Source: Planctomycetota bacterium (GTDB lineage: Bacteria > Planctomycetota > Phycisphaerae > Sedimentisphaerales > Anaerobacaceae). From it: DNA of 64,000 bases. The stretch is taken from the NCBI GenBank assembly GCA_019456195.1, contig VRUK01000007.1:1-64000 (forward strand), given 5' to 3'. Under the pieces are notes generated by a model, which was given only the letters and a program-made list of their open reading frames with translations, had not been told where the DNA came from and did no database searches. A program made the translations under genes and the position numbers. Below are positions 1 to 64,000 of this stretch, in pieces. Positions within the stretch are counted from its first letter, which is position 1. Each line of letters opens with the position of its first letter.

Positions 1-73
1 TTAACCAACAACTTTTGTAATTTTGCTGAGATAGCAAAGAGAATAATTGTTCTGTGGGGCAATTGTGACACAG

Positions 74-101
74 CCTGGGAGCGAAGCGTAGTCGAAGGAT
101 C
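74..101 (+). repeat. REP-like repeat (AGTCGAAGG family)
   Basis: A short GAGCGAAGCGTAGTCGAAGG motif lies between the window edge and the methylase 3' end. The same core (GAGC-n-AGTCGAA with G/C-rich flanks) recurs at about 6122, 6517, 35092, 39518 and 52197, always outside genes. It resembles the short dispersed palindromic repeats found in many bacterial genomes. Confidence 0.5.
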
Positions 102-106
102 TTTTT

Positions 107-138
107 TAAGTAGCTGCCCGAAGGGCTTCAACTACTAA
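107..138. repeat. Inverted repeat downstream of methylase
   Basis: Arms AGTAG...GCCC and GGGC...CTACT flank a GAA loop just past the methylase stop codon. It could act as a transcription end for the leftward gene, but the U-run expected of an intrinsic terminator is missing on that strand, so the role is open. Confidence 0.3.
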
Positions 139-148
139 AAACTAAACA

Positions 149-874
149 CTAAAAACTCAAAACTGCACGACTGTACTTAAGCCGTGCCAGGTCTTCCCCC
201 TCTTTCGGCTTGCGAAACACGAACAAATGTTCGTGCATTATAAGATAAAACTTCCCCGCCCTGGCTTTAGGGCGCCAGCGTGCAGTCGCCGAGCAGTTAT
301 GCTGGACCTTAATAATGTCCTCTCTCAGCACAAACCCCGCCTTCAAAAACCGCTGCATAACGTTAAAAGCCAGCGGCACATAATGTCGCCCCCTGCGCGT
401 ATCGCCAATCAGTATCGCACAGTACTTGTCCGGCCGAAGAACACGAAGCAGTTCCCTCGCTATTTCCTCTATTGTCTCACAGAATTTCGGCAGACTCCCT
501 GTATTCGACAAATCTCCCTCTATCTTCCCCTCCGAATATTTTATTATATTCATATAAGGCGGATGAGTCACAACCAGGTCAAACGAATCATCTTCAAAGC
601 TCGACAAATCCCTCGCATCCCCAACCCTCACCTCCTGCTCACTCTCCGGCCGATGTTTGAACTCCAGCGCTTTTTTACTCAGCGCTACGGCCTGCGGATT
701 GATATCCAGCCCTACCGCGTCCCTTACCAAAAGTTTCGCCTCGATAAGAGTAGTCCCCGCCCCCACCATCGGGTCCAGAATACTATCACCCTGCTCCGTG
801 TACATCTCGATAACATTATGATAGCTGAGAACAGAAAGAAGAAGGCTCTCATAGTCTTCTGAGAGCCTTCTCAA
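149..874 (-). CDS. DNA methylase (N4/N6 class), probably 5'-truncated
   Basis: S-adenosylmethionine-dependent DNA methyltransferase fragment of 241 residues. The SAM-binding motif I is DPMVGAGTT (about residues 34-42). The catalytic motif IV is THPPY (103-107), a variant of the N/D/S-PPY motif used for N4-cytosine or N6-adenine methylation. The C-terminal half with GDTRRGRHYVP is also family-like. Relatives carry additional N-terminal sequence before VIEMYTEQGD, including an H-P-A-x-F-P type stretch, which is not visible here. The only start that gives the full frame is TTG at 874, and it lies inside a perfect hairpin (841-870) that itself follows the upstream gene's stop by about 20 bases. 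This looks like a gene that lost its 5' end when the upstream AIPR-like gene arrived or rearranged. No partner restriction gene is seen in the visible flank. Alternatively translation begins at an internal codon and the protein is a short orphan methylase. Confidence 0.7.
   Translation of the reverse strand: MRRLSEDYESLLLSVLSYHNVIEMYTEQGDSILDPMVGAGTTLIEAKLLVRDAVGLDINPQAVALSKKALEFKHRPESEQEVRVGDARDLSSFEDDSFDLVVTHPPYMNIIKYSEGKIEGDLSNTGSLPKFCETIEEIARELLRVLRPDKYCAILIGDTRRGRHYVPLAFNVMQRFLKAGFVLREDIIKVQHNCSATARWRPKARAGKFYLIMHEHLFVFRKPKEGEDLARLKYSRAVLSF
841..870 (-). terminator. Hairpin after the AIPR-like gene, inside the methylase 5' end
   Basis: A perfect 10-bp inverted repeat, GAAGGCTCTC and GAGAGCCTTC, is separated by 10 bases. 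Read leftward it follows the stop codon of the AIPR-like gene by about 20 bases and is followed by a T-rich run (TTCTTTCTGTT), like an intrinsic terminator. It also overlaps the first codons of the methylase frame, which argues that this stretch is not true methylase coding sequence. Confidence 0.5.
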
Positions 875-889
875 TTCAACATTGCATTT

Positions 890-2140
890 TTATGAGCGAG
901 TTTGAGAGAGTTTATCGCTTAATAGCAGGCGGCCTTCATTATGTAATGCAGTATAAACCGCTTTTTTCTTCCCAGTCGTTTGCGGATTCTTGTCACATAA
1001 TTCATACTGATCAATCAAAGTACCCATCAAGTCTGGTCCAAATTCATCAAAAAACTTGAAAGGATCAATCTGCCAACTTGCCTTATCGTCAACAAAGATT
1101 ATTAGGGCTCTCAAGGATGCAAGCAAGGGAAACAATAGTCCCTTATCAACCTTGCATTCAGTTTCAGTGCCAGTTAATGGTAAAGTGAATTTACTATTCT
1201 CCACACCTTTTCGACGGGCCGGTTTGCCTGCTTTGTTGTACACTTGTTTTATGTAGCGTTTGTAAGTTGGTTGGAAATTGGTATAGACGTAGTCATGCAG
1301 TCTGATAATATCCTCTAACACGGAACCTAGTTGGAGAAAACCCTGGGTTAGTTTTGGGTCTACGAGCCGTCGATCATTACCTCCTTTGCTTGAATAAGCA
1401 ACTGTTGGTGCTTTACGTCTACGTTCACAAGGGTCGTCGTATATCGGGTGAAATAATAACATCAGACTGACTAAATCAAGAACGGAAATCGGTTTGCCAG
1501 AATTCTCCTCCCAACCAATGCGGCCCTTAAAAGGCCCATGTTTTCTGTCGATCATATTTTTAATCCAATCAAATTGTCCTTTGAAATCAGCTAATGACCA
1601 TTCCTTGATTGGCACGCTGCGATTGCGACCTTGAACTAGCTTTTCTATCCGCTCTCTGTCGATTAGACCGACGACAATGTCGAGATTAAACCTAGCTTTT
1701 TCCAACGCCATTCGCAATTCGGAATCGTCCGTTCGCTCTAATTCTTTTTGAAGCTTTTGGATCACTGCATTAGTAGTGGCTCCATCGGCGATACCGTGAA
1801 TATCAAAATCAGTGATTAACAAAGTTACTATGGACTTCTGTGGATCAAACTTAACTTGTTCAACCAATACATAACCACCACGGTTGGCGAGCCAAAAATC
1901 GTCTGGCCCGTATCGTAATGTGTCCTCGATATCGCGAGCCACTTTGCTTTTTAAGCACTCTTCATCGTGGCTTCGAGGATTCACTTCGTCAGGGATACTA
2001 TCCGCTGGCCAATCCAAGACCTTTGGGGCAAGCCGATAAACATCGTAATTCCCCTGACTGTCTTCGACTGAAATTCGCCGAAGATCCTTCTTTGAATGGG
2101 GGAAAGAAACAATACAAGGGGGTTTAGATAAAGTCTTCAT
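890..2140 (-). CDS. AIPR-like (abortive infection phage resistance) protein
   Basis: Protein of 416 residues resembling the AIPR family linked to abortive phage infection and restriction-modification loci. Support: an N-terminal region ending in NPRSHDEE (about 54-61), then DDFWLANRGGYVLVEQV (80-96), which matches the F-x-x-x-N-x-G hallmark. IHGIADGATTNAVI (114-127) corresponds to the IvNGaqT-type segment. The C-terminal half has no motif I recognise. ATG at 2140 is chosen because AGGAGA sits 9 bases upstream; an upstream in-frame TTG at 2170 would place that Shine-Dalgarno inside the gene. It is followed by a terminator-like hairpin and an orphan methylase, so the pair may be the remains of a defence locus. 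The family call is by motif memory and moderate; the defence role is inference. Confidence 0.55.
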   Translation of the reverse strand: MKTLSKPPCIVSFPHSKKDLRRISVEDSQGNYDVYRLAPKVLDWPADSIPDEVNPRSHDEECLKSKVARDIEDTLRYGPDDFWLANRGGYVLVEQVKFDPQKSIVTLLITDFDIHGIADGATTNAVIQKLQKELERTDDSELRMALEKARFNLDIVVGLIDRERIEKLVQGRNRSVPIKEWSLADFKGQFDWIKNMIDRKHGPFKGRIGWEENSGKPISVLDLVSLMLLFHPIYDDPCERRRKAPTVAYSSKGGNDRRLVDPKLTQGFLQLGSVLEDIIRLHDYVYTNFQPTYKRYIKQVYNKAGKPARRKGVENSKFTLPLTGTETECKVDKGLLFPLLASLRALIIFVDDKASWQIDPFKFFDEFGPDLMGTLIDQYELCDKNPQTTGKKKAVYTALHNEGRLLLSDKLSQTRS

Positions 2141-2358
2141 AAGGATTTTCTCCTGTACGGGATAGGACAACCCGAATTTTGTTTTACCTAGCGTTGGACC
2201 TTAGCAGAGCAACAAACTCTTACTGGTGTCCTACCAACGCAGGCTATTATAAAATTAGCACCATAGTGGGCGATCGTCAACAATTTTATTTGCTTTTTGT
2301 TATTTTTTTATTCGTCTAACTATAAGTAGCATTTTGAAATCATAGGGATTGAGTCTTT

Positions 2359-2400
2359 AGTTTACCCTCGATGTTAGCTTACTTGCTTTTCTGCCGGGGG
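2359..2400 (+). repeat. Dispersed repeat, GTTTACCCTCGAT type
   Basis: A block of about 42 bases starting AGTTTACCCTCGATGTTAGC, with ACTTGCT and a terminal CGGGGG run, recurs at 4752-4793 with few changes and at 6163-6206 with more. All three copies lie on the + strand in gene-free DNA. Confidence 0.65.
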
Positions 2401-2413
2401 TCGGGGGCCAACC

Positions 2414-2508
2414 GCATTTCTACCTTCGGTTCGCGCCAGTTTTAATCACTCCGCCGCTTCGCGTCTGCGTGAAGGTACGATGCTCATGCTGGCCTACGGT
2501 AGAAATGC
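2414..2508. repeat. Long inverted repeat in intergenic DNA
   Basis: Perfect 11-bp arms GCATTTCTACC (2414-2424) and GGTAGAAATGC (2498-2508), with a second inner pair GCCAG and CTGGC, enclose about 73 bases. It sits between two leftward genes, in a gap (2141-2593) that otherwise holds only an A/T-rich stretch and the dispersed repeat at 2359. Confidence 0.5.
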
Positions 2509-2593
2509 TACATACCACTTCACCCTGAACATGTGCCCGCAAAATTTGTCCCTACTTGTTCGAATATGAATTTAGCCCTTATTGCTGACTAAA

Positions 2594-3028
2594 TTAACTG
2601 AATCGTAAAAATCGATCAAAATATAAAGAAAAGCCGCTTTCTTTCCAGTGGATGATCATCATTGAAATTACGAAATTATCTTTACTCCCGCTTGCAAGTC
2701 TTATTTGTACTGTATTTTCTCCCTTTCGCAGAATTCCTTCAGGAATTGAATCAAATGTATCGACAAATAAGTTGGCCTTACTAACGGGCTTTATGCCTAT
2801 ATCAACACCAGGTAGATCGGTTCCATTTATTATTATCCTATGATTAACCTGATTGACGTCGAACGCCTTTAAGATCAAGTATCCTTCTCCTATTGGCGTC
2901 CGATTGATATCGAATTTTTTTATTGAGCTGGCGTTACCCTTAAAATCGTATGAAGGTGCATTGATGTCTGAGATATTATCACCTAGATGTTCTGTGAACG
3001 CTATAAGTGTAAAATTTGATCTGGCCAT
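2594..3028 (-). CDS. Small beta-rich protein, DUF7383-like
   Basis: A 144-residue protein without signal peptide or membrane segment. It starts MARSNFTLIAFTEHLGDN, has alternating hydrophobic strands throughout, and ends with a conserved-looking ISMMIIHWKE segment. The order (N-terminal NFTL, central INGTDLPG, later GENTVQIRL and FVISMMIIHW) recalls a domain-of-unknown-function family I know mainly from haloarchaea (DUF7383), expected to be a beta sandwich. Function is unknown. A GGAG lies about 7 bases before the ATG. It stands alone between two repeat-bearing gaps in a patch with the XRE regulator and AIPR-like gene, so horizontal acquisition is plausible but not shown. Confidence 0.55.
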   Translation of the reverse strand: MARSNFTLIAFTEHLGDNISDINAPSYDFKGNASSIKKFDINRTPIGEGYLILKAFDVNQVNHRIIINGTDLPGVDIGIKPVSKANLFVDTFDSIPEGILRKGENTVQIRLASGSKDNFVISMMIIHWKESGFSLYFDRFLRFS

Positions 3029-3151
3029 ATTATTTCTCCATTTCTTATGATACTAACTATGTATATAAGGTTTCCGTATAACTTCACAAATCCAGGATGT
3101 CTCGCTCGCTTGCTAAATCTATAGAATAATTACACTATTGATTTTGAATTT

Positions 3152-3319
3152 TCAAGAAGAATATTTCCTTTTTTGCCCGATGTTTTTCTCTCCTCGTTCG
3201 ATTTGGCCAATATAAGTCCTGTGAAGATCTGCTAAAGCTGCTAGCTTTTCCTGCGAGAGCCCCTTATCTTCCCTGATTTTTCTTATGTTTAAGCCAACTT
3301 CCTTGTTAATATTTTTCAT
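3152..3319 (-). CDS. Short XRE-family HTH regulator, C-terminally curtailed
   Basis: A 55-residue protein with a Cro/CI-type helix-turn-helix: NIRKIREDKGLSQEKLAALA (11-30), then RTYIGQIERGEKN (34-46), the recognition helix and conserved R-G-E turn. Family members normally continue with a fourth and fifth helix (NIS-x-x-x-x-x-K-I-A-x-AL). Here the frame changes to GQKRKYSS and stops at 3152, so it is either a minimal form or a frameshifted remnant. ATG at 3319 has a strong AGGAG 8 bases upstream. It precedes the small beta-rich gene by about 120 bases on the same strand and could regulate it. Confident as an HTH, uncertain whether functional. Confidence 0.75.
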   Translation of the reverse strand: MKNINKEVGLNIRKIREDKGLSQEKLAALADLHRTYIGQIERGEKNIGQKRKYSS

Positions 3320-3575
3320 AATTAAACTCCTGAATTGAATTTTACGGAGTGCTACTTATTGTTCGACAGCCTAAAGGTAGCATTTTTTAGAAATGTTTAT
3401 ATTTACCCGGATATGCTTTTTGATTTTTGATTTGTAATTTTCCAAAGGTGGCATTCTGAAATTTGTAATCTGAAATCTTAGGGCTTGTATAAGCCTTTTT
3501 CTCTTGAAAATAACTGAGAATATGTTACATTGTCGTATTCGCATCTAATGACCATTTTGGAGGACGATAGTCCAA
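3320..3575. other. Intergenic region with repeat fragment and small hairpin
   Basis: No gene seen. It contains a CGACAGCCTAAAGGTAGCAT block (3363-3385) that recurs at 4802-4823. A GGCTT-GTAT-AAGCC stem followed by T5 (3482-3500) is terminator-like on the + strand although no + strand gene precedes it. Several CTGAAAT-rich stretches are of low complexity. Confidence 0.5.
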
Positions 3576-3680
3576 ATGGCATTCAATAAACGAGATTTTC
3601 GTAAAGACAAACCTAATGCGGTAAATGTGCGCACAGTATTCAGCGAGACGATAAACACTTTCCAAAGGAGAAAAAGATGA
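3576..3680 (+). CDS. Possible upstream ORF coupled to the PD40 gene
   Basis: A 34-codon frame (MAFNKRDFRKDK..., Lys/Arg-rich, ending QRRKR) starts at ATG 3576, with GGAGG 12 bases upstream inside a CATTTTGGA/TCCAAATG inverted repeat. Its TGA overlaps the ATG of the next gene as ATGA, a layout typical of translational coupling. No similarity is recognised. It could be a leader peptide or chance. Confidence 0.3.
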   Translation: MAFNKRDFRKDKPNAVNVRTVFSETINTFQRRKR

Positions 3681-4705
3681 AAATGACAAAAATGCTAACA
3701 ATTCTGGTTTTGGCAATGGCCCTGGTTGCGGAGGTTGCGAACGCAGATTTCACATTCGGGGAGCCGCAGGACCTTGGGCTGGGCAAGGGACTTTATATCA
3801 GTGTCTCGGCCGATGAGTTGGAGTTATATTTCAACTCGGATCGGGCGGGCGGTCTCGGCAACCGTGACCTCTGGGTCAGCACGCGCCAGAGCGTTGATGA
3901 TCCGTGGGGTCCGCCTACTAACCTCCATACCGTCAATAGTTCGTATTCGGAGGGGTTTCCATGCATTTCTCGCGATGGCCTGACGCTGTACTTCTGTGAT
4001 TACTTCTATGGTCCGGACCGGCAGGGCGGCCTGGGCGAACACGATCTGTGGTTCTCCACACGGGCCAGCCGCAACGATCCTTGGGGCGCACCGGTTAATA
4101 TGGGTACCCCATTCAACACTTCGGGCTATGAAATTTCCCCAACCCTCTCCCACGATGAACTGACATTCATCTTTGCCTCCGCTCGTTCCGGTGGCCACGG
4201 CAATTACGATCTGTGGATGTGCACCCGGTCCAGTGTGCAGGAGGCGTGGGGTTCGCCTGTCAATATGGGTCCGAGGGTCAACAGCTCTGCTCACGACTAC
4301 TACGGCAATCTCTCGCCGGATGGTCTGGTTCTGTTCTTTGAATCCCAGCGTAGCGGTAGCTATAGAGCGTGGATGACGATGCGCAGGACGGTCAACGATC
4401 CATGGGACCCTCCGGTCCCGCTTCCAGAGCCAATGTACTCGATGGCAGGAGTCGGTCGCGTTTCACCCGATGGGTCGATGCTCTACTCCGGAATGTCACA
4501 GGTGCCGATCCTTCCTATCGTGGATCTCAACGGCGACGGAATCGTAGATGGTGCAGACTTGACCATCATAGTTGACCATTGGGGCACAGACGAGCCACTT
4601 TGCGACATCGGCCCAATGCCCTGGGGTGATGGCATTGTAGATGTCCAGGACCTTATTGTCCTTGCCGAGCACTTGTTTGAGGAAATCCCCAGGCGGAATA
4701 GATAG
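3677..4705 (+). CDS. Secreted PD40 (WD40-like) beta-propeller with dockerin-like tail
   Basis: Exported protein of 342 residues. A signal peptide (MKMTKMLTILVLAMALVAEVANA) precedes at least four PD40-type blades. Each blade carries an L-x-L/I-x-F or L-x-L-Y-F strand, an S-x-R-x-G-G turn and a DLW-x-S/C-T-R strand (about residues 45-75, 100-130, 155-185, 210-240). The C-terminus (about 284-335) has two EF-hand-like segments, DLNGDGIVDGADLTII and WGDGIVDVQDLIVL, as in dockerin type I modules that are common in secreted planctomycete proteins. GGAG lies 6 bases before the ATG. The propeller may bind a polymer or protein at the cell surface; no catalytic residues are evident. A small upstream frame overlaps its start. 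Confidence 0.8.
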   Translation: MKMTKMLTILVLAMALVAEVANADFTFGEPQDLGLGKGLYISVSADELELYFNSDRAGGLGNRDLWVSTRQSVDDPWGPPTNLHTVNSSYSEGFPCISRDGLTLYFCDYFYGPDRQGGLGEHDLWFSTRASRNDPWGAPVNMGTPFNTSGYEISPTLSHDELTFIFASARSGGHGNYDLWMCTRSSVQEAWGSPVNMGPRVNSSAHDYYGNLSPDGLVLFFESQRSGSYRAWMTMRRTVNDPWDPPVPLPEPMYSMAGVGRVSPDGSMLYSGMSQVPILPIVDLNGDGIVDGADLTIIVDHWGTDEPLCDIGPMPWGDGIVDVQDLIVLAEHLFEEIPRRNR

Positions 4706-4751
4706 CACACTGCAAGCTGTACGAAAAATCTCTGTGTTCTCTGTGCCCCGG

Positions 4752-4823
4752 AGTTTACCCTCGATGTTAGCTTACTTGCTCCTCTATCGGGGGCCTATAA
4801 ATCGACAGCCTAAAGGTAGCATT
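4752..4823 (+). repeat. Two dispersed repeats in tandem
   Basis: 4752-4793 is a near copy of the block at 2359-2400, and 4802-4823 copies the CGACAGCCTAAAGGTAGCATT block at 3363. Here the two units adjoin, suggesting they are parts of one larger decayed repeat. Confidence 0.6.
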
Positions 4824-4912
4824 CTGAAATTTATGAATTGCCCCCGCGAAAGCGGGTATCTAAAATCTGAAATCCTCTCCTCAATTCAAATAATCAATAA
4901 TCATTGAAACGG

Positions 4913-4994
4913 CTATTCTGAACGAAGTAAAGAATCTCATTTCTTGAGTCATAAAGAGATCCTTCACTCCACTGCGATCCGTTCAGAATGACAG
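4913..4994. repeat. Large imperfect hairpin repeat
   Basis: Perfect 10-bp arms ATTCTGAACG (4915-4924) and CGTTCAGAAT (4980-4989) enclose an inner ATCTC/GAGAT pair. AGTTTTTG follows. It is the familiar TTCTGAACGAAGTGAAGAATCTC type of dispersed bacterial repeat and could also end rightward transcription. The rest of the 4706-5040 gap shows no gene. Confidence 0.55.
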
Positions 4995-5040
4995 TTTTTG
5001 TGGCTTTTCAACAGGGAAAATTAAGTGTATAATCCATAAT

Positions 5041-5634
5041 ATGAAAACTGCTTGGTTTATTCGGCACGCTGAAAGTCAATCGAATGTTGGAAAGCAAACT
5101 GACAGACCGGAATCCATCGAACTCACAGAACAAGGCCATAAACAAGCTAAAGCTCTTTCACACAATATAAATGCAATGCCCGGGCTGATTGTCACATCAC
5201 CATACCTAAGAACAAAACAGACGGCATTACCTCTTGCTAAAAAATATCCTGATGTAAAACACGAGGAATGGTCTGTTCACGAATTTACATATCTTTCCCC
5301 ACAGAAGTATCAAAATACAACGGTAGAACAGAGAATACCCTGGGCAAAGAAATATTGGGAGAAATCTGACACGTATTACTGTGACGGTGATGGAGCTGAA
5401 TCTTTTGCAGACTTTATGAAAAGGGCTTTGCAAACAAAACACCGGATTGACGAACAAACGGAAGAGTTTGTAATAGTTTTCAGCCATATGCAGTTCATAA
5501 ATGCTTTATTATGGCTAAAAGACAAAGGCTCTTTCACACTTGATAATGTATCTTCGCAGGATATGCAGCGTTTCAGAAGTCAGCTTCTAAACAATCAATT
5601 GGCCAATTGTGAAATCGTTCAATATAGGTCTTAA
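5041..5634 (+). CDS. Histidine phosphatase family protein
   Basis: A 197-residue cytoplasmic member of the phosphoglycerate-mutase-like superfamily. The catalytic RHAES motif is at residues 8-12 (phosphohistidine at H9). A second arginine sits in the SPYLRTKQTA motif (56-65), and the second active-site histidine in VIVFSHMQFINALL (around 149). The order RHxE, SxxxRTxQT, SH fits the family. Substrates range from sugar phosphates to phosphoproteins, so specificity cannot be assigned. No Shine-Dalgarno is evident before the ATG. It is isolated between repeat-rich gaps. Confidence 0.85.
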   Translation: MKTAWFIRHAESQSNVGKQTDRPESIELTEQGHKQAKALSHNINAMPGLIVTSPYLRTKQTALPLAKKYPDVKHEEWSVHEFTYLSPQKYQNTTVEQRIPWAKKYWEKSDTYYCDGDGAESFADFMKRALQTKHRIDEQTEEFVIVFSHMQFINALLWLKDKGSFTLDNVSSQDMQRFRSQLLNNQLANCEIVQYRS

Positions 5635-5952
5635 TAGACATTTTGGCCCAAACTGAACGGTAAATCGTTAAATTCAGAATCCTTTGTGATAACAAGATCT
5701 AAACTACCAATTTTTATGGACATTGAGCATTCTACTATAGCCACACTTAAGCCGGCGGGTGGCAACTACTCAATGAACGCAGAGATCTAAGCGGATGGTA
5801 CTCCGCGAGCATCCAAAATCGAGCATCAAGCATCAAGCATCGAAATGTCGAGGCCAGGACGGAAGGCCAAAAAGTCACGCCTTTGCGCGGTTAAGTAGCT
5901 TTACGATGATATTTGGTGATTTACACGCGGAATATACCACCCTTATAAGGGT
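5635..5952. other. Gene-free stretch before repeat element copy A
   Basis: No supported gene. It contains a short tandem run of GAGCATCAAGCATCAAGCATC (about 5819-5840) and otherwise unremarkable A/T-rich sequence leading into the repeat element. Confidence 0.4.
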
Positions 5953-6121
5953 GTTTTCGGTCAAAAATGCTCACTGTTAAAAACAAAAATGAAATATTTC
6001 AAAAATTTTTATCTCCTTTCCTCATAAACACTTAAGCTGATTTACTCATCATAAAACCACAATTTTTCGGCTCAAAACTGCACACTCGTCTAATTATAGA
6101 GGGCTGCTTTATTTTAGCAGA

Positions 6122-6147
6122 GCCTGCCCTGAGCGTAGTCGAATGGG
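6122..6147 (+). repeat. REP-like repeat inside element copy A
   Basis: CCTGCCCTGAGCGTAGTCGA core directly after the element's hairpin, followed by a T-run. Copies B and C lack it at this place, so it appears inserted into, or exchanged within, copy A. Confidence 0.5.
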
Positions 6148-6162
6148 TTTTTTTACTCCCTT

Positions 6163-6206
6163 AGTTTACCCTCGATTGCTGCTCACTTGCTTCTCTGTCG
6201 GGGGCC
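6163..6206 (+). repeat. Dispersed repeat, GTTTACCCTCGAT type (third copy)
   Basis: AGTTTACCCTCGATTGCTGC..CACTTGCT...CGGGGG, related to 2359-2400 and 4752-4793, here embedded within element copy A. Confidence 0.55.
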
Positions 6207-6516
6207 CTCAGTTAAGGAGTTTTGAATATGAAACACCAAACTTTAGCTCACTTTAGGCATTTTAGCTCACTTTTCACTCATTTTCGCTCTACAACTGTAG
6301 AGAACTCTCTACAAATCAACCCTTTTTATGCAAAACAAACCCAATTTCAGAAATGACAAAATGAATATAACCTTAGACATTGCAAGCATTTACAAGATTT
6401 TGCACCGCTCACCGGAGCCAAAAAACAAAGCCAATTCAAACCCAATAAAGCCAAAAACAAACCCAATTCAAACCCAATCAAAGCCAAAACAAACCCAATT
6501 CAAACCCAATTCAAAA

Positions 6517-6543
6517 CCTGTCCTGAGCGGAGTCGAATGGGCC
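6517..6543 (+). repeat. REP-like repeat at the end of element copy A
   Basis: CCTGTCCTGAGCGGAGTCGA core immediately after the CAAACCCAATT tail. In copy B a related motif (39518-39552) also interrupts the same tail, so the tail seems to be a preferred location for this repeat. Confidence 0.5.
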
Positions 6544-6638
6544 AATTTTGGAATTGCTCACCAAAAGCGCAGAAAAAAAGCCACAGATCAATTCCTCCTA
6601 TCTGACCCATGGCTCGTACTATATAAAATGAAAAAAAG

Positions 6639-8801
6639 CTATTTATCCAGGTTAGCTAAAGCTTCCTTAAGTATTTTCGTCATCCGCTGCGTCTGGACCT
6701 CAAGAATCTGCTTCCCAAGCTCAGGACTGGCAAATTTCCGCGGGTCCTTACCGCCAACCCCAACCGGCCAGCGGTCTTCGGACAATCTGTCCATCTGCAC
6801 CAACTCCGGCCGAAGTGCCATCACAAGAGAAGTCTCATTCATCGCCGCATGGTCCACCATAATACCCATCCCCTGCTTATCGTATTCACTACCCCAGCAT
6901 ACGAACGTCTCAAGCCCGAACTTCTCCTTCCATTCGGGTATGTTCTTTCTAAAAAAGCCGGTCGATGGCCCATGCCCATGCGCAACTACGATACGAAAGC
7001 CCGCCCGTTTGAGCTGCTTGAGCGTCGCGGCGATAATCGTCCTGAAAGTCTCTTCCGGCACCCAGTACGCACTGCCCGTAAGCTGGTGGTTCTTATATCG
7101 TTTGTCCGCCGACATACCCTCGCCGAGAGTATCCATTCCGTACAGCTCTTTTCCGTCCACCTCTTCCATCAGGTCCGGCCCCAAAAACAGCATCGGCAGA
7201 ACTATCCCACCGGCCCGCTGCGCAACACCAATAAAAAATCCGTATGACTGCAACCCGTCCGACCCAATTGGCAAATGCTCCCCATGCCATTCCAAAGTCC
7301 CTAATGGCAAATATGCAATCGGCGCTTCCGCAACTCGCTCGCGAAACTCCGCCGGCGTCAATTCAGCATACAATACCTTCTCATCCGACGGCTCGACAAT
7401 CGAAACCGCACCAACAGTCGCCCTTGGCTCCTCTTCGGCTTTCTCGGCAAACGGCAAAGTCTCCGGCACAACTTTTATCTGCGTCGTGAACTTATATGGA
7501 ATTCCTATCCCGCTGTCGTATGTAAGCTCGACAAAAAAGGCCGTCCAGCCTTTGGCCGGCTCAGGCACTCTGGCCAGATACGTCCCCCTGCCCCTGCCGC
7601 CAGAACCGATATCCGTACTCTTCCACGCCTTCCCGATAGTCTCAAGCCGAAAGTCACGCGCATCGGCATTCGTCGCCTGCCATATTTTGACCGCCTTCGG
7701 CTTCGTCTTAGTATTAACTTCTATCGCGCCGTCATCCCGAACCTTCCAGCTAAATTCCGGCAAAGGAGAACCTCTCAATATGGCCGCATAAAACGCCAAC
7801 AAACTCTCAATCGCGTCCGAGTCACCGAGACCATGGTCGGTATTGGGAACGTACCGAAGATATTTCGGCCCTATAAGGTCGTGATAATAAAACTGGGCCG
7901 AATCCGAAACAAAAAACTGGTCCCCGCTCGAATTTATAAGGTATTTGGGAATTGTATATCTATCGAGATAACTGTACGGATCGATAAATGCCCTAAGTTT
8001 CGCACCGCTCGGCGTATCGAGCCGACTGAAAACATCCAGGTCCTGGTAATCCTTAATGGCATCGGAATAAAAACCGTACGCGCTGAAATGGTGTTTCATC
8101 TGCTCGGCCATATTCAATACGTCGATGACCACCGGCACAATCGCAACGACCCGCTTATCGACCGCCGCCGTCAGCCAGGTTGTCCAGCCGCGCTTGGAAG
8201 CGCCGGAAACCACAAACTCATGTATATGAAGCTTGTTGTTCGTAACCGATGAGATATGGCTGTGAACCGTGTCCATCGCCCGCACGGCACTTTTGACCAT
8301 CGGCAAAAGCAGAGGCCACGTACTATCGCCCGTAGCCATATATTTATCGAACGTGTAGGCGATTATCCCATCTTCAGACCGTGCCCCGCCGCCATCGGGA
8401 AATACCAGCGGCTCGTTCGGCACCATCCTAAGCTCCGCTACAACCGTTTTGCTCTTCAACGCCAGACCCGCTATCATAGAATCCGCCTTACTCGGAGCAG
8501 GGTTTCCGTTACTTCCGCCCGTTATCCAGAGCAGCGCTTTATTGGAGGCCACCTCGTCCGGCTTAATTATAGTCAGCCAGTGTTTCCAGATAGTCCTGTC
8601 CACCTCGTCCCCGCTTCGCCACGCCTGCGATGTCATATCCAGGACATAGGCCGTGTAGCCTTCTCCTTTGATGGTATTGACGACACTGTAGCGGTAGTTG
8701 TCATCCGGCGCTTTAACATAATCATCCAGCGGCGTCCCGAACGCAAACCGCCCCGTGACAAGAACCAGCAGCAAAACTATCAGTCTATATCTCGATTTCA
8801 T
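6639..8801 (-). CDS. Exported PhoPQ-related hydrolase fused to creatininase-family amidohydrolase
   Basis: A single 720-residue frame with two enzymes. A signal peptide (about 1-22) is followed by a PhoPQ-activated pathogenicity-related (PqaA/AprA-type) alpha/beta-hydrolase to about 440. WITGGSNGNP and GASKRGW carry the nucleophile S202, with D294 (SSGDQFF) and H323 (TDHGLG) as likely triad partners. From about 478 to 718 lies a creatininase-family domain. LEWHGEHLPIGSD (503-515) gives the metal-binding Glu, His and Asp; AHGHG (607-611) and DHAAMNETS (650-658) complete the site. Creatininase relatives hydrolyse cyclic amides or formamides. The fusion implies a two-step extracytoplasmic hydrolysis. 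It is last in a leftward run of sugar genes, 49 bases after the TIM-barrel gene. AAGGG precedes the ATG. The domain calls are firm; the substrate is unknown. Confidence 0.85.
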   Translation of the reverse strand: MKSRYRLIVLLLVLVTGRFAFGTPLDDYVKAPDDNYRYSVVNTIKGEGYTAYVLDMTSQAWRSGDEVDRTIWKHWLTIIKPDEVASNKALLWITGGSNGNPAPSKADSMIAGLALKSKTVVAELRMVPNEPLVFPDGGGARSEDGIIAYTFDKYMATGDSTWPLLLPMVKSAVRAMDTVHSHISSVTNNKLHIHEFVVSGASKRGWTTWLTAAVDKRVVAIVPVVIDVLNMAEQMKHHFSAYGFYSDAIKDYQDLDVFSRLDTPSGAKLRAFIDPYSYLDRYTIPKYLINSSGDQFFVSDSAQFYYHDLIGPKYLRYVPNTDHGLGDSDAIESLLAFYAAILRGSPLPEFSWKVRDDGAIEVNTKTKPKAVKIWQATNADARDFRLETIGKAWKSTDIGSGGRGRGTYLARVPEPAKGWTAFFVELTYDSGIGIPYKFTTQIKVVPETLPFAEKAEEEPRATVGAVSIVEPSDEKVLYAELTPAEFRERVAEAPIAYLPLGTLEWHGEHLPIGSDGLQSYGFFIGVAQRAGGIVLPMLFLGPDLMEEVDGKELYGMDTLGEGMSADKRYKNHQLTGSAYWVPEETFRTIIAATLKQLKRAGFRIVVAHGHGPSTGFFRKNIPEWKEKFGLETFVCWGSEYDKQGMGIMVDHAAMNETSLVMALRPELVQMDRLSEDRWPVGVGGKDPRKFASPELGKQILEVQTQRMTKILKEALANLDK

Positions 8802-8850
8802 AATCTACCCTTTCGTTGTGTACGGCCCGCAAGCCGTCCCAATGCCGCAT

Positions 8851-9744
8851 TTACACGATGGGCGGAAAAATACCCCGCAGGTATTCAGCGTCATACCGGC
8901 AGCTTTCCTCAACACCCAGCGGCATTTTCGTCCCTTCCATCACGAACCATCCGCGATATCCGATATCATCCATCGCCTCGCGTACCTTCACAAAATCAAT
9001 CGAACCTTTGCCGTACAAATCATCGTAATCCTTGGCGTGAAACTCGCAGATATGTTTGCCGAGCTGCCGTATCTCTTTATAAATGTCATAGCCCGCCTTA
9101 TGGGAGTTCGCCACATCGTAATATACCTTCACGTTCTTTGAACCGACGCGATCGATAATATCCACATGCTGGTCAGCACTGAGCCACGATTCGATAGCAA
9201 GATAAACTCCTGCTTTTTCCGCTTTAGGAGCCACCCGTTTGAGCCGCTCAACAACAGCGTCCGTGCCATTCTTGTCGTCCTTCAAATCACCATTGCCGAA
9301 AAATGCCAACAAAACAACGTTAACGCCCAGCGTTTTGCACACATCGATACCATCGGCAACCCACTGCTCTGCGCGAGGGTCGCTCTTGTAAGGAATGTTA
9401 TTGAGCACACCCATCGCCAGCGATGCAATTTCCACATCCTGCCTGACCACTTCATCGAGAAACCGCCTCTGCAAATCGGTATCGAACAACGGCAGGACAT
9501 CTTCGGCCCTGCCGAAATCCACCTGTACACCGTCAAGCCCTATCCGTTTGGCTACTTCAAGCGAGGCTGGATTTGCCCTATTTCCTATCGTCCAGTCGCA
9601 AGCCGCGATTTTGAAACCACGAGGTTTTTCTTTCCTCGCCTGGGCAAATGGCCTGCACGAAGCAGCCACAGAAAGACCCGCCAGGGCCTTCGCCCCATTG
9701 ACCAGTATCCGCCGCCGAGTTATTCCTGTTTGTTTCACTTCCAT
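8851..9744 (-). CDS. Tat-exported sugar phosphate isomerase/epimerase-like TIM barrel
   Basis: Xylose-isomerase-like TIM-barrel protein of 297 residues. The N-terminus ITRRRILVNGAKALAG is a twin-arginine signal, so it should be exported folded, perhaps with metal. Barrel features include LGVNVVLLAFFG, AIESW (a metal-ligand glutamate in the family), VYYDVANS and CEFHAKD, with a terminal GWFVMEG strand, the usual order of metal ligands. ATG at 9744 is preferred because AAGGAA lies 8 bases upstream; an in-frame TTG six bases earlier lacks spacing. It follows the Gfo/Idh/MocA gene by only 11 bases, so the two are almost certainly co-transcribed and probably act on the same sugar. The isomerase-type function is by family; the substrate is not known. 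Confidence 0.85.
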   Translation of the reverse strand: MEVKQTGITRRRILVNGAKALAGLSVAASCRPFAQARKEKPRGFKIAACDWTIGNRANPASLEVAKRIGLDGVQVDFGRAEDVLPLFDTDLQRRFLDEVVRQDVEIASLAMGVLNNIPYKSDPRAEQWVADGIDVCKTLGVNVVLLAFFGNGDLKDDKNGTDAVVERLKRVAPKAEKAGVYLAIESWLSADQHVDIIDRVGSKNVKVYYDVANSHKAGYDIYKEIRQLGKHICEFHAKDYDDLYGKGSIDFVKVREAMDDIGYRGWFVMEGTKMPLGVEESCRYDAEYLRGIFPPIV

Positions 9745-9755
9745 ACTCAATTTCC

Positions 9756-11009
9756 TTATGCTTTCAAACCTTTGAGGTTGGCATCAAGTTTCTCCGGATT
9801 CTTAAGAAGCCGCTTCCACGTTACCTTGCGTCCCGTATAAGCAGCAGTCCGGCCAAGAATAGTCACCAGATTACTGCGAACACTCGGTGCAACCGTTGGA
9901 TTATCATATTTACCTTCGACAATACTGTTATGGAACGTTTTGATGTTCGTAACGGCGCCGTCCTTATAAATACCGGGACTTTTGCCGCCGCGGTAAAAAT
10001 TCTCACCACGAATAATCACCTGTCCGCCGTACGCTGTTTCGAGCACACCCTTTGAACCGAACATACGATTCCTGATACCATCAGGCTGAGTGCCGTGACC
10101 TTCCATTTGCCTTGAGCTGAATGTAATACCAATTTTGTTCGGATACTCGAACATAAGAGTAAAGTGGTCGTTACATGTTCCGACAGGACGAACCGTCCGG
10201 CCACCCGTCCCGACCGCATAAACAGGCTCTGCGTCCATAATCCAGCTCATCACATCGAGCGTGTGAATATTCTGCTCGGTAATAATGTCACCGGATATTA
10301 TTCTGTCCAGTCCCCATGCCCGCAAGCGATTCTCAGAATCATCCGGATTTTTCCGCCATGTATCGTACTTACTCTTAAACGGACAGCCCGCGTGATATAT
10401 TGCCTCGCCAAAAACGAAATCTCCTATTGCGCCATTGCGAACACGTTTAAGCGCTTCCATATAGAACTCATCGGCACGGGTCTGGAAATCCACAAGGAAA
10501 CACTGCTTCTTACTCGACGCTTTCCTGCCGCTATCGCCGATACTCTGACAACCCGGCACGTCCACAGCAATCGGCTTGGCAAGATATGTATGACAGCCTG
10601 CATCCACCGCCTCGGCGGCCTGCTCCGGATGAAAATACGGCGGGCTTATAATCGCCACTGCATCAACCTTGTCAAGGAGCCTGCGATAACCCGACAAGCC
10701 CGGATAACGCCGGGACTGCGGCACGCCAAATTTGCCGCCGCAATTATCAATCCTGTCCTGAAAATAATCTGCGACCGCAACGATATTGTATCCGCCATGG
10801 TCATTAAACAGACCGGTTATCCATGTCCCCCGGCCGCCGCAGCCGATTATACCCAGGTTAACCTTCGAGTTGGCATTGGAACCGCGGACTTGTTCGGGCT
10901 TGACCACCGTAAACGACAGAGCCGCCGCACCGGCGGCGCCAATGAACCGACGGCGGGTAATCCGCTCTTTTTCCTTATTTACAACTGAAGCTTCTTGATT
11001 TTTCGACAT
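9756..11009 (-). CDS. Tat-exported Gfo/Idh/MocA family oxidoreductase
   Basis: A 417-residue NAD(P)-dependent sugar dehydrogenase-like protein. The twin-arginine signal ITRRRFIGAAGAAALS (17-32) leads to a Rossmann fold beginning VNLGIIGCGGRG (about 50-61). AVAIISPPYFHPEQ and TYLAKPIA carry the family's E/A-K-P motif; here AKP replaces the common EKP, but the catalytic-site lysine is retained. The C-terminal half follows the family's beta-sheet substrate domain with IITEQNIHTLDVMSW. GGAGGA lies 8 bases before the ATG. It heads the pair with the downstream TIM-barrel gene and belongs to the leftward 6.6-16 kb sugar block. Exported members of this family are common in planctomycetes and are thought to use a tightly bound cofactor; specificity is unknown. 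Confidence 0.87.
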   Translation of the reverse strand: MSKNQEASVVNKEKERITRRRFIGAAGAAALSFTVVKPEQVRGSNANSKVNLGIIGCGGRGTWITGLFNDHGGYNIVAVADYFQDRIDNCGGKFGVPQSRRYPGLSGYRRLLDKVDAVAIISPPYFHPEQAAEAVDAGCHTYLAKPIAVDVPGCQSIGDSGRKASSKKQCFLVDFQTRADEFYMEALKRVRNGAIGDFVFGEAIYHAGCPFKSKYDTWRKNPDDSENRLRAWGLDRIISGDIITEQNIHTLDVMSWIMDAEPVYAVGTGGRTVRPVGTCNDHFTLMFEYPNKIGITFSSRQMEGHGTQPDGIRNRMFGSKGVLETAYGGQVIIRGENFYRGGKSPGIYKDGAVTNIKTFHNSIVEGKYDNPTVAPSVRSNLVTILGRTAAYTGRKVTWKRLLKNPEKLDANLKGLKA

Positions 11010-11207
11010 CTCGTAGTCCTCCTTTCATAAAGGAATATGTCATAAGCAGCTTTTGCTCTTATGATTGTTTTGATTATCTTCAAAAAATCTCCGTCCCAAT
11101 ACAACGGAACGTCTCGTGCTCCATTGTATTCTTCGGATGCATATATGCAATTCTAATTCCGACCCGTTGGAGTAATTGAATGGATTTTAGCCCACGCGGT
11201 TCAGATA

Positions 11208-12188
11208 TTACTTCTTTTCTTTTTTGAAGTTTATATCGAACCATGAATCGTCGGAAAGCTCGCCGTTGTCCAGTCCATAGATTGCAACTTTAATGGTGTT
11301 ATCGTCAACCTTTGAATAAGCGATTCCTACATCCGTTGCCTCTCCATACTCATTAGTCATTTTGGTCTTTGAAATCGCCTCATCATCCTGGGCTTCCCAT
11401 GTGGCCTTAGTTACCTGACCCCGGCTGTCCACGCTGATTTGTTTGCCTTGCTGCTCATCAAAGTCAAGGTAAATCAGGCCAAGTGTTGACCTTTCACCCA
11501 TCTTGAAACTGCTGATCATTGCATGCCCCTTGACCGCCCATCGATAGGTTAGCAACATCTCCGTTCCATCATCCATGGTGGCTTTCCATCTACCTATCAT
11601 CCAGGCAATCCCCTGCTGCTCAACAATATCCTTGAGACTATCCTGGCTGGTTGACGCGATGGCCTTTGGACGCAAGGGCTCCATCTTCTTTTGTTTTTTG
11701 AAGTCTATATCGAACGATGAACTGCCGGAAAGCTCGCCGTTTTCCAATCCATAGACTGCAACATTCATAGTGGTAGCGTCGATCCTTGAATAAGCGAATC
11801 CTACATCCGTTGCCTGCCCATACTCATCAGTCATTTTAGTTTTGTGAATCACCTTTCCGTCCTGTACTTCCCAGGTGGCCGCAACCGCTTGTCCCCGGCT
11901 GTCCACAGTCAACTGTCTGACCTGCTGCTCATCAGCAACAAAATAAATGATGCCTTGTGACGAATTGTCACCCATTTTAAAATTGCTGACAATTGCATAT
12001 CCCTTGACTGCCCATCGATAGGTCAGCAATATCTCCTGCCCATCGTCCATGGTGGCTTTCCACTGCCCCACAATCCATGCAAGCTCTTCCTGCTCAACAA
12101 TATCCTTGAGACTCTCCTGACCAATTGCCATACTCCCTATAGCAACCAACAAGGTCATTACTACCAAACTCTTTGTTACCTTATTCAT
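11208..12188 (-). CDS. Secreted protein of two tandem 145-residue repeats (lipocalin/DUF1579-like)
   Basis: A 326-residue exported protein: signal peptide MNKVTKSLVVMTLLVAIGSMAIG, then two homologous copies (about 25-168 and 183-326). Both copies share SLKDIVEQ, the W-x-x-G-x-WKATMDDG motif, LLTYRWAVKG, FKMG, DSRGQ, ATWE, KTKMT-x-EYG-x-ATDVG, AYS and YGL-x-NGELS. The duplication is also clear in the DNA. The pattern W-x-x-G-x-W followed by long strands suggests a calycin-like beta barrel of the DUF1579 type, which is tentative. AAGGAG precedes the ATG. It lies between sugar oxidoreductase and ceramidase-like genes on the same strand, with gaps of 159-198 bases, so it may have its own promoter. 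Function unknown. Confidence 0.75.
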   Translation of the reverse strand: MNKVTKSLVVMTLLVAIGSMAIGQESLKDIVEQEELAWIVGQWKATMDDGQEILLTYRWAVKGYAIVSNFKMGDNSSQGIIYFVADEQQVRQLTVDSRGQAVAATWEVQDGKVIHKTKMTDEYGQATDVGFAYSRIDATTMNVAVYGLENGELSGSSSFDIDFKKQKKMEPLRPKAIASTSQDSLKDIVEQQGIAWMIGRWKATMDDGTEMLLTYRWAVKGHAMISSFKMGERSTLGLIYLDFDEQQGKQISVDSRGQVTKATWEAQDDEAISKTKMTNEYGEATDVGIAYSKVDDNTIKVAIYGLDNGELSDDSWFDINFKKEKK

Positions 12189-12347
12189 CGTAACTTCTCC
12201 TTTCGGGTTAGTAAGATATTCACACGCCGCAACTGAGCAGCGTCAACAAAACTGTATCATGTTATCACAGATATATTACAATATATAATACAATCCCTCG
12301 AATGTCTGCGGCATTCTCACCTTTCTTCAGGATTTAGGTAATATGTA

Positions 12348-14633
12348 CTATGATGTTCCAAGTTCTTTAAGAAGCCGTATAGCCGCCTTAGCCATCACTT
12401 CGCCGCCACCGGGAGCAATACGCGAGTTGACCGTCTCGTAACTGCCTTCGGCGAACGCCTTCTTTGTGGGTATATAACCGGGGGCATCCTGGCACAGTTC
12501 AATAACTAATGTGGTCGCAAACGGGCTGGCCTTCTTAATGGCGAGGCCCAGGTCAACAAACACTTCACCCGGCAAACCGACCACGGCAACGTCACTACCC
12601 AGCCGAAAAACCTGCACCTCAAGCCCGATTGTCTCGCCGGGGCGCATTTCGCACGCTAAAATCTTGTATGCCTCGACCTGTTCGAGGAATGACAGCTCAC
12701 TGGTGCCGACTTTCTTAATGCTCTCTTTGGCCCAGGCAATTTTATCCGGCCCAAAATTTTGAAGAGGTACATGCACGGTTTCGCTCCGTACCGCAAGTGA
12801 AGGGTCGGTAACATTCTCCAGGGAGCCTGCTTTAGCTTTCACCGTTTGAGCTAATGTTTTTCCGATGAAGTCAGTTTTGAGCCGCTCTTTCTTCGTCACA
12901 TCGATGTGGTTAATGTCACCGCATGTACCCGTGCCAAACATAAGGACAAACTCATCACCATACATTTCGCGCAGCGACTGCTCTATATAGAAAGGATAAT
13001 CGGCTGCATACTTGCTTCCGCCGACGGTATCGAGGTGAAGAGTAAAGTTCACAAGCGCGGCGACTGGGTTACTGCTCTCAGCTTTACCGAAACACACAAT
13101 CCCAAGTTCAGGGTCGATTGGACCGGCCACACGGACAATATCCGGATTCATAATTCCGGGATTAAACCGAACAGGCCCGTTTTTCATATGAAACCGCCGA
13201 TTGAATGACAGACCCTTCTGATCAGCTACTCCGGCTTTAAGCCGGACAGGCTTTGCTTTCGCATTGGCCTGCGATATTACTTTTACGATTTTCTTAACCA
13301 GCTCAGACGAGTAATCCACCTTCTCATAAGGATCTTTGCCGTGCTTGGCTATGGCGAGGTCATGCAAGTGTTTCCTCAGAGCACCAAAGTAGAGCGGCCC
13401 CGTGTGGCTGTGCGTGGCGGCAATGAGAATATTCTCAGCCGGAATGCCGGTCTTTTTGGCTGCTCTCCGCCGAACACGCGATGAAACATCGAGCGACAAA
13501 CCTATGATGTCACAGAATACCAAAGCCCCGCTTGCCTCACCTTGTCGAAGGACCATCGCTTTGGCACGCAGTGGATTCGATGTGCCGGTGCTCAGGCGCT
13601 CGTGAAAATATCCGCTCATTCTATAATTAACCGGCGGCGTTATATCAACAACCGCCAGACCTGCTGTCAATTCAGCATTAACAGGACGTTTACTTGACGA
13701 CGAAGTCTTCTGTCCGGTAAGTTCTTCCAGGAACAATCTGGTTTTTTTGGCCTGGATAATAGTTCGCTCGACGTCTCCGGGGTCAAGACATTCAATGATG
13801 AGCGGGCCGCGCGTAAAGCCTCCTTTTTTAAGGTGTGCAAAAACCGCAGGAAAGTCAACTTGTCCCGTTCCCGGCGTTATCGCTACATTCTTCGGGTGCT
13901 TGTAATCCTTGATACACATCCCGACCACAAGCCCGTCCACGGTTGGAGCATCATCAACAGGATCGCGTTCTCCATTAGAGTAATAATAGACATTGCCCGG
14001 GTCGTACCAGATACCAAAGTTTCTGTGGCCGACCATTTCAATTGTCTTGCGGCACTGCGGCCCGGTAGCGTTAAGCCCGCCGTGCGGCTTGATGCTGATA
14101 CCTAATCCTTTCTCTTCGGCATAATCGCAGCACTCGGCAATGGCCTTGTAGTATAACTTGAAGAGCTTCTCGTTACCCGTTCCGCCCATCAGCAGATTTT
14201 TGGCACCGCAGGCGGCGCAGTTGTCGATGAGCTTCTTGAGACCATCGATGCCCGCTTTAAGTGACTTTGCCACTGGAATACCGCCGCCATATATCGAGGG
14301 AACCTTCAGGCCCCGTTTCTTCACCTCGCGTCCGACCTGTTGGGCCTCTTCAAGCGTAGTGTCAACCGAAATTACAAGATTTGACTTTTCGGATTTGGTC
14401 GTCATCAGACCGGCATACTTAAAACCCGCCTGGGCAATGGCGTCGAGCGCCACCCGGTAATCATAATTCGCCCAGGGACGAGTATAGCAGCCGATTTGCC
14501 AGCGGTCATCTCTCTCGCCCGCCAGGGCCGATTCAATTGATGCAGCAGTACATGAAGCTGCGAGGCCTGCGGCGCCAAATTTTAATGTCCTGTCAAGGAA
14601 ATCCCTGCGGCTCAGTTGGTCAAAAGAGTTCAT
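12348..14633 (-). CDS. Exported TIM-barrel isomerase-like domain fused to neutral-ceramidase-like domain
   Basis: A 761-residue two-domain protein. The Tat signal LSRRDFLDRTLKFGAAGLAA precedes a xylose-isomerase-like TIM barrel (about 46-306) with ISIKPHGG, WYDPGNVYYY and CIKDYKH at metal-ligand positions. From about 323 to the end is a neutral/alkaline ceramidase-like domain. It starts AGLAVVDITPP, which matches the G-x-x-x-D-I-T-P start of that family, contains ATHSHTGP (406-413, zinc-ligand histidines), and includes TGTCGDINHID and late GLPGEVFVDLG. In bacteria this domain hydrolyses amides in lipids or is uncharacterised. ATG at 14633 has AGGAG 9 bases upstream; the frame remains open to a TTG at 14678. 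It is 60 bases downstream of a Gfo/Idh/MocA gene. Domains are confident; the fused function is unknown. Confidence 0.82.
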   Translation of the reverse strand: MNSFDQLSRRDFLDRTLKFGAAGLAASCTAASIESALAGERDDRWQIGCYTRPWANYDYRVALDAIAQAGFKYAGLMTTKSEKSNLVISVDTTLEEAQQVGREVKKRGLKVPSIYGGGIPVAKSLKAGIDGLKKLIDNCAACGAKNLLMGGTGNEKLFKLYYKAIAECCDYAEEKGLGISIKPHGGLNATGPQCRKTIEMVGHRNFGIWYDPGNVYYYSNGERDPVDDAPTVDGLVVGMCIKDYKHPKNVAITPGTGQVDFPAVFAHLKKGGFTRGPLIIECLDPGDVERTIIQAKKTRLFLEELTGQKTSSSSKRPVNAELTAGLAVVDITPPVNYRMSGYFHERLSTGTSNPLRAKAMVLRQGEASGALVFCDIIGLSLDVSSRVRRRAAKKTGIPAENILIAATHSHTGPLYFGALRKHLHDLAIAKHGKDPYEKVDYSSELVKKIVKVISQANAKAKPVRLKAGVADQKGLSFNRRFHMKNGPVRFNPGIMNPDIVRVAGPIDPELGIVCFGKAESSNPVAALVNFTLHLDTVGGSKYAADYPFYIEQSLREMYGDEFVLMFGTGTCGDINHIDVTKKERLKTDFIGKTLAQTVKAKAGSLENVTDPSLAVRSETVHVPLQNFGPDKIAWAKESIKKVGTSELSFLEQVEAYKILACEMRPGETIGLEVQVFRLGSDVAVVGLPGEVFVDLGLAIKKASPFATTLVIELCQDAPGYIPTKKAFAEGSYETVNSRIAPGGGEVMAKAAIRLLKELGTS

Positions 14634-14693
14634 CAGTACTTTCTCCTTTACTTTGTTATACAAATTAAGCAAATCCAAAATGACACACGAATT

Positions 14694-15944
14694 CTATCCC
14701 TTGCGTATTTCACGTTTCCGAGCATCGTATATCATTCGGTCTCCGGTGTCATAAGAACGCACAGCCATAATAGTGGCCACCGCATGCTGATAGCCGGCAT
14801 CGATAGAGGCGTTCGGTGTCTTACGGGTCCGCAGACATTGTAACCAGTCAAGGAAGTGGTCGGGACGCTGGACCTCTTCGACGGGTTTTCTACCTCGTAT
14901 ATTGCCCATCCTCTTTCCTCCACCCTCGGCCGTAAGAATAGGCGCATTCCAATTGACCATGTCCATCACGCCCTGGTCGCCGAATATCTTAAAGCTGTTC
15001 CCGCTGCCGTTGCCGAAGTTCGTCGAGTAACTGACCATAAATCCTTCCGGATAAATCCACATGGCCTGAACATGATCGGGACAGGTAAACTTGTTTTTGT
15101 CTTTCCACGTGAACGTACCGCCCAGACAAACGCAGCTCTCAGGGAACTTCGCGCCGGTGATATAATGCACAAGATCGATATAGTGACTTGCCAAGCCCGG
15201 AATCGGCCCATCGGAAAACTGCCTGTAACCATACCAGCCTGAATACAATACCGGATCAAACTTCCGGAAAGGTGTATCCATCAGGAATTCCTTCCAGTCC
15301 ACGTCTTTGGCATTGACGTCCTTGACGTACCCATACCAGTAGGGCCGCTCACTGTTTCGGCACTGCTCGATGCGCCCAACTTTGCCGAGAATTCCTGTCT
15401 TGTAAAGCTCGCGGCACCCGGTAAAGGTAGGATAACTTCGCAACTGCGTTCCTATCTGAACGACTATTCCCGCATCCTTGACGGCATCGCAGGCTTCTTT
15501 GAGCCTGTCAAGTCTCCTCGCCAGCGGCTTTTCGCAATAGGCATCTTTGCGGGCCTTGGCGGCCGCTTTAAGGTGTGTGGTATGCTGGTGGTCACAAGAA
15601 GCAATCATAACGGCATCCACATCTCTGAGAGCCAGCACGTCACGATAAGACGAGAATTTTCGCGCCTCGCGTCCGTACCATTCTTTGACCTGGGCCGAGG
15701 CCGCATCCTGGCGAACCCGCCAGGGATCACAAACCGCGGTAATCTCGAAGTTTTGACTGTCGTTGTGTTTGTAAATTCCCGGCATATGAGCGCCAACACC
15801 ACGTCCACCGCAGCCTATAATGCCGATGGATATTCGGTCATTGGAACCGATAACACGGGAGTAACTCGTAGCCGACATCGCCAGCGCAGCGCTGCCGGCC
15901 GCGGCTGTCTTAAGAAAATTACGGCGGGAAATAGAACCTTGCAT
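14694..15944 (-). CDS. Tat-exported Gfo/Idh/MocA family oxidoreductase
   Basis: Second NAD(P)-dependent oxidoreductase of this family in the block, 416 residues. SISRRNFLKTAAAGSAALAM is a twin-arginine signal. The Rossmann motif is ISIGIIGCGGRG (about 38-49), the cofactor/substrate motif AYCEKPLAR (about 134-142) has the standard EKP, and GLASHYIDLVHYI is the catalytic-site helix with its histidine. Near the end, RPDHFLDWLQCLRTRK is the conserved C-terminal segment of exported planctomycete members. A strong AGGAGG lies 7 bases before the ATG. It is the first gene of the leftward sugar block, followed after 60 bases by the TIM-barrel/ceramidase fusion. Likely role: redox step on an extracytoplasmic sugar; substrate unknown. 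Confidence 0.88.
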   Translation of the reverse strand: MQGSISRRNFLKTAAAGSAALAMSATSYSRVIGSNDRISIGIIGCGGRGVGAHMPGIYKHNDSQNFEITAVCDPWRVRQDAASAQVKEWYGREARKFSSYRDVLALRDVDAVMIASCDHQHTTHLKAAAKARKDAYCEKPLARRLDRLKEACDAVKDAGIVVQIGTQLRSYPTFTGCRELYKTGILGKVGRIEQCRNSERPYWYGYVKDVNAKDVDWKEFLMDTPFRKFDPVLYSGWYGYRQFSDGPIPGLASHYIDLVHYITGAKFPESCVCLGGTFTWKDKNKFTCPDHVQAMWIYPEGFMVSYSTNFGNGSGNSFKIFGDQGVMDMVNWNAPILTAEGGGKRMGNIRGRKPVEEVQRPDHFLDWLQCLRTRKTPNASIDAGYQHAVATIMAVRSYDTGDRMIYDARKREIRKG

Positions 15945-16068
15945 CGCAAAACCTCCTAAAAGGGACGATTGATATGAAACTTATTTTTTTAAATCAAACG
16001 CTTAAAAGACTTTAATCAATGGAATTTCAGAGAATATTATAATCCGCCGAATCCACGATATTACTTTA

Positions 16069-17790
16069 TCACAACTTCATATAAACTTCTCGTTTAATCT
16101 TTCCGGTAGAGGTCTTATGAAATTCTTCTATTTTTATTTCAAGATTATTCGATGACACCTTTTCATAAGATGACAACCGCCTGCTCTTCATCTGGCATTC
16201 ATGAACACTTTGCCAGACGAGTGTCTTGAGAACCTTAGGCTGCTTTACCAAATCATTGTATGAAAAACTCGTATTGGCCTCTAATACGTCCCAGTCTGGC
16301 CGGATGATTGCCCTGACCGTCTCCTGTTCTATGCCGATTGAGTCTTTTCGAATATCAGGAACCACCAAAATCTCGTTTACATAATGGGCCTGCGAAAGTG
16401 CCGACTCAACCGATTCAGGATTCACATTTTTACCACCCGGAAGCACAATCAGGTATTTCTTCCTGCCGGTAATATAAAGGTTCCCGTCCTCATCGAGATA
16501 CCCCAGGTCACCTGTATGCAGCCACCGAACACCCTTATCATCCGTGGTAACCACGGCCTGAGTTGCCTTGGGATTCTTATAGTAGCCCTTCATAATACAC
16601 GGCCCGCCCAGGGCAATCTCCCCCTTTTTTTCGGGTTGGAGACTTTGACCTTCTTCGTTGATAATTTTCACCAGCATAGTGGTGATGGGTTGACCGACAG
16701 AGCCTATTGAATCCACACTCTCATTGAAACTGCAAACCGGCGAGTTTTCTGTAGTACCATACCCCTCATTAAGCAATATGCCCCTGCGCCAAAACACATC
16801 CAGTACCCACTTCGGCATCGGCGCCGATCCGGACAGGAAAAATCTAAGCCTGTCCCATCCTAACTTTCTTATGATTTTTTTTCCAACCACCTTCGGCAGG
16901 CAGCGGTCAAGAAGTCTGACGAGCGGATTTTTCCGCTTCAGCTTGGATAGATTTTCTTCAAACTTTTTGGCAAGGACCGTATATAAAGCAGGCACTGCAA
17001 TAAAAATAGTCACCCCTTTGTCTCTTATCAGTTCGGACACCCGGCGGTATTGGTTGGTATAAACATTATTTGCACCGACCCAGAAAGGCAGCAGCTTGCC
17101 GACTGTAAGGCCAAAAGAGTGATGCGGCGGAAGGATATGTCCGAGCGTATCGGCCTGGGTTAAATTTATCTTCTCAACGGAACCTTGGATGTTAGCAATG
17201 AAGTTGGTATGAGTCAGCTCAACTTCCCGCGGATCACCCGTCGTACCCGAAGTGCAGAGAATCGCGGCCGTATCCTCGGCGTTCTTCTTTCCACAGATTC
17301 CACTTAGCAATTCGTTAGCTTTGGCCTCATCCGTACTCAATTTCTTAAAAACGGTCATCTCAATCAGGCCAATACCCCGGTCGTTGGCCCACTCCTTGAG
17401 TTCCCATTGGGAATCGTCGTTCTGATAATCGTCGGCCATAACAACCAGCCTGGCGTCCGTATTCATCAGATGCGTTTTTACCCCTTCGACCGGCCTTTCA
17501 GGGTCTATCAACACTGGAACAGCACCCGCCAATATAATCCCCCAAAGAGCAACGTCCCAGTCCGCACGGTTCTTCCCCAACACCGCAATTTTGTCATTGA
17601 TGCCTATGCCCCTGTCCTGGACAAGCCACAAAGCAAAATCTCTTGCCCGTGTTTGTAATTGCCCGAAGGTGATAACTTCCCGGCGTTCCGGCCTGATTAT
17701 TTCAAGACATTCTTTATCTAAAGATGTGATTTTACTGAGGGCACCGTTAAAAAGCTCGATTAAGTTTCGATATTCAAGCTCCGTTTGCAT
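16069..17790 (-). CDS. AMP-dependent acyl-CoA synthetase/ligase
   Basis: ANL-superfamily adenylating enzyme, 573 residues, that activates a carboxylic acid through acyl-AMP. The A3 P-loop-like motif LCTSGTTGDPREVELTH (about 178-194), the A5 motif YGTTENSP (346-353), and the A7-A8 hinge TGDLGYLDEDGNLYITGRKK are intact. The final A10 lysine is in HKTSTGKIKR near the C-terminus. Size and the YGTTE form fit long-chain fatty acyl-CoA ligases, though aryl or other acids are possible. Cytoplasmic or membrane-associated. A GGAG lies 11 bases before the ATG. It is monocistronic and divergent from the ankyrin lipoprotein gene at 18037. Confidence 0.9.
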   Translation of the reverse strand: MQTELEYRNLIELFNGALSKITSLDKECLEIIRPERREVITFGQLQTRARDFALWLVQDRGIGINDKIAVLGKNRADWDVALWGIILAGAVPVLIDPERPVEGVKTHLMNTDARLVVMADDYQNDDSQWELKEWANDRGIGLIEMTVFKKLSTDEAKANELLSGICGKKNAEDTAAILCTSGTTGDPREVELTHTNFIANIQGSVEKINLTQADTLGHILPPHHSFGLTVGKLLPFWVGANNVYTNQYRRVSELIRDKGVTIFIAVPALYTVLAKKFEENLSKLKRKNPLVRLLDRCLPKVVGKKIIRKLGWDRLRFFLSGSAPMPKWVLDVFWRRGILLNEGYGTTENSPVCSFNESVDSIGSVGQPITTMLVKIINEEGQSLQPEKKGEIALGGPCIMKGYYKNPKATQAVVTTDDKGVRWLHTGDLGYLDEDGNLYITGRKKYLIVLPGGKNVNPESVESALSQAHYVNEILVVPDIRKDSIGIEQETVRAIIRPDWDVLEANTSFSYNDLVKQPKVLKTLVWQSVHECQMKSRRLSSYEKVSSNNLEIKIEEFHKTSTGKIKREVYMKL

Positions 17791-18036
17791 TTATACTTTG
17801 GCTCCTGTAAATCTCTGCGCAGGCTTCCCTGCCATACTGAAAATAATACTTCTCAAGACTGTAACTTTTTCGCTATAATATAGCAAGTCTTTTCCTTAAA
17901 GCGGGTTAAATTTAATGAATGGCACAAAAACGAGATTTCCTGTTTCAAAAACTAAAAAAAATTGTTACTTTTATCGTTCTTTGTGCCTTATAATATATGT
18001 GAAACTGCAGGTAGTCTGTATATTTGAGGGAACAAA

Positions 18037-19908
18037 GTGAAAGCGAATAGATTCTTCTACCTGATTTTAGCAATAACGCTCCTCACCCCAGGCTGCAAAA
18101 AGAAACCACCTGCATCCACAACACCACTCCACCAGGCCGCCAAGTCGGGTGATGTCGAGCAGATAAAGGCACTCATTTCGGCGGGTGCCAATGTAAACGA
18201 GAGAGATTTGAACACATGGACTCCGCTTCACGAGGCCGCACATAACGGAAAAATCGAAGCGGCTGAATTGCTTATCTCAAACGGCGCCGATGTAAACACA
18301 AAAGACAAAGACGGCTGGACACCGCTCTTCCTTGCACTCCCATCCGGCAATAAAGATTTAATCGCTATGCTTGTAACCAAAGGCGCCAATGTCAATGTTA
18401 AGTGCGGCCGTTACCACCAAACTCCTCTGCACTACGCAGCAAAAGAAGGCTACACGGAAATAACAGAACTGCTTATTAATAATGGTGCTGATATTGATTT
18501 CAAAGACGATCACAAATGGACACCACTGCACGAGGCAGTAGATAAAGGGCATAAAGCAATTGTGGAATTACTCGTTGCCAAAGGTGCTGATGTCAATCTA
18601 ATGACTCGATGGGGTATGACGCCGCTTCATATAGCGGTTGCTGAAAGAAGCAAAGATTTAGTCGAATTGCTTCTAAGCAATGGTGCTGATGTCAATATTA
18701 ATAACAATCATGAAGGGACTCCGCTGCATATTGCAGCTAATAATAACCAAATTGAATTAGTCGCACTACTTATATCTAAAGGTGCCGACGTTAACACAAA
18801 AGCCTACCGCCATGGTGATACCCCCCTCCATGTTGCCGCCCTGAGAGGCCTTAAAAATGTTGCCGAATTGCTGATAAACAAAGGCGCTAAAGTTAATTCA
18901 AAGAACGATGAGGACCTTACACCACTACACTGGGCAACAAACAAGGATATAGTTGCCCTGTTTATTGATAATGACGCCGACATAGATGCACAAAACAAAG
19001 ACGGAGATACACCTCTTATAATAGCGCTAAGCCGGGATAGAAATTTAGACGTGGCTAAGTTTCTTCTTTCCAAAGGTGCTGATATCAATGCCACTGACTA
19101 TGCAAAGACAAAGCTTCTGTTGTTAGCAGCATCCAATAACCTCAAGGATCTGGTAGAACTACTCATTTCCAACGGCGCAGATGTGAATTTTAAGGACGAG
19201 TACAAACATACACCTCTTTATGAGGCGATAGATAACGGCCACGCATCTATAGTGGAACTGCTCATCGTTAATGACGCTGATGTGAGCAAAAAATGTGGCT
19301 GGGGCAACGATACACCTTTGAACATAGCGATTCGGCAATACCAGTCAGAGAAAACGAAGAGAGATGACTATCGAAAAGTAGTCGAAATGCTGATTACCAA
19401 TGGTGCCAACATCAATATCAAAAACCGTTATGGTGATACGCCCATAAACATAGCAGCTCGCGAGAACGATAAGGACATGGTCAAACTTCTTGCTGCTCAC
19501 GAAGCAGACGTTAATGCTAAGGACCGACGGGGAGATACACCACTGCATAGCGCAGCGTGGCTGGGCTACGTTGATATGGTTGAACTGCTTCTAACTTACA
19601 ATCCTGATATTAATGCAAAGAATCTGGATGAAAGAACGCCGCTGCACTTTGCCGTCTCCAAGCACCACAAAAGCATCATGATGCAGCTTTTGGCTAATGG
19701 CGCCGATGTTAATACAAAAGATAAGAATGGCGATACTCCTCTACACCTTGCAGCCCTTCAGGGTCATTTAGATTCGGCTGAACAGCTTATCGCTAATGGC
19801 GCCGATATCTATGCAAGAGACAATGGAAACCACACACCTCTACATGAAGCTGAAATACTCAAACACCATGATATAGTCAAACTGCTCAGCAAGCACGGAG
19901 CTAAATAA
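18037..19908 (+). CDS. Ankyrin-repeat lipoprotein with 18 repeats
   Basis: A 623-residue lipoprotein. The N-terminus MKANRFFYLILAITLLTPGC ends in a lipobox-like LTPGC with Cys 20 as the probable lipidated residue. From about residue 28 to the end I count 18 ankyrin repeats of the TPLHxAAxxGxxxxxxLLxxNGADVNxKD type; repeats 9 and 13 are shortened or extended. Ankyrin arrays bind proteins; no catalytic domain is present. The GTG start at 18037 is supported by GAGGG 6 bases upstream and by the signal peptide. Because repeats are similar in DNA, unequal crossover may change copy number between strains. It is divergent from the acyl-CoA ligase gene and followed by convergent polX. Confidence 0.9.
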   Translation: MKANRFFYLILAITLLTPGCKKKPPASTTPLHQAAKSGDVEQIKALISAGANVNERDLNTWTPLHEAAHNGKIEAAELLISNGADVNTKDKDGWTPLFLALPSGNKDLIAMLVTKGANVNVKCGRYHQTPLHYAAKEGYTEITELLINNGADIDFKDDHKWTPLHEAVDKGHKAIVELLVAKGADVNLMTRWGMTPLHIAVAERSKDLVELLLSNGADVNINNNHEGTPLHIAANNNQIELVALLISKGADVNTKAYRHGDTPLHVAALRGLKNVAELLINKGAKVNSKNDEDLTPLHWATNKDIVALFIDNDADIDAQNKDGDTPLIIALSRDRNLDVAKFLLSKGADINATDYAKTKLLLLAASNNLKDLVELLISNGADVNFKDEYKHTPLYEAIDNGHASIVELLIVNDADVSKKCGWGNDTPLNIAIRQYQSEKTKRDDYRKVVEMLITNGANINIKNRYGDTPINIAARENDKDMVKLLAAHEADVNAKDRRGDTPLHSAAWLGYVDMVELLLTYNPDINAKNLDERTPLHFAVSKHHKSIMMQLLANGADVNTKDKNGDTPLHLAALQGHLDSAEQLIANGADIYARDNGNHTPLHEAEILKHHDIVKLLSKHGAK

Positions 19909-19915
19909 TAATTAC

Positions 19916-20033
19916 TTAGTCAGTAAAATCAATCTTGCCCTCACCATTTATATCGCTTTCGATACTCGCTAACAAACCGGCCCACCACAGCACATATCTG
20001 TCATTGTAAGAAAAACCCGGACAGGGTGTGCCG
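19916..20033 (-). pseudogene. Possible dockerin-domain remnant downstream of polX
   Basis: Read leftward after the polX stop, one frame gives NDRYVLWWAGLLASI followed by ESDINGEGKIDFTD and a stop. D-x-N-x-x-G-x-I-D-F-x-D is the calcium-loop pattern of dockerin-like tails in secreted proteins of this lineage. Only one loop remains and no upstream coding sequence is left, so it may be a fragment of a lost gene or chance. Confidence 0.25.
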
Positions 20034-21776
20034 TTACCTCGGTCGTTTGCTTTTGACCCAGCTTTTGATTTTAGCGGCCGTAAGGGTATTGAGCACATCG
20101 CCCTTCGTCACCCATCCCCGCCCGGCGGTCGCTACACCAAAGCCCATCAGGCCAAGGCCCGCAATACTGTGCGCATCGGTCCCGATGACTAACTTTACCC
20201 CTGAGGCGATTGCCATCCTGCAATGAATATCTCTTAAATCCAGACGCCACGGATTCGCATTGACCTCGAATGCGGTCTGTGTCTGGGCCGCGTGCTTAAT
20301 GACAGCAGCGATATCGATGTCCATCGCCTCCCGCTGGCCGATGAGCCTGCCCGTCGGATGTCCGATGCAGTTAACGTATGGATTGTCCATCGCCTTCAAC
20401 GTACGCTTCGTCACCTTCTCGCGCGGGCTAACCATTCCCGAATGTATCGAAGCTATAACAAAATCCAGCTCAGCAAGCAATTTATCATCGAAATCCATTG
20501 ACCCATCTGCAAGAATATCAACCTCGCTCCCCGCTAAGATGGTTATGCCTTTTATTTCTTCGTCGAGCTTGCGTATCTGCTCTATCTGCTTAGCCAACTG
20601 CCCGGCCGAAAGACCATTGGCAATCGCCGACGACCGCGAGTGGTCCGTAATACAAATATATTTATATCCAATCTCTTTCGCGGCTTCTACAATTTCAGAT
20701 ATCTCACATTTGCCGTCGGATGCCTTCGTATGTAAATGGAAGTCACCCTTAATGTCACCAAGCCGAATCAATTCGGGCAGAGAATTTGTCTTTGCCGCCT
20801 CGATCTCTCCCCTGTCCTCGCGCAGCAGCGGCTCGATATAATCAAGACCGAGCTTCTGATAAATTTCCTCCTCGACCTGCCCCGCTACCATGTTTTCCCC
20901 CTTGAACAGACCGTATTCATTCAGCTTCAACCCCGCCTTTATAGCAATCTCTCTAAGGCGCACGTTATGCTCTTTTGAACCCGTAAAGTATTGTGCCGCA
21001 GCACCGAAACTCTCCTTAGTTACCACACGCACATCGACCTGAACCGGCGCAGTCTCGGTTCGTATAATCGCCGAGCCTTTTGTCGGCCCAGCCGCGAGTA
21101 TCTCCTCTACGAACTCCGCGTTTGTAAATCCCTCTATGATTCGTTCAGAGGCCTTCTTACTCTTGCCCGAAGAAACAAGTATATCAATGTCCCCGATAGT
21201 CTCCATTCGACGTCGTAGCGAGCCGGCCGTCTGAATCCTCTGCGTGCCGGCTACTTCCCGAAGCAAGTCAGTTACAATATACGCCGCCCCCAAAGCCTCA
21301 TTGAGCCGTATCCGGCCCGTTGACTTTTCCAGAAACTCAATCCCTCTTATAATCGCCGCCGCCTTTTTATCACCAAAGCCCGGCAGCCCGGCAAAAGAAC
21401 CGTTCTCTATTGCACCTTTAAGCTCCGCTATACTTTTTACATTCAGCTTATCATAGACCGCCTTTACTCCCTTCGGTCCCATCCCCGGCACTCTGAGCAG
21501 CTCTAATAACTTCGGCGGGATTTTCTTCAGCAATTCCTGGTGGGCCTTTATCGCACCTGTCTTTATAAACTCTTCGATCTTCGCAAGACTTGATTTCCCA
21601 ATACCAGGCGTCTTTGCCAATGCACCCGTTGCCAAAAGTATCTCGATGTCAGTCGCAATATCACCGATAACCCGCCCGACCTTTCGATTGCTGTTAATAC
21701 GAAAACGGTCATCGCCGAGTATCTCCATAATATCGGCCATCTCATTAAATATTTCACTCAGCATAGAATTCTTCAT
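20034..21776 (-). CDS. polX: DNA polymerase/3'-5' exonuclease PolX
   Basis: Family X DNA polymerase with a C-terminal PHP nuclease domain, 580 residues, the usual length. An N-terminal helix-hairpin-helix region (1-150; PGIGKSSLAKIEEF, VPGMGPKGVKAVY, LPGFGDKKAAAI) binds DNA. The palm carries AGSLRRRMETIGDIDILV with the two catalytic aspartates, and the third in APVQVDVRVV. The PHP domain from about 335 opens with GDFHLHTKASDGK and continues with ICITDHS, IHSGMVSP, CIGHPTGR and VIGTDAHS, providing metal ligands. It fills gaps in base-excision repair. Single gene, convergent with the ankyrin lipoprotein and divergent from the sigma factor gene. Confidence 0.95.
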   Translation of the reverse strand: MKNSMLSEIFNEMADIMEILGDDRFRINSNRKVGRVIGDIATDIEILLATGALAKTPGIGKSSLAKIEEFIKTGAIKAHQELLKKIPPKLLELLRVPGMGPKGVKAVYDKLNVKSIAELKGAIENGSFAGLPGFGDKKAAAIIRGIEFLEKSTGRIRLNEALGAAYIVTDLLREVAGTQRIQTAGSLRRRMETIGDIDILVSSGKSKKASERIIEGFTNAEFVEEILAAGPTKGSAIIRTETAPVQVDVRVVTKESFGAAAQYFTGSKEHNVRLREIAIKAGLKLNEYGLFKGENMVAGQVEEEIYQKLGLDYIEPLLREDRGEIEAAKTNSLPELIRLGDIKGDFHLHTKASDGKCEISEIVEAAKEIGYKYICITDHSRSSAIANGLSAGQLAKQIEQIRKLDEEIKGITILAGSEVDILADGSMDFDDKLLAELDFVIASIHSGMVSPREKVTKRTLKAMDNPYVNCIGHPTGRLIGQREAMDIDIAAVIKHAAQTQTAFEVNANPWRLDLRDIHCRMAIASGVKLVIGTDAHSIAGLGLMGFGVATAGRGWVTKGDVLNTLTAAKIKSWVKSKRPR

Positions 21777-21929
21777 AGGTATGAATTATATCCCCGCACA
21801 AACAAAATCAAAATGATAATTTACTATCTGCCGAAAAGCATACACATATCGCCCCTTACAGGCCGGCCTTTAATATTGCAGACAAAGCGGATTTAAGGTA
21901 CATTGGCCTTTTCAGTAAAGATCCGAAAA

Positions 21930-22553
21930 ATGACGCTAAAAAAAACAAATTTAACAGAACAGAAATCCGACTCGGCGCATCCTATAACAAAACTGCGGGA
22001 ACTCAACAAGCCGAAGGAGCGCTCGGAGCAAAGGCTGGATTCGCTTGTCCGGCGATTAAGGGCTGGCGACCATACCGCCGCGGCAGAGCTTGTTGATATA
22101 TATTACAAGCAGATTTATTTGTTTATGAGAAGGCTTGGGCACGACCGTCAAGTCAGCGAAGACCTGACCCAGGAAAGCTTTCTTAACGCCTGGCACCATA
22201 TAGGCCAATTGAGGGACGGCAAAGCCTTGAACGGCTGGCTCTATCGGATTGCCGGCAACGTTTCAAAGCTATACTGGCGCAGGCATAAGCACAAAAAGCC
22301 AGCCACCCTCGAAAACTTTGACGTCCCTGACAGTAAAAAAGCTGGACTTGATACAGTCGAACATAACGAACAGTTGGAGCAGTTGGAAAACGCTGTTGCT
22401 CGTCTGCCCGTCAAATTAAGGCAAACGATTGTTTTACATTACATGCAGCAGTTGACTATCGCCGAAGCTGCCGATACAGCAGGCATAAGGGATGGAACCT
22501 TCAAAAGCAGACTCAATAGAGCATTAACAACTTTGAGAAAGCAGGTTATATAA
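21930..22553 (+). CDS. ECF-type RNA polymerase sigma factor
   Basis: Sigma-70 family member of about 207 residues. Region 2 is AGDHTAAAELVDIYYKQIYL followed by RQVSEDLTQESFLNAW (polymerase and -10 contact). A linker is followed by region 4 with LPVKLRQTIVLHYMQQLTIAEAA, GIRDGTFKSRLNRALTTLRK (-35 recognition HTH). A 50-residue charged N-terminal extension precedes region 2. The ATG at 21930 has only a weak AAAGA; an in-frame TTG at 21903 follows AAGG by 4 bases, so the exact start is open. The next gene starts within 5-32 bases and encodes a single-pass membrane protein, which suggests a sigma/anti-sigma pair responding to an envelope signal. Confidence 0.9.
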   Translation: MTLKKTNLTEQKSDSAHPITKLRELNKPKERSEQRLDSLVRRLRAGDHTAAAELVDIYYKQIYLFMRRLGHDRQVSEDLTQESFLNAWHHIGQLRDGKALNGWLYRIAGNVSKLYWRRHKHKKPATLENFDVPDSKKAGLDTVEHNEQLEQLENAVARLPVKLRQTIVLHYMQQLTIAEAADTAGIRDGTFKSRLNRALTTLRKQVI

Positions 22554-22584
22554 AAGGTTGTCCACACGCAAAGTGAAAGCTGCT

Positions 22585-23121
22585 ATGATAAAAGAACAAG
22601 ACCTAAAAGAACTACTGAACAAATTATCCGATGCCACCACAGAGCCGGTCCCCCATGCTCTCGGCGAGGATATAAAACGCCAGATCCCGCACAGACTTTC
22701 GCACCACAGGGCAGGGATGGATACCATCAACATTATAATTCATCTTAGAATAAATAAACTTGCTGCTGCGGCGGCTATAATCATAACAATAATATTCTGT
22801 GCAACCTTCCTTGGCGGCCGGGACTCGACCGGAGGCGGGGTACTTAAAGACAGTATGCTGTTTATTAAATATTGGGCCACTGCCGATACTGCCAACATAT
22901 CGGCCGTAAAGTCAAGATATGATCGCCTCCTTGGCCGCGGTGAAGACGTCGTATGGTATGGCGATCGGATTAACTCAAAAGACAGCTCCACTGTGCTGAT
23001 GCAGCGTAAGCTCCCCGATGGTAAATATGAGGTTATGTTCGTCGATGGGCACAAAAAGCAAGTTACTGCCGAAGAGTTAATACCACTGCTAACCAGGATG
23101 CTGCAAAAAAAGGCGAAATAA
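22585..23121 (+). CDS. Putative membrane anti-sigma factor
   Basis: A 178-residue protein with a soluble N-terminal segment (about 1-55, acidic and helical, LKELLNKLSDATTEP), one transmembrane helix (about 62-80, KLAAAAAIIITIIFCATFLGG) and an extracytoplasmic C-terminal domain ending in KYEVMFVDGHKK. It follows the ECF sigma gene immediately and on the same strand. That topology and position are typical of membrane anti-sigma factors, although I see no zinc-binding HxxxCxxC motif, so it may be a non-ZAS type or a co-regulated target. Start uncertain: TTG 22558 with AAGG, or ATG 22585 with no clear Shine-Dalgarno. Confidence 0.6.
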   Translation: MIKEQDLKELLNKLSDATTEPVPHALGEDIKRQIPHRLSHHRAGMDTINIIIHLRINKLAAAAAIIITIIFCATFLGGRDSTGGGVLKDSMLFIKYWATADTANISAVKSRYDRLLGRGEDVVWYGDRINSKDSSTVLMQRKLPDGKYEVMFVDGHKKQVTAEELIPLLTRMLQKKAK

Positions 23122-23248
23122 CAACTTTTCCGCCGATAAAATTCACCGATTTCTCCCTTGATTTGACACTTATTATATGGTAGAATTCCGTTATACGGGG
23201 TGTAATTCCCGAAAAACTTTTTTACAGTACAAAATTTGGAGTATCAAC

Positions 23249-24049
23249 ATGAGGAGACGAAGAGGGTTTACCCTGATAGAACTTTTAGTGGTTATCGCTA
23301 TTATCGCACTTTTGATGGCGATATTGATGCCCGCACTGGCCAGGGTCAAGAAACAGGCACAGTCGGTTACCTGTCAGGCAAAACTGAAACAATGGGGCCT
23401 TATATTCAAGCTATATACGGATGACCATGACGGCTATTTCAATGAAGGTTGGGGAGTGGGTGAGCCTACGCTGTTCCCGAACGCACTGCGCTCGTATTAC
23501 AAAAACGACGATAGCATGCTCCTGTGCCCGACGGCAACCAGAGAAATGTTAAGTGATGCCGACTGGGGCACATTTAAAGCGGCTGTCCGTACTATGTCAA
23601 CACCAGAAGGTGGTTCTCGCCGTTACGTCTTCAGCTATTGCATAAATTCATGGACCAATTATATGCACGCCGACCGCGGAAGCCGCCTGGAAGAATGGTT
23701 CTGGAAAAGTGTCAACAATGCCAAAAATATGAGTCAAATTCCAGTCCTCGGTGATGGCACATGGCATGACGCCTGGCCTCGCGATACCGATACGCCGGCG
23801 CCGACTATGGATGCTTTTGGCATAGGCAATCAGGGCACTTCGGGCGAAATGGACCATTTTTGCATCGACCGGCATAACGGATTCATGAACATGCTCTATA
23901 TGGACTGGTCTATCAGAAATACCGGGCTTAAAGAGTTATGGACCATAAAGTGGCATCGTGACTTTAACACAATGGGCCCGTGGACAAGAGCCGGCGGCGT
24001 AATGCCCAGCGACTGGCCGCGATGGCTGCAGCGATATAAAGATTACTAA
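23249..24049 (+). CDS. Prepilin-like (type II pseudopilin) protein
   Basis: A 266-residue protein with a prepilin peptidase site: [20 protein letters not shown], with cleavage expected after the Gly and Glu at mature position 5. One long hydrophobic helix follows, then the region ARVKKQAQSVTCQAKLKQWG. The C-terminal globular part carries H-N-G-F-x-N-x-L-Y-M-D-W, a variant of the H-X9-DG motif of planctomycete pseudopilin-like proteins in which W replaces G. ATG 23249 has GGAG 7 bases upstream and gives the short leader expected; an upstream ATG at 23177 would add 24 residues before the leader. A paralogue lies immediately downstream with its own terminator. Probably secretion-apparatus or surface fibre related; exact role unknown. 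Confidence 0.85.
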   Translation: MRRRRGFTLIELLVVIAIIALLMAILMPALARVKKQAQSVTCQAKLKQWGLIFKLYTDDHDGYFNEGWGVGEPTLFPNALRSYYKNDDSMLLCPTATREMLSDADWGTFKAAVRTMSTPEGGSRRYVFSYCINSWTNYMHADRGSRLEEWFWKSVNNAKNMSQIPVLGDGTWHDAWPRDTDTPAPTMDAFGIGNQGTSGEMDHFCIDRHNGFMNMLYMDWSIRNTGLKELWTIKWHRDFNTMGPWTRAGGVMPSDWPRWLQRYKDY

Positions 24050-24068
24050 AATTATCTGCCAAATACAA

Positions 24069-24099
24069 AAAGGCCGGCCTATCGGGGCTGGCCTTTCTT
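24069..24099 (+). terminator. Intrinsic terminator between the two prepilin-like genes
   Basis: AAGGCCGGCC and GGCTGGCCTT pair around a short loop (TATCGG) and are followed by TTCTTA, shortly after the first prepilin-like stop codon. This separates the two paralogues into independent transcripts. Confidence 0.75.
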
Positions 24100-24154
24100 A
24101 TGGACTGATATTATTTGAAAAGAAATCTGAACGGACAGAATGGAGTTGTTTCTT

Positions 24155-24904
24155 ATGCGAAAAAAACAAGGATTCACCTTAATCGAACTTTTAGTCGTCA
24201 TAGCTATTATCGCTCTGTTGATGGCAATCCTGATGCCCGCACTCCAGCGGGTAAGAAAACAGGCAAAAGTGGTTCTCTGCCGCACCAATCTCAAGGAATG
24301 GGGTCTCGTCTGGGCAATGTACACAGACGAAAACAATAGCAAATTCCCCGACTATATGGGAGGCGACTGGATGCAGAATCTGATAGATTACTACTCTAAC
24401 AGCGAAAAACTCCTTTACTGCCCGATGACCACCAAAACCATGGAAGAGGGCGCTCCAGTCCGCTATTCAATTCTCCCTACCGGAGGAAGCTATTCACTGA
24501 ATGAGTGGATTTATGACAGCGACGATACCGGTGGCGGCCGCAGGCTCGAGGAGTACTGGAGAAGCACAAATCATAAAGGTTTGAATAACGTCCCTGTTAT
24601 GGCAGATGGCGCCTGGCGTGCTGACGGCCAGCCCTACGAAACCGATGCACCTCCCTCATACGATGGAGAGCCGCGCTCTGGAGTAGGTACGACAGGAAAT
24701 GAAATGCGCATCTTCTCCATCAACCGTCACGATGGATTTGTAAACGTCCTCTTTATGGACTGGACCACCAGGAAAATAGGAATCAAAGAGTTATGGACTT
24801 TGAAATGGAATACCGACTATAACATTGCCGGCGCATGGACTACGGCCGGCCTCGCACAACCGGGCGACTGGCCGCAATGGATGAGGCATTTCAAAGACTA
24901 TTAA
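24155..24904 (+). CDS. Prepilin-like (type II pseudopilin) protein, paralogue
   Basis: A 249-residue protein opening [20 protein letters not shown], the prepilin peptidase site and hydrophobic helix, then [16 protein letters not shown]. It shares the whole layout of the preceding gene, including YTDENN near residue 60, RRLEEYWRS, and the C-terminal [14 protein letters not shown] followed by [15 protein letters not shown]9-D-W replaces the usual H-X9-DG. ATG 24155 gives a six-residue leader with GGAG 9 bases upstream; ATG 24140 overlaps that GGAG and is less likely. The two arose by duplication and have diverged in the middle. Different promoters and terminators suggest separate regulation. 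Confidence 0.85.
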
Positions 24905-24925
24905 AAAATGACCGTTGAACAAAAC

Positions 24926-24953
24926 AAGCCGGCTTAATATACCGGCTTTTTTA
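24926..24953 (+). terminator. Intrinsic terminator after second prepilin-like gene
   Basis: AAGCCGG (24927-24933) pairs with CCGGCTT (24942-24948) around CTTAATATA and is followed by TTTTTATT. It is well placed 25 bases after the stop codon at 24904. Confidence 0.85.
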
Positions 24954-25070
24954 TTGGCTCTGTCTCGCGACTAAACCGGCCACCTGCCTGATAAGTTCAA
25001 ACTCAGAATTGTTTTTCCAAATGCAGTAATTATGTTTGCCCGCCGAAGAGATTCTCACGGGCGCGCGGAA

Positions 25071-25649
25071 CTAATAAATAATCGCAGTGGCTTCTTCAAT
25101 CCTCCTGATGACCTCTTTGGCATCGGAGGAGTAAGGTACGTAACCATCGAAGCCCTTCTGCAACAGGGCCTCGGACTCAGATTCACCTAAATTGTTCACG
25201 AGTGCTATAATCTTAATAGTCCTCAAATCCTCATTCGTATGAATACATTCGCAAATGCTCATCGCATTTATGTCCTCAGACAAAAGGCTTACAAGCAAAA
25301 CATGAGGGGCAAATTTATGAACTATCGCACCGGTACCAAAATTGCTCCGGACGGTCTTGACTTCGTAGTCTGCTTCGCTTCGCAAAACATCCGCCAAAGC
25401 CGATGCAGTCTTATCGTTACTGTCTGCTACAAGTACCCGGATTTTGCCCACCGGAAGTGCCGATGTAGGCATATTATGCATCTTCATAAACCGAATCAGC
25501 TCGCCGACAGGTATTCGCCTGTCCTTGCTGCCTGGTATGCGATAGCCTTTGAGTTGGCCGTTATCAAACCACTTCGAAACCGTTCGGGGAGCAACGTGAC
25601 AAATCTTGGCTACGTCGCCCGTCGTTAGTACGTCTTTGCCTTTTGCCAT
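25071..25649 (-). CDS. Excisionase-type HTH regulator with degenerate receiver domain
   Basis: A 192-residue regulator. Residues 8-55 form a MerR/excisionase-like winged HTH: LTTGDVAKICHVAPRTVSKW, then FDNGQLKGYRIPGSKDRRIP. Residues 68-190 resemble a CheY-like receiver (IRVLVADSNDKTASALADVL opening, FAPHVLLVSLLSEDI third strand). The acidic pair (D,N-D) is kept, but the phospho-acceptor aspartate expected after VLLV is a serine and the conserved lysine region reads ALVNNLG, so it is probably a pseudo-receiver that is not phosphorylated. ATG 25649 is used, with AGGA about 10 bases upstream. An in-frame GTG at 25667 is possible. Monocistronic, divergent from the DegT aminotransferase gene; target unknown. 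Confidence 0.8.
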   Translation of the reverse strand: MAKGKDVLTTGDVAKICHVAPRTVSKWFDNGQLKGYRIPGSKDRRIPVGELIRFMKMHNMPTSALPVGKIRVLVADSNDKTASALADVLRSEADYEVKTVRSNFGTGAIVHKFAPHVLLVSLLSEDINAMSICECIHTNEDLRTIKIIALVNNLGESESEALLQKGFDGYVPYSSDAKEVIRRIEEATAIIY

Positions 25650-25952
25650 TTCAAGATTCCTACCCACTACGAATGATATTCAAACCGTATGTTTAATCGG
25701 TTCTAAATCGAAGGTTGTTTAACATTCAAAATGCAATTTTCAAGTCTCCGCCGTTTTATTTCGCAAAATCCCTATAGAAGTAACAAATAAACATTTATTT
25801 CATCAGCACTACGTCCGATAAAGGCAAGGGAGCTTTTCGATTTCAGACGGAAACCGCAGATATGCAATTGTTCCTCCACAAAAATCGAGTACTCAAAATA
25901 TCTTTGATTTATCGGCCGGTGGCGGTACAATTTTGGAAAAGGAGTTTTATAT

Positions 25953-27077
25953 ATGCAGATATACTTGTCTCGGCCGGATATAACCGCCAAAGAAATCGAA
26001 GCGGTCTGTGAGGTGCTTCGCAGCCCCGATCTTTCGCTCGGGCCTAAGTTAACGGAATTTGAAAAGGCTTTTACCGACTACACCGGCTCAAAGCGGGCAA
26101 TTGCCGTCAACAGCGGAACCAGCGGCCTCTTCTTGTCTATGTTGGCTCTGGGAATCGCCCCGGGTGATGAAGTTATTACAACACCATTTACTTTCATTGC
26201 CTCAGCCTCTTCGGTCATGATGGCCGGCGCAAAACCCGTCTTTGTTGATATTGACCCGGAAAACCTTAATATCGACCCTGCAAAAATCGAAGCTCGGATT
26301 ACAGACCGTACAAAAGCCATTTTGCCCGTGGAGGTTTTCGGCAATCCTGCCGGCCTCGACAAGGTCTCTGAAATTGCTCAAAAACACAATTTGTCCGTAA
26401 TAGAAGACAGTTGTGAAGCCCTCGGTTCTGAATTGAACGGGAAAAAGGCCGGAACATTCGGCTCGATGAGCGTATTCGGCTTCTATCCGAACAAACAGAT
26501 AACCACCGGCGAAGGCGGGATGATTTTGACCAATAACGATTCTCTGGCAGATATGTGCGTATCACTTCGAAATCAGGGAAGGGGACCGGACGGCACATGG
26601 CTCGGACATGACAGACTGGGCTATAATTTCCGCTTGAGTGATATAAATTGTGCGATCGGAATCGTACAGCTATCGAGAATAGACCAAATCAAAACAAAAC
26701 GCCTGCAGGTCGCAAAATGGTATCAGCAAATCCTCGCTGACGAATCCAGACTGATAGTGCCCACTGAGCCCGATGGCTGTGATATGAGTTGGTTCGTATT
26801 TGTCGTTCGCCTGGCTGATGGCTTTACTTTGGCCCACCGGGAACGTATTCTACACGCCATGAGAAACGAAAACATCCAGGTCAGCAATTATTTCCCTCCT
26901 GTGCACCTGCAGCCATTTATGGTTGAGCGGTTCGGCTATAGCCAGGGTGATTTCCCCATTACAGAAGCCGTCTGTAAAAGCACTATCGCCCTGCCGTTTC
27001 ATAACAATCTTACTAAGGATGAAGTGGCAATTGTCTGCAAAACCTTGAAAAAAGTGTTGGATAAAAATCAGCCGTAG
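25953..27077 (+). CDS. DegT/DnrJ/EryC1/StrS family PLP-dependent aminotransferase
   Basis: A 374-residue sugar aminotransferase of the type that aminates nucleotide-linked keto sugars for surface glycans. It has the family's AVNSGTSGLFLSMLALGI, ITTPFTFIASAS, FVDIDPENLNIDP and VIEDSCEALG, where the Asp contacts the pyridine ring. The PLP-lysine region is GFYPNKQITTGEGGM with the lysine in PNKQ. NQGRGPDG and LGYNFRLSDINCAIG complete the pattern. GGAG lies 8 bases before ATG 25953. Its last 100 bases are partly duplicated at 27391-27490 in a downstream tandem duplication. No other nucleotide-sugar gene adjoins, but glycosyltransferases lie 3 kb away. Confidence 0.92.
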   Translation: MQIYLSRPDITAKEIEAVCEVLRSPDLSLGPKLTEFEKAFTDYTGSKRAIAVNSGTSGLFLSMLALGIAPGDEVITTPFTFIASASSVMMAGAKPVFVDIDPENLNIDPAKIEARITDRTKAILPVEVFGNPAGLDKVSEIAQKHNLSVIEDSCEALGSELNGKKAGTFGSMSVFGFYPNKQITTGEGGMILTNNDSLADMCVSLRNQGRGPDGTWLGHDRLGYNFRLSDINCAIGIVQLSRIDQIKTKRLQVAKWYQQILADESRLIVPTEPDGCDMSWFVFVVRLADGFTLAHRERILHAMRNENIQVSNYFPPVHLQPFMVERFGYSQGDFPITEAVCKSTIALPFHNNLTKDEVAIVCKTLKKVLDKNQP

Positions 27078-27192
27078 ATACACATCCTGCCATCTTCTAA
27101 AAGGCATAATTTATTCCTATAATACTTGCCCACAAGCCCATTATATAAGAGTAAAATTGACAGCATTATGCCAATAATTCTTTGGAAAACAA

Positions 27193-27330
27193 GGTAAATA
27201 ACGCAGTTTTTCCCACTTTACACTTGGCATTTGCGGACTTTGTTATTAAATTTAATATAGAGGGAAATCCAAAAAGCTGGCGGAGAGGACCAGCCGATAA
27301 TAAATGTGTTTTAGGATGGGGAGAAACTTT
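27193..27330 (+). promoter_or_regulatory. Conserved leader region, copy 1
   Basis: This stretch (CACTTGGCATTTGCGGACTT core, then A/T-rich, then a GCTGG-CGGAGAGGA-CCAGC stem-loop at 27276-27294) is closely repeated at 27559-27694 before the intact small gene. Retention of non-coding sequence in both copies, including a stem in each, suggests a promoter plus 5' leader structure. The duplication may also simply be recent. Confidence 0.45.
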
Positions 27331-27459
27331 ATGAGAGGTTGGAAGATCAAATTAATTTTTCTGCTGATAGTCTATCTTGGCGGCTTTGTGTGTAAAAGCA
27401 CTACCGTTCCGCCGTCTTACAACAATCCGACTACGGGGGTCTGCGAAACATCGAAATAA
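27331..27459 (+). pseudogene. Chimeric truncated copy of the small membrane-protein gene
   Basis: A 42-codon frame. The first 19 codons (MRGWKIKLIFLLIVYLGGF) parallel the intact gene at 27695 (MRGWKAKLVFMLVVYFGGF). The rest (VCKSTTVPPSYNNP, then VCETSK) parallels the 3' end of the DegT gene (VCKSTIALPFHNNL, then VCKTLK). DNA alignment continues past both stop codons (CCGTAGATACACA versus CCATAGATATACA). This is the junction expected of a tandem duplication of about 417 bp with one breakpoint in DegT and one inside the small gene. It has an AUG and GGAG-like leader, so it might be translated, but it lacks the body of the intact protein. Confidence 0.75.
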
Positions 27460-27558
27460 GTTTAGCTTAGCCATAGATATACAGTTTATTATTTTCACAA
27501 AAGCCGGCTCGGCCAATGCTTACGAGAGACTCCACGCCGATAATTAAGCAGAAAATAA

Positions 27559-27694
27559 GGTGAATAACGCAGTTTTTTGCACTTTACACTTGGCATTTGC
27601 GGACTTTGTTATTAAACTTAATAATAGAGGCAAAATCCAAAGGCTGGCGGAGGGGATCAGCCAATAATACATTGCTTAGGAAGGGAGAAAATTT
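27559..27694 (+). promoter_or_regulatory. Conserved leader region, copy 2
   Basis: Second copy of the leader, ending with GGCTG-GCGGAGGGGAT-CAGCC (27642-27662). The stem register differs by one base from copy 1 but a 5-bp stem is kept. GGGAG precedes the ATG at 27695 by about 8 bases. Confidence 0.45.
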
Positions 27695-28012
27695 ATGAGA
27701 GGATGGAAAGCTAAACTCGTTTTTATGCTGGTGGTCTATTTTGGAGGCTTTGCGACTGCGATTTATACTTTGGCGCCCGCCCCTGAAAACAATGCCAATG
27801 CATCTGCTGATTCTTCGTTTTTTCGAAGTGTAAAGGCCGGTGCGGAAGAAAAAAGCTCTGTTTTTTCGGCGGTTAAATCAGAAGAGTTCAAAAATTCGGT
27901 GAACTCAGGATTGCACAAGTGCTTTGAATTTAGTAAGGATGCTGCCTGGCGTACTGCCAGATTCATAAAGCAAAAGATTGACGAAGAAAGACAAGCTCGA
28001 ACTGATAGCTGA
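27695..28012 (+). CDS. Small single-pass membrane or exported protein
   Basis: A 105-residue protein not matched to any family. MRGWKAKLVFMLVVYFGGFATAIYTL is an N-terminal membrane anchor or signal. A low-complexity Ala/Asn/Pro linker (PAPENNANASADSS) and a charged helical C-terminus (SAVKSEEFKNSV...RTARFIKQKIDEERQ) follow. Phe-rich FFRSV, VFSAV and EFKNSV recur as degenerate units in the middle. GGGAG supports the ATG. A truncated paralogue lies 364 bases upstream, and a strong bidirectional hairpin follows. Function unknown. Confidence 0.7.
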   Translation: MRGWKAKLVFMLVVYFGGFATAIYTLAPAPENNANASADSSFFRSVKAGAEEKSSVFSAVKSEEFKNSVNSGLHKCFEFSKDAAWRTARFIKQKIDEERQARTDS

Positions 28013-28108
28013 GAAAATTGCTGATTTACGATTTGCGATTGCCGATTGAAACCGAAAACCGGAAATTGCAATTCGTAAATCGATGTTCCACCGTTCTTAA
28101 TTGCTAAA

Positions 28109-28160
28109 TTATAATTCGTATATACGTTGCCGGGAGTTTTCCGGAGGGGGGCGTATATAC
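28109..28160. repeat. Inverted repeat with 9-bp arms
   Basis: CGTATATACG (28118-28127) and CGTATATACG (28152-28161) form a palindromic pair around TTGCCGGGAGTTTTCCGGAGGGGG, which itself holds an inner CCGG/CCGG stem. It sits between convergent genes directly before the terminator hairpin. Purpose unknown; it resembles a small structured repeat. Confidence 0.5.
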
Positions 28161-28161
28161 G

Positions 28162-28208
28162 ATATTGAATGGCCGTGAGTCACCCAGAGGCTCACGGCTT
28201 TCAATATA
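28162..28208. terminator. Bidirectional terminator hairpin
   Basis: ATATTGAA-TG-GCCGTGAG pairs with CTCACGGC-T-TTCAATAT around TCACCCAGAGG. This long stem, A/T-rich at both ends, lies between the rightward small gene and the leftward GGCT/amidoligase gene and can end transcription from both sides. Confidence 0.8.
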
Positions 28209-28236
28209 TCAAGCCAAAGCCCTGTGTCTTATAGCC

Positions 28237-30216
28237 CTATAATCCGAGTTTCACTTGCTCGTTGAATGTTCGCAACTGCACGCTTATAGTGTTTAACACC
28301 CAGTCTATATAGTGCAATTTGTGAGCGGGCCGATGGTGTCCTTCGTTCATCAGGCCGTTCCTTACGGTTTTCAAGAATCTGCTTATTGTTTGTGAGCTTA
28401 GCTGAGTAGGTTCCGCTGCCCATTCCTTTAATTCTTCATATTCCCGCCGTAATTTCCCACTGCCGCATAACTGTTCAGCGGTTAAATAATCACCGGGATT
28501 GTAATCAAGCTGAAGACCTTTGAGACACATGATTAACGGCTCATAATTGGTCTTTTCTCCAAGACGAATAAATTTATACTGATGGACATACGTAGTCGCC
28601 TGGGCCGGCGGTTTATCTGCAATATCCCCTCCGCCCAGATACCACCTGCGCTTGCTCGATCTGGCAAATACAAGCTCCTCGTCATTCGCTTCTTCGCTCT
28701 GTTTCTCGGTTGAATCCGACAGGGTTGATGAAAAACGATTGGAATATTGTGTTATCTCATTGTGACCCATTCTTGAAACCCAAAACCTGCCTGAGTCCTT
28801 TCGTTCAGGACCGCCGCCGAGCAAAAGTAAGCACTTAACAAAACCTAAAGGCAATATTTGTTGATTATCGATCTGTCTTTTTCGAAGCTGGAAAGAAAGA
28901 TGCAGGCTATGCGGGCGAACGTCATAGAAATTGGTTATCTCTTGTATCAACTTATTGAGAAGCCACGGATCCGAAGTTGCCGGCCGGGAAAGTTCTCCCC
29001 GGATATTCAGCCGTCCCGGAGCAAGCTCCAGAAAACCGCACCGGCGGCCCTGGTCGGCTGAGCCTGTGTGATCGTCAATATATCCACCGAGTTTCCAGGA
29101 CAAAACATCAAGGCGAAAATCGTAGAAATACTTAAACCCGTCATACACGGGGTCACTCTTATTCTGAATGCTTCTTTGCGGCTCGACAGCCGCAGGACCA
29201 AGATTGCTTAATTCTAACTCAATTCCAAGTGGAACCAGCCCGGGCTGAAGATTCGAACGAATTTGCGATAGTTTTGCACGGGCAATGCGAGCATCAAACA
29301 TACTTTTCGATGCACGTACGGCGTATTTGATATAGTCAATGAGGTCGTGTTTGTCACAGGGCATTGTTTGAAGGCTTCTCTCAATAATCAAACCAACAGC
29401 CCTGCTGTTTGCATTTACCATTTGCAAAGCCGCAAGAATACTGACCGACCGCTTAAAATATCTTTCTGAAATATGCATATGCTCGAGTTCAAAGCGGTAT
29501 TGAGATTGGATTTGTTCTTCGAGCTGGCTGAGCAGGACCTGCTTTATAACCAAAGCTAAATAGTTCTTTATAAACGGCTTGGCTTCCGGGTCACTGGATA
29601 AGTGTTTGATACTCGGCCGGGGCCTGTCGAGCTCGTGTTCAAGATAATAATCACTAACGGCATCGGTGTGATAATGGCTCATCACCAGATCACGCTCTGT
29701 CGTCGCGAGAAGTTCCCGGTCGGCTCGGCGCTCCGATTCGGCATCTGCTGTTCGTTCACCGGGACGGGTGCGCCTCTTGATGAATTTATCAATGCGTTTT
29801 CGCAGCCAGAGTTCGTGTATAAGGTTAACATGGAACCTGTCGCCAAAGTGTTTCTTCATCGAGCTGTGAGTTACAAGGTATGCCTGCGCTTCGACCGGAC
29901 CATTTGCCGTGTTGATTTCTACCTTTTCTCTTTTATAACGCTTGCCTTCATACCTGTCGATTTCCGCCATCGCCCAGGCGGGAATATCATAGACCACCAG
30001 CCCTTCGATTTTTGATGACGGAGCTGAAACAGCATAGAAATAGACATTGTCCGGACTGACTTTTCGATAATGGGCAAGAAAGGCCGGCTCCACCCAAAGG
30101 GTCTCACTGTCAATTTTTGAGGCCTTCCTGCTAAAACTTAAACCGCTGACTGATTTGAAGATTCTACGGTCACGCAGCGAGCCGTAGATGAATAGATTTA
30201 CCTTTCTCTCGTTCAT
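28237..30216 (-). CDS. Gamma-glutamylcyclotransferase-like domain fused to amidoligase-like domain
   Basis: A 659-residue cytoplasmic protein. Residues 5-125 are a GGCT/AIG2-like domain: VNLFIYGSLRDRRIF (the YGSL substrate loop), EGLVVYDIPAWAMAEIDRYEG with the family's catalytic-type glutamate in the D-x-x-E-G region, and YKREKVEI. A helical middle follows (about 130-320). Then LGIELELSNLG (330-340), GFLELAPG (394-401) and HSLHLSFQ (436-443) appear in the order and spacing of the amidoligase branch of the COOH-NH2 ligases (G-x-E-x-E, E-x-x-S/A-P, H-x-H). GGCT-type domains are known companions of amidoligases, acting on gamma-glutamyl amide bonds. ATG 30216 follows AGGA; the frame stays open to GTG 30288, overlapping the upstream GT2 gene by 25 bases. 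GGCT is confident; the amidoligase call is tentative. Confidence 0.65.
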   Translation of the reverse strand: MNERKVNLFIYGSLRDRRIFKSVSGLSFSRKASKIDSETLWVEPAFLAHYRKVSPDNVYFYAVSAPSSKIEGLVVYDIPAWAMAEIDRYEGKRYKREKVEINTANGPVEAQAYLVTHSSMKKHFGDRFHVNLIHELWLRKRIDKFIKRRTRPGERTADAESERRADRELLATTERDLVMSHYHTDAVSDYYLEHELDRPRPSIKHLSSDPEAKPFIKNYLALVIKQVLLSQLEEQIQSQYRFELEHMHISERYFKRSVSILAALQMVNANSRAVGLIIERSLQTMPCDKHDLIDYIKYAVRASKSMFDARIARAKLSQIRSNLQPGLVPLGIELELSNLGPAAVEPQRSIQNKSDPVYDGFKYFYDFRLDVLSWKLGGYIDDHTGSADQGRRCGFLELAPGRLNIRGELSRPATSDPWLLNKLIQEITNFYDVRPHSLHLSFQLRKRQIDNQQILPLGFVKCLLLLGGGPERKDSGRFWVSRMGHNEITQYSNRFSSTLSDSTEKQSEEANDEELVFARSSKRRWYLGGGDIADKPPAQATTYVHQYKFIRLGEKTNYEPLIMCLKGLQLDYNPGDYLTAEQLCGSGKLRREYEELKEWAAEPTQLSSQTISRFLKTVRNGLMNEGHHRPAHKLHYIDWVLNTISVQLRTFNEQVKLGL

Positions 30217-30263
30217 ATTTCCTGTTTCAGAATTTGTGTTAATCTTGTTTTCAATCTGTGAAT

Positions 30264-30974
30264 TCAGTCTTTTCGGATTTGTTTCCACAATCTGAACAAC
30301 TCTTTAAATGCACGAAGAATCACCCGCAAATTCGCTCCGGTTTGTGCCCCCGCCGTCCGCGGATAATGATGGACCCCCTGTTGTTCCACACGATAACCTT
30401 TGCGAACAGCTCGAGCTAAGATTTCAGCATCGATAAGCGCCCCGGTACTTACTAATTTAAGGTTGTCAAAAATCTCCCTTTTGTATAACTTGAAAGCACA
30501 GTCGATGTCGCGGATTTTCATGCCGAACAGCAGGCAAACAAGTTTCGTCCAGCACCAGGCATTGATTTTACGTACGAGATTGTCCTGACGGTTCAGTCGA
30601 TAGCAGCTCACAATATCGCACTGCTCTATCAAACCCAGCAGCCCCGGCATTTCTTTAATATCGAATTGCCCGTCCCCGTCGGTATAAAAAACAAGGTCTT
30701 TTGTCGCTGCTTTGAAACCCGATTGCAGCGCCGCCCCGTATCCAAGATTGGTCCGATGATGCACAACTTTGACCCTGTCATTTCCGCCGGCAAGCTCATC
30801 GGCAATTGTGTCCGTACCATCACTGCTGCCGTCGTCAACGATAATTACTTCAAAGTCGGCGTTGAGCTTTTCCAGGACGGCAAGGGTCTGTTCTACCATG
30901 CCGGTGACATTGCCATGTTCGTTATAGCAGGGGAAAAAAACGCTGATGGAAACATTGTTTGCCGGCTCAGTCAT
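30264..30974 (-). CDS. Glycosyltransferase family 2 (polyprenyl-phosphate sugar transferase type)
   Basis: A 236-residue GT-A fold enzyme. It has ISVFFPCYNEHGNV, IIVDDGSSDGT (nucleotide-sugar binding), LGYGAALQSGFKAA, and FYTDGDGQFD with the D-x-D-like metal motif. IRDIDCAFKLYKRE is typical of dolichyl/undecaprenyl-phosphate mannose or glucose synthases. No C-terminal membrane segments are present. ATG at 30974 is used. It sits 55 bases downstream of a large polytopic GT-C-like protein on the same strand. The arrangement suggests this enzyme makes the lipid-linked sugar donor that the membrane protein uses. Confidence 0.9.
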   Translation of the reverse strand: MTEPANNVSISVFFPCYNEHGNVTGMVEQTLAVLEKLNADFEVIIVDDGSSDGTDTIADELAGGNDRVKVVHHRTNLGYGAALQSGFKAATKDLVFYTDGDGQFDIKEMPGLLGLIEQCDIVSCYRLNRQDNLVRKINAWCWTKLVCLLFGMKIRDIDCAFKLYKREIFDNLKLVSTGALIDAEILARAVRKGYRVEQQGVHHYPRTAGAQTGANLRVILRAFKELFRLWKQIRKD

Positions 30975-31029
30975 AATCAAAAACAAAGAGCATAAGACTT
31001 ATACACTTTTGACTTATGCACTTATTTAC

Positions 31030-33582
31030 TTACCACCTCTTCGTTCGAGACACCCTTATCAATTCACTTACATATTTGTTTTGCAGAGCCACATAATCAT
31101 TCACGAGTTTTGTGTTATTTTGTGCTCGGGCAATATTCCCCAGATAATAGCCTGCTAACCGTCCCGCTTCAAGCCTGTCACGATATCCGTCCTCATTGGC
31201 CCATTTAGCTTCGTTTTCTGTAAACCTCTTGATATAACCTTCGCAAAACTTCTGAACGTCGGGTCTTATCTCGGCGAACCTCGAGGCTATAAGTATTATT
31301 TCGATCATTGGCGCAGGCGATTCATTCAATTCGAAGGCCTTGACGGCAAAATCAAATCCCTTCTTCTTCTCGGCTATCCCCACACGATAGTAAAGCCAGC
31401 TATGCGCACGAATAAGCTTACTGTGGTAATCGTCCGGGTAAAGGCTTTTACCGTCAAATATGCCATCAAATAGCGCCTTGCCCTGCGGCGTTGTTATATC
31501 TACGAACAATTTTTGCTTGTTATTGAAGAATACAAGACGCCAATTAGGATTACGTTCAATGCCCTGCACGGCATGATAGGACGTTCTTTCATAATACTCT
31601 CTCCGCGGAGGTTGTGGAGGCGTGCTAAAAATTGACTGAGGCATCAAAACCACCCAGACATTATGCCGCTTTAGCTCCTTATCCATCCACTGGCCAATCT
31701 TTAAATAATCGTCATGAGTTAAACCCTGTCCATAAGACGCAGCTCGTTTAAGCATCAGGCTTGTTGTATCCGAGTCACCGGCCATAATATTCGTCCATAA
31801 ATCGAAATACCTGCGGTCATAAGCCGCCTGTGCCCTGCCATCCATAAACAACTGTAAAGGTGTTTTGCCCGTATTCGGGTCGGGCTCCTGACCGAAGCCT
31901 ATAAAGCCGCCCTCTGTCCAGTAATTAAACATCTTTCCTTTTAACTTGTTGTCCTTCATAAATCTCGTGGCGTAAAACGGCTTTTGCCCCGAGTCGGTCA
32001 TCCGCATAAACATTGATGTTAATTTCGGGTCGCGTGGCCATGCATCGAGATAAATCCGCTTAAATTTCAGTCCCCACCAGGCGCCGAAATAAACCACCGC
32101 CGCAGCACCGGCAAAGACTAAAAATAATTGCAGATTATACCCCATCACCCCAACAGCCAGATGTTTGTTTTTCCGAAAGTTTATAAATGCTGAAATTGCA
32201 CGAACAATCTGGTCAATCAACATTGCTATAATCGGGCAGGCCGCGATGGCCGCTACAGGAATAAACCTGCGCGAACGCACCGCCATATAAATCGTAAGAG
32301 CGGCAATAAGCATCAGTGACATATCTATCTTCGGCCATTGATAACCTACGGCAAGTTTCATTTTCCGCCTGGTTTGCTGGTCAACAGCTTTGGAAGTTTT
32401 TAGAAGCACGACAGCCCAAACCAAAAGAGCCGCCCAGCCCATAATGTATATCACTAAAAAAGGCACCGCAGTACCGACAGGATTAGTCCAGTCAAAAGCC
32501 GGATGCCACTCGTGAATGTTACGCCATCTCGCTGCGTGTTCGCTCACACTAATAGCAAATGTATGAGTCAGGTTCGTTAAATGAAAAGGATTGAACACAA
32601 TCGTAGCCACTAACGCAGCAGAAGCAGCGCCGATAGTATGATACACGCCCTTCCATCCGATCGAAACAAGATTTTTCTTATAAAATACCAGCAGAATATC
32701 CAAAAATATCACGAGGATTGAAAACAGAAATGACGGCAATGTCAAGCCCGCTCTGGAAAGGACGAAAAACAAAAAAGGCCAGGCGGCAACGTTATACAAA
32801 ATCGCAGTCCATTTTTTATTTAAGCTGGTAAGCAGATGCAAACCTATAAACGGCACAAGCATTATGAACGCGTAGATATACCCGCCGTGGACATTGCACC
32901 AGAAAACCGTCACCGGAACAATCAGCCATATATACAGCACGTTGCGATACGTCGTAAGGGCAAGTATAAGCAAAAAGACCGCCACTAACATATTCGAAAA
33001 ACCCGCCGGGCGGATATCGAGAAATGAACGTCCCGCAAACATCGCAAAGCAGGAAAACACCGCACACAGCCACGGATGGACCCCCAGTAACCGCCCCGTA
33101 TAATAAACACATATCACAGTCAATATGTAAATAGCGAACTTCCAATAGACCAGAGCGTTGGATGAAAAACTCACTCCGTCCGCGTATGATGATTCGGGAA
33201 TCAACGAATAGAAGATTACATGCGTCAGCCAGTTTTGATTTATCCAGCCCGTCGGATGCCATTTCTTGACGGTATCGATACCGACTTTATCCGTAATCCA
33301 CTGGGCCCAGTTTGGCCAGTTTTTAATCTCTTCTTCCGTCGGTCCTGCTTTATGCGAATTCGCGCTGAAAGGCTCGATTGTATCGACCCCGTGATTGACA
33401 AAATGCCGCCCGCTCGCCATCGCGACCCACGTATCACCCGCGGCCACCATGTGTGTGCACGCGTGAAATGTAAAAACAAGCATCGCCAGCCAACAGATGA
33501 CAATGGAAACACGGCGCAGAACATCCAACTTCTGACTTTCGACTTCCGAATTCTGATTGCTGACTTCTACTGACTTAGCCAT
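31030..33582 (-). CDS. Polytopic membrane protein, GT-C glycosyltransferase-like
   Basis: An 850-residue integral membrane protein with about 10-12 hydrophobic segments between residues 25 and 520, then a long soluble C-terminal part (about 525-850). An early luminal loop has the acidic motif AAGDTWVAMASGRHFVNHG followed by DTIEPFSAN, which matches the G-D-x-W...G-x-x-x-x-x-G...P-x-S motif of uncharacterised GT-C-like planctomycete proteins. WHPTGWINQNWLTHVIFY extends it. The C-terminal domain (FYATRFMKDNKLKGKMFNYWTEGGF) is shared by such proteins. Its start overlaps the end of the aminotransferase gene by 16 bases, and a GT2 gene follows. Likely transfers a sugar from a polyprenyl carrier; family-level inference only. 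Confidence 0.65.
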   Translation of the reverse strand: MAKSVEVSNQNSEVESQKLDVLRRVSIVICWLAMLVFTFHACTHMVAAGDTWVAMASGRHFVNHGVDTIEPFSANSHKAGPTEEEIKNWPNWAQWITDKVGIDTVKKWHPTGWINQNWLTHVIFYSLIPESSYADGVSFSSNALVYWKFAIYILTVICVYYTGRLLGVHPWLCAVFSCFAMFAGRSFLDIRPAGFSNMLVAVFLLILALTTYRNVLYIWLIVPVTVFWCNVHGGYIYAFIMLVPFIGLHLLTSLNKKWTAILYNVAAWPFLFFVLSRAGLTLPSFLFSILVIFLDILLVFYKKNLVSIGWKGVYHTIGAASAALVATIVFNPFHLTNLTHTFAISVSEHAARWRNIHEWHPAFDWTNPVGTAVPFLVIYIMGWAALLVWAVVLLKTSKAVDQQTRRKMKLAVGYQWPKIDMSLMLIAALTIYMAVRSRRFIPVAAIAACPIIAMLIDQIVRAISAFINFRKNKHLAVGVMGYNLQLFLVFAGAAAVVYFGAWWGLKFKRIYLDAWPRDPKLTSMFMRMTDSGQKPFYATRFMKDNKLKGKMFNYWTEGGFIGFGQEPDPNTGKTPLQLFMDGRAQAAYDRRYFDLWTNIMAGDSDTTSLMLKRAASYGQGLTHDDYLKIGQWMDKELKRHNVWVVLMPQSIFSTPPQPPRREYYERTSYHAVQGIERNPNWRLVFFNNKQKLFVDITTPQGKALFDGIFDGKSLYPDDYHSKLIRAHSWLYYRVGIAEKKKGFDFAVKAFELNESPAPMIEIILIASRFAEIRPDVQKFCEGYIKRFTENEAKWANEDGYRDRLEAGRLAGYYLGNIARAQNNTKLVNDYVALQNKYVSELIRVSRTKRW

Positions 33583-34757
33583 TCTTCCAGTCTGTCTAAC
33601 CCTTTGGTAATCTGCTCAAGCGAACAGGCAAAACTCAAACGTACATTATTATCGCAGCCAAACGGCAGCCCCGGAACCAGCGCAACATTAGTCTGTTCCA
33701 GAAGCGCCTTTGCAAAATCCATACTGCCGTTAATCTGCGCACCATTAATATTTCGGCCATAATGCCCTGAAACATCAGGGAAACAGTAAAAAGCACCCGT
33801 ACTTTCGGGACATTCCACGCCTTCGATGCCGTTCAGCCGCTCAACCATATACTTGCCCCGACGCTCGAATTCCACCCTCATACTCTCTATGGCCTCCTCG
33901 GCAGGCTCTCCCAAAGCCGCAATCGCAGCATACTGACCGAACGTCACCGCATTCGATGTCATATGAGATTGAAGACGCCCCATCGCCTTGATAACCTCCA
34001 GCGGCCCCGCCGTATATCCCAGCCGCCAGCCCGTCATAGAGAAAGTCTTGCTGAACCCGTTAAGAGTCAACGTCCTGTTATAAGCATCCTCACTCAGCGA
34101 AGCAAAGCTCACAAACCTCGTGTCACCATATATCAGCTTCTCATAGATTTCATCCGAAAGCACCATCACATCTGTCCCTTCGAGCACCTCTGCAATGGCC
34201 TTCAGCTCTTCCGGCGTATAGGTAAAACCGCCCGGATTACTCGGTGAGTTAATCAAAACCATGGCCGTCTTATCAGTTATCGCCTCTTTCAACTGCGACG
34301 GCGTCATCTTATAGCTGTTCTCTTTGTCCGTTTGAACAACCTTCATAACCGCCCCGGCCAGTTTGATAGTCTCCGGATAAGTAACCCAGTACGGAGTCCC
34401 TAAGATGACCTCGTCACCCGGATCAAGCACCGCCTGCATCGCCTCATAGACCGAATGTTTACCCCCGATATTTACAATGACCTGCTCCGGCTTATAGTCC
34501 AGACCGTTGTCTTTTTTGAACTTCTCAGCGATAGCCGCCCGCAGCTCAATCAAACCCGAGGCCGCCGTATATTTCGTCTTACCAGCCTTCAGCGCCTCGA
34601 TAGCGGCCTCCTTAATATATTCCGGCGTATCGAAATCCGGCGCTCCTGCCCCAAAACCAACTACGTCCGCTCCCTGCGCTTTTAATTCCTGCGCACGCGC
34701 CGAAACCGCCAATGTCGCCGACGGCGGTACTTCCTGGGCTCGTTTACTTACTTTCAT
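33567..34757 (-). CDS. Class I/II PLP-dependent aminotransferase (aspartate aminotransferase type)
   Basis: A 396-residue fold-type I aminotransferase of subgroup I-gamma. Features: FGAGAPDFDTPEYIKEAA (N-terminal arm), KTKYTAASGLIELR, YWVTYPE, LINSPSNPGG (PLP phosphate/pyridine site; usual SNPTG has G for T here), VLSDEIYEKLIY, and NGFSKTFSMTGWRLGY with the Schiff-base lysine. The C-terminal arginine is in NNVRLSFACS. It likely transfers amino groups between aspartate (or a related amino acid) and 2-oxoglutarate. It overlaps the start of the membrane protein gene by 16 bases, so transcription is probably shared though functions look unrelated. Confidence 0.93.
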   Translation of the reverse strand: MKVSKRAQEVPPSATLAVSARAQELKAQGADVVGFGAGAPDFDTPEYIKEAAIEALKAGKTKYTAASGLIELRAAIAEKFKKDNGLDYKPEQVIVNIGGKHSVYEAMQAVLDPGDEVILGTPYWVTYPETIKLAGAVMKVVQTDKENSYKMTPSQLKEAITDKTAMVLINSPSNPGGFTYTPEELKAIAEVLEGTDVMVLSDEIYEKLIYGDTRFVSFASLSEDAYNRTLTLNGFSKTFSMTGWRLGYTAGPLEVIKAMGRLQSHMTSNAVTFGQYAAIAALGEPAEEAIESMRVEFERRGKYMVERLNGIEGVECPESTGAFYCFPDVSGHYGRNINGAQINGSMDFAKALLEQTNVALVPGLPFGCDNNVRLSFACSLEQITKGLDRLEEWLSQ

Positions 34758-34936
34758 CCTAATCGCACCTTTCTAATTTTATGTCCTAAACAAATCTTAT
34801 GCTCTTTTGCACCTGTGCTCTTATGCTCTGCCTTACCTTATACAAAACCACAACAACAGTCAAGAATATTGACTTTTACCAAATACTACGTGAATTGTTT
34901 CCGTCTGAAATATGAAATGTGAAATCTGAAATGTTA

Positions 34937-34972
34937 ACTCAAAACTCAATTTATCCCATAGGGAAACTAAAT
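34937..34972 (+). repeat. Direct repeat, unit 1
   Basis: CTCAATTTATCCCATAGGGA plus AACTAAATC, matched almost exactly at 35153-35186, about 216 bases apart. Unit 1 runs into a C-tract and unit 2 into CACGGGTGGC, so only the shared part is duplicated. Confidence 0.6.
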
Positions 34973-35091
34973 CCCCCCCCAATAGTCAATAGTCAATAGA
35001 AAATAGTAAATTGAAAAGTGGTTGCCCTGATTTGTCTGCCCCACCGTTTACTCTATACTATTACAGAACTCCGACCGTCAAGAAAGGGGTA

Positions 35092-35120
35092 ATCTTGAGC
35101 GGAGCGCAGCGAAGTCGATG
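35092..35120 (+). repeat. REP-like repeat
   Basis: TCTTGAGCGGAGCGCAGCGA followed by AGTCGATG, a diverged member of the GAGC...AGTCGA family seen elsewhere in the window. Confidence 0.4.
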
Positions 35121-35152
35121 AATCTGAAATCTAAACTCAAAACTAAACACTC

Positions 35153-35186
35153 AACACTCAATTTATCCCATAGGGAAACTAAATCA
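35153..35186 (+). repeat. Direct repeat, unit 2
   Basis: Second copy of the unit at 34937-34972. Confidence 0.6.
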
Positions 35187-35364
35187 CGGGTGGCACCTTC
35201 AAACTTGTTTGGAGGTGGGAAGGTTCCACAACTCTACATTCCTTGTTCGATATTCGATATTTCCTCTCTCGTCCCTCGTCCTTCTTCTCTCGTTCATCTG
35301 TGAAATTCTCCAATCTCTAATTCTCTAATCAACTAATCCCTAATCATTGCCACCTGCCTGCCAG

Positions 35365-38300
35365 TTAGTTAATCACAAACTCCACTTTGTCCACCCAGCC
35401 GCAGTCGCTGCCGGAATCCCCGCTTCCATCTTTTACATATCGCCATTCCAACACGTGCGAACCCGAAGTACTGATCGTGCATTCCTCCTGTTCCCAGCCC
35501 TCCAAACCGCAGATCTCTTCCTGCCGCGAGCCATCGACGTAAAATTCCAGGAAGTCTTCATCCTCTTCAGATGATACCTTCCAGTAGAATTCCACCGTTC
35601 CTGCCCCGCTCACCGTCGTCTGTATCCACGACTCCTGATTATGTGAGATATCCCCGCTCTGTGCTGCATCCCCATCGTAGTAGGACGTCGTTGTCTGGCT
35701 GAACCAGTCCGCATCGCCGCCCGTGGTGAAACTCAAAGCCGTGTCCAACGCTTCGGACAGAGGGTAGCTGCCAGGTTTGATGTCGATGAAAACCTCTGAA
35801 TTTTGAAGGTGCCCTCCGTTTAGGGTAATCTCAATTCCAGAGTGGTCATTTAACCTCTCTATGTATTTTACTGTGATCGTATGGAATCCCTCCTGTGCAG
35901 CAGTGACGGTCAACGAGTCGGTGTCGAAGAAGGAAACGGACGGAACCGAGAGTACCTCCTGTCCCCACACCGTGTTGCCATCCAGGAAGACATAGACATC
36001 ATCGTCGCTTGCCACCATTAAATTGTCCCCTTCCTCCAGGTAGATCAAGCCCTTGAATAGAGCCGCAAATACGTGATGAGCAGACTGGCCACTCACATTA
36101 TCCCCAATGCTCTGCAGGGGGTTCCAATCTTCGCCGCCTGATGCGTGTCCGTCCTTCGAGAAGAGGCCGCCCCTGAGATCAAACGTGGTGATGCTCATAA
36201 AAGCATGATCGGTGTACACCGTGTTACCCGATGAGCCATCCGCCAGGTACTTGTCGTCCCATGCATCTTTGGGCGTCGCTTCACTTTGCCATGCATCCCA
36301 TTGGCCGGTATCATAATTGTAGTTGTCGTAGTAAGTGATTGTAAAGTGCCCGAGTGCATAGGTGGCATCGGGCGCAATTAAGAAGCTCCAGACATTACCT
36401 TTCCACGGACTGTTGGGCTCGGTGTCATTGACCTCATCTATTCGCCAGTAGTAAGTTGTACCCGGAACAAGACCATCCGGATAAGGAAATCCGGGAAAGC
36501 CCGCAATAAAAAACGTCTCGGCCTGGTTTCCCCGGAACGTGCCTTCGGCGCCGTCGTTCACATCGTCAAAATTCTCGCCGAAATATATATCGTGCGAGAC
36601 CGCATAACGCCCCAGCGACCAGCTAAGGGTCACATTCGTATCCGTCAATACGGAACCATCAGGCGGAGTGGGACTAAAGGCATATGGAAATTCTTCTCCT
36701 TGCATAATAACTTGAATCTCGTTCTGTGTCAGCGCGCGGTTGTAGATGCGAACCTCGTCCAACATCCCATTAAAGGGCTCGCCCCCAGAACTCATTTCTA
36801 CACTAGAAGTGTTGCCTAAAACACCACCAGGTACTTGGCTGGCAATTTCCAAACCGTCGATATACAAGCGCTGTGTGGCCCCATCCCAGGTGCCTGCAAC
36901 ATGATGCCACAGGTCTTCCGTGAGGACATCACTAACCCACAGGTGCCGAAGATTGCCGTCCGTCTTGATGTAGAAGTGTAGTGAACCATTTACCTCCTTG
37001 CGAATCACCGCGACTTCTGGAGCCACCGTTACGTATCGCTCGACTTTACCGATTCTGAACGCATCGTGCCGCACCCAGGCGCATACCGTTATAGCGTTGT
37101 CACTGTACTTAAAATTCTCTACGTATCCGTAACCCGCACGGTGGAATTGTAACGCGCCCCCGAAGATCCCATCTTCCCACGTTGTATTATGCAGCGGTAT
37201 ATTGAAGCCATTGCCTGAAGAATCAATAGCAGTAGTTCCAGAACCGTCATCAAACCTCCACCAGCCGATAAGACTTGGGTCAGTAATCGATATTTCGGGT
37301 AGTATGCTGAAACTCCATACATCGCCTCTATGTATCGTACCATTTGCCTCGACCTCATCGACCCGCCAGTAGTAAACCTTATCCAATTCAAGAGGGCCGG
37401 GAGTATAGGTTGTAGTTGCCTGAGGCAGTCCTCCGGCGGCATTGTTCACAACATCAAAATCGTCGCCGAAATACACAGTATGCAACATCGCACCGAAACC
37501 AGCCTCCCAGCTAAGCTCTGTACTCGGGTCCACATATATAGCACCATTAGGCGGGTCGGGCCCATACGCAGTCTTCGGTGAAATAGTAAAGCTCCAGATA
37601 TCACCTTTGTGTATCGTAGTACCGTCGGCCTCAACCTCATCTATTCGCCAATAGTATGTCGTGCCTGGAACAAGATGATAAGGAGATCGAGCAGAGCCAA
37701 CACGAAACGATGTCGCGGTCTGGATGCCCTGGAACGTACCACCGGTGCCGACATCTACCTCGTCAAAATTATCGCCAAAGTACACATCATGCGAGACCAC
37801 AGTCCCTCCCGGGGACCATCTAAGGTTCACCCATGTATCATCATGCAGGGTACCATCAGCCGGTTTGGGATTAAAGGCATACGGCCTTTCTCCATCTTCC
37901 ATAACACCAAGAATCTCGCCCTCCGTCAGAGCGTGGTTGTAGATACGAATGTCATCCATGACTCCGTTGAAATTGTATGAGCTAGTCGTGAAGGGTTCAC
38001 AACCAATCTTAAAAGACCCAGGTGAGGCGCCAAGCGCCTCAGTTGTACTCATCTCTCTATCCAGCACTCCATTAACATATGTCCTGATGTAGCCATCCTC
38101 AAGAGAGTAGACTCCAGTGACATGATACCAAACATCCACCTCGATCTCTATCCCACCACTAACATTTCTGTTAAGAACGGCCGAGTCCTCAGAAGTTCGA
38201 ATTTCAAATTCGACTCTATTGTTGTTGTATACTGTCATCTTATAGCCACCATTGGCTCCGTCCTGATTTCCTCCAATCTTGTGATCAACACCTTGGGTGC

Positions 38301-38607
38301 CAACTTTGATCCACGCCGAGACCGTAACTGCATCTGTAATTTGCAAACTCGGATCTTCTCCGCAATCGAGCCAATCACCAGATCCATCAAATCCCAGGGC
38401 ATAGCCGAATTGATTGGGCACCCATTGTGGGTCGCCGTTGAAGGTACCGTCGTTGCCGTTGCCGCTTGAGTCGTATGCAATGGTTCCTGAGCCATCATCA
38501 AACTTCCACCAGCCGACAAGAGAAGGATCGGCAGCGTTGGCTATGCTTGTCTGAAACAGACAAAGAACCAAAGCAAAAGAGATTAAATAAATCAATTTCT
38601 TAGACAT
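35365..38607 (-). CDS. Large secreted LamG-domain protein
   Basis: A 1080-residue exported protein. The signal peptide (KKLIYLISFALVLCLFQTSIANA) is followed by a LamG/concanavalin-like domain (about 27-245; GWWKFDDGSGT, VTVSAWIK, NFNGVMDDIRIYNHAL). Two Fn3-like modules come next (VSHDVYFGDNFDEV, PGTTYYWRIDEVEADG; about 250-445), then a second LamG (about 448-655), a third Fn3-like module (to about 755) and a PA14/fibro-slime-like region with DDDVYVFLDGNTVWG (about 770-930). The C-terminal beta-sandwich has FYWKVSSEEDEDF and WVDKVEF. Such proteins bind or adhere to glycans; no catalytic motif is seen. ATG 38607 follows GAGGAC by 6 bases. An in-frame ATG at 38715 with an even better AGGAGG would prepend a 36-residue hydrophobic segment (KLTIPLLVLLVIFLFGIG). 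Confidence 0.82.
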   Translation of the reverse strand: MSKKLIYLISFALVLCLFQTSIANAADPSLVGWWKFDDGSGTIAYDSSGNGNDGTFNGDPQWVPNQFGYALGFDGSGDWLDCGEDPSLQITDAVTVSAWIKVGTQGVDHKIGGNQDGANGGYKMTVYNNNRVEFEIRTSEDSAVLNRNVSGGIEIEVDVWYHVTGVYSLEDGYIRTYVNGVLDREMSTTEALGASPGSFKIGCEPFTTSSYNFNGVMDDIRIYNHALTEGEILGVMEDGERPYAFNPKPADGTLHDDTWVNLRWSPGGTVVSHDVYFGDNFDEVDVGTGGTFQGIQTATSFRVGSARSPYHLVPGTTYYWRIDEVEADGTTIHKGDIWSFTISPKTAYGPDPPNGAIYVDPSTELSWEAGFGAMLHTVYFGDDFDVVNNAAGGLPQATTTYTPGPLELDKVYYWRVDEVEANGTIHRGDVWSFSILPEISITDPSLIGWWRFDDGSGTTAIDSSGNGFNIPLHNTTWEDGIFGGALQFHRAGYGYVENFKYSDNAITVCAWVRHDAFRIGKVERYVTVAPEVAVIRKEVNGSLHFYIKTDGNLRHLWVSDVLTEDLWHHVAGTWDGATQRLYIDGLEIASQVPGGVLGNTSSVEMSSGGEPFNGMLDEVRIYNRALTQNEIQVIMQGEEFPYAFSPTPPDGSVLTDTNVTLSWSLGRYAVSHDIYFGENFDDVNDGAEGTFRGNQAETFFIAGFPGFPYPDGLVPGTTYYWRIDEVNDTEPNSPWKGNVWSFLIAPDATYALGHFTITYYDNYNYDTGQWDAWQSEATPKDAWDDKYLADGSSGNTVYTDHAFMSITTFDLRGGLFSKDGHASGGEDWNPLQSIGDNVSGQSAHHVFAALFKGLIYLEEGDNLMVASDDDVYVFLDGNTVWGQEVLSVPSVSFFDTDSLTVTAAQEGFHTITVKYIERLNDHSGIEITLNGGHLQNSEVFIDIKPGSYPLSEALDTALSFTTGGDADWFSQTTTSYYDGDAAQSGDISHNQESWIQTTVSGAGTVEFYWKVSSEEDEDFLEFYVDGSRQEEICGLEGWEQEECTISTSGSHVLEWRYVKDGSGDSGSDCGWVDKVEFVIN

Positions 38608-38990
38608 AATAGTCCTCTTTCGAACAAAACAACCGATGCCGAATAAAAAGATAACAAGCAACACAAGTAACGGGATTGTTAATTTGCTGATGAAATGGTG
38701 AGGTATATTACACATTTTTTTATCCTCCTGCCCCCCATATTTGGGCAATTAGATTACCGCTTTTTGTACGAAAACAACTCACAAGAAAAGAAGAGGATGA
38801 TTTTCAAGTGATGTATCTCATATAAAATAATGTATCATAACTCTACAAATTTGTCAATCTTGTGAAAGTACTTATTTTCGATTTAACTTGATTTTTTAGG
38901 CTAAATCCACCATGTTTTGCTTTTCATGTTCCTTCCTAAAATGCGCAATACGCATCACGCAATGCTCAATACGAACGAAAATTCGAGGAA

Positions 38991-39590
38991 TTTTCGGTCA
39001 AAAACGCTCACTGTTAAAAACAAAAATAAAATATTTCAAAAATTTTTATCTCTCTTTTATATAACGAGTTACAAACAATAAGCCAAGAAAAAAAGCCAAA
39101 TTTTCGGTTCAAACGTGCACACTCGTCTAATTATAGAGGCGCAGTTTTTCTGCCCTCACTGAATAGTCAATATTGTAGCGAAACGGAAAATCCTTAGCCG
39201 AATTACCAGTCATGAGCATCAAGAATACAACTTTAGCTCACTTTAGGCACTTTATCCGCCGCGGCGGATTTAGCTCACTTTTCACTCATTTTCCCTCTAC
39301 AATTGTAGAGAAAGCTCTACAAATCAGACCTTTTTATGCAAAACAAAGCCAAAGTCAAGTACGCCCAAATGAACCTAAGCTCTTATATGACAAGGAAATA
39401 CGAAAGAATGGACAATTGGTTATTCAGACAAAACAAAGCCAATTCAAAGCCAATAAAGCCAAAAACAAACCCAATTCAAACCCAATTTAACCCAAAACAA
39501 AGCCAATTCAAAGCCAATTGGAGCGAAGCGCAAATCCTGAGCCTGTCGAAGGAACAAACCCAATTCAAAGCCAATCTGAATTCTTGCCGA
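38991..39590 (+). repeat. Dispersed element copy B
   Basis: Best-preserved copy. The A/T block TTTTCGGTCAAAAACGCTCA to AAAAATTTTTATCTC spans 38991-39051. CACACTCGTCTAATTATAGA (about 39118-39137) leads to the hairpin GCAG-TTTTT-CTGC (39141-39153). A reading frame starts at ATG 39212. A perfect 16-bp palindrome ATCCGCCGCGGCGGAT is inserted at 39254-39269 without breaking the frame, followed by the palindrome CTCTACAATTGTAGAG (39295-39310). A tail of CAAAGCCAATT/CAAACCCAATT units (39428-39575) is interrupted by a REP-like repeat. The 92-codon frame would encode an unusual Lys/Gln/Asn/Pro-rich peptide (NKAKNKPNSNP). The rest of the 38608-39651 gap has no gene. Confidence 0.78.
39518..39552 (+). 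repeat. REP-like repeat within element copy B tail
   Basis: GGAGCGAAGCGCAAATCCTG followed by AGCCTGTCGAAGGA, splitting the CAAAGCCAATT tail into two parts. Confidence 0.5.
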
Positions 39591-39651
39591 TGATATATGG
39601 TGGATCGAAGTAATAATTGACAGTTACTAATACAATTGATAATTTATTTTT

Positions 39652-40548
39652 ATGACTCATCCTTACAAAAAAGCGGCCGTACCAGATTCCAAATACCATA
39701 GCGCATGGGCAAAGCATCTGCCTATCGCACTCTGCTGTATGTGTTTTGCTTTAATAGGTTGCACCCCCCCGGAAGAAGAGCCTATTTGGAAGGACCTAAA
39801 AATCGGCGACCTGGCCCCCAGCCAAAGCGGCAAGCAGACATCTCGCTTGGTGGAATCGACAAATTTCAACCTCCATATTTTTGAAATGCCGTCCGACAAT
39901 ATCGACAAACTGGATAGCGTTCGCAAAACCCTGTTTACAAAAAATCTGCGATATCAAAGTTCTCATTCTTTCGGCGCCAACTCATTTTCCGTTCATTTCG
40001 GCCAAATTCGAATGTGGAACGAAACCTTCACCTCAATACTCGCCGCCGGAGCAAAACAAATAAACAAAGTCTCGCTAATGCTCACCGACGACCTGCCTGA
40101 AACCATTTCCGTCGCCCGAATAGACAGCCCGCGAACCATCTTCTTCACCTCAACTTACGGCTCAAGAGAAGGGGCAAATGTTGGGCCCGGCATCCTCGCT
40201 CTGCGCCTTAAAACCCAAAAAATACCCGGCCTAAGAGGTGTATGCAATGTAACCGCCTATCCCGTATATTCTCCGCCGATGGTAAAAAGCACAATACCAC
40301 TATTAAACGCCCACACACAACGCCGGGAGTTCCCCTTTAGCGCAGCAGCCTTCGGACTGAGAATGGGCCCAGGCGATTTTATCCTGCTCGGCCCGAAAGA
40401 ATACGTCAGCGACCAAACGGCTTTGGGCGGCATGTTCTTCAGCAACCCCGAAGGCAGCATGTTCTTCAGCGAAACAGAACGATCTACCTTCGAACCTAAG
40501 CCGGCCGTCAGAATATTCCTGCTTGTATGTACAAGGACAAATTATTGA
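39652..40548 (+). CDS. Predicted lipoprotein of unknown function
   Basis: A 298-residue protein. A basic N-terminus (PYKKAAVPDSKYHSAWAK) and hydrophobic stretch LPIALCCMCFALIGC end in a lipobox (ALIGC), so it should be a lipoprotein. The mature part is mixed alpha/beta with no recognised motif; about 50-65 includes DLAPSQSGKQTSRLVEST and the end has many Phe-Phe-Ser repeats (GGMFFSNPEGSMFFSE). No Shine-Dalgarno is evident before ATG 39652; the assigned start is the one that gives the signal. It is 8 bases upstream of the DUF362 gene, so co-transcription is likely, but functional linkage is unknown. Confidence 0.65.
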   Translation: MTHPYKKAAVPDSKYHSAWAKHLPIALCCMCFALIGCTPPEEEPIWKDLKIGDLAPSQSGKQTSRLVESTNFNLHIFEMPSDNIDKLDSVRKTLFTKNLRYQSSHSFGANSFSVHFGQIRMWNETFTSILAAGAKQINKVSLMLTDDLPETISVARIDSPRTIFFTSTYGSREGANVGPGILALRLKTQKIPGLRGVCNVTAYPVYSPPMVKSTIPLLNAHTQRREFPFSAAAFGLRMGPGDFILLGPKEYVSDQTALGGMFFSNPEGSMFFSETERSTFEPKPAVRIFLLVCTRTNY

Positions 40549-40555
40549 CCACCGT

Positions 40556-41524
40556 ATGACCAGCCCAAAAGTAATATTATCCCGTTGCACTGACTACACC
40601 CCGTCAAAGATTGCCGAAGCAATACAAAAACAGTTCGAACTGCTCGGTGGATTGGAAAAATTCGTCACCCCAGGCGATACTGTCCTGCTCAAGCCGAATT
40701 TCATCGCCCCAAGGTCCCGCCGTTACGCCGCACAGACTCACCCAGCAGTAATTATCGAGACCGCCCGGCTCCTGAAAGATTTCGGCGCAAAACCATTCGT
40801 CGCCGACTCACCCGCATGGAGTAATACGTTCGCCTGTGTAAAAGCGCTGCGCATGGAAGATGACCTGAAAAAACTGTCCGTACCGGTAAAACAGCTCGAC
40901 AAACCAAAATGGTGCCAAATAGGAACGAATAACACCCGCATCGGCATAAGCTCAGTCGCTCTCGATGCCGACGTCATAATAAACCTGCCGAAATTCAAAG
41001 CCCATCAGCAATTGTTAGCTACATTCGCCGTCAAAAATATGTTCGGCTGTGTCAGCGGTAAGCGAAAGGCCCTCTGGCACTTCAAAAAAGGCGCCAACGC
41101 CGACGACTTTTGCGAAATGCTCATCGACATTTACAAGTTCCTCAATCCCGCCCTGACAATTATCGATGGAGTTATCGCGATGGATGGCCCCGGCCCAATC
41201 CGAGGACGAACCAGACCACTTGGCTGGCTCATCGGCGGAACCGACCCAGTCGCCTGTGAAACTATCTGCGCAAAACTAATCAATATCAACCCGCAGGATT
41301 TTCCGATTGTAAAGACCGCAAAACAAATCGGTTTCGGCTGCTCGGACCCCGCTAAAATCGAAATCGCCGGCGACGATTTCCCAACAAGTATATGCACGGA
41401 TTTCAATCTGCCGCAGCTCGTTCCAATAAGATTCTCTCTATTCCACGTCTGCAAAAGCATCTGCAAACAAATAATACTCCTCACCAAAACCGCCCTCAAA
41501 AAACTCCATTCCCAAAAAACCTAA
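40556..41524 (+). CDS. DUF362 domain protein
   Basis: A 322-residue protein of the DUF362 family. It has VILSRCTDYTP near the start, DTVLLKPNFIAP (about 42-53), HPAVIIETARLLKDFGAKPFVADSPAW (family signature), and INLPKFKAHQQLLATFAVKNMFGCVSGKRKALWH with the conserved P-K-x-K-x-H and K-N-x-x-G. DGVIAMDGPGPIRGR and GGTDPVACE complete it. Some relatives are fused to ferredoxins, but here no CxxCxxC cluster is present. Function is unknown in the family. ATG 40556 is used; an in-frame TTG at 40523 would overlap the upstream lipoprotein gene. Confidence 0.88.
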   Translation: MTSPKVILSRCTDYTPSKIAEAIQKQFELLGGLEKFVTPGDTVLLKPNFIAPRSRRYAAQTHPAVIIETARLLKDFGAKPFVADSPAWSNTFACVKALRMEDDLKKLSVPVKQLDKPKWCQIGTNNTRIGISSVALDADVIINLPKFKAHQQLLATFAVKNMFGCVSGKRKALWHFKKGANADDFCEMLIDIYKFLNPALTIIDGVIAMDGPGPIRGRTRPLGWLIGGTDPVACETICAKLININPQDFPIVKTAKQIGFGCSDPAKIEIAGDDFPTSICTDFNLPQLVPIRFSLFHVCKSICKQIILLTKTALKKLHSQKT

Positions 41525-41592
41525 TTTGTCTCCTATCCGCAACGTATGCCCCACATTGACATACCCCCTTTTTTCAGCTAATATCAACTCCG

Positions 41593-42636
41593 ATGAAAGA
41601 AAATAACAAACCCATAAATATTCTCGGTATCGAGACCAGTTGCGATGAGACCGCCGCGGCGGTTGTTGCTGATGGCCGGACCATTAAATCGTCCGTAGTG
41701 GCCTCGCAAACCAAACTGCACGAAAAATACGGCGGCGTCGTCCCCGAGCTTGCCTCCCGCGCACACATCGAAAAAATATACCCCGTCATAAAAGAGGCAA
41801 TGGAACAGGCCGATGTCGCTAAAGATGATATTGACGCAATCGCAATCGCCAATCAGCCCGGCCTGACCGTCGCTCTGGTCGTTGGCGTTACCGCAGCCAA
41901 AACACTCAGCTTCACCTGGAACAAACCACTTATAGCAATCAATCACCTGCACGCCCATCTTCAATCGGCTATGCTGTCCGAAGAACAATTAGAACTCCCC
42001 GCTGTCGCTCTAATCGTATCAGGCGGACACACCTGCCTTTACGATTATCATTCTCCGCTGGAACCGAAACTTCTCGGCACAACCATCGACGACGCCGCCG
42101 GCGAAGCCTTCGACAAGGTAGCATCTATCCTCAAGCTGCCCTACCCCGGCGGACCCAGTATCGAAAAAGCCGCCGAAAAAGGAAATCCGGATGCGATAAA
42201 ATTCCCACGCTCAATGCTCGGCCGCGATTCGCTGGACTTCTCTTTCAGCGGCATCAAAACAGCCGTCCTGTATTATTGCCGCGGCCAGGACATGAAAGGC
42301 GAAAACAAGGTCGATTCGATGAACGCTCAGCAAATCGCCGATATCGCCGCTTCGTTCCAGGCCGCTGTCGTTGATGTACTCGTTAAAAAAACAAAGCGGG
42401 CAGCAAAAAAAAACAAAGCAAAAACCATCCTGTTGGGCGGTGGAGTAGCGGCCAATAATAAATTGCGAACTTCTCTGCAACAGATGTGCGATTCGGCTGT
42501 CCCGCCCAAAAAACTGATGGTCGCGCCAAAACGATATTGCACTGACAACGCGGTTATGGTAGCCTCTTTGGCGTATTATAAATTCAGGGCCGGGCTTTTC
42601 GCAGACCTGACTCTTGAACCGAATGCAACCGGCTGA
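41593..42636 (+). CDS. tsaD: tRNA N6-adenosine threonylcarbamoyltransferase TsaD
   Basis: A 347-residue ASKHA-fold enzyme that transfers the threonylcarbamoyl group onto A37 of ANN-decoding tRNAs. Hallmarks: ILGIETSCDETAAAVV (9-24), GGVVPELASRAHIEKI with the metal-binding histidine, INHLHAHL (116-123, second metal motif), LIVSGGHTCLY, GTTIDDAAGEAFDKVA, PYPGGPSIEKAA, SFSGIKTAV, and LGGGVAANNKLR. CTDNAVMVA near the end is also conserved. Full length. Housekeeping gene. It is 68 bases after the DUF362 gene and 23 bases before a serine hydrolase gene, without an obvious functional relation. Confidence 0.97.
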   Translation: MKENNKPINILGIETSCDETAAAVVADGRTIKSSVVASQTKLHEKYGGVVPELASRAHIEKIYPVIKEAMEQADVAKDDIDAIAIANQPGLTVALVVGVTAAKTLSFTWNKPLIAINHLHAHLQSAMLSEEQLELPAVALIVSGGHTCLYDYHSPLEPKLLGTTIDDAAGEAFDKVASILKLPYPGGPSIEKAAEKGNPDAIKFPRSMLGRDSLDFSFSGIKTAVLYYCRGQDMKGENKVDSMNAQQIADIAASFQAAVVDVLVKKTKRAAKKNKAKTILLGGGVAANNKLRTSLQQMCDSAVPPKKLMVAPKRYCTDNAVMVASLAYYKFRAGLFADLTLEPNATG

Positions 42637-42659
42637 GGGGTGAACAACAAAATAAAATA

Positions 42660-43832
42660 GTGAGTACTAAACGAAAAACAACTGTTGCAGTTTTTCTGAC
42701 AATCGTGCTGTCTCTTGGAGGTCGCACGGAGGTTTTACATGCCGGCTCGAAAGATCTTAATGAGATTCTCGAACCGATTCGGAAAAAATACGCTCTTCCG
42801 GCAATGGCCGGGGCTATCATCATGCAAGGACAAACGACAGCGTGGGGAGCAACCGGTATTCGTAAGAACGGTAATGATGTGAAAGTAACGTCTAACGATA
42901 AATTCCATATTGGCTCATGCACTAAAGCAATGACAGCCACTATTATCGCCATGTTAGTCGAACGTGGAAAGCTGCGATGGGACATAACACTTTCAGCAGC
43001 GTTTCCAGATATGGCCAAAGAGATGTATCCGGACTATCGCAATGTCACTTTGAACCATCTGCTGGACCATCGAGGCGGATTACCTCCATCCAATAAAAGT
43101 TGGCCGGTAGGCAAATCATTTATGGATATGTATAATTTGCCAGGCTCTGCTATGGAACAGCGGCTGGCTTATGCGAGAATGATGCTTCGTCAAGAACCCG
43201 AAGCCAAGCCAGGGACGAAATATATTTATTCGAATGCAGGATATTCTATTGCCGGAGTAATAGCTGAGCAGGCCATGAAAACGCCCTGGGAAATCCTGAT
43301 GAGAACAATGCTTTTTGAGCCGCTTGAGATGACAACAGCCGGATTCGGAGCTATGGGCACACCGGGGAATATCGACCAACCGTGGCAACACAGAGTGAAT
43401 GACGGGAAGCTTATCGCGGTCGAACCTGGGCGTTTCAGTGACAATCCACCTGTATTGGGGCCAGGAGGTACGGTACACTGCTCGATAAGAGACTGGGCAA
43501 AATTTATAACCGCCCATCTGGAGGGGACAAAAGCTGAAGGAGGTTTGCTCAAGAGCGAGACATTCGCGCTGCTGCACACGGCAGGTTTCGGCGGGGATTA
43601 CGCATCGGGCTGGATGGTAACGAAACGAGATTGGGCACAAGGTAAGGTACTCACACACGCAGGGAGCAATGCCATGAACTTTGCAGTTGTATGGATGGCG
43701 CCTAAACGCAACTTCGCTGTACTCGTAGCTACCAATCAAGGTGGAGGCGATGTAGAAAAAGCGTGTGACGAAGCCTGTGGGACGTTGATTAAAGAGTTCT
43801 TGCTTAAAGAAGAAAGCAGTAAAGGTAGGTGA
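42660..43832 (+). CDS. Exported class C beta-lactamase-like serine hydrolase
   Basis: A 390-residue secreted protein with signal peptide (TTVAVFLTIVLSLGGRTEVLHA) and the penicillin-binding-like fold. Three active-site motifs are present: S-x-x-K as GSCTKAMT (about residues 85-92), Y-x-N as YSNAGYS (about 191-197), and H-x-G as HAGSN (near 336). LNHLLDHRGGLPP is also typical. Members include esterases, D-aminopeptidases and carboxypeptidases; antibiotic resistance should not be assumed. The start is GTG 42660 with only a distant GAGGGG. Its stop codon is immediately followed by the larB reading frame. Confidence 0.9.
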   Translation: MSTKRKTTVAVFLTIVLSLGGRTEVLHAGSKDLNEILEPIRKKYALPAMAGAIIMQGQTTAWGATGIRKNGNDVKVTSNDKFHIGSCTKAMTATIIAMLVERGKLRWDITLSAAFPDMAKEMYPDYRNVTLNHLLDHRGGLPPSNKSWPVGKSFMDMYNLPGSAMEQRLAYARMMLRQEPEAKPGTKYIYSNAGYSIAGVIAEQAMKTPWEILMRTMLFEPLEMTTAGFGAMGTPGNIDQPWQHRVNDGKLIAVEPGRFSDNPPVLGPGGTVHCSIRDWAKFITAHLEGTKAEGGLLKSETFALLHTAGFGGDYASGWMVTKRDWAQGKVLTHAGSNAMNFAVVWMAPKRNFAVLVATNQGGGDVEKACDEACGTLIKEFLLKEESSKGR

Positions 43833-43835
43833 AAT

Positions 43836-44603
43836 ATTCAGGTTGAACAATTAAAAAAATTATTAGAACATGTCAGAAACGGTCAAATAGATATCGATCA
43901 GGCGGTTGAGAAACTTCGCCATTTGCCCTTCGAGGATTTAGGCTTTGCCTGCATTGACCACCACCGGCAAATCCGCCGCGGCTTCCCGGAGGTCATCTTC
44001 TGCCCCGGAAAAACCACCGAACATATAATTAAAATCTTCGAGTCCCTCGCCGCAAGAGGAAATAACGTTCTGGCCACCAGGGCCGAGCCGGACGTTTTCG
44101 AGGCATTGGTAAACACCGGCAAATTCCCCAAAGCACGATACGAAAAATTAGCCCGGGCAATTGTGCTCGAACAGAAAGAGCCGCCGGCCTCTAAGAGCGT
44201 CCTGCCGATAGTTACCGCAGGGACCGCCGATTTACCCGTCGCCAGCGAAGCGCAAGTTACCGCAGAGATTATGGGCCAGCGAACCGAGCTGATTTGCGAT
44301 GTCGGAGTCGCCGGCCTGCACAGGCTGTTCAAACATCTGCCAAAACTACAGAACGCAAATATCATTATCGTCGTAGCGGGGATGGAAGGAGCGCTGGCCA
44401 GCGTCATGGGCGGTCTTGTCAGTTGTCCGGTAATAGCTGTACCGACCAGTGTCGGTTACGGTTCCAGCTTCGAGGGACTCTCAGCCCTTTTGACGATGAT
44501 GAATAGCTGCGCTTCCGGCGTCACCGCCGTCAATATAGACAACGGATTTTCCGCAGCCATCACCGCGACGCTTATAAACAAAAAGATAGAAGCTAATTTA
44601 TAA
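43836..44603 (+). CDS. larB: LarB, pyridinium-3,5-biscarboxylic acid mononucleotide synthase
   Basis: First enzyme of the nickel-pincer nucleotide cofactor pathway, carboxylating nicotinate adenine dinucleotide. The C-terminal PurE-like domain is clear: VTAGTADLPVASEA, CDVGVAGLHRL, VVAGMEGALASVMGG, AVPTSVGYG and NIDNGFSA. The N-terminal family motif LPFEDLGFACIDHHR is preceded in frame by EQLKKLLEHVRNGQIDID and AVEKLR, matching the helix normally before it. That segment lacks any ATG, GTG or TTG between the upstream stop (43830) and a TTG at 43923. The best family-length start is ATT 43836 with AGGTGAA just upstream, implying a rare AUU start; otherwise translation begins at TTG 43923 and loses about 29 residues. 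No larC or larE adjoins. Confidence 0.85.
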   Translation: MQVEQLKKLLEHVRNGQIDIDQAVEKLRHLPFEDLGFACIDHHRQIRRGFPEVIFCPGKTTEHIIKIFESLAARGNNVLATRAEPDVFEALVNTGKFPKARYEKLARAIVLEQKEPPASKSVLPIVTAGTADLPVASEAQVTAEIMGQRTELICDVGVAGLHRLFKHLPKLQNANIIIVVAGMEGALASVMGGLVSCPVIAVPTSVGYGSSFEGLSALLTMMNSCASGVTAVNIDNGFSAAITATLINKKIEANL

Positions 44604-44672
44604 CGTCGGGGCTGAGCGGCAGGTGAGCCTGATATCGGTAACCTGTACGCTTTAGCCTTTGGTTCGGCGTTC

Positions 44673-45062
44673 TCATTTCGTTATCGTGAAATTAGCAGAT
44701 ACGACTTCAGTAATTTTGAGAATGCTAACGTTGTTCTCGTCCTCCCATTTTTCATCTGACTTATTCCAAACAAATTCGTTCACAAGTGGTTTGTTCAGGC
44801 AGTCGGTGACGATACAGATTCGATATTGGTTCTTTCGGGATTTGCTCTTGCGATATTCGTTTGGACTCAGGTTTACAGTGATGACCTCGTCTGAGGGCAA
44901 GGAAGTTCCTTTGACCTCTATCAAGAGCTTGCGGTTTCCTAATGAAGCGACAAGATCATATCCAACATTCTCCTTCTCGACTGATTCTACGTCGTATCCC
45001 CGATCAGTGTAATAGTCGCTCGTAGCATTTATCGCGGCTTTCTCTATCTTCACCTTTCTCAC
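44673..45062 (-). CDS. DUF3883 protein, putative restriction-endonuclease-like fold
   Basis: A 129-residue protein with the DUF3883 pattern: NVGYDLVASLGNRKLLIEVKGTS (about 32-54), TVNLSPNEYRKSKS, and YRICIVTD. G-Y-D and E-V-K at the spacing of D...ExK suggest a PD-(D/E)xK-like nuclease core. Such domains occur in restriction and conflict proteins, often at the C-terminus of a larger protein. The start GTG 45062 follows AAGGACAGG. The gene overlaps the 3' end of the preceding gene by 59 bases in another frame. This is long for a natural overlap and could reflect a frameshift that split one fused protein into two. Confidence 0.7.
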   Translation of the reverse strand: MRKVKIEKAAINATSDYYTDRGYDVESVEKENVGYDLVASLGNRKLLIEVKGTSLPSDEVITVNLSPNEYRKSKSRKNQYRICIVTDCLNKPLVNEFVWNKSDEKWEDENNVSILKITEVVSANFTITK

Positions 45063-45660
45063 CTGATCTACCTGTCCTTATTTTGCCTTTTCTGGGGGTA
45101 ACGAAGACGCCTCTTTCCGCTTGGGAAATATAATCAAGCAATTGATCTTTGAATTCCTTGACTTCTCTCGTGTCCGCCTCCAGAAAAGAAACGAAGGTTT
45201 GTGATCCAAAGCCCTTGTGGGTAACAGGAACTTTGAAGACACGCTGATGAGGCGGCACAAGAAAACAATCGGAAGCCTTTGCCCTCACGACCCACCTTGG
45301 GCGAATCGTCTCGCCCTTGTACGCGAAAGAACGGCCGGACACTGGTTTTTGAAGTTCACGATAAACTGTTGCGTCTTTGTACCATCCGACTACGACTGAT
45401 CCCTCGTTTGATCGCGCTCTCCACACAACGAGAACATTGTCAACCTTATCACCCGCGTCGGGATCAATGCGGCTTATGTTGATTGTTTTCGTGCGCAATT
45501 GCACGAATCCATAGACAAACCCGGCGTGTGGCATGAAATTGATAGCCTCATGTCCATAACCATGTTGTCGTACGTAACCCCCACCATGCCTGGGAATATC
45601 GTCTTTGCTCACACCAGTATAACGCTTCATCCAACAGGCATTGCACAGAAGGATTTTCAT
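45004..45660 (-). CDS. Putative restriction-associated protein paired with DUF3883
   Basis: A 219-residue protein beginning MKILLCNACWMKRYTG. It contains GGGYVRQHGYGHEAINFMP (about 28-46), YGFVQLRTKTINISRID, VLVVWRARSNEGSVVVGWYKDATVYRE and RVFKVPVTHKG. I associate the H-G-Y-G-H-E-x-x-N-F and V-V-G-W-Y-x-x-A-T-V-Y-R motifs with proteins that carry DUF3883 or HNH nuclease ends, possibly as a modified-DNA reader; this is from memory and unverified. ATG 45660 is preferred: GGGAAAG lies 6 bases upstream and the family-like sequence starts exactly there. The frame continues upstream for 39 codons into an unrelated antitoxin-like sequence. Confidence 0.55.
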   Translation of the reverse strand: MKILLCNACWMKRYTGVSKDDIPRHGGGYVRQHGYGHEAINFMPHAGFVYGFVQLRTKTINISRIDPDAGDKVDNVLVVWRARSNEGSVVVGWYKDATVYRELQKPVSGRSFAYKGETIRPRWVVRAKASDCFLVPPHQRVFKVPVTHKGFGSQTFVSFLEADTREVKEFKDQLLDYISQAERGVFVTPRKGKIRTGRSGEKGEDRESRDKCYERLLH

Positions 45661-45777
45661 TCTTTCCCTTTCGGCGGACCGCTTGGCATATTTGCCTCTC
45701 ATACCACCTTTGAGTTTAGAGAGGTCGTATTCCGGCTGCAAATCGTCGGCTATTTTTTTCTTATTTGCCTTCTTCAT
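45661..45777 (-). pseudogene. 5' remnant of an antitoxin-like gene, fused in frame
   Basis: From ATG 45777 the frame reads MKKANKKKIADD, LQPEYDLSKLKGG, MRGKYAKR, the conserved N-terminus of a small antitoxin-like family normally about 80-90 residues long (continuing with a GTNLVLL-type strand). After about 34 residues it switches to the restriction-associated protein. The ATG lies inside the 3' end of the HicB-like gene (17-base overlap), as expected in a toxin-antitoxin operon. It looks like an antitoxin gene broken by insertion of the two downstream genes. Confidence 0.6.
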
Positions 45778-45925
45778 ATACGTCAAAGTGGCATTTTATC
45801 GCATCTTTGACATTTTCTTTTAACTCGTCTAATGTTTCACCTTCGGTATAAATAGAGTAACCGAGACATTTAGCGGAGTAACCACCCTCATCGGAATTCT
45901 CAACGATAAATATAATTTCACTCAT
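45761..45925 (-). CDS. HicB-like antitoxin
   Basis: A 54-residue protein: MSEIIFIVENSDEGGYSAKC, then LGYSIYTEGETLDELKENVK and a DAIKCHFDVYEEGK end. This is the HicB-type partial RNase H fold (two strands, G-G-Y-x-A, then T-x-G-x-T-x-x-E helix), common in type II antitoxins. No clear Shine-Dalgarno is seen. The usual partner HicA is absent. Instead the frame overlaps the broken antitoxin-like gene at 45777, so this may be an orphan antitoxin left from a decayed module. Too short for routine gene finders. Confidence 0.75.
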   Translation of the reverse strand: MSEIIFIVENSDEGGYSAKCLGYSIYTEGETLDELKENVKDAIKCHFDVYEEGK

Positions 45926-46084
45926 GGATTTTAAACTTTATCAAAACTGGCGATTTCTTTTGCCGCTTTCCCGAATAAATTCTTCGCTTTATTTATCTAT
46001 TGTCAAACCTTCTTGCCTGCTTGTCAAATCTTTTCTTGACCATATCCTGCATTATTTGTAATATACCGCTCGAAATGAGGTTAT

Positions 46085-46942
46085 ATGCAGATAATAGATA
46101 CTATCCCGAAACTACAACCCAGGGCCATTGATGCCCACAAAGGCGATTTTGGCAAGGTCTGTATTATCGCCGGAAGCACTGGCATGAGCGGAGCCGCCGC
46201 CCTTGCGGGCCGGGCCGCCCTGCGAGCAGGCGCGGGCCTTGTACGGGTGGCAACACCAAAAAGCGTTTTGCCGATAGTCGCCTCAATAGAACCATGCTTC
46301 ACTACTATCGCCCTGCCCGAAGACAGTCTTGGCCGAATTTCAGCAAAGGCAATCAACCCTGTCCTCGAAGCCGCCGGCCAAAACGATTGCCTGGCCTTCG
46401 GCCCGGGCCTCAGCATCAGCGGCGCACTTCGCTCGCTCCTCAAAACGCTTCTCGAACAGAATCAACTCCGCCTGATTATAGATGCCGACGGCCTGAATAA
46501 TCTCGCCGGCATAAAAGACTGGCCCACCGGACTAAAAGCAAGCCTGATTCTAACTCCCCATCCCGGCGAAATGAAACGCCTGTGGTCGGCCCTGCTAAGA
46601 GAACCGCTTCCAAATGACCGCCAGCAGCAAACCGTCCAGTTGGCACAGCAGACTAAAGCCATCGTTGTCCTTAAAGGAGCGGAAACCGTCGTTACTGACG
46701 GCCAAAAAGTGTATATCAACAAAACCGGAAATCCCGGTATGGCAACAGCCGGCTCCGGTGACGTTTTAACAGGTATCATAACCGCCCTCGCAGGCCAGGG
46801 CTTGAACTACTTTGACGCCGCGGTCCTGGGCGTCTATATCCACGGCCTTGCCGGTGACATAGCGGCAGAAAACCTCGGACAGACCAGCCTCATAGCCACT
46901 GACATAATCGATGCACTGCCTGAGGCCTTTAAGAGAAATTAA
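46085..46942 (+). CDS. nnrD: ADP-dependent NAD(P)H-hydrate dehydratase
   Basis: A 285-residue YjeF C-terminal-type (ribokinase-like) enzyme that repairs hydrated NADH/NADPH. Motifs: KGDFGKVCIIAGSTGMSGAAALA (about 19-41), RAGAGLVRVATP, AFGPGLS, LIIDADGLNNLA, LTPHPGEMKRL, VVLKGAETVV, and the catalytic-site GNPGMATAGSGDVLTGII. The N-terminal epimerase domain (NnrE) often fused to it is absent, so this is the stand-alone dehydratase. GAGGTTAT directly precedes ATG 46085. It is followed after 120 bases by a sodium/sugar symporter gene with no evident link. Confidence 0.93.
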   Translation: MQIIDTIPKLQPRAIDAHKGDFGKVCIIAGSTGMSGAAALAGRAALRAGAGLVRVATPKSVLPIVASIEPCFTTIALPEDSLGRISAKAINPVLEAAGQNDCLAFGPGLSISGALRSLLKTLLEQNQLRLIIDADGLNNLAGIKDWPTGLKASLILTPHPGEMKRLWSALLREPLPNDRQQQTVQLAQQTKAIVVLKGAETVVTDGQKVYINKTGNPGMATAGSGDVLTGIITALAGQGLNYFDAAVLGVYIHGLAGDIAAENLGQTSLIATDIIDALPEAFKRN

Positions 46943-47065
46943 ACTTAATCCACCTGCAATTATATTTTATTGCTCTCTCGGTCAAAGCGATTATAATTAT
47001 CATCAATTTTATACCAATAAAGCAATGGAATGAGTTAGAGGACAAATAAGAGGAAAGGATTTATT

Positions 47066-49114
47066 ATGCAGTTCAATCTTCTCGATATTACTGTGTTTTT
47101 GGGATTCATCGCCGCTGTTATCACAATCGGACTCTGGAAAAGCCGGCACGAGAAAACCAGCGAAGACTACTTTCTGGCGGGCCGCGGCCTTAAATGGTGG
47201 CTGATTGGCTTCTCACTTATTGCCGCCAACATCTCATCAGAGCAATTGGTCGGTATGAGCGGAAATGCCGCCAGCCACGTCGGCCTCGCCATAGCAAGCT
47301 ACGAATGGATGGCTGCGATAACACTTGTTGTCGTGGCGTTCTTTTTTCTGCCGTATTTCCTGCGGGCGGGAATCTTTACCATGCCAGAGTTTCTGGAATA
47401 CCGCTATAACGGCACCGCCCGCACCATCATGGCCGTGGCAACTATCTTTATTTATATGCTCCTGTTGGGCTCGGTTACTTATTCCGGTGCACTGACGGTT
47501 AACACGATGGCGGGCAAGATGGGCTACGACGTACCGATTGCCACGGCAGCGCTCGTAATTGGCTTGATTGCGATGGTGTACGTAACCGCCGGAGGCCTCA
47601 AAGCCTGTGCCTGGGCCGATTTGATCCAGGGAAGCGCCCTGATCATCGGCAGTGCGATTGTGATGATCTACGCGTTCAAAAAACTTGGCTCCACTACGGA
47701 CGAGCTTGCCTTTGTAGAAAATGTAAAAACCGGTGCAGTTGGCCTCAAGACCTTCGCTCAGGATACCGGATCCATCGACCGCTTCTGGCAACTCAATAAG
47801 GTACGAATGAATATGTTCCTGCCAAAGGATGATAAGGTCCTGCCGTGTACGGCACTTTTTCTTGGCCTGTGGATTCCGAATTTCTACTACTGGGGACTCA
47901 ACCAGTACATCACGCAAAGAACGCTGGCTTCGGAGTCATTGGCGGAAGGACAAAAGGGTATCGTATTCTCGGCATTCATGAAGCTGCTCATTCCATTTAT
48001 TGTCGTTATTCCGGGCATCATAGCCTTCAATCTCTACGCAAAGGATATGCAAAATCAATCGGTCACTGACAATGCCCCGGTAATCGCAAAGTACATGATG
48101 GCCAATCGGGACACTCAATTGGTCGAAATTGCACAGGCACCGGATGAAAATGCTATTGTGAACTGGCCGCATGGCAGTTTCATGATTGCCGTATTTCCGG
48201 ATGATTCTGCTCTCAAGGCCGTCAAAGCGAAGAATCCCTTTGTCCTTCCTCTGACTCAAGGCAAGTTCGATGAGCTGCAGGTTTCTCAGTACACGGTATT
48301 TGAATCGGATGACAAGTCATGGAAGTCGGCATTCCCTGGCCTGGCCGCAGAACTGGAAATATACAACGCCTCCGTGACGGACGCAGCCGCACAGGCAAAG
48401 GTCAGTGTCACAAGTGAGAAGTTTATCGCATATAAATATGACACCGCCCTCGGACAACTGCTCAGCAGTGTCCTGCCGCAGGGGACAGGTTTGGTGGGTT
48501 TCGTTCTGGCGGCGTTATTAGGGGCGATTGTCAGTTCGCTTGCGGCGATGTTAAACGCCGCGTCAACCATTTTTACGATGGATATTTTCAAAAAATATAT
48601 CAGCCCTCAGGCAGGACACAAAGCTATGGTCATGCTTGGACGAATATGCGTTGTCGTCTTTTCTGTTATTGCTGTATTGCTGGCCCCGCAACTGGGCAAT
48701 CCCAAAATCAGCAACAGCATCTTCACTATCATTCAGGAAAGCCAGGGGCTGATATCACCCGGTATTCTTGCCGTGTTTGTCTTCGGCCTGATTTGCCGCA
48801 TCGCACCGCCGATCGCAGGTGTGGTCGGACTGCTTACGAACATCGTCTCTTATGGAGGCATGTATCTTATGGGCCGTTATAAAATCGGCCCGGATATTCA
48901 GTTTCTAAACCGCATGGCCATTTGTTTCGGATTGTGCATAGTTGTGATGACAATCATCACACTGCTCAAGCCTCTGGCCGAACCTGTCGAGTTCAAGCAG
49001 CAAACAACACTGGACCTCCGCTCTTCCAGCGGGGCCAAAATAGTCGGCATTGTCGTTGTGGTCATAACGCTGGCTCTTTACGTCTTGTTCAGCCCGATTG
49101 GCCTTGCGAAATAG
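47066..49114 (+). CDS. Solute:sodium symporter family transporter (SGLT-like)
   Basis: A 682-residue inner-membrane cotransporter that brings in a sugar or related solute with Na+. It starts with LDITVFLGFIAAVITIGLW and then has the family signature SEDYFLAGRGLKWWLIGFSLIAANISSEQLVGMSG. GIFTMPEFLEYRYNG, VYVTAGGLKACAWADLIQG, and WGLNQYITQRTLA fit SGLT relatives. A periplasmic or cytoplasmic insertion of about 120 residues (roughly 335-450, with charged VFPDDSALKAVKAKNP) separates later helices and includes repeated Ala/Val segments. GAAAGGA precedes ATG 47066. It is directly upstream (27 bases) of a galactokinase-like gene, so the likely job is hexose uptake for phosphorylation. Confidence 0.93.
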   Translation: MQFNLLDITVFLGFIAAVITIGLWKSRHEKTSEDYFLAGRGLKWWLIGFSLIAANISSEQLVGMSGNAASHVGLAIASYEWMAAITLVVVAFFFLPYFLRAGIFTMPEFLEYRYNGTARTIMAVATIFIYMLLLGSVTYSGALTVNTMAGKMGYDVPIATAALVIGLIAMVYVTAGGLKACAWADLIQGSALIIGSAIVMIYAFKKLGSTTDELAFVENVKTGAVGLKTFAQDTGSIDRFWQLNKVRMNMFLPKDDKVLPCTALFLGLWIPNFYYWGLNQYITQRTLASESLAEGQKGIVFSAFMKLLIPFIVVIPGIIAFNLYAKDMQNQSVTDNAPVIAKYMMANRDTQLVEIAQAPDENAIVNWPHGSFMIAVFPDDSALKAVKAKNPFVLPLTQGKFDELQVSQYTVFESDDKSWKSAFPGLAAELEIYNASVTDAAAQAKVSVTSEKFIAYKYDTALGQLLSSVLPQGTGLVGFVLAALLGAIVSSLAAMLNAASTIFTMDIFKKYISPQAGHKAMVMLGRICVVVFSVIAVLLAPQLGNPKISNSIFTIIQESQGLISPGILAVFVFGLICRIAPPIAGVVGLLTNIVSYGGMYLMGRYKIGPDIQFLNRMAICFGLCIVVMTIITLLKPLAEPVEFKQQTTLDLRSSSGAKIVGIVVVVITLALYVLFSPIGLAK

Positions 49115-49141
49115 CAGTGGTGACTTTTTGAGAATTGTGGA

Positions 49142-50386
49142 ATGGAACTAACAAAAGATGGACAAGACGCTTTAGGTAAAATTCTAAAGTCTGCGATAGA
49201 CAACGCTATCGATATCAAGGGCGGCAGGATAAGAAGAACATCATCCCGCTTTTGCCTCGGTGTCGAGCATGGCGATTACAACGGCACCGAGCTTTTCGGC
49301 GTTGGAACCGACAGGTTCATCTGGCTGGCCTATAAGCCTAACGGCACTAAGAAAATCAGGCTCTTTAGCGCCAATTTCCCCGGCGATGGAGTCATTGAAT
49401 TTGAACTGGGAAACGTCCCTGAACCTAAGTCACCGGAGATCGCCCGGACGTGGGGACGCTTCGCCTACGGTGTAGAGTATATCTTAAGACGCGAAGGCTA
49501 CAAACTCTCACAGGGCATCGACGGCGTCCTTTACGGAAACATCCCCGGCGGCGGAATGAGCCGCTCGGCTTCCCTGAGTTTGAATCTGATTCTCTCGCTT
49601 TTCGACGCCAACAACATCGAGGTCGAGGATAAAATCAAAATCGTCGATCTTGCTCAGGCCGTCGAAAATGATTATATCGGCTCTCCCTGCGGCCAGCTCG
49701 ACCAGACAATGATACTCTTCGCCCACGAGGGAATGGGGACATACTACAATCCCAAAAACCGCTCAATAGAGTACGTACCAATCGGCTCCGGCGCAACTGA
49801 TTTCCGCATTGTCGTACTCGATACCGGAACCGACCGACCGGGCCTGGAAAAATCGACTTATGCCGTCCGCCGAGCCGAATGTGAAAAACTCGTTTCAATA
49901 CTGCAGAAAGCCGGTTATGATATCGCGTCCCTTGCGGACATCAAAGACGAAACAGTTTACAAAAAGATTATGGGCGAATTCGGCGAAAGTCACTCCGACC
50001 TGTGCGACCGCTTAAAATATATTTTCAATGCTCAAAAACGGTTCTATAAAATGCTCGAAGCCTGGAAAACCGGTGACATTGAAACCGTTGGACAGATTTT
50101 CAGGACCGACGGCATCGGCCTGAGGGATGATTACAAAATATCCGGACCCGAACTGGAAACGATGTGTGATATTGTCCGAACTGAACCGGGTGTACTGGGA
50201 GAGCGTATGTTGGGAGGCGGCGACAAGGGCGCATCGGGCGCTTTGGTTCGGGCCGAATATATAGAAGACGTAAGGAAGGCTGTTGATAACGCCTATCCGC
50301 GCAGCCGACCCGAGTTCGCCGGCAAACATGCCGTTCACGTCTGTAGGGTAGTGGATGGTGTCAAAGTTTATGAAAGTCTATTGTAA
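49142..50386 (+). CDS. Galactokinase-like GHMP kinase
   Basis: A 414-residue sugar kinase of the GHMP superfamily. The sugar-binding signature appears as VEHGDYNGTELFG (41-53), a variant of GEHTDYNGG. The usual GRVNL start is replaced by SSRFCL. The ATP motif GNIPGGGMSRSASLSL (about 132-147) has R in the L-S-S-S-A segment. GQLDQTMILFAHEG carries the catalytic-type Asp. Motif III is ERMLGGGDKGASGALV in place of GARMTGGGFGG. Together these changes suggest altered sugar specificity. It follows the symporter by 27 bases and precedes pyrK by 17, so it probably phosphorylates the sugar that the symporter imports. Confidence 0.85.
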   Translation: MELTKDGQDALGKILKSAIDNAIDIKGGRIRRTSSRFCLGVEHGDYNGTELFGVGTDRFIWLAYKPNGTKKIRLFSANFPGDGVIEFELGNVPEPKSPEIARTWGRFAYGVEYILRREGYKLSQGIDGVLYGNIPGGGMSRSASLSLNLILSLFDANNIEVEDKIKIVDLAQAVENDYIGSPCGQLDQTMILFAHEGMGTYYNPKNRSIEYVPIGSGATDFRIVVLDTGTDRPGLEKSTYAVRRAECEKLVSILQKAGYDIASLADIKDETVYKKIMGEFGESHSDLCDRLKYIFNAQKRFYKMLEAWKTGDIETVGQIFRTDGIGLRDDYKISGPELETMCDIVRTEPGVLGERMLGGGDKGASGALVRAEYIEDVRKAVDNAYPRSRPEFAGKHAVHVCRVVDGVKVYESLL

Positions 50387-50403
50387 CTGGAACAAGGTTG
50401 ATT

Positions 50404-51354
50404 ATGTCGGAAAAAAGCTCCTCGTCAGTTAAAGGTACGTTCGAAGCTACCGCCTCTTCCAACAAACAGTTTGGGCCGCGATTCTACAAGCTCAAACTTG
50501 AGTTCTCGGCTGACGGCGCAAAAGCTTTTGCCGATTTCAATCCAGGACAGTTCGCCGAATTAGACCTTTCCCACACCGCCCTGCCTCCAGATGAATCCAT
50601 ACCGGAAGACTTACGCGACGCCGCCGAACGCAAAATACTGCTTCGCAGGCCTTTCAGTTTTACTAACGTAACCGCCAAAAAAAACAGAACCATCGCCGAG
50701 CTTCTTTACTGCGTAGTCGGCCCGGCCACACTGAGAATGACAACCATCTCCCCCGGCGATTCTCTAAGCGTAATCGGCCCTTTGGGAAATGGATTCTCTG
50801 TACCGGATAGCAAAAAAACCATCCTTCTGGTAGTTGGTGGAATGGGCGTCCCGCCATTACTGCATCTTGCAAAACACCTCACCAGCAGTTCCCGCCCCCC
50901 CGGGCTTGATGTCATTGCATTCGCCGGCGCAAAAACGGCAAAAGAGCTGCCCTTTGAAGGTTTCCTCGATGAGATTTCACAGCAATTAGGCTTTTCAATA
51001 CCCGAATTCGCTAAGTACGGCATTGAATCCTTGACGGCAACCAATGACGGTTCTGCCGGCTATCACGGTTTTGTCACTGATTGCCTTGCCGAATGGCTCA
51101 GCAAATCTTCCCTGCCCGCCAGGGATATTATCATTTATAGCTGTGGGCCGGAAGCAATGTTAGCAAAAATGGCTGAACTCGCTAAAGACAAAAATATCGA
51201 CTGCCAGCTCAGTCTCGAACGAAGAATGGCATGCGGTATAGGCCTGTGCCAAAGCTGTGCTGTCGGATGCAGGGTAACCGGCTCAAATGAAACTGTTTAC
51301 AAAATGTGCTGCAAAGACGGCCCAGTCTTTGACAGCAATGAGATAGTCTTCTAA
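50404..51354 (+). CDS. pyrK: Dihydroorotate dehydrogenase electron-transfer subunit PyrK
   Basis: A 316-residue iron-sulfur flavoprotein of the ferredoxin-NADP reductase family. The FAD domain includes FNPGQFAELDL and LLRRPFSFTNV, the R-x-Y/F-S/T-type FAD motif. The NAD half contains SVIGPLGNGF and LLVVGGMGVPPLLHLAK. The [2Fe-2S] cluster is at the C-terminus, with cysteines in MACGIGLCQSCAVGC and YKMCCKDGPVF. PyrK passes electrons from PyrD1B to NAD+, but no pyrD lies next to it here. ATG 50404 has AAGG 6 bases upstream; an in-frame TTG at 50398 is less suitable. It is 17 bases after the galactokinase-like gene. Confidence 0.93.
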   Translation: MSEKSSSSVKGTFEATASSNKQFGPRFYKLKLEFSADGAKAFADFNPGQFAELDLSHTALPPDESIPEDLRDAAERKILLRRPFSFTNVTAKKNRTIAELLYCVVGPATLRMTTISPGDSLSVIGPLGNGFSVPDSKKTILLVVGGMGVPPLLHLAKHLTSSSRPPGLDVIAFAGAKTAKELPFEGFLDEISQQLGFSIPEFAKYGIESLTATNDGSAGYHGFVTDCLAEWLSKSSLPARDIIIYSCGPEAMLAKMAELAKDKNIDCQLSLERRMACGIGLCQSCAVGCRVTGSNETVYKMCCKDGPVFDSNEIVF

Positions 51355-51410
51355 CAATCTGCAAAAAACTAAATACTATAATCTATTCATTAGTATGCTC
51401 GACTAATCGT

Positions 51411-51908
51411 TTACAGAATATCCCGTTTAGGTTTTCTCAGCTTTTTTATTGCTTCAAGCTGCAAGACAGCCTCCTTATCTCGTAAACGGTTCATCGACTT
51501 TTTTGCTTTTATCAAAGCATCCACGCTCAACACACGCATCTTCATTTTTTCAACTTCAATAAGCTCGCTTTCCTGTTTAACTTCACCGTAGTCCCCAAGG
51601 CCATCAATGAAGCTTAAGCAATCCAACTGACCGATGTCCGTATCGAGGTACAAATTCTTAAATTGGCCGCACGTCTGCTCCGTCAACTTAAGCCCCTTCC
51701 GGCCTGGTGTCATCCGGTGAACGGGGTGTAAATCCGAGATGGCTTTTTGCAGTGCAAGCAAAGTATCAGGCTTAAAATCGCAGCATATATCTATATCCTG
51801 AGTCACATAAGTACATCCGTGCACAACGCCTGCAAAACCGCCTATTATCACAAAATCCACCCCGGCGTTAACAAGCCGTTCAAGCAGGTTGATAAAATCA
51901 CTGCTCAC
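51411..51908 (-). CDS. Nucleotidyltransferase (AbiEii/MNT-like), possible toxin
   Basis: A 165-residue protein with a minimal nucleotidyltransferase core: LVNAGVDFVIIGGFAGVVHG (GG followed by catalytic region), YVTQDIDICCDF (the D-x-D metal site), then a helical C-terminus with a DALIKAKKSMNRLRDK segment. These are family features of AbiEii-like and MNT domains found in toxin-antitoxin pairs. Its GTG start overlaps the stop codon of the preceding small gene as GTGA, a classic coupled two-gene module. The partner is not a HEPN protein. A toxin role is inference. Confidence 0.75.
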   Translation of the reverse strand: MSSDFINLLERLVNAGVDFVIIGGFAGVVHGCTYVTQDIDICCDFKPDTLLALQKAISDLHPVHRMTPGRKGLKLTEQTCGQFKNLYLDTDIGQLDCLSFIDGLGDYGEVKQESELIEVEKMKMRVLSVDALIKAKKSMNRLRDKEAVLQLEAIKKLRKPKRDIL

Positions 51909-52099
51909 AGTTTTCTCGCTCCCTTAAGTTTCTCTGCCGTATTAAGTGCAATTTGATGTCTTGTAATACGCTCACTGTAGCTTCTGCGAACATTATCAAC
52001 CAGCATTGAAACATCTATCCCATAGTCAACTGCCGCCTGGATTTCTGCCGCTTGAGGATATTTGCTCTTCGCTATTCTGCTCTTTGATTTTGCTGTCAT
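51905..52099 (-). CDS. Small helical partner of the nucleotidyltransferase
   Basis: A 64-residue basic protein starting MTAKSKSRIAKSKYPQAAEI and containing the pattern DVSMLVDNVRRSYSERITRHQIALNTAEKL. N-x-R-R-S/T-x-x-E-R-x-x-R-H is the pattern of small proteins frequently encoded upstream of AbiEii/MNT-like nucleotidyltransferases. GAGGG lies close to the ATG. The four-base overlap with the next gene indicates coupling. It is the likely antitoxin or specificity partner; not experimentally based. Confidence 0.65.
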   Translation of the reverse strand: MTAKSKSRIAKSKYPQAAEIQAAVDYGIDVSMLVDNVRRSYSERITRHQIALNTAEKLKGARKL

Positions 52100-52196
52100 A
52101 CCCTCAATTATAAGCCCCCGCTTCTACAGCTTCAACATTTAAGCACATACTTTCCACTGCTTTTTTGAATTTTACTCTTTGCCATAACGAACTCAG

Positions 52197-52306
52197 CCCG
52201 TCCTGCCTGTCCCGAGTTTGTCGAGAGGAGCACTGTCGAAGGATCGAGAAACAATTAAGAGCTTCATTCCTGCGAAATCTGTCCTGAGCAAGGTCGAACG
52301 AGCAGG
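52197..52306. repeat. REP-like repeat cluster
   Basis: Two REP-like units, TGTCCCGAGTTTGTCGAGAG and CTGTCCTGAGCAAGGTCGAA, lie about 70 bases apart, with ATTCCTGC/GCAGGAAT arms around the second. They occupy the gap between the nucleotidyltransferase pair and the smc 3' end. Confidence 0.55.
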
Positions 52307-52345
52307 AATCCACATGAGTTGCGAGTTAAGACCGACTGGTAACGC

Positions 52346-55300
52346 TTACGCTACCGCCGACGTTTCCTCTTCATGCTCGCCGAATTTGACGCTTATCTTC
52401 TTGCTCACTCCCCGTATCTGCATCGTTATCCCGAACAGCACATTCGCAATGCTCATCGTGCGCTTGGCGTGTGTGATTACTATGAACTGCGATTCCTTTT
52501 GAAACTCCCGCAGCAGCATATTGAAACGCTCGTTGTTTGCCTCGTCCAGGGCAGCATCAACCTCATCGAGGAAACAGAACGGCGACGGCTTCGTCTTGAA
52601 AACCGAAAACAGCAGTGCAAGCGCCGTCATTGATTTTTCACCGCCGCTAAGCAGCGATATACTCCTGGTCTCCTTGCCGGGCGGGCGGGCTATAACCTCT
52701 ATCCCCGCTTCGAGAATATCTTCGGCGTCCTCAAGCATTATGTCCGCCTTGCCCCCGCCGAACAGCTTGCGGAAAATCTCCTGAAAATGTCCCCGTATCT
52801 CCTCAAAGGTCTGCTGAAATTTCTCTCTGCTCTTCTTATTAAGCCGGTTTATCAATTGCTGCAGTTGCCCCCTGCTGCTGTTGAGGTCCTGAACCTGTTC
52901 GCTCAAAAAGTCATGCCGTTTTTCGAGTGTCTCCTGCTCATCTATCGCGTCGATATTAACGTTCCCGAGTCTCTCAATCTTGCCTCGAAGCACGGTTATC
53001 TCTTCTTTGACCTTGTCCCAGTCAACATCTTCCTGGGTGTAATCTTCATAAGCCTCGGCCAAATCAATCTGCAACTGTTCCTGCACCCTCTCGATCAAAT
53101 CCTGCTGCCGAACCTCCAACTGACTCAATTCTATTTTAAGCTCGTTAATTTTGCGATCAGTCTCTTCTTTCTCGGCACGCCTCAGACGGACAAGCTCCTC
53201 CGCCTGTTTTCGTTCTTCAAGCAGCCTCTCAGCCTCTTTATGCAGCAATCTACTGCTCTCCTGGCTCTTTTCTTTTTCGACAAACAGTTCTGACACCCCC
53301 GCTTCGCAGCTAAGAATGTCCCGCTGGGCCTGGGCCAATTGCTCGCTGCAGTTTTTTATCTCATCCTGCGCCGTCTCCGCCGACGCACGGTTCTCCTGCA
53401 TCTGGCTTTGCAGGCTCGCGGTTATCTGCTTCAATGCCTTACTCTGCTCGGAAACCTGCCCCAAAGCCACCTTCAAATCGGTAAGCTTGTTTACCAATAT
53501 CTGCTGCTGTTCTTTTTGCTCGGCATATTTCGCCTCAAGCTCTTCTATGTGCGCCGTCCTCTGACTGTTTACCTCTTCCAGCTCCTCTAATTTCTGCTTC
53601 GAGTCGTACTCTTTCTGAACCGACTGCGCTATCTGTTCGGCCAGCATATCAATCTCATTGGCCAGCAAAGGCTCTTCCTGTCTGAGCCGTTGTATATTCT
53701 GCTCTATCAGGCTGAGCTTCGAGCCTACCTGCATCTTTTCGGTGTTCGCCTCATACACGGCCGTCCGCAGATCTTTACACAGGTCATCCAGATGTGCTTT
53801 CTTCTGATTGTTTTTCGCAATCTGGCTTTCAACCGCTTCGATTTCTGAAGCGATATTGGCGATGGTATCCTGAAGCTGACGAAGACGGCTTTTGCGCGAT
53901 ATTAAACCGCTCGCTTTGCCCAAAGGCCCCAGCTTTATCATCCCATCGCCGCTTAAGAATTCACCCTTCAAAGTAACAAAATTAAATTCATCCGGCACAC
54001 TCCTGGCCAGCTCTACCGCCTCTCGCAGAGACTCGACAACCAAGGTCCTGCCGAGCAGCTTCCAGGCCAGCGCCGCGTATTTACTGTCGAACTTTACGAA
54101 TTCAACAAGCCTGCCTTTAACACATTCGAATCCGGACCAGTCATTTGTATCTACAAACGGCTCTACCTTATCAAGACTTATGAAATTTACCCTGCCGTCA
54201 AGTTCTCGAATCATCTCAATATCAGCCAGCATCCTGCCTGTACTGTTGATTACAAGCGCATCGGTCTGCCCCTCGAGGGCCGCTTCGACCGCATTCGCAT
54301 ATTCGACGCCGGTTTCTATCGTTTCCGCCAATATCCCTTCGACGTAATCGAATTTGTTTTCAAACACCCTCTCCTGCAATATGCTCTTAACACCCGCCTT
54401 AAGCCCCTCACGCCTTTTCTCCATATCTGTCAATATCGTCAGCTCGCTGTTCAGTGCGCTCCGCACCTCTTTACTGTGGGCTAACCGTTTATTGTCCACT
54501 GCCAATGCTTCGTTGAGTTCTTCGCTTTTTGTGCGTTTGGTTTCCAGACTCTCCTTCAGTTCACCTAAGACCTTTTCAATATCATCATGGCGGGCGTTGT
54601 GCTGTGCCTTTTCAGTCAACAGCCCCTCTAATTCAGCACGAGCGGTTTCCGCCCGCCCCGAAAGACGGTCTTTCTGGCTCGATAAATTGTTGCGATAAAC
54701 TGAAATGCTCTGGACCTCGTTATGGAGCTGTGCCGTTCTCCTGACTATGTCGATAATTCCAGATTTCTCATCTTCAAGATGAGCCTCTAATGACGTACAC
54801 TCGGTATTCACTTCCTGGATGTCTTTTTGGATTTGCTCAACCGCCCCGCTTTTCTCTTCCAGAATCTTTTCGCAGTTCGCCAGCTCACTACTGTATTGTG
54901 ACGAATTTTGCTCGAATAGATTCTTCTGCCCCCGAAGTTTTTCAATCTTCTCTCTCGCGGATTGTTCTCGTTCCTGCAGCTCGGAAATTCTCGCTCGCAA
55001 AAAATCAATTCTTTGAAAACGCTGCTCGATTTTGCTGCGAACAGAAACAAGGGAATTGTCCGTCTGGCTCAACTTATGCTCTGTCTCTATTATTTCTTCA
55101 CCCAAATTGCTTACCAGGCTGTCCTGCTTGGCCACTTCCGCCGCCAGGGCACCGAACTGTTCACTAATCTCGTCAAGAACAGCCCCTTTGTCTTTCATCT
55201 GATCACGGTTCTTCCCGTATTCGACAAGAGAATAGCTGACCTGAAGCTCTTTGAGCTTTTGAGTATATTGAAGATAATTCCTTGCTTTACCAGCTTGCAG

Positions 55301-55930
55301 CTTTACACTGCGAAGCCTCTTGGCAATCTCGCCTATAATATCTGCAAGTCGAAGCAGATTCTGTTCAGTCCGTTCCAGTTTACGAAGGGCTTCTTTCTTA
55401 TGTGCCTTATACTTGCTTATCCCGGCTGCTTCTTCGAATATAAACCTTCGGTCCGTCTTCGATGCGCTCACTAAATACTCTATCTGGCCCTGCTCGAGAA
55501 TCGAATAGGCCCTCGTCCCTATACCGGTATCCATAAACAACTCTCGAATATCCTTCAGCCGGCAGATTTTGTTGTTTATTCGATACTCACTGTCACCACT
55601 CTTATATATTTTTCGTGTTACCTGGACCTCTTCCGCATCGATAGGAAGCTTACGCGTCCCGCTGCCTTCGGGGTTGGATATAAACAGACTCACTTCCGCC
55701 GCACCCAGGGGCTTTCTGCTGCTGCTTCCGCCGAATATCACATCAGCCATGTGCCCGCTTCGCAGACTCTTGACACTTTGCTCTCCAAGGACCCATTTTA
55801 CCGCATCGACAACGTTGCTTTTGCCGCACCCGTTGGGACCGACAATAGCAGTTATCGGACAATCGAAAACAAAATCCGTTTTGTCCGCAAAACTCTTAAA
55901 TCCGTTAAGAATAATTTTTTCAAGTCTCAT
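52346..55930 (-). CDS. smc: Chromosome segregation protein SMC
   Basis: A 1194-residue SMC ATPase, full length. The N-terminal Walker A is IVGPNGCGKSNVVDAVKWVLGEQ (about residues 29-51). Two long coiled coils flank a central hinge (about 500-700, GVKSILQERVFENKF through VVESLREAV and GEFLSGDGMIKLG). The C-terminus has the ABC signature LLSGGEKSMTALAL and Walker B PFCFLDEVDAALDEAN, then VITHAKRTM. It organises and segregates the chromosome with ScpAB, whose genes are not adjacent. The C-terminal tail FGEHEEETSAVA is short and acidic. Followed on the same strand by nothing for 240 bases. Confidence 0.97.
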   Translation of the reverse strand: MRLEKIILNGFKSFADKTDFVFDCPITAIVGPNGCGKSNVVDAVKWVLGEQSVKSLRSGHMADVIFGGSSSRKPLGAAEVSLFISNPEGSGTRKLPIDAEEVQVTRKIYKSGDSEYRINNKICRLKDIRELFMDTGIGTRAYSILEQGQIEYLVSASKTDRRFIFEEAAGISKYKAHKKEALRKLERTEQNLLRLADIIGEIAKRLRSVKLQAGKARNYLQYTQKLKELQVSYSLVEYGKNRDQMKDKGAVLDEISEQFGALAAEVAKQDSLVSNLGEEIIETEHKLSQTDNSLVSVRSKIEQRFQRIDFLRARISELQEREQSAREKIEKLRGQKNLFEQNSSQYSSELANCEKILEEKSGAVEQIQKDIQEVNTECTSLEAHLEDEKSGIIDIVRRTAQLHNEVQSISVYRNNLSSQKDRLSGRAETARAELEGLLTEKAQHNARHDDIEKVLGELKESLETKRTKSEELNEALAVDNKRLAHSKEVRSALNSELTILTDMEKRREGLKAGVKSILQERVFENKFDYVEGILAETIETGVEYANAVEAALEGQTDALVINSTGRMLADIEMIRELDGRVNFISLDKVEPFVDTNDWSGFECVKGRLVEFVKFDSKYAALAWKLLGRTLVVESLREAVELARSVPDEFNFVTLKGEFLSGDGMIKLGPLGKASGLISRKSRLRQLQDTIANIASEIEAVESQIAKNNQKKAHLDDLCKDLRTAVYEANTEKMQVGSKLSLIEQNIQRLRQEEPLLANEIDMLAEQIAQSVQKEYDSKQKLEELEEVNSQRTAHIEELEAKYAEQKEQQQILVNKLTDLKVALGQVSEQSKALKQITASLQSQMQENRASAETAQDEIKNCSEQLAQAQRDILSCEAGVSELFVEKEKSQESSRLLHKEAERLLEERKQAEELVRLRRAEKEETDRKINELKIELSQLEVRQQDLIERVQEQLQIDLAEAYEDYTQEDVDWDKVKEEITVLRGKIERLGNVNIDAIDEQETLEKRHDFLSEQVQDLNSSRGQLQQLINRLNKKSREKFQQTFEEIRGHFQEIFRKLFGGGKADIMLEDAEDILEAGIEVIARPPGKETRSISLLSGGEKSMTALALLFSVFKTKPSPFCFLDEVDAALDEANNERFNMLLREFQKESQFIVITHAKRTMSIANVLFGITMQIRGVSKKISVKFGEHEEETSAVA

Positions 55931-56039
55931 CTGTTATCCTGTTGTTAACGTCCGGTAACTATTAATAAAATATAAACATACAGCTTTTAGTCAAATACGC
56001 AATATTGTTATCGGCCGAAGGGCTGTCTTCTCTTGATAA

Positions 56040-57647
56040 TTAGCCGATTTCAGGTAAGTTTCCGGCCCAAAACTCCGCTTTTACTGCACCCTTGTCACAC
56101 ATCACCTTCAAAAGTGCTATAACATCCGCGTATGGAACACCTAAGCCACCACGACCCGGCTCACCTTCTGCTTTGGGCTTTTCGCAGAGGGTTCGGATAA
56201 TGTCACTAAGTACAAATGAGCTTCTCAATTGAGCCACCACACCCGGACGGTAGGGATGTTTGCGGATTATCGAGACATAGCTCTGACCGGACGGGGCGTT
56301 AATTGTTATATTACCGTCCTCTGAACGCACAAAAATCCCGCTACTGCATTGTATCGGGGCGCCGAATAAAGCGATTCGAGGCTGACCGCTGCGAGAGACA
56401 AAAACTGCTTTCTGTTCGGTTTGCGCTATTTGTTCCAAATAAAAATTACTTCCGACAAGCTCTTGTGTCACTGAAATATCGCCTAATTTCCGCAACTGCT
56501 CGTAAGCGGCCAGCCTCACGCGAAAATCAGCGTCACGCAGCAGCCTCTGCGATATTCGAGCCGCATCGTTACGTCTGGCCCCGACGGTTATTGATTCAAG
56601 GGCAACAATTCGATAAGCTGATTTTACGTCCATAGCTATTTGCCTGAGAGTCATCAGGCCCGCATCGCTGCCCAGATTAAGCATACATCTGGCGGCTCGC
56701 AGACGTACCTGCTCATTCGATACTGTCAGCAAAGTATTCAGTCCGACGAGACTTCGATTGCCTATGGCCTCAAGAGCTATTTCACTCGCATCCGCGTCCT
56801 GCAAAGCGGTAAGTTTTCTGATAAATATATTTATTCTCTCGTTGATAATTTCCATGTTGTGTGCAAGATATGTCATCTCGATTATCGAAACGAATCTTTT
56901 CTTTCGCTCTTTATGTTTAGCCGGCACTTTCACTTCAAGCCTGCCGGGCAAAATCACCTTCGCTGTTACGTCACCGAAAAGTTCGTTCACGCGGTTTCGA
57001 ATATTGTTCGTCGTCCTTAAATCGGGATCGTGAAGCTCCAGAGTTATCTTGTACTCATCAAGAACCTTTCCTCCGGCTAATACATATCCACCCCTTTTAT
57101 TGATTTTAGATGTCACGAATTTATCCAAATAAACCGTCCCTTTTGCCTCGGCCACAATTTTCGTAGCGATACCGAAAGTCCCCACAGGCTTCAGCTCCGT
57201 GCCCAGCAGCCACCCCCCTTCCAGGGAAGTAGTCTGTGTTCCATCTAATGCTGATACTCTCACATCGAAATTCTCATTCTTGGAAGCTATCGTCGGCATT
57301 ATTCCCTCTACCAGTACCACCGCTGTATCGGAGCCGCCAATAAATTTCGAAACGTCTATTCTCCGTCCGGGAAATAGCGTCTGTAGATGTTGTCCAAGAT
57401 ACGTCCTTATACCTGGAGGGCACTCGCCCGAACCCGTACCCTTCAATGCCACAACCAAACCGTATCCTTCGAGTTTCACCGATTCCGGCCAGGACATCTT
57501 CACCAATGACCCTATCGTGGTACCTAAATCTATCGCAGGCCTAAGGTCTTTTGCCCCCCTGCCGCCCCCCTCACCACAGCCGCCTATAAAGCAGCCGACA
57601 AGCACTGCTGTTATCACAAAAACCTTTTTTCGAATGACAATTTTCAT
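56040..57647 (-). CDS. FlgI-like (P-ring) domain lipoprotein with HEAT-like repeats
   Basis: A 535-residue exported lipoprotein. The signal VFVITAVLVGCFIGGC ends in a lipobox-like IGGC. Residues about 45-265 match the flagellar P-ring protein FlgI: GYGLVVALKGTGSGE, DTAVVLVEGIMP, NENFDVRVSALDGTQTTSLEGG, NRVNELFGDVTAKVILPGRLEV. After that come HEAT/PBS-like helical repeats (about 300-415: ALEAIGNRSLVGLNTLLTV, VRLRAARCMLNLG, YRIVALESITVG, RVRLAAYEQLRKLG), then a C-terminal region with PYADVIALLKVMC. No flagellar genes adjoin, and real P-ring proteins are not lipoproteins, so this is a re-used FlgI fold. ATG 57647 gives the signal; the frame opens earlier at 57701. Confidence 0.8.
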   Translation of the reverse strand: MKIVIRKKVFVITAVLVGCFIGGCGEGGGRGAKDLRPAIDLGTTIGSLVKMSWPESVKLEGYGLVVALKGTGSGECPPGIRTYLGQHLQTLFPGRRIDVSKFIGGSDTAVVLVEGIMPTIASKNENFDVRVSALDGTQTTSLEGGWLLGTELKPVGTFGIATKIVAEAKGTVYLDKFVTSKINKRGGYVLAGGKVLDEYKITLELHDPDLRTTNNIRNRVNELFGDVTAKVILPGRLEVKVPAKHKERKKRFVSIIEMTYLAHNMEIINERINIFIRKLTALQDADASEIALEAIGNRSLVGLNTLLTVSNEQVRLRAARCMLNLGSDAGLMTLRQIAMDVKSAYRIVALESITVGARRNDAARISQRLLRDADFRVRLAAYEQLRKLGDISVTQELVGSNFYLEQIAQTEQKAVFVSRSGQPRIALFGAPIQCSSGIFVRSEDGNITINAPSGQSYVSIIRKHPYRPGVVAQLRSSFVLSDIIRTLCEKPKAEGEPGRGGLGVPYADVIALLKVMCDKGAVKAEFWAGNLPEIG

Positions 57648-57761
57648 CCGGCCAGACACCTCAAAAAAGATTAATTTACCGCTGAGAAACAACTCTAACA
57701 TACTACGCCGTCAAATCAATTCCGTCAAGTCTAATCTAATCTCACAACAGAATCACACCCC

Positions 57762-58481
57762 TTAAACCTTGGCTAATAACGCATCAAACCGTTCATTTGC
57801 CGCTGCAATGTATTGTTCATCAGATATAAGAGGCATTTCCAGTTTCAGCCTGGTTTCTTCCGAAAGTCGCTGCTTTTCTACGATTTCCATCCCCGCCGTT
57901 TGAAGAAGCTTTTTGTATTCACGAATGATAGGTCTAAAAATTACCGGAGCGTCCTTCAATATACCGCCACCGCTTCTGTATATTTCACCGATGACCTTCG
58001 AACGCATATTTCTCGCTACCCTTTTAAACAACAGTTCGAGTACCTGGAAATGGCTATGCTCCGGAAAGCCGCAGTTCGATATAATAACTAATTTCGCTTG
58101 CTTTTCAGACCTGCTTATATGCACGCATTCTCCGCCTTCGTCTTTGTCGAAATGCGGATCAATACCCGCAATAAGCCTGTCCATAAAATTTTTCATAATT
58201 CCAGTGACATTATCAACGTAAACCGGCGTCGCAAAAACTACAATATCCGATTCGCCGAACGTCTTAATCAATTCCGCCATATCATCTTTAATAACGCATT
58301 TGCCCGGCGTCTTTATCCAGCACGTAAAACAACCCCGGCAGGGACGTATCTTCTTCTTCACAAGAAATACGTTCTCAACCTCAGCCCCGGCCTGCCCGGC
58401 CCCCTTCGAAAACTCTTTGACCATCACGTGGGTGTTCCCCTTCTTCCCACGGGGCGAGCCGTTGAATATAGTAACCTTCAT
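57762..58481 (-). CDS. Flavodoxin-family NAD(P)H-dependent FMN reductase
   Basis: A 239-residue flavodoxin-like oxidoreductase. It opens MKVTIFNGSPRGKKGNTHVM (FMN phosphate loop G-S-P-R-x-x-x-x-N-T), followed by IRPCRGCFTCWIKTPGKCVIKDDM. The C-x-G-C-x-x-C-W cysteine-rich segment, usual in this iron-sulfur-flavoprotein-like group, may be redox active. FATPVYVDNVTGIMKNFMDR closes the flavin site. It probably reduces quinones, disulfides or metals; the acceptor is unknown. It is 43 bases downstream of yjbQ on the same strand. Confidence 0.9.
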   Translation of the reverse strand: MKVTIFNGSPRGKKGNTHVMVKEFSKGAGQAGAEVENVFLVKKKIRPCRGCFTCWIKTPGKCVIKDDMAELIKTFGESDIVVFATPVYVDNVTGIMKNFMDRLIAGIDPHFDKDEGGECVHISRSEKQAKLVIISNCGFPEHSHFQVLELLFKRVARNMRSKVIGEIYRSGGGILKDAPVIFRPIIREYKKLLQTAGMEIVEKQRLSEETRLKLEMPLISDEQYIAAANERFDALLAKV

Positions 58482-58523
58482 AACAATCCCCCTTTTCTCG
58501 AATACGATTCTCTGCTCATTACT

Positions 58524-58943
58524 TCATTCCCCGACAATCTGACACACTACCGTTCTCGTCCGCGGCCTCGTATCAAAATCCACCAAAATAATCTGCTGCC
58601 ACGTCCCCAACGTCATTTTGCCGTCAACAACAGGCACACTCATAGAAGGCCCCAGCAGCGTGGCCCGAACATGCGAATGCCCGTTATCATCATGCCACGT
58701 CTCTTCGTGCTCATACCGGCCGCGCTCAGGCGCGATTTCCTCGAAACACGCCTCGATATCGTAATTAACCAATCCGGGTTCATATTCCGTCGTCGTTATC
58801 CCCGCAGTCGAGCCAACGTTGAAAACCGTAACAGTACCCTCCCTAACGCCTGATTGGCTCACAACATCGCTGACCTGCTCGGTAATATTAACGACATCGC
58901 AATTACCCTTCGTTTTAATGTTGAGATTTTCCGTCTTAACCAT
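58524..58943 (-). CDS. yjbQ: YjbQ (UPF0047) family protein
   Basis: A 139-residue protein of the YjbQ/UPF0047 family, for which a secondary thiamine-phosphate synthase activity has been reported in some members. Motifs: GTVTVFNVGSTAGITTTEYEPG (about 36-57), HEETWHDDNGHSHVRATLLGPSMSVPV (His-rich putative active site), GTWQQIILVDFDTRPRTR. The family's H-x-x-x-x-G...H-T-T-A-x-x-x-x-N-E form is partly altered here (VGSTAGITTTEYE). Full length. It precedes the FMN reductase gene by 43 bases in the same direction. The reaction in this organism is uncertain. Confidence 0.9.
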   Translation of the reverse strand: MVKTENLNIKTKGNCDVVNITEQVSDVVSQSGVREGTVTVFNVGSTAGITTTEYEPGLVNYDIEACFEEIAPERGRYEHEETWHDDNGHSHVRATLLGPSMSVPVVDGKMTLGTWQQIILVDFDTRPRTRTVVCQIVGE

Positions 58944-59111
58944 TCGCTACAATCCTTATCATCGGCAATATTATCCCCCAACAACAGCAGCAAACTTAAC
59001 GAATCCGCCCTATTTTTGCAACCCCAGCTTCTGCCATTTTTGCTATTTGCGAACAGTAGGCTTGATTTTGAGTATAAATAATGAAAGAATAAATGTTTTA
59101 GGAATATATCA

Positions 59112-60593
59112 ATGAAAATGCAAATGGAATTTACCCGAAGAAACTGGTTGTTATACTTGGCTCTTGTATGCCTCGTCACATCCGGTGGATTAACCGCCCA
59201 TGCACAGACAACCAGACCATTGAGCAACCTGACTATCGATGATTTCGGCAGGTCAAGAGGCCATACAAACAGCCTCAACTGGACCTCGATAGCCGACCAG
59301 GCGAAAGATAATAGCACAGCCGGCTCCAACAATTTCGTGCAAGAAAGCGGAAGGTCCTGCCTGAATATCAAGGAGCTTGTCCCACGGAATAAAAGCCTCA
59401 CTCTTCTTGGCACTAAACTCGTGCTGGATAATAACAGCAACATAAATACCGCCGGGTATGATGGCATTTACCTGCGGGCAAAAGGCACCATCGGGCCGGC
59501 ATCTGTCGGGATATGGATAGAGAGCGAACAAAACGGACGCCGGCTTTATCAGGCGCCAATTGAGCTGAAAAACCGCTGGCAGGAATTCCGGCTGCCGCTG
59601 CGTGTTTTTCGCTCGATGCCGCTCGGTATGCCAGCCAATGATCGGGAAACCTTCAGAATCGCCACCTTCCCCAACATCCAGCAAAGAACCGTAGAGATTT
59701 TCCTCGACGAGATTGGATTTTATAAGGAACGGAAAATGTACAACAAACTAACTCGCCAGCAGCAGCAGATTATAATTCGCAAGGGTACCGAACGCCCTTT
59801 CAGCGGTAAATATAACGACCATTACGAAAACGGAACCTATACCTGCGCCCGATGCTCGGCAAAGCTTTATGAATCCACCTCGAAGTTCAAATCCAACTGC
59901 GGCTGGCCCAGCTTCGATGATGAAATCGAAGGGGCCGTTAAGCGGCAGCGCGATGCCGATGGTGTACGCATAGAAATTCTCTGCAATAATTGCGGCGGCC
60001 ACCTCGGCCATGTCTTTCTCGGCGAGCAATCGACACCGAAGAATACGCGCCATTGCGTGAATTCGCTCTCGATGAACTTTAGACCGGCAACCGAACAGCA
60101 GGAGCAGGCCGGGGCCGGTAAAGCAATATTCGCGTCCGGCTGTTTCTGGGGAACAGAGTATTATTTCAATAAAGCACCTGGCGTAATTTCCACCACTGTC
60201 GGATACACGGGCGGCCATGTGGATAATCCCACCTACAAGCAGGTCTGTACCGACAGGACAGGTCACGCTGAGGCCGTCGAGGTTACCTACGATCCGGTAG
60301 TAATCAGTTATGAGCAGCTTGCGAAGCTGTTCTTTGAGACCCACGATTTTACTCAGCTTAATCGTCAGGGGCCGGATATCGGTACGCAATATCGCACCGA
60401 AATTTTCTATCTGGACGAGGAGCAGAAAGAAATAGCTACTCAACTTATCCAGACGCTTAAGACAAAACGCCACAGCGTTAAAACTAAGGTTACGCAGGCT
60501 GATAAATTCTGGCCGGGTGAAGAATATCATCAGGATTATTACGATAAAACCAAAAAACTGCCCTACTGCCACGTTTACCGGAAAATCTTCTGA
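59112..60593 (+). CDS. msrBA: Exported MsrB-MsrA fusion with N-terminal CIA30-like domain
   Basis: A 493-residue three-domain protein. The signal RRNWLLYLALVCLVTSGGLTAHA is followed by a CIA30/carbohydrate-binding-like beta-sandwich (about 40-205; TIDDFG at its start, FLDEIGFY at its end). MsrB (about 212-328) has zinc cysteines CARC (245-248) and CNNC (291-294), GWPSFDDEI, HLGHVF, and RHCVNS with catalytic C315. MsrA (about 335-493) has ASGCFWGTEYYF with C344, YTGGHVDNPTYKQVC, EVTYDP and WPGEEYHQDYY. The pair repairs R and S methionine sulfoxides of exported proteins. The CIA30-like addition is unusual. A 10-bp inverted repeat straddles its stop codon. Confidence 0.9.
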   Translation: MKMQMEFTRRNWLLYLALVCLVTSGGLTAHAQTTRPLSNLTIDDFGRSRGHTNSLNWTSIADQAKDNSTAGSNNFVQESGRSCLNIKELVPRNKSLTLLGTKLVLDNNSNINTAGYDGIYLRAKGTIGPASVGIWIESEQNGRRLYQAPIELKNRWQEFRLPLRVFRSMPLGMPANDRETFRIATFPNIQQRTVEIFLDEIGFYKERKMYNKLTRQQQQIIIRKGTERPFSGKYNDHYENGTYTCARCSAKLYESTSKFKSNCGWPSFDDEIEGAVKRQRDADGVRIEILCNNCGGHLGHVFLGEQSTPKNTRHCVNSLSMNFRPATEQQEQAGAGKAIFASGCFWGTEYYFNKAPGVISTTVGYTGGHVDNPTYKQVCTDRTGHAEAVEVTYDPVVISYEQLAKLFFETHDFTQLNRQGPDIGTQYRTEIFYLDEEQKEIATQLIQTLKTKRHSVKTKVTQADKFWPGEEYHQDYYDKTKKLPYCHVYRKIF

Positions 60594-60609
60594 CACCTTG
60601 TAGGGCAGT
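60557..60609. repeat. Inverted repeat straddling the msrBA stop codon
   Basis: ACTGCCCTAC (60557-60566) in the last codons pairs with GTAGGGCAGT (60600-60609) in the 3' region, with a 33-base loop. It may be an attenuating mRNA structure or the trace of a local duplication. Confidence 0.4.
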
Positions 60610-60659
60610 AAATAGGTCCCCTGTTGCGAGCCAAGTAAGCAGCTCTCGGGGATAAAGTT

Positions 60660-61130
60660 TGATAAATTTGGGTTTGAATTGGGTTTGTTTTGGGTTAAAT
60701 TGGCTTTGTTTTTGGCTTTATTGGGTTTGAATTGGGTTTGAATTGGGTTTGTTTTTTCGTAAAATCGGCGTTTTCGGGCGAAAATCGCATAAAATTGGCT
60801 TTGTTTTGCATAAAAAGGGGTGATTTGTCGAACATTCTCTACAGTTGTAGATCGCAAATTAGTGTAGAGTGAGTTAATATGCCTAAAGTGAGCTAAAGTT
60901 GGATTCTCGATGCTCATGATTTAGATTACAGATTCCATATCTCAGATTTCATATTGTCTCTGTGAGGGCAGAAAAACACTGCCTCTATAATTAGACGAGT
61001 GTGCACGTTTGAGTCGAAAATTTGGTCATTTTTTGAGGCCCGTGGCTCGTAACTCTTTTATTTGAAAGGAGATAAAAATTTTTGAAATATTTTATTTTTG
61101 TTTTTTGCAGTGAGCGTTTTTGACTGAAAA
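60660..61130 (-). repeat. Dispersed element copy C (inverted orientation)
   Basis: Third copy, read leftward from 61130. The A/T block (61068-61130, TTGAAATATTTTATTTTTG on the + strand) is followed by the Y-rich TCTAATTATAGAGGCAG hairpin region (60966-61000, stem GGCAG-TGTTTTT-CTGCC). A reading frame starts at ATG 60917 (MSIENPTLAHFRH). A CTACAACTGTAG palindrome (60838-60850) and the tail of CAAACCCAATT units (60668-60757) follow. Its frame remains open into the antisense of msrBA, which is an artefact. The remainder of the 60594-61436 gap holds no gene. Right of the A/T block the DNA is A/T-rich without repeats. Confidence 0.75.
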
Positions 61131-61436
61131 TGACTCAAGACTCAAGACAGAGGGGCATAGTTGCATTAAGATGCAAAATATTTGAAGCTGACAAAATTCC
61201 TTATTTGTGTTAGAAATCGGTGATTTTTGTTGGTTTTTAGCGTTTTTTGTCGAAAATTGGTTGATTTTTTAGGTGTGGATGATTAAATGAGTAAATGGAT
61301 TGATGCGAGATGTGAATTATTATATTTTCAAACATAAGTCAAAAAATAACGGCCAAAGATTTGGTAGTTTTTGGCGCCTCACCTTCTAAAAGAACCAGTA
61401 GATACCCATTTACAATTCCCATTATTTCTTATTAGG

Positions 61437-64000
61437 CTAAGGTAGTATAATGCGGCTACCTTGTGTTCCCTTTAACCAACTATCAATAGTATCTTGTGCT
61501 TTTCCGGCATTTATAACATCAAACCCAAAAATTTGTATTATTCCATTTCGCAACGATTCTATTGCAAAGTATCCTTTTGGTCGCTGGGCTAATCTTTCTA
61601 AAATCCTAATTGTGATATGCTGTGAAATGTCATCAATATTGATATCTTGCCATGCTTTTTTTATAACACCAGCAGCAAAATAGAATTGCCCTTGAGTTTT
61701 TACATTCGGATTGCTAAACCAATTAAACACCTGAAAAGCAGGTGCCTGATCGATATTATTGTTACTTTTTTCAATTGACAGCATGAATGTTTCAACAGTG
61801 GGTTTTGTATAATAATACCCCATTTGCATAAGCAACACAGTGATATTCTGAATTATGTTGTTCTCTATCAACTCTTTTTCCAACAAATGATTAAAGAAAA
61901 ATTGAGTCCATATTCTATAGCACCCAAACTCATTCTGTGCCAAAGCTGCTGTGAATAAGTCATCAGTCCATAAGATTCTATTAGCTTGTACCGCAAGTAA
62001 TATCGATTCCAGACAATCTCTTCCAAGTATGTTGATTAATACATCTCGTCTTTCTTTTTCTAATTCTGCCACAACTAAACCATCAATAATTGTAAAATTC
62101 TTTTCTATAAAGTTTATTAATGTTCTTATCTTCTCCCTCGCGTGAACTACATCATCTGGGGTTATAGGATGGAAACCATCAACAGAATACGAACCAGCCA
62201 TACTCTCAGGATCTCCATGCAGACTTTCAACTTGCCTGAAAGCATTTAAAGTTCCTTGTGACACAATGAATAAATAAGGTAGTTTTATTAAATGTTCGTA
62301 ACTTGAAGTGAACATCAATGTGACAATTGCGGTGGCATCAAGAACAATTTCTTTAGCATTCGACATCCATTTCTCTGCTTCAATTTCCTCTTGATCGTTT
62401 CCAATACAACACTTAAGCTTAAGACTTGGACTTGTAGCAATATAATTCATTGTTTCAACTATGGATCGATCTTTTTTTAAAGCCATAGAATAAATAGAAA
62501 ACAGTTGCGTTGAATATATTTCTTCAAGCCGTTTGACATATTCAGCATCTTGTTGAGCTAATTTCTCAAATGGTGTGATGTCAAATTTCCCCGCCTTATC
62601 AATTGCGATATATTTTCTTATAGCTCTATTAGAAGGAAATCTTGATTCAAAGTTCTCAAAACATTCACTATAACGATAAATATATTTACTGTGAATCGCT
62701 TGAATTGTAGCAGTTCGATCTTGAATGCCATCTTTTCTTAGACAGAAACTGTCGCCGCATCTTTTGCCTAACATGGCTTGTGAAATAGGATGCTCTAAAG
62801 AATACTCGTTACGGGAATGAGAGGGAGGGCTAATTGTTGAATCCTCAATTATATGCCAATGACAAACATCAGTATCATCCTCTTTAAAGCGAACAGCTAT
62901 ACCAGGCACTACCAATTCTGGTTGTGTAATGGATATCTTGGGACCAATTGGGGACAATAACTCAATCATAGTAATATGAGCATCGCTGTCATCCCAATTT
63001 AACCGAAGCAGATTATAAGCATACTCTAAAGCTTCACTATGATTCCCACCATAGCGGAGGACATTGACAACTATTCTTCCGGTATGGACGTCTACCTCTT
63101 CTACCTTAGAAAGTTTAGAAGGATCTTTTTCTATTAAATCATATTGATTTATACGAATACCTACCAAAGATAATCTTGCTCTGACATAAGGAGTGTACGA
63201 TTCTTCTTTTGGGTTCTTAAGATACTCTTGTAATAGTGTGATAGCCCCTTCTGCATCGTTGAATAATTCATGATAATGAAGTTGCAGTTCAAAAATACGC
63301 CTATCCCATATTCCATTACTGCGTAGTTCTTTAGAAATTTCAATAACAAATTTAGCATCCTCACATCTTTCGGCGCATTCCAGAAGACGGTAAGTGTCTT
63401 GTCCGATGTATTGCGGAGAAACTATAGATTTCCAAATATGAAGTGCTTCTTTATGAAGTCCGAGATTTTGCATGAGTATTGCAAGCCGACGCTTGTCATG
63501 AACGCTGCTATCATCATCTAAAGCCTCAAGACATTGCTTTGCCTGTTTAATAGAGGACGGGACATCTTTGCAGAACCATAGTACTTCTGCCCAAAGAATT
63601 TTTTTTGAAGCTTCGTCGATAATATTTGATATAATGCCGTCAAAATCTTGTTTGATCTGATCAAAACTTTCAGTTTCTGACCGAATATGAAAATACAAGG
63701 CTAAATAATCCGCTCTAAAATCATTGGGCATTTTAGTCAAATCTTTAATTTTGTTTTCAAGAATCTCTACTGCATCATTAAAGTCTGTACCAGAATTCCT
63801 TTGTTTTAACATTTGAGCAAGCAGAAATTCGACATCACATCTTTCACTGGAATTGATTATCTCCTTGAGGTGACTAATAGCCTTATCCAGATTTTCTTGT
63901 GCTAATTCAACAGAATGCCAATAAACTATTTCAGGATCATCCTTAGCTATGTTATACGCCTGCTCAAGATCATCCTTGGCTTCTTTGTTTCTCGACAAAG
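61437..64000 (-). CDS. TPR / GreAB-C-like / PIN protein, 5' end outside window
   Basis: At least 853 residues visible; the frame stays open to the window edge, so the true N-terminus is missing. Residues 1-350 are tetratricopeptide-like helical pairs. About 363-445 resembles the C-terminal domain of GreA/GreB transcript-cleavage factors: VVPGIAVRFKE, then SLEHPISQAMLGKRCGDSF. About 550-715 looks like a PIN nuclease domain: EIVLDATAIV with D554, ESILLAVQ with E664, and LWTDDLFTAALAQNEFG with D679 and D680, the usual acidic quartet order. A TPR, GreAB-C, PIN arrangement recalls effectors of bacterial conflict systems (from memory), with the PIN domain cutting RNA. A helical C-terminal tail follows. 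No partner gene is visible on this side. Confidence 0.65.
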   Translation of the reverse strand, partial: LSRNKEAKDDLEQAYNIAKDDPEIVYWHSVELAQENLDKAISHLKEIINSSERCDVEFLLAQMLKQRNSGTDFNDAVEILENKIKDLTKMPNDFRADYLALYFHIRSETESFDQIKQDFDGIISNIIDEASKKILWAEVLWFCKDVPSSIKQAKQCLEALDDDSSVHDKRRLAILMQNLGLHKEALHIWKSIVSPQYIGQDTYRLLECAERCEDAKFVIEISKELRSNGIWDRRIFELQLHYHELFNDAEGAITLLQEYLKNPKEESYTPYVRARLSLVGIRINQYDLIEKDPSKLSKVEEVDVHTGRIVVNVLRYGGNHSEALEYAYNLLRLNWDDSDAHITMIELLSPIGPKISITQPELVVPGIAVRFKEDDTDVCHWHIIEDSTISPPSHSRNEYSLEHPISQAMLGKRCGDSFCLRKDGIQDRTATIQAIHSKYIYRYSECFENFESRFPSNRAIRKYIAIDKAGKFDITPFEKLAQQDAEYVKRLEEIYSTQLFSIYSMALKKDRSIVETMNYIATSPSLKLKCCIGNDQEEIEAEKWMSNAKEIVLDATAIVTLMFTSSYEHLIKLPYLFIVSQGTLNAFRQVESLHGDPESMAGSYSVDGFHPITPDDVVHAREKIRTLINFIEKNFTIIDGLVVAELEKERRDVLINILGRDCLESILLAVQANRILWTDDLFTAALAQNEFGCYRIWTQFFFNHLLEKELIENNIIQNITVLLMQMGYYYTKPTVETFMLSIEKSNNNIDQAPAFQVFNWFSNPNVKTQGQFYFAAGVIKKAWQDINIDDISQHITIRILERLAQRPKGYFAIESLRNGIIQIFGFDVINAGKAQDTIDSWLKGTQGSRIILP

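Follow-up and report, generated by a model that had tools for sequence, protein, structure and literature searches.

Does a single planctomycete protein join the making and the cutting of gamma-glutamyl-type amide bonds? The question is raised by one gene in a window of 64,000 nucleotides, the whole stretch of DNA analysed here (contig VRUK01000007.1, positions 1 to 64,000; host assembly GCA_019456195.1, our genome G000, 5.8 Mb in 217 contigs). A sequence-only reading of the window had described the gene product as a gamma-glutamylcyclotransferase (GGCT) joined to an amidoligase-like enzyme. The gene and its main parts are:

28240..30216, reverse strand: coding sequence of 659 amino acids (ATG at 30216, last codon 28240, stop codon 28237-28239); homologues align from this ATG
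29833..30216, reverse strand: N-terminal GGCT/AIG2 domain, residues 1-128 (PF06094 and structure match)
30175..30186, reverse strand: YGSL motif, residues 11-14 (Y11 and G12 in 41/41 sequences)
29947..29949, reverse strand: E90, putative catalytic glutamate (invariant in 41/41 and 77/77 sequences)
29251..29823, reverse strand: helical middle region, residues 132-322 (from the secondary structure of the model; no Pfam match)
28246..29244, reverse strand: C-terminal domain with predicted glutamine-synthetase fold, residues 325-657 (AlphaFold model and structure comparison)

The open reading frame is a real gene. Forty-eight columns are invariant across the 41 aligned sequences, 40 of which are 35-89% identical to the protein of the window, and on this alignment the conservation far exceeds chance expectation. 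The frame stays open to a GTG at 30288, within the 3' end of the upstream gene; ATG 30216 was taken as the start because homologues align from there. Both halves lie in one open frame and in the same polypeptide, as had been proposed.

PF06094 (GGACT; GGCT, AIG2-like) is the sole Pfam family above its cut-off in the protein, matching residues 8-117 with an E-value of 3e-12 and 47.6 bits against a curated cut-off of 22.8. The same profile matches 41/41 aligned homologues (E ≤ 1; best 2.2e-14). In a structure comparison with VIA-align this part reached Z 13.3 to 2g0q and 12.0 to human GGCT (3cry), and 16 of the 50 structures listed align to it with Z 13.3-8.8, most of them GGCT, GGACT, ChaC2 or AIG2-like proteins. 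The claim of a GGCT-like domain with a YGSL motif was thereby confirmed. E90 aligns with the conserved glutamate of plant AIG2-like proteins and presumably corresponds to E82 of GGACT. By analogy, drawn from that alignment, it is the putative catalytic residue; the glutamate conserved among GGCT, GGACT and ChaC enzymes is catalytic (PMC7022552). Judged by these signatures the protein is a GGCT family member with an intact active-site signature, for which the formation of 5-oxoproline is a prediction only. It shares the fold, the YGSL motif, the conserved glutamate and the profile match with human GGCT, GGACT and plant AIG2-like proteins, but differs from them in carrying about 530 further residues after the domain.

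Sequence searches gave no family for these further residues. No Pfam family exceeds its cut-off in residues 130-659, and Pfam, NCBIfam, PHROGs and PADLOC returned nothing significant for the C-terminal half. No ligase family is among the Pfam matches of the 41 members to this half at E up to 1; a few weak sub-cut-off matches (Thoc2, for instance, reaches a best E of 0.0095 and appears in 12 members) were taken as chance. The profiles of Amidoligase_2 (PF12224), PafA/Dop (PF03136) and GCS2 (PF04107) each match 0/41 members at E ≤ 1. A search of PDB sequences, made once from the full profile and once from residues 318-659, gave no relevant match, the best (E 0.12) being a kinase. Alignment of the C-terminal half by hhalign gave a probability of 0.3% against GCS2, 0.2% against an Amidoligase_2 alignment of four planctomycete proteins and 0.4% against two PF03136 alignments; runs with other settings gave nothing significant either. 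Because these profile tests fail, we do not assign the domain to PafA, Dop, GCS2 or Amidoligase_2.

Among planctomycete proteins with a PF03136 match, L203-L206 carry motifs of the GxDIELxN, YIDLxHLE and SHxxF types and appear by eye nearer to the C-terminal domain than the other PF03136 proteins compared. This likeness (YIDL..HLEL, SHxNF) is a by-eye reading and was not counted as evidence of homology.

The structural model is more informative. AlphaFold2, run on a 77-row alignment, gave a model with a pLDDT of 86.3 and a pTM of 0.87. From residue 325 on it contains strands at 330-336, 379-381, 395-398, 435-443, 513-515, 518-524 and 541-551 and helices at 417-430 and 559-571, followed by four more helices, with shorter elements between. 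Carboxylate-amine ligases have a six-stranded core in which conserved helices follow the third and the sixth strand, and PafA and other members add four further helices (PMC2588565). By our comparison the model agrees with this description in the order of its strands, in the helices that follow strands 3 and 6 and in its four extra C-terminal helices.

VIA-align found 192 chains with Z ≥ 2, and 34 of the 50 listed align to the C-terminal half. All 34 belong to the glutamine-synthetase superfamily and represent at least six enzyme kinds: Dop (6), PafA (1), YbdK-type (2), glutamine synthetase (19), GmaS (1), gamma-glutamylcysteine synthetase (4) and bifunctional glutathione synthetase (1). The best of them reaches Z 11.4 (rmsd 4.3 over 243 residues), to be read against the best Z of 7-8 that is common for models without a true match and against the advice to split models of more than 400 residues, the C-terminal half having been compared as part of the whole-chain (659 aa) model. 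Four Dop entries score 11.4-11.1, PafA 11.2, the YbdK-type structures 10.9 and 10.3 (we take 1tt4 to be a YbdK homologue) and two further Dop entries 9.2 and 9.1; the Dop/PafA and YbdK-type structures are tied within Z 1. On residues 125-266 the fold search was barely informative. Foldseek against the PDB placed GGCT-like structures on top, followed by PafA (4bjr), glutamine synthetases and Dop; only two matches reach E 0.001, both to the GGCT part, and the E-values for the glutamine-synthetase fold are weak (best 0.035, for PafA). The C-terminal half is thus predicted to adopt a glutamine-synthetase fold. The sequence-only reading had staked its claim on a fold related to COOH-NH2 ligases, and no unrelated fold was obtained, 34/34 listed matches having the glutamine-synthetase fold. 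Its description of this half as amidoligase-like holds for the fold of the model but not for membership of Amidoligase_2 by profile.

The residues that bear on ligase function are:

29212..29226, reverse strand: GhExE (G331-I-E333-L-E335), residues 331-335, on strand 1 at 330-336 (E333 40/41, E335 40/41)
29074..29076, reverse strand: D381, acidic, on strand 2 at 379-381 (39/41)
29026..29028, reverse strand: E397, acidic, within ELAP (397-400), on strand 3 at 395-398 (39/41)
28900..28911, reverse strand: H436-S-L-H439, on strand 4 at 435-443 (H436 41/41, H439 39/41)
28756..28773, reverse strand: R482-x4-E487, before strand 5 (both 41/41)
28648..28650, reverse strand: R523, on strand 5 at 518-524 (41/41 in alignment A1, 76/77 in A2)
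28564..28581, reverse strand: Q546-x-K548-x2-R551, on strand 6 at 541-551 (Q 40/41, K or R 41/41, R 41/41)

Compared with the carboxylate-amine ligase signature as defined in PMC2588565, the domain has the GhExE motif on strand 1, acidic residues on strands 2 and 3 (D381, E397), an arginine on strand 5 (R523) and another in the preceding loop (R482). Two positions deviate. On strand 4, [HD]x[NH] ([HQ]x[NH] in PafA) is replaced by H439-L-S441, where the first position fits in 39/41 sequences and the second is serine in 40/41. On strand 6, in place of Ex[RK]x2D ([QH]x4D in PafA), Q546 is PafA-like and the [RK] position fits, but the last residue is arginine in 41/41. The second strand-4 position is not absolute, since the planctomycete PF03136 protein L203 (E 7.2e-102) has the same H-x-S. 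E333, E335, D381, E397, H439, R482, R523 and Q546 are all kept in 39/41 sequences, down to 35% identity. Most signature residues therefore sit on the expected strands, with two deviating positions, and on the model and the alignment the domain probably works like a carboxylate-amine ligase. Of the motifs that had been read in amidoligase order, G-I-E-L-E (331-335) and E-L-A-P (397-400) do follow the order of carboxylate-amine ligases, but the H-x-H motif does not exist: the sequence is P-H-S-L-H-L-S, in which H436 and H439 form H-x-x-H, followed by H-x-S.

Among known enzymes, Dop and PafA (PF03136; deamidase-depupylase and Pup ligase) resemble the domain in fold (Dop Z 11.4-9.1, PafA 11.2) and in the order of strand motifs, but the protein of the window has no PF03136 profile match and is fused to a GGCT domain. 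YbdK/GCS2 (PF04107) and the gamma-glutamylcysteine synthetases share the fold (Z 10.9-8.8) and GhExE, again with no profile match to the window's protein. To Amidoligase_2 the likeness is one of motif order only, with 0/41 profile matches.

Because two conserved active sites of opposite chemistry share one chain, we favour, with somewhat better than even confidence, a bifunctional gamma-glutamyl-amide ligase/cyclotransferase. That the protein may both make and cleave gamma-glutamyl-type bonds is what we infer from these two sites. With ATP and Mg, the C-terminal domain would activate a carboxylate, which by analogy would be the gamma-carboxylate of glutamate, and couple it to an amine; the GGCT domain at the N-terminus would cyclise a gamma-glutamyl amide to 5-oxoproline and free the amine. 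Together the two sites could set the amount of a single gamma-glutamyl conjugate or trim it, much as trypanothione synthetase-amidase makes and cuts its own product. The ATP chemistry, glutamate as the donor and the action of both halves on the same bond are all presumed here. Against this reading stand the lack of any sequence or profile relation to ligases, the weak Foldseek scores, the deviations on strands 4 and 6 and the uncoupling of the two sites in one lineage, the genome family f15.

Family f15 is represented by two sequences (L064 and L065, 49% identical), from the only two genomes of the family that the search found. We compared them over the 70 columns that do not vary among the remaining 39 sequences (ligase part 48, middle region 7, GGCT part 15). 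Changes fall on 10/48 ligase-part columns in L064 and 17/48 in L065, on 1/7 and 2/7 in the middle region, and on 0/15 and 1/15 in the GGCT part, counts taken from two divergent rows in which alignment error is possible. D381, H383, E397 and H439 are altered in both sequences, with differing replacements, and E333, E335, S441, Q443, Q546 and E559 in one member each. Some changes are conservative (E333D, E335D, D381E) and some lie outside the presumed site (G340, Y363, F395, F430, Y636). R482, E487, R523, R551 and K566 are retained, and the domain is therefore still constrained. That presumed metal/ATP-site residues distant in sequence decay together supports our mapping of the site. On these alignments L064 and L065 are likely pseudo-ligases, and f15 can serve for comparison as a lineage in which the ligase site was lost naturally. 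The GGCT site of f15 has outlived an intact ligase site, so there is no strict coupling between the two activities.

The same lineage speaks for a different role of the glutamine-synthetase-fold domain, in which it would have given up ligation; as a binder of ATP, glutamate or a gamma-glutamyl compound it would regulate the GGCT domain or present substrate to it. The strand-4 and strand-6 deviations would suit such a role, as would the persistence of the domain in f15 after the loss of several presumed metal/ATP residues. We nevertheless consider it quite unlikely, given that 39/41 sequences keep the full set of mapped site residues, as catalysis predicts.

The protein has a match in 40/61 genomes (that of the window and 60 relatives). 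In a class sample 74/298 genomes match. Of these, 67 have the protein at essentially full length (66 as one match, and G010 with one gene that an alignment gap splits), 5 have it in pieces only and 2 have the GGCT domain only. Twelve partial pieces were rechecked; 11 run into a contig end and one (G009) stops 165 nt before it. Inside the window's order the genome families f1, f3, f6 and f7 are positive, and the listed genomes of f2, f4 and f5 gave no match; outside the order f12, f15 and f16 are positive. In a phylum sample, where at most five first-look candidates were scored per genome and misses are possible, the C-terminal profile matched 7/392 genomes, all from the window's order and all in frames of at least 653 codons. 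A stand-alone ligase half was not found in the class (298) or phylum (392) samples. The two GGCT-only matches (G157 and G250, about 22 bits) resemble ordinary short cyclotransferases.

A contig-wide scan returned 156 relatives. The best 80 of the 156 are titled planctomycete except for one 'uncultured bacterium', and the closest homologues among these 80 come from metagenome-assembly contigs titled Phycisphaerae, Sedimentisphaerales or Planctomycetota. The tree of the 41 sequences follows the genome families, with f7, f12, f15 and f16 each strongly supported, f15 beside f16 and deeper branches weaker, which makes vertical descent likelier. A mobile or phage origin was considered and rejected: no relative occurs in viral contigs or in 50,697 phage records, and the tree follows the genome families. 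Three matches in a viral fold library have E-values of 0.001 or less; judging from their names and aligned lengths, they are confined to the GGCT part.

Other glutamate ligases were sought by their profiles. PF03136 has no match in the 61 genomes (a Corynebacterium control matched), nor has PF04262 (controls matched). PF04107 occurs in 22/120 class genomes; within the window's order G159 alone has it, and the window's own genome gave no match. PF12224 was found in 6/199 genomes of a phylum sample; the 61 relatives gave no match, but the control genomes likewise gave none, so that this result does not speak for absence. Three large planctomycete proteins with an Amidoligase_2 match (L196, L197 and L198) show a second GFELEG further along the alignment consensus, hinting at two tandem ligase-like domains.

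These counts bear on the idea of a writer and eraser of a protein modification, acting like PafA and Dop on protein lysines or a peptide tag. Dop (Z 11.4-11.1) and PafA (11.2) do head the ligase-fold matches, tied within 1 with YbdK-type structures, and to the eye the strand motifs are much like those of L203-L206. GGCT enzymes, however, act on small gamma-glutamyl compounds. PF03136 had no match in the 61 genomes, and among small same-strand open reading frames of at least 90 aa none recurs as a neighbour of the gene at more than a handful of the 113 loci; we regard this idea as very improbable.

The neighbourhood of the gene, on its upstream side, comprises:

30264..30974, reverse strand: family-2 glycosyltransferase, likely in the same operon (PF00535, E 7.7e-29; position conserved; 47 bp gap)
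31030..33582, reverse strand: 850-aa multi-pass membrane protein, conserved operon neighbour (a simple hydropathy count gives about 11 hydrophobic segments)
33567..34757, reverse strand: class I/II aminotransferase, conserved operon neighbour (PF00155, E 8e-79)

The 850-aa protein has no Pfam or NCBIfam match and so cannot be called a glycosyltransferase. Hence the statement that the gene abuts glycosyltransferases is right for the family-2 enzyme 47 bp upstream on the same strand and not for the gene after it, which has no family. As to the stated absence of ATP-grasp partners, a Pfam scan of six neighbouring proteins matched no ATP-grasp family.

Neighbours were counted with a simple longest-ORF caller with a 90-aa floor, in the 113/121 loci (101 distinct) where the caller kept the gene, the other 8 being excluded; operon counts refer to the 62 of these with at least four called genes upstream. 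The glycosyltransferase and the membrane protein lie upstream on the same strand in 42/62 loci, and together with the aminotransferase in 31/62. An alanine racemase is present in 16/62, always as the gene directly before, and 10/62 have none of the four. A racemase directly precedes the gene at L068 (7988-9136; 292.7 bits against a TIGR00492 cut-off of 168) and at 17 other distinct loci, those of known family being f7 and f3. At the listed loci of f12, f15 and f16 these neighbours do not occur; the operon is thus a trait of the window's order, not one that goes with the protein itself. Cell-surface glycans or D-alanine are possible connections, though weakly indicated. The neighbouring genes name no gamma-glutamyl pathway and give no clear substrate.

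A sequential action on different bonds should be weighed here: the GGCT domain would deprotect an incoming substrate by taking off its gamma-glutamyl group and the ligase would join the freed amine to another carboxylate, an acyl swap. Both sites are conserved over widely diverged sequences, as such a scheme would have it, and the results fit more than one donor or acceptor for the ligase. The neighbouring genes, on the other hand, indicate no second substrate or pathway, and we think the scheme unlikely.

For the bifunctional ligase/cyclotransferase there are partial precedents. The ligase and amidase folds of trypanothione synthetase-amidase differ from those seen here. That enzyme is alike in concept only, being built from other enzymes in other organisms, but with amide synthesis and hydrolysis in one chain it is a precedent for a make-and-cut fusion (PMC2784880). 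In firmicutes, GCS2-sized carboxylate-amine ligases are encoded beside an Aig2-family cyclotransferase (Iyer et al. 2008, PMC2588565). This is the same pair of enzyme types in neighbouring genes, whereas in the planctomycetes studied here a helical middle region links the pair within one polypeptide; the likeness drawn is one of enzyme type. An amidoligase and a gamma-glutamylcyclotransferase are also among the genes of a planctomycete phage (2024, PMC10945688). The pairing of ligase and cyclotransferase is therefore already known. A fusion with a ligase fold invisible to profiles is not described in the titles and opening abstract lines of the literature searched, a set that does not cover the 2009 amidoligase survey.

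Going further, the domain may be an unnamed branch of the glutamine-synthetase fold, unrecognisable by sequence and always fused to its own eraser, which would write and remove gamma-glutamyl conjugates on a class-specific metabolite or peptide, in genomes where the known glutamate-amine ligases PafA and GshA were not found. We offer this as a speculation, and on the doubtful side. If the bifunctional reading holds, the C-terminal half is a ligase family overlooked by sequence searches, and annotation would list it as the unnamed tail of a 'gamma-glutamylcyclotransferase'. The ligase product would then likely be a gamma-glutamyl amide that GGCT can open, so that an assay on one half would narrow the other.

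Two further features of the window were noted. A 105-aa open reading frame at 27695-28009 on the forward strand, converging on the gene, has one N-terminal hydrophobic segment, no Pfam match and relatives at 8 loci in all; immediately ahead of it is a shorter version of its beginning, flanked similarly on the 5' side (region 27302-28009, forward strand). At 23177-24901, forward strand, two similar genes stand side by side after a sigma-factor-like gene, both with N-terminal segments of prepilin-like type ([16 protein letters not shown]), these functions being read by eye.

Follow-up and report, generated by a model that had tools for sequence, protein, structure and literature searches.

The 5′ half of a dispersed planctomycete repeat is a module that also precedes phage-derived operons and HNH-AP2 genes

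The repeat that a first-pass annotation had noticed in the window (the whole 64,000-nt stretch of planctomycete DNA analysed here) is real, dispersed and more extensive than first noted, and its 5′ half turned out to be something that the earlier reading had missed: a module, termed A below, that is common to phage-derived operons and to HNH-AP2 genes across the order to which the source genome belongs. We give about an even chance to the view that module A is an activator-dependent promoter serving the order-wide regulon of a domesticated phage that resembles a gene transfer agent (GTA), and that the dispersed element is this module fused to a non-coding tail, module B; the promoter activity of A is putative and judged from the features of its sequence and from the genes that it precedes.

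Reading, alignment and searching confirmed the three copies in the window, with the block order and orientation originally described for them (Table 1). The element is laid out as module A (~149 nt), a variable middle that often contains a hairpin and further palindromic repeats, and module B, which consists of a ATGCAAAACAAA[C/G]CCAA head and a CAAACCCAATT tail. The distance from the core of A to B differs among copies (~140–350 nt), and the conserved blocks are ~70–93% identical among those in the window. The core itself, CGTCTAATTATAGAGG, has three exact occurrences there, with 0.48 matches expected by chance, and the sole further window match at ≤3 mismatches has the full three.

Table 1. 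Copies of the element in the window and the parts recognized in them (positions are those of the window).
Feature	Coordinates	Strand	Evidence or remark
Copy 1, module A	5954–6102	+	Alignment and search of window copies
Copy 1, module B	6320–6510	+	B head/tail match
Copy 2, module A (control-type region): distal box, A/T-rich block, proximal box, core	38991–39139	+	Profile R1, E 1.3e-27
Copy 2, distal box TTTTCGGTCAAAAACGCTCACT	38991–39012	+	Recurs imperfectly, in direct orientation, as the proximal box ~108 bp further on
Copy 2, proximal box and 22-nt core CACACTCGTCTAATTATAGAGG (−10-like)	39101–39139	+	Core exact in 52/68 genomic copies
Copy 2, variable middle with hairpin GAGGCGCAGTTTTTCTGCCCTC and inserted palindromes	39140–39327	+	
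Copy 2, module B: CCTTTTTATGCAAAACAAAGCCAA head, mid segment, CAAACCCAATT tail	39328–39576	+	Interrupted by a palindromic repeat
Copy 3, module A	61130–60982	−	Profile R1, E 1.1e-28
Copy 3, module B	60819–60668	−	B head/tail match

The element lies outside genes, as had been claimed, and B is found downstream of A on the same strand in all of the 64 pairs from three distant genera. The short reading frame formerly assigned to the element is not coding: variability in B at the three codon positions is 0.28, 0.25 and 0.29 in the source genome, B frames contain stops and B lengths do not come in multiples of three. On these three grounds we rejected a small protein-coding family and take B to be conserved DNA or RNA. 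The CTCTACA palindrome that had been placed in the same frame does exist, but in part of the copies only.

Other repeats were also seen in and around the copies. A separate 49-bp repeat (TTTACCCTCGATGTTAGCTTACTTGCTT..GGGGGCC) lies at 2354–2402, 4747–4795 and 6158–6206 and is inserted mid-element in many A-B units as well, and short palindromes of the CCTGAGCCTGTCGAAGG or CCTGTCCTGAGCGGAGTCGAATGGG kind lie in or beside the element at 6123–6147, 6517–6541 and 39536–39552. Copy 2 contains, between two TTTAGCTCACTTT repeats, an inserted perfect palindrome, ATCCGCCGCGGCGGAT (39254–39269), that is missing from the other two window copies. Elsewhere in the window, direct 300-nt copies that are 77% alike (11211–11510 and 11685–11984) fall within one ORF on the minus strand (11208–12188).

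A search of the source genome (5.82 Mb in 217 contigs) for the 22-nt core gave 68 matches at ≤3 mismatches, 52 of them exact, and none for a reversed control. Sixty-one of these copies are not cut by contig ends, and 59 of the 61 keep A, B and the tail in order; further copies are present, and the blocks behave as a unit rather than occurring independently. The two exceptions have an HNH-AP2 gene (L100) or a GNAT-ParB operon (L102) after A. The same genome has 108 B heads, so for some copies of B no A is detectable. Within the family, a sequence profile of module A (R1) had matches in 70 of the 89 genomes, representing 40 of 45 genera; elsewhere in the order they become sparser. Of 248 genomes sampled evenly from the class, 32 matched, every one of them in the order of the source genome, and none of the sampled genomes of other orders did. 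A collection of viral contigs yielded no match to a strict exact pattern of proximal box plus core, which diverged forms would escape. The element had been called undescribed, and this still applies, with no Rfam match at the gathering threshold and no description in the open-access papers searched, whose coverage is incomplete.

In the family alignment, module A starts with a distal box (TTTCnnTCAAAnnYGC) and proceeds through an A/T-rich block (ACAAAAATnAAA..TTTTTT) and a TAAnnACTTA-like box to a proximal box, which repeats the distal box ~108 bp downstream and leads into TCTAATTATAGAGG. The earlier suggestion of a structured RNA gene family did not survive closer analysis: the consensus fold of A amounts to four weak pairs (−0.58 kcal/mol) and covariation in the core palindrome is weak. 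With almost no consensus fold in A and a negative Rfam search, we rejected that reading.

A phage portal gene of the SPP1 type is present in 60 of the 89 family genomes (35 of 45 genera), nearly always in single copy and mostly 66–94% identical to the portal of the source genome, the few extra matches being fragments. Of 30 portal loci (L260–L289), 28 have module A 41–194 nt ahead of the ATG, 27 of them at E ≤ 2.6e-11 and one as a weak match. In genome G104 (contig C110; L258:4407–14365) the portal is followed by a scaffold, an SU10-type capsid and a run of uncharacterised genes, and visual inspection of the 40 kb examined turned up no integrase. On contig C204 of the source genome, one A lies before the portal (23858–25402) and another before the genes for GNAT, ParB and the small and large terminase subunits, which form a separate operon on this contig (L256:9832–17415, L257). 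As in a shared promoter of the GTA type, the same A is thus upstream of structural, packaging and accessory phage operons, and, as in GTAs, the structural locus is single-copy and widely conserved in the lineage. The single-copy locus with portal, scaffold and SU10-type capsid is a candidate GTA of Planctomycetota; the open-access papers searched, again with incomplete coverage, contained no report of a planctomycete GTA.

Module A likewise precedes genes for HNH-AP2 nucleases (Pfam HNH_3 and AP2): of 30 loci, drawn from the genus of the source genome and three further genera, 20 have it upstream, and several of the remaining ten are cut by contig ends. No B tail was found directly downstream of these HNH copies. 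We had considered HNH-AP2 as the sole autonomous partner of the element, a reading that lost weight with the finding of A before portal, ParB and other genes and with the lack of B in the HNH copies. In three other genera (L218, L240, L249), A is followed by an ORF of ~190 aa (ANRRNAQKSTGP..NAVKHGL) and then by B; the one such ORF scanned had no match in Pfam or PHROG. In most remaining cases, B alone comes after A.

Since module A precedes portal, ParB-terminase and HNH-AP2 genes and shows no RNA structure, and since B has no coding signal, we read A as a control region. As a promoter, it would bind an activator at the distal box, ~110–120 bp upstream, the A/T-rich block would bend, and the conserved TCTAATTATAGAGG would provide the −10 region (the −35 and −10 elements being assigned by eye). 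Once the programme is on, all copies would fire and B would be transcribed, and in roughly three of every four cases transcription would run on towards the host gene that follows. The units may have spread by copying through the genome in the past and would now be kept or homogenised in place, with turnover of the DNA on their A side. The two direct-repeat boxes of A would also fit a packaging (pac/cos) or recombination site, likewise upstream of phage genes, and promoter function leaves both the accessory DNA on the A side and the retention of B unexplained.

The copies mark a border: conserved genes lie close behind B, and on the A side lies DNA that is missing from four congeners. The nearest gene lies a median of 58 nt from the B end and 324 nt from the A end (p 4e-9), and in 43 of 57 cases the gene behind B runs in the direction of the element; single gene distances are approximate, because start codons were taken from a simple ORF rule. 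When loci of a congener were compared with those of the source genome with no side preselected, all 13 of the flank-match pairs read were on the B side. In seven pairs with long context, B-side synteny was kept throughout the compared stretch and held for 3–7 kb, and on the A side there was none in six and weak similarity in one (L194). Flank probes matched in four congeners in 14 of 14 cases for the B side and in 1 of 14 for the A side (Fisher p 7e-7), a difference that may in part reflect non-coding sequence, since the A-side probes were taken farther out from the element (740–900 nt, vs 300–480 nt on the B side). Proteins encoded on the A side include an IS1595 transposase, a PemK-like toxin, an IscB-like fragment, ankyrin proteins and defence-like AAA proteins, and those on the B side include folD, a YjeF-type enzyme, and ACT-domain and other metabolic enzymes, joined by further neighbours that we read from unscanned translations as dnaK, polA and ribosomal protein L20. 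Element pairs with their B ends inward were also observed to bound blocks of ~3–5 kb (L190:294–3892, L194:973–5453, and contigs C51, C101 and C152 of the source genome).

As to the proposal of a non-autonomous mobile element, congeneric species do differ in its presence or absence at the same core gene, but neither a clean empty site nor a target duplication could be read. In every presence/absence pair of congeners whose flanks were compared, the left flank was unshared, and because of this no clean empty site, 5′ boundary or target duplication is readable; the search for empty sites of eight G000 copies in genomes lacking the element gave none that was readable, the left flanks again being unrelated. 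In agreement with the earlier remark on terminal repeats, the 5′ end (TTTTCRGTC) and the 3′ end (CAAAGCCAATT) of the three aligned window copies are not mutual inverted repeats. Copies of A at orthologous positions are 0.69–0.87 identical, no closer than paralogues (mean 0.83), the lowest values being unsafe in that some pairings took another copy on the same locus; this pattern is consistent with homogenisation, replacement or fast drift. We weighed a MITE-like transposon, moved in trans by an unseen enzyme, bounded by the 5′ end of A and the end of the B tail, and descended from the A-ORF-B units of other genera. Its high copy number, the retention of both ends by those units in three genera and the variable presence at the same core gene among congeners are all in its favour, but there is no transposase or terminal inverted repeat, no target duplication could be read, the unrelated left flanks leave the 5′ boundary of the unit not demonstrable, A without B appears to control single-copy operons, and several copies in G005 and G001 adjoin the same core gene as in G000. 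Such a transposon is, in our judgement, unlikely.

The border position could also arise if foreign DNA entered on the A side, through site-specific integration or at breaks made in A (for example by HNH-AP2 nucleases), the copies being attachment-like sites or recombination hot spots that anchor islands as tRNA genes do. The flank probes, the synteny confined to the B side for 3–7 kb when neither side was preselected, and the transposase, toxin, IscB-like fragment and AAA proteins resembling defence systems on the A side are all as this would predict; however, A has no recombinase linked to it, the far ends of islands showed no direct repeat, an exact junction is conserved nowhere, and selection alone could yield the asymmetry if insertions survived only at a distance from the promoter of the following gene. 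We regard this explanation as improbable. More improbable still is that A is the pac/cos-like packaging start of GTA-like particles, with TerS or an HNH protein binding the two boxes and the copies seeding packaging of the chromosome rightwards. A does adjoin terminase, portal and HNH genes, and the conserved blocks start at A and run rightwards, but the A-side neighbours are missing from congeners rather than swapped among copies, and A lies before several separate operons at distances like those of 5′-UTRs, which suits a promoter better than a packaging signal. A family of small non-coding RNA genes, with A as promoter and B as product, would agree with the invariable A-to-B order and with a B that is conserved yet non-coding; the lack of an Rfam match and the insertions between A and B in many copies speak against it, and we consider it very improbable indeed.

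Returning to module A as a promoter of a GTA-like regulon, the scattered copies might even be working parts of that system, either as programmed sites of entry through which foreign DNA is directed to one flank of core genes or as starts for rightward packaging into phage-like particles, an extension to which we attach little probability. If it were true, a domesticated phage would have organised where the genomes of this order gain and exchange genes. The data point to a candidate GTA-like locus conserved across a whole planctomycete family, with a sequence signature for its regulon, and each genome has tens of amplified copies of this signature where core and acquired DNA meet. Two questions thereby become testable, namely whether GTAs are made by planctomycetes and what determines the sites at which their genomes take up foreign genes.

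Among known repeats, the element is like REP/BIME, ERIC and Correia-type sequences and MITEs in being short, non-coding, high-copy, intergenic and mosaic with other repeats. It is unlike them in that it is not a simple palindrome, has no terminal inverted repeats, is strongly oriented to core genes and has a module that is conserved upstream of single-copy phage operons order-wide. Stand-alone homing-type endonucleases of the HNH-AP2 family are connected to it through the A that their genes carry upstream, but the dispersed copies have no nuclease gene and the HNH copies no B tail. The candidate locus resembles RcGTA and CcGTA in having a single-copy, apparently vertically kept portal/capsid operon apart from the terminase operon, with a shared control module, and differs from them in phage type, with an SPP1-like portal and an SU10-like capsid. 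In the Caulobacter GTA promoter, GafY binds near −120, with an IHF site between and a degenerate −35, and GafZ also regulates; this control region serves the GTA cluster and about 18 other promoters or sites (PMC11150451). Module A is similarly common to a phage-derived cluster and other loci, with a distal box ~110–120 bp from the core and an A/T-rich block between, a likeness of layout only, with no sequence relation seen by eye. Unlike the Caulobacter GTA promoter, module A exists in tens of amplified copies per genome, in fusion with tail B.
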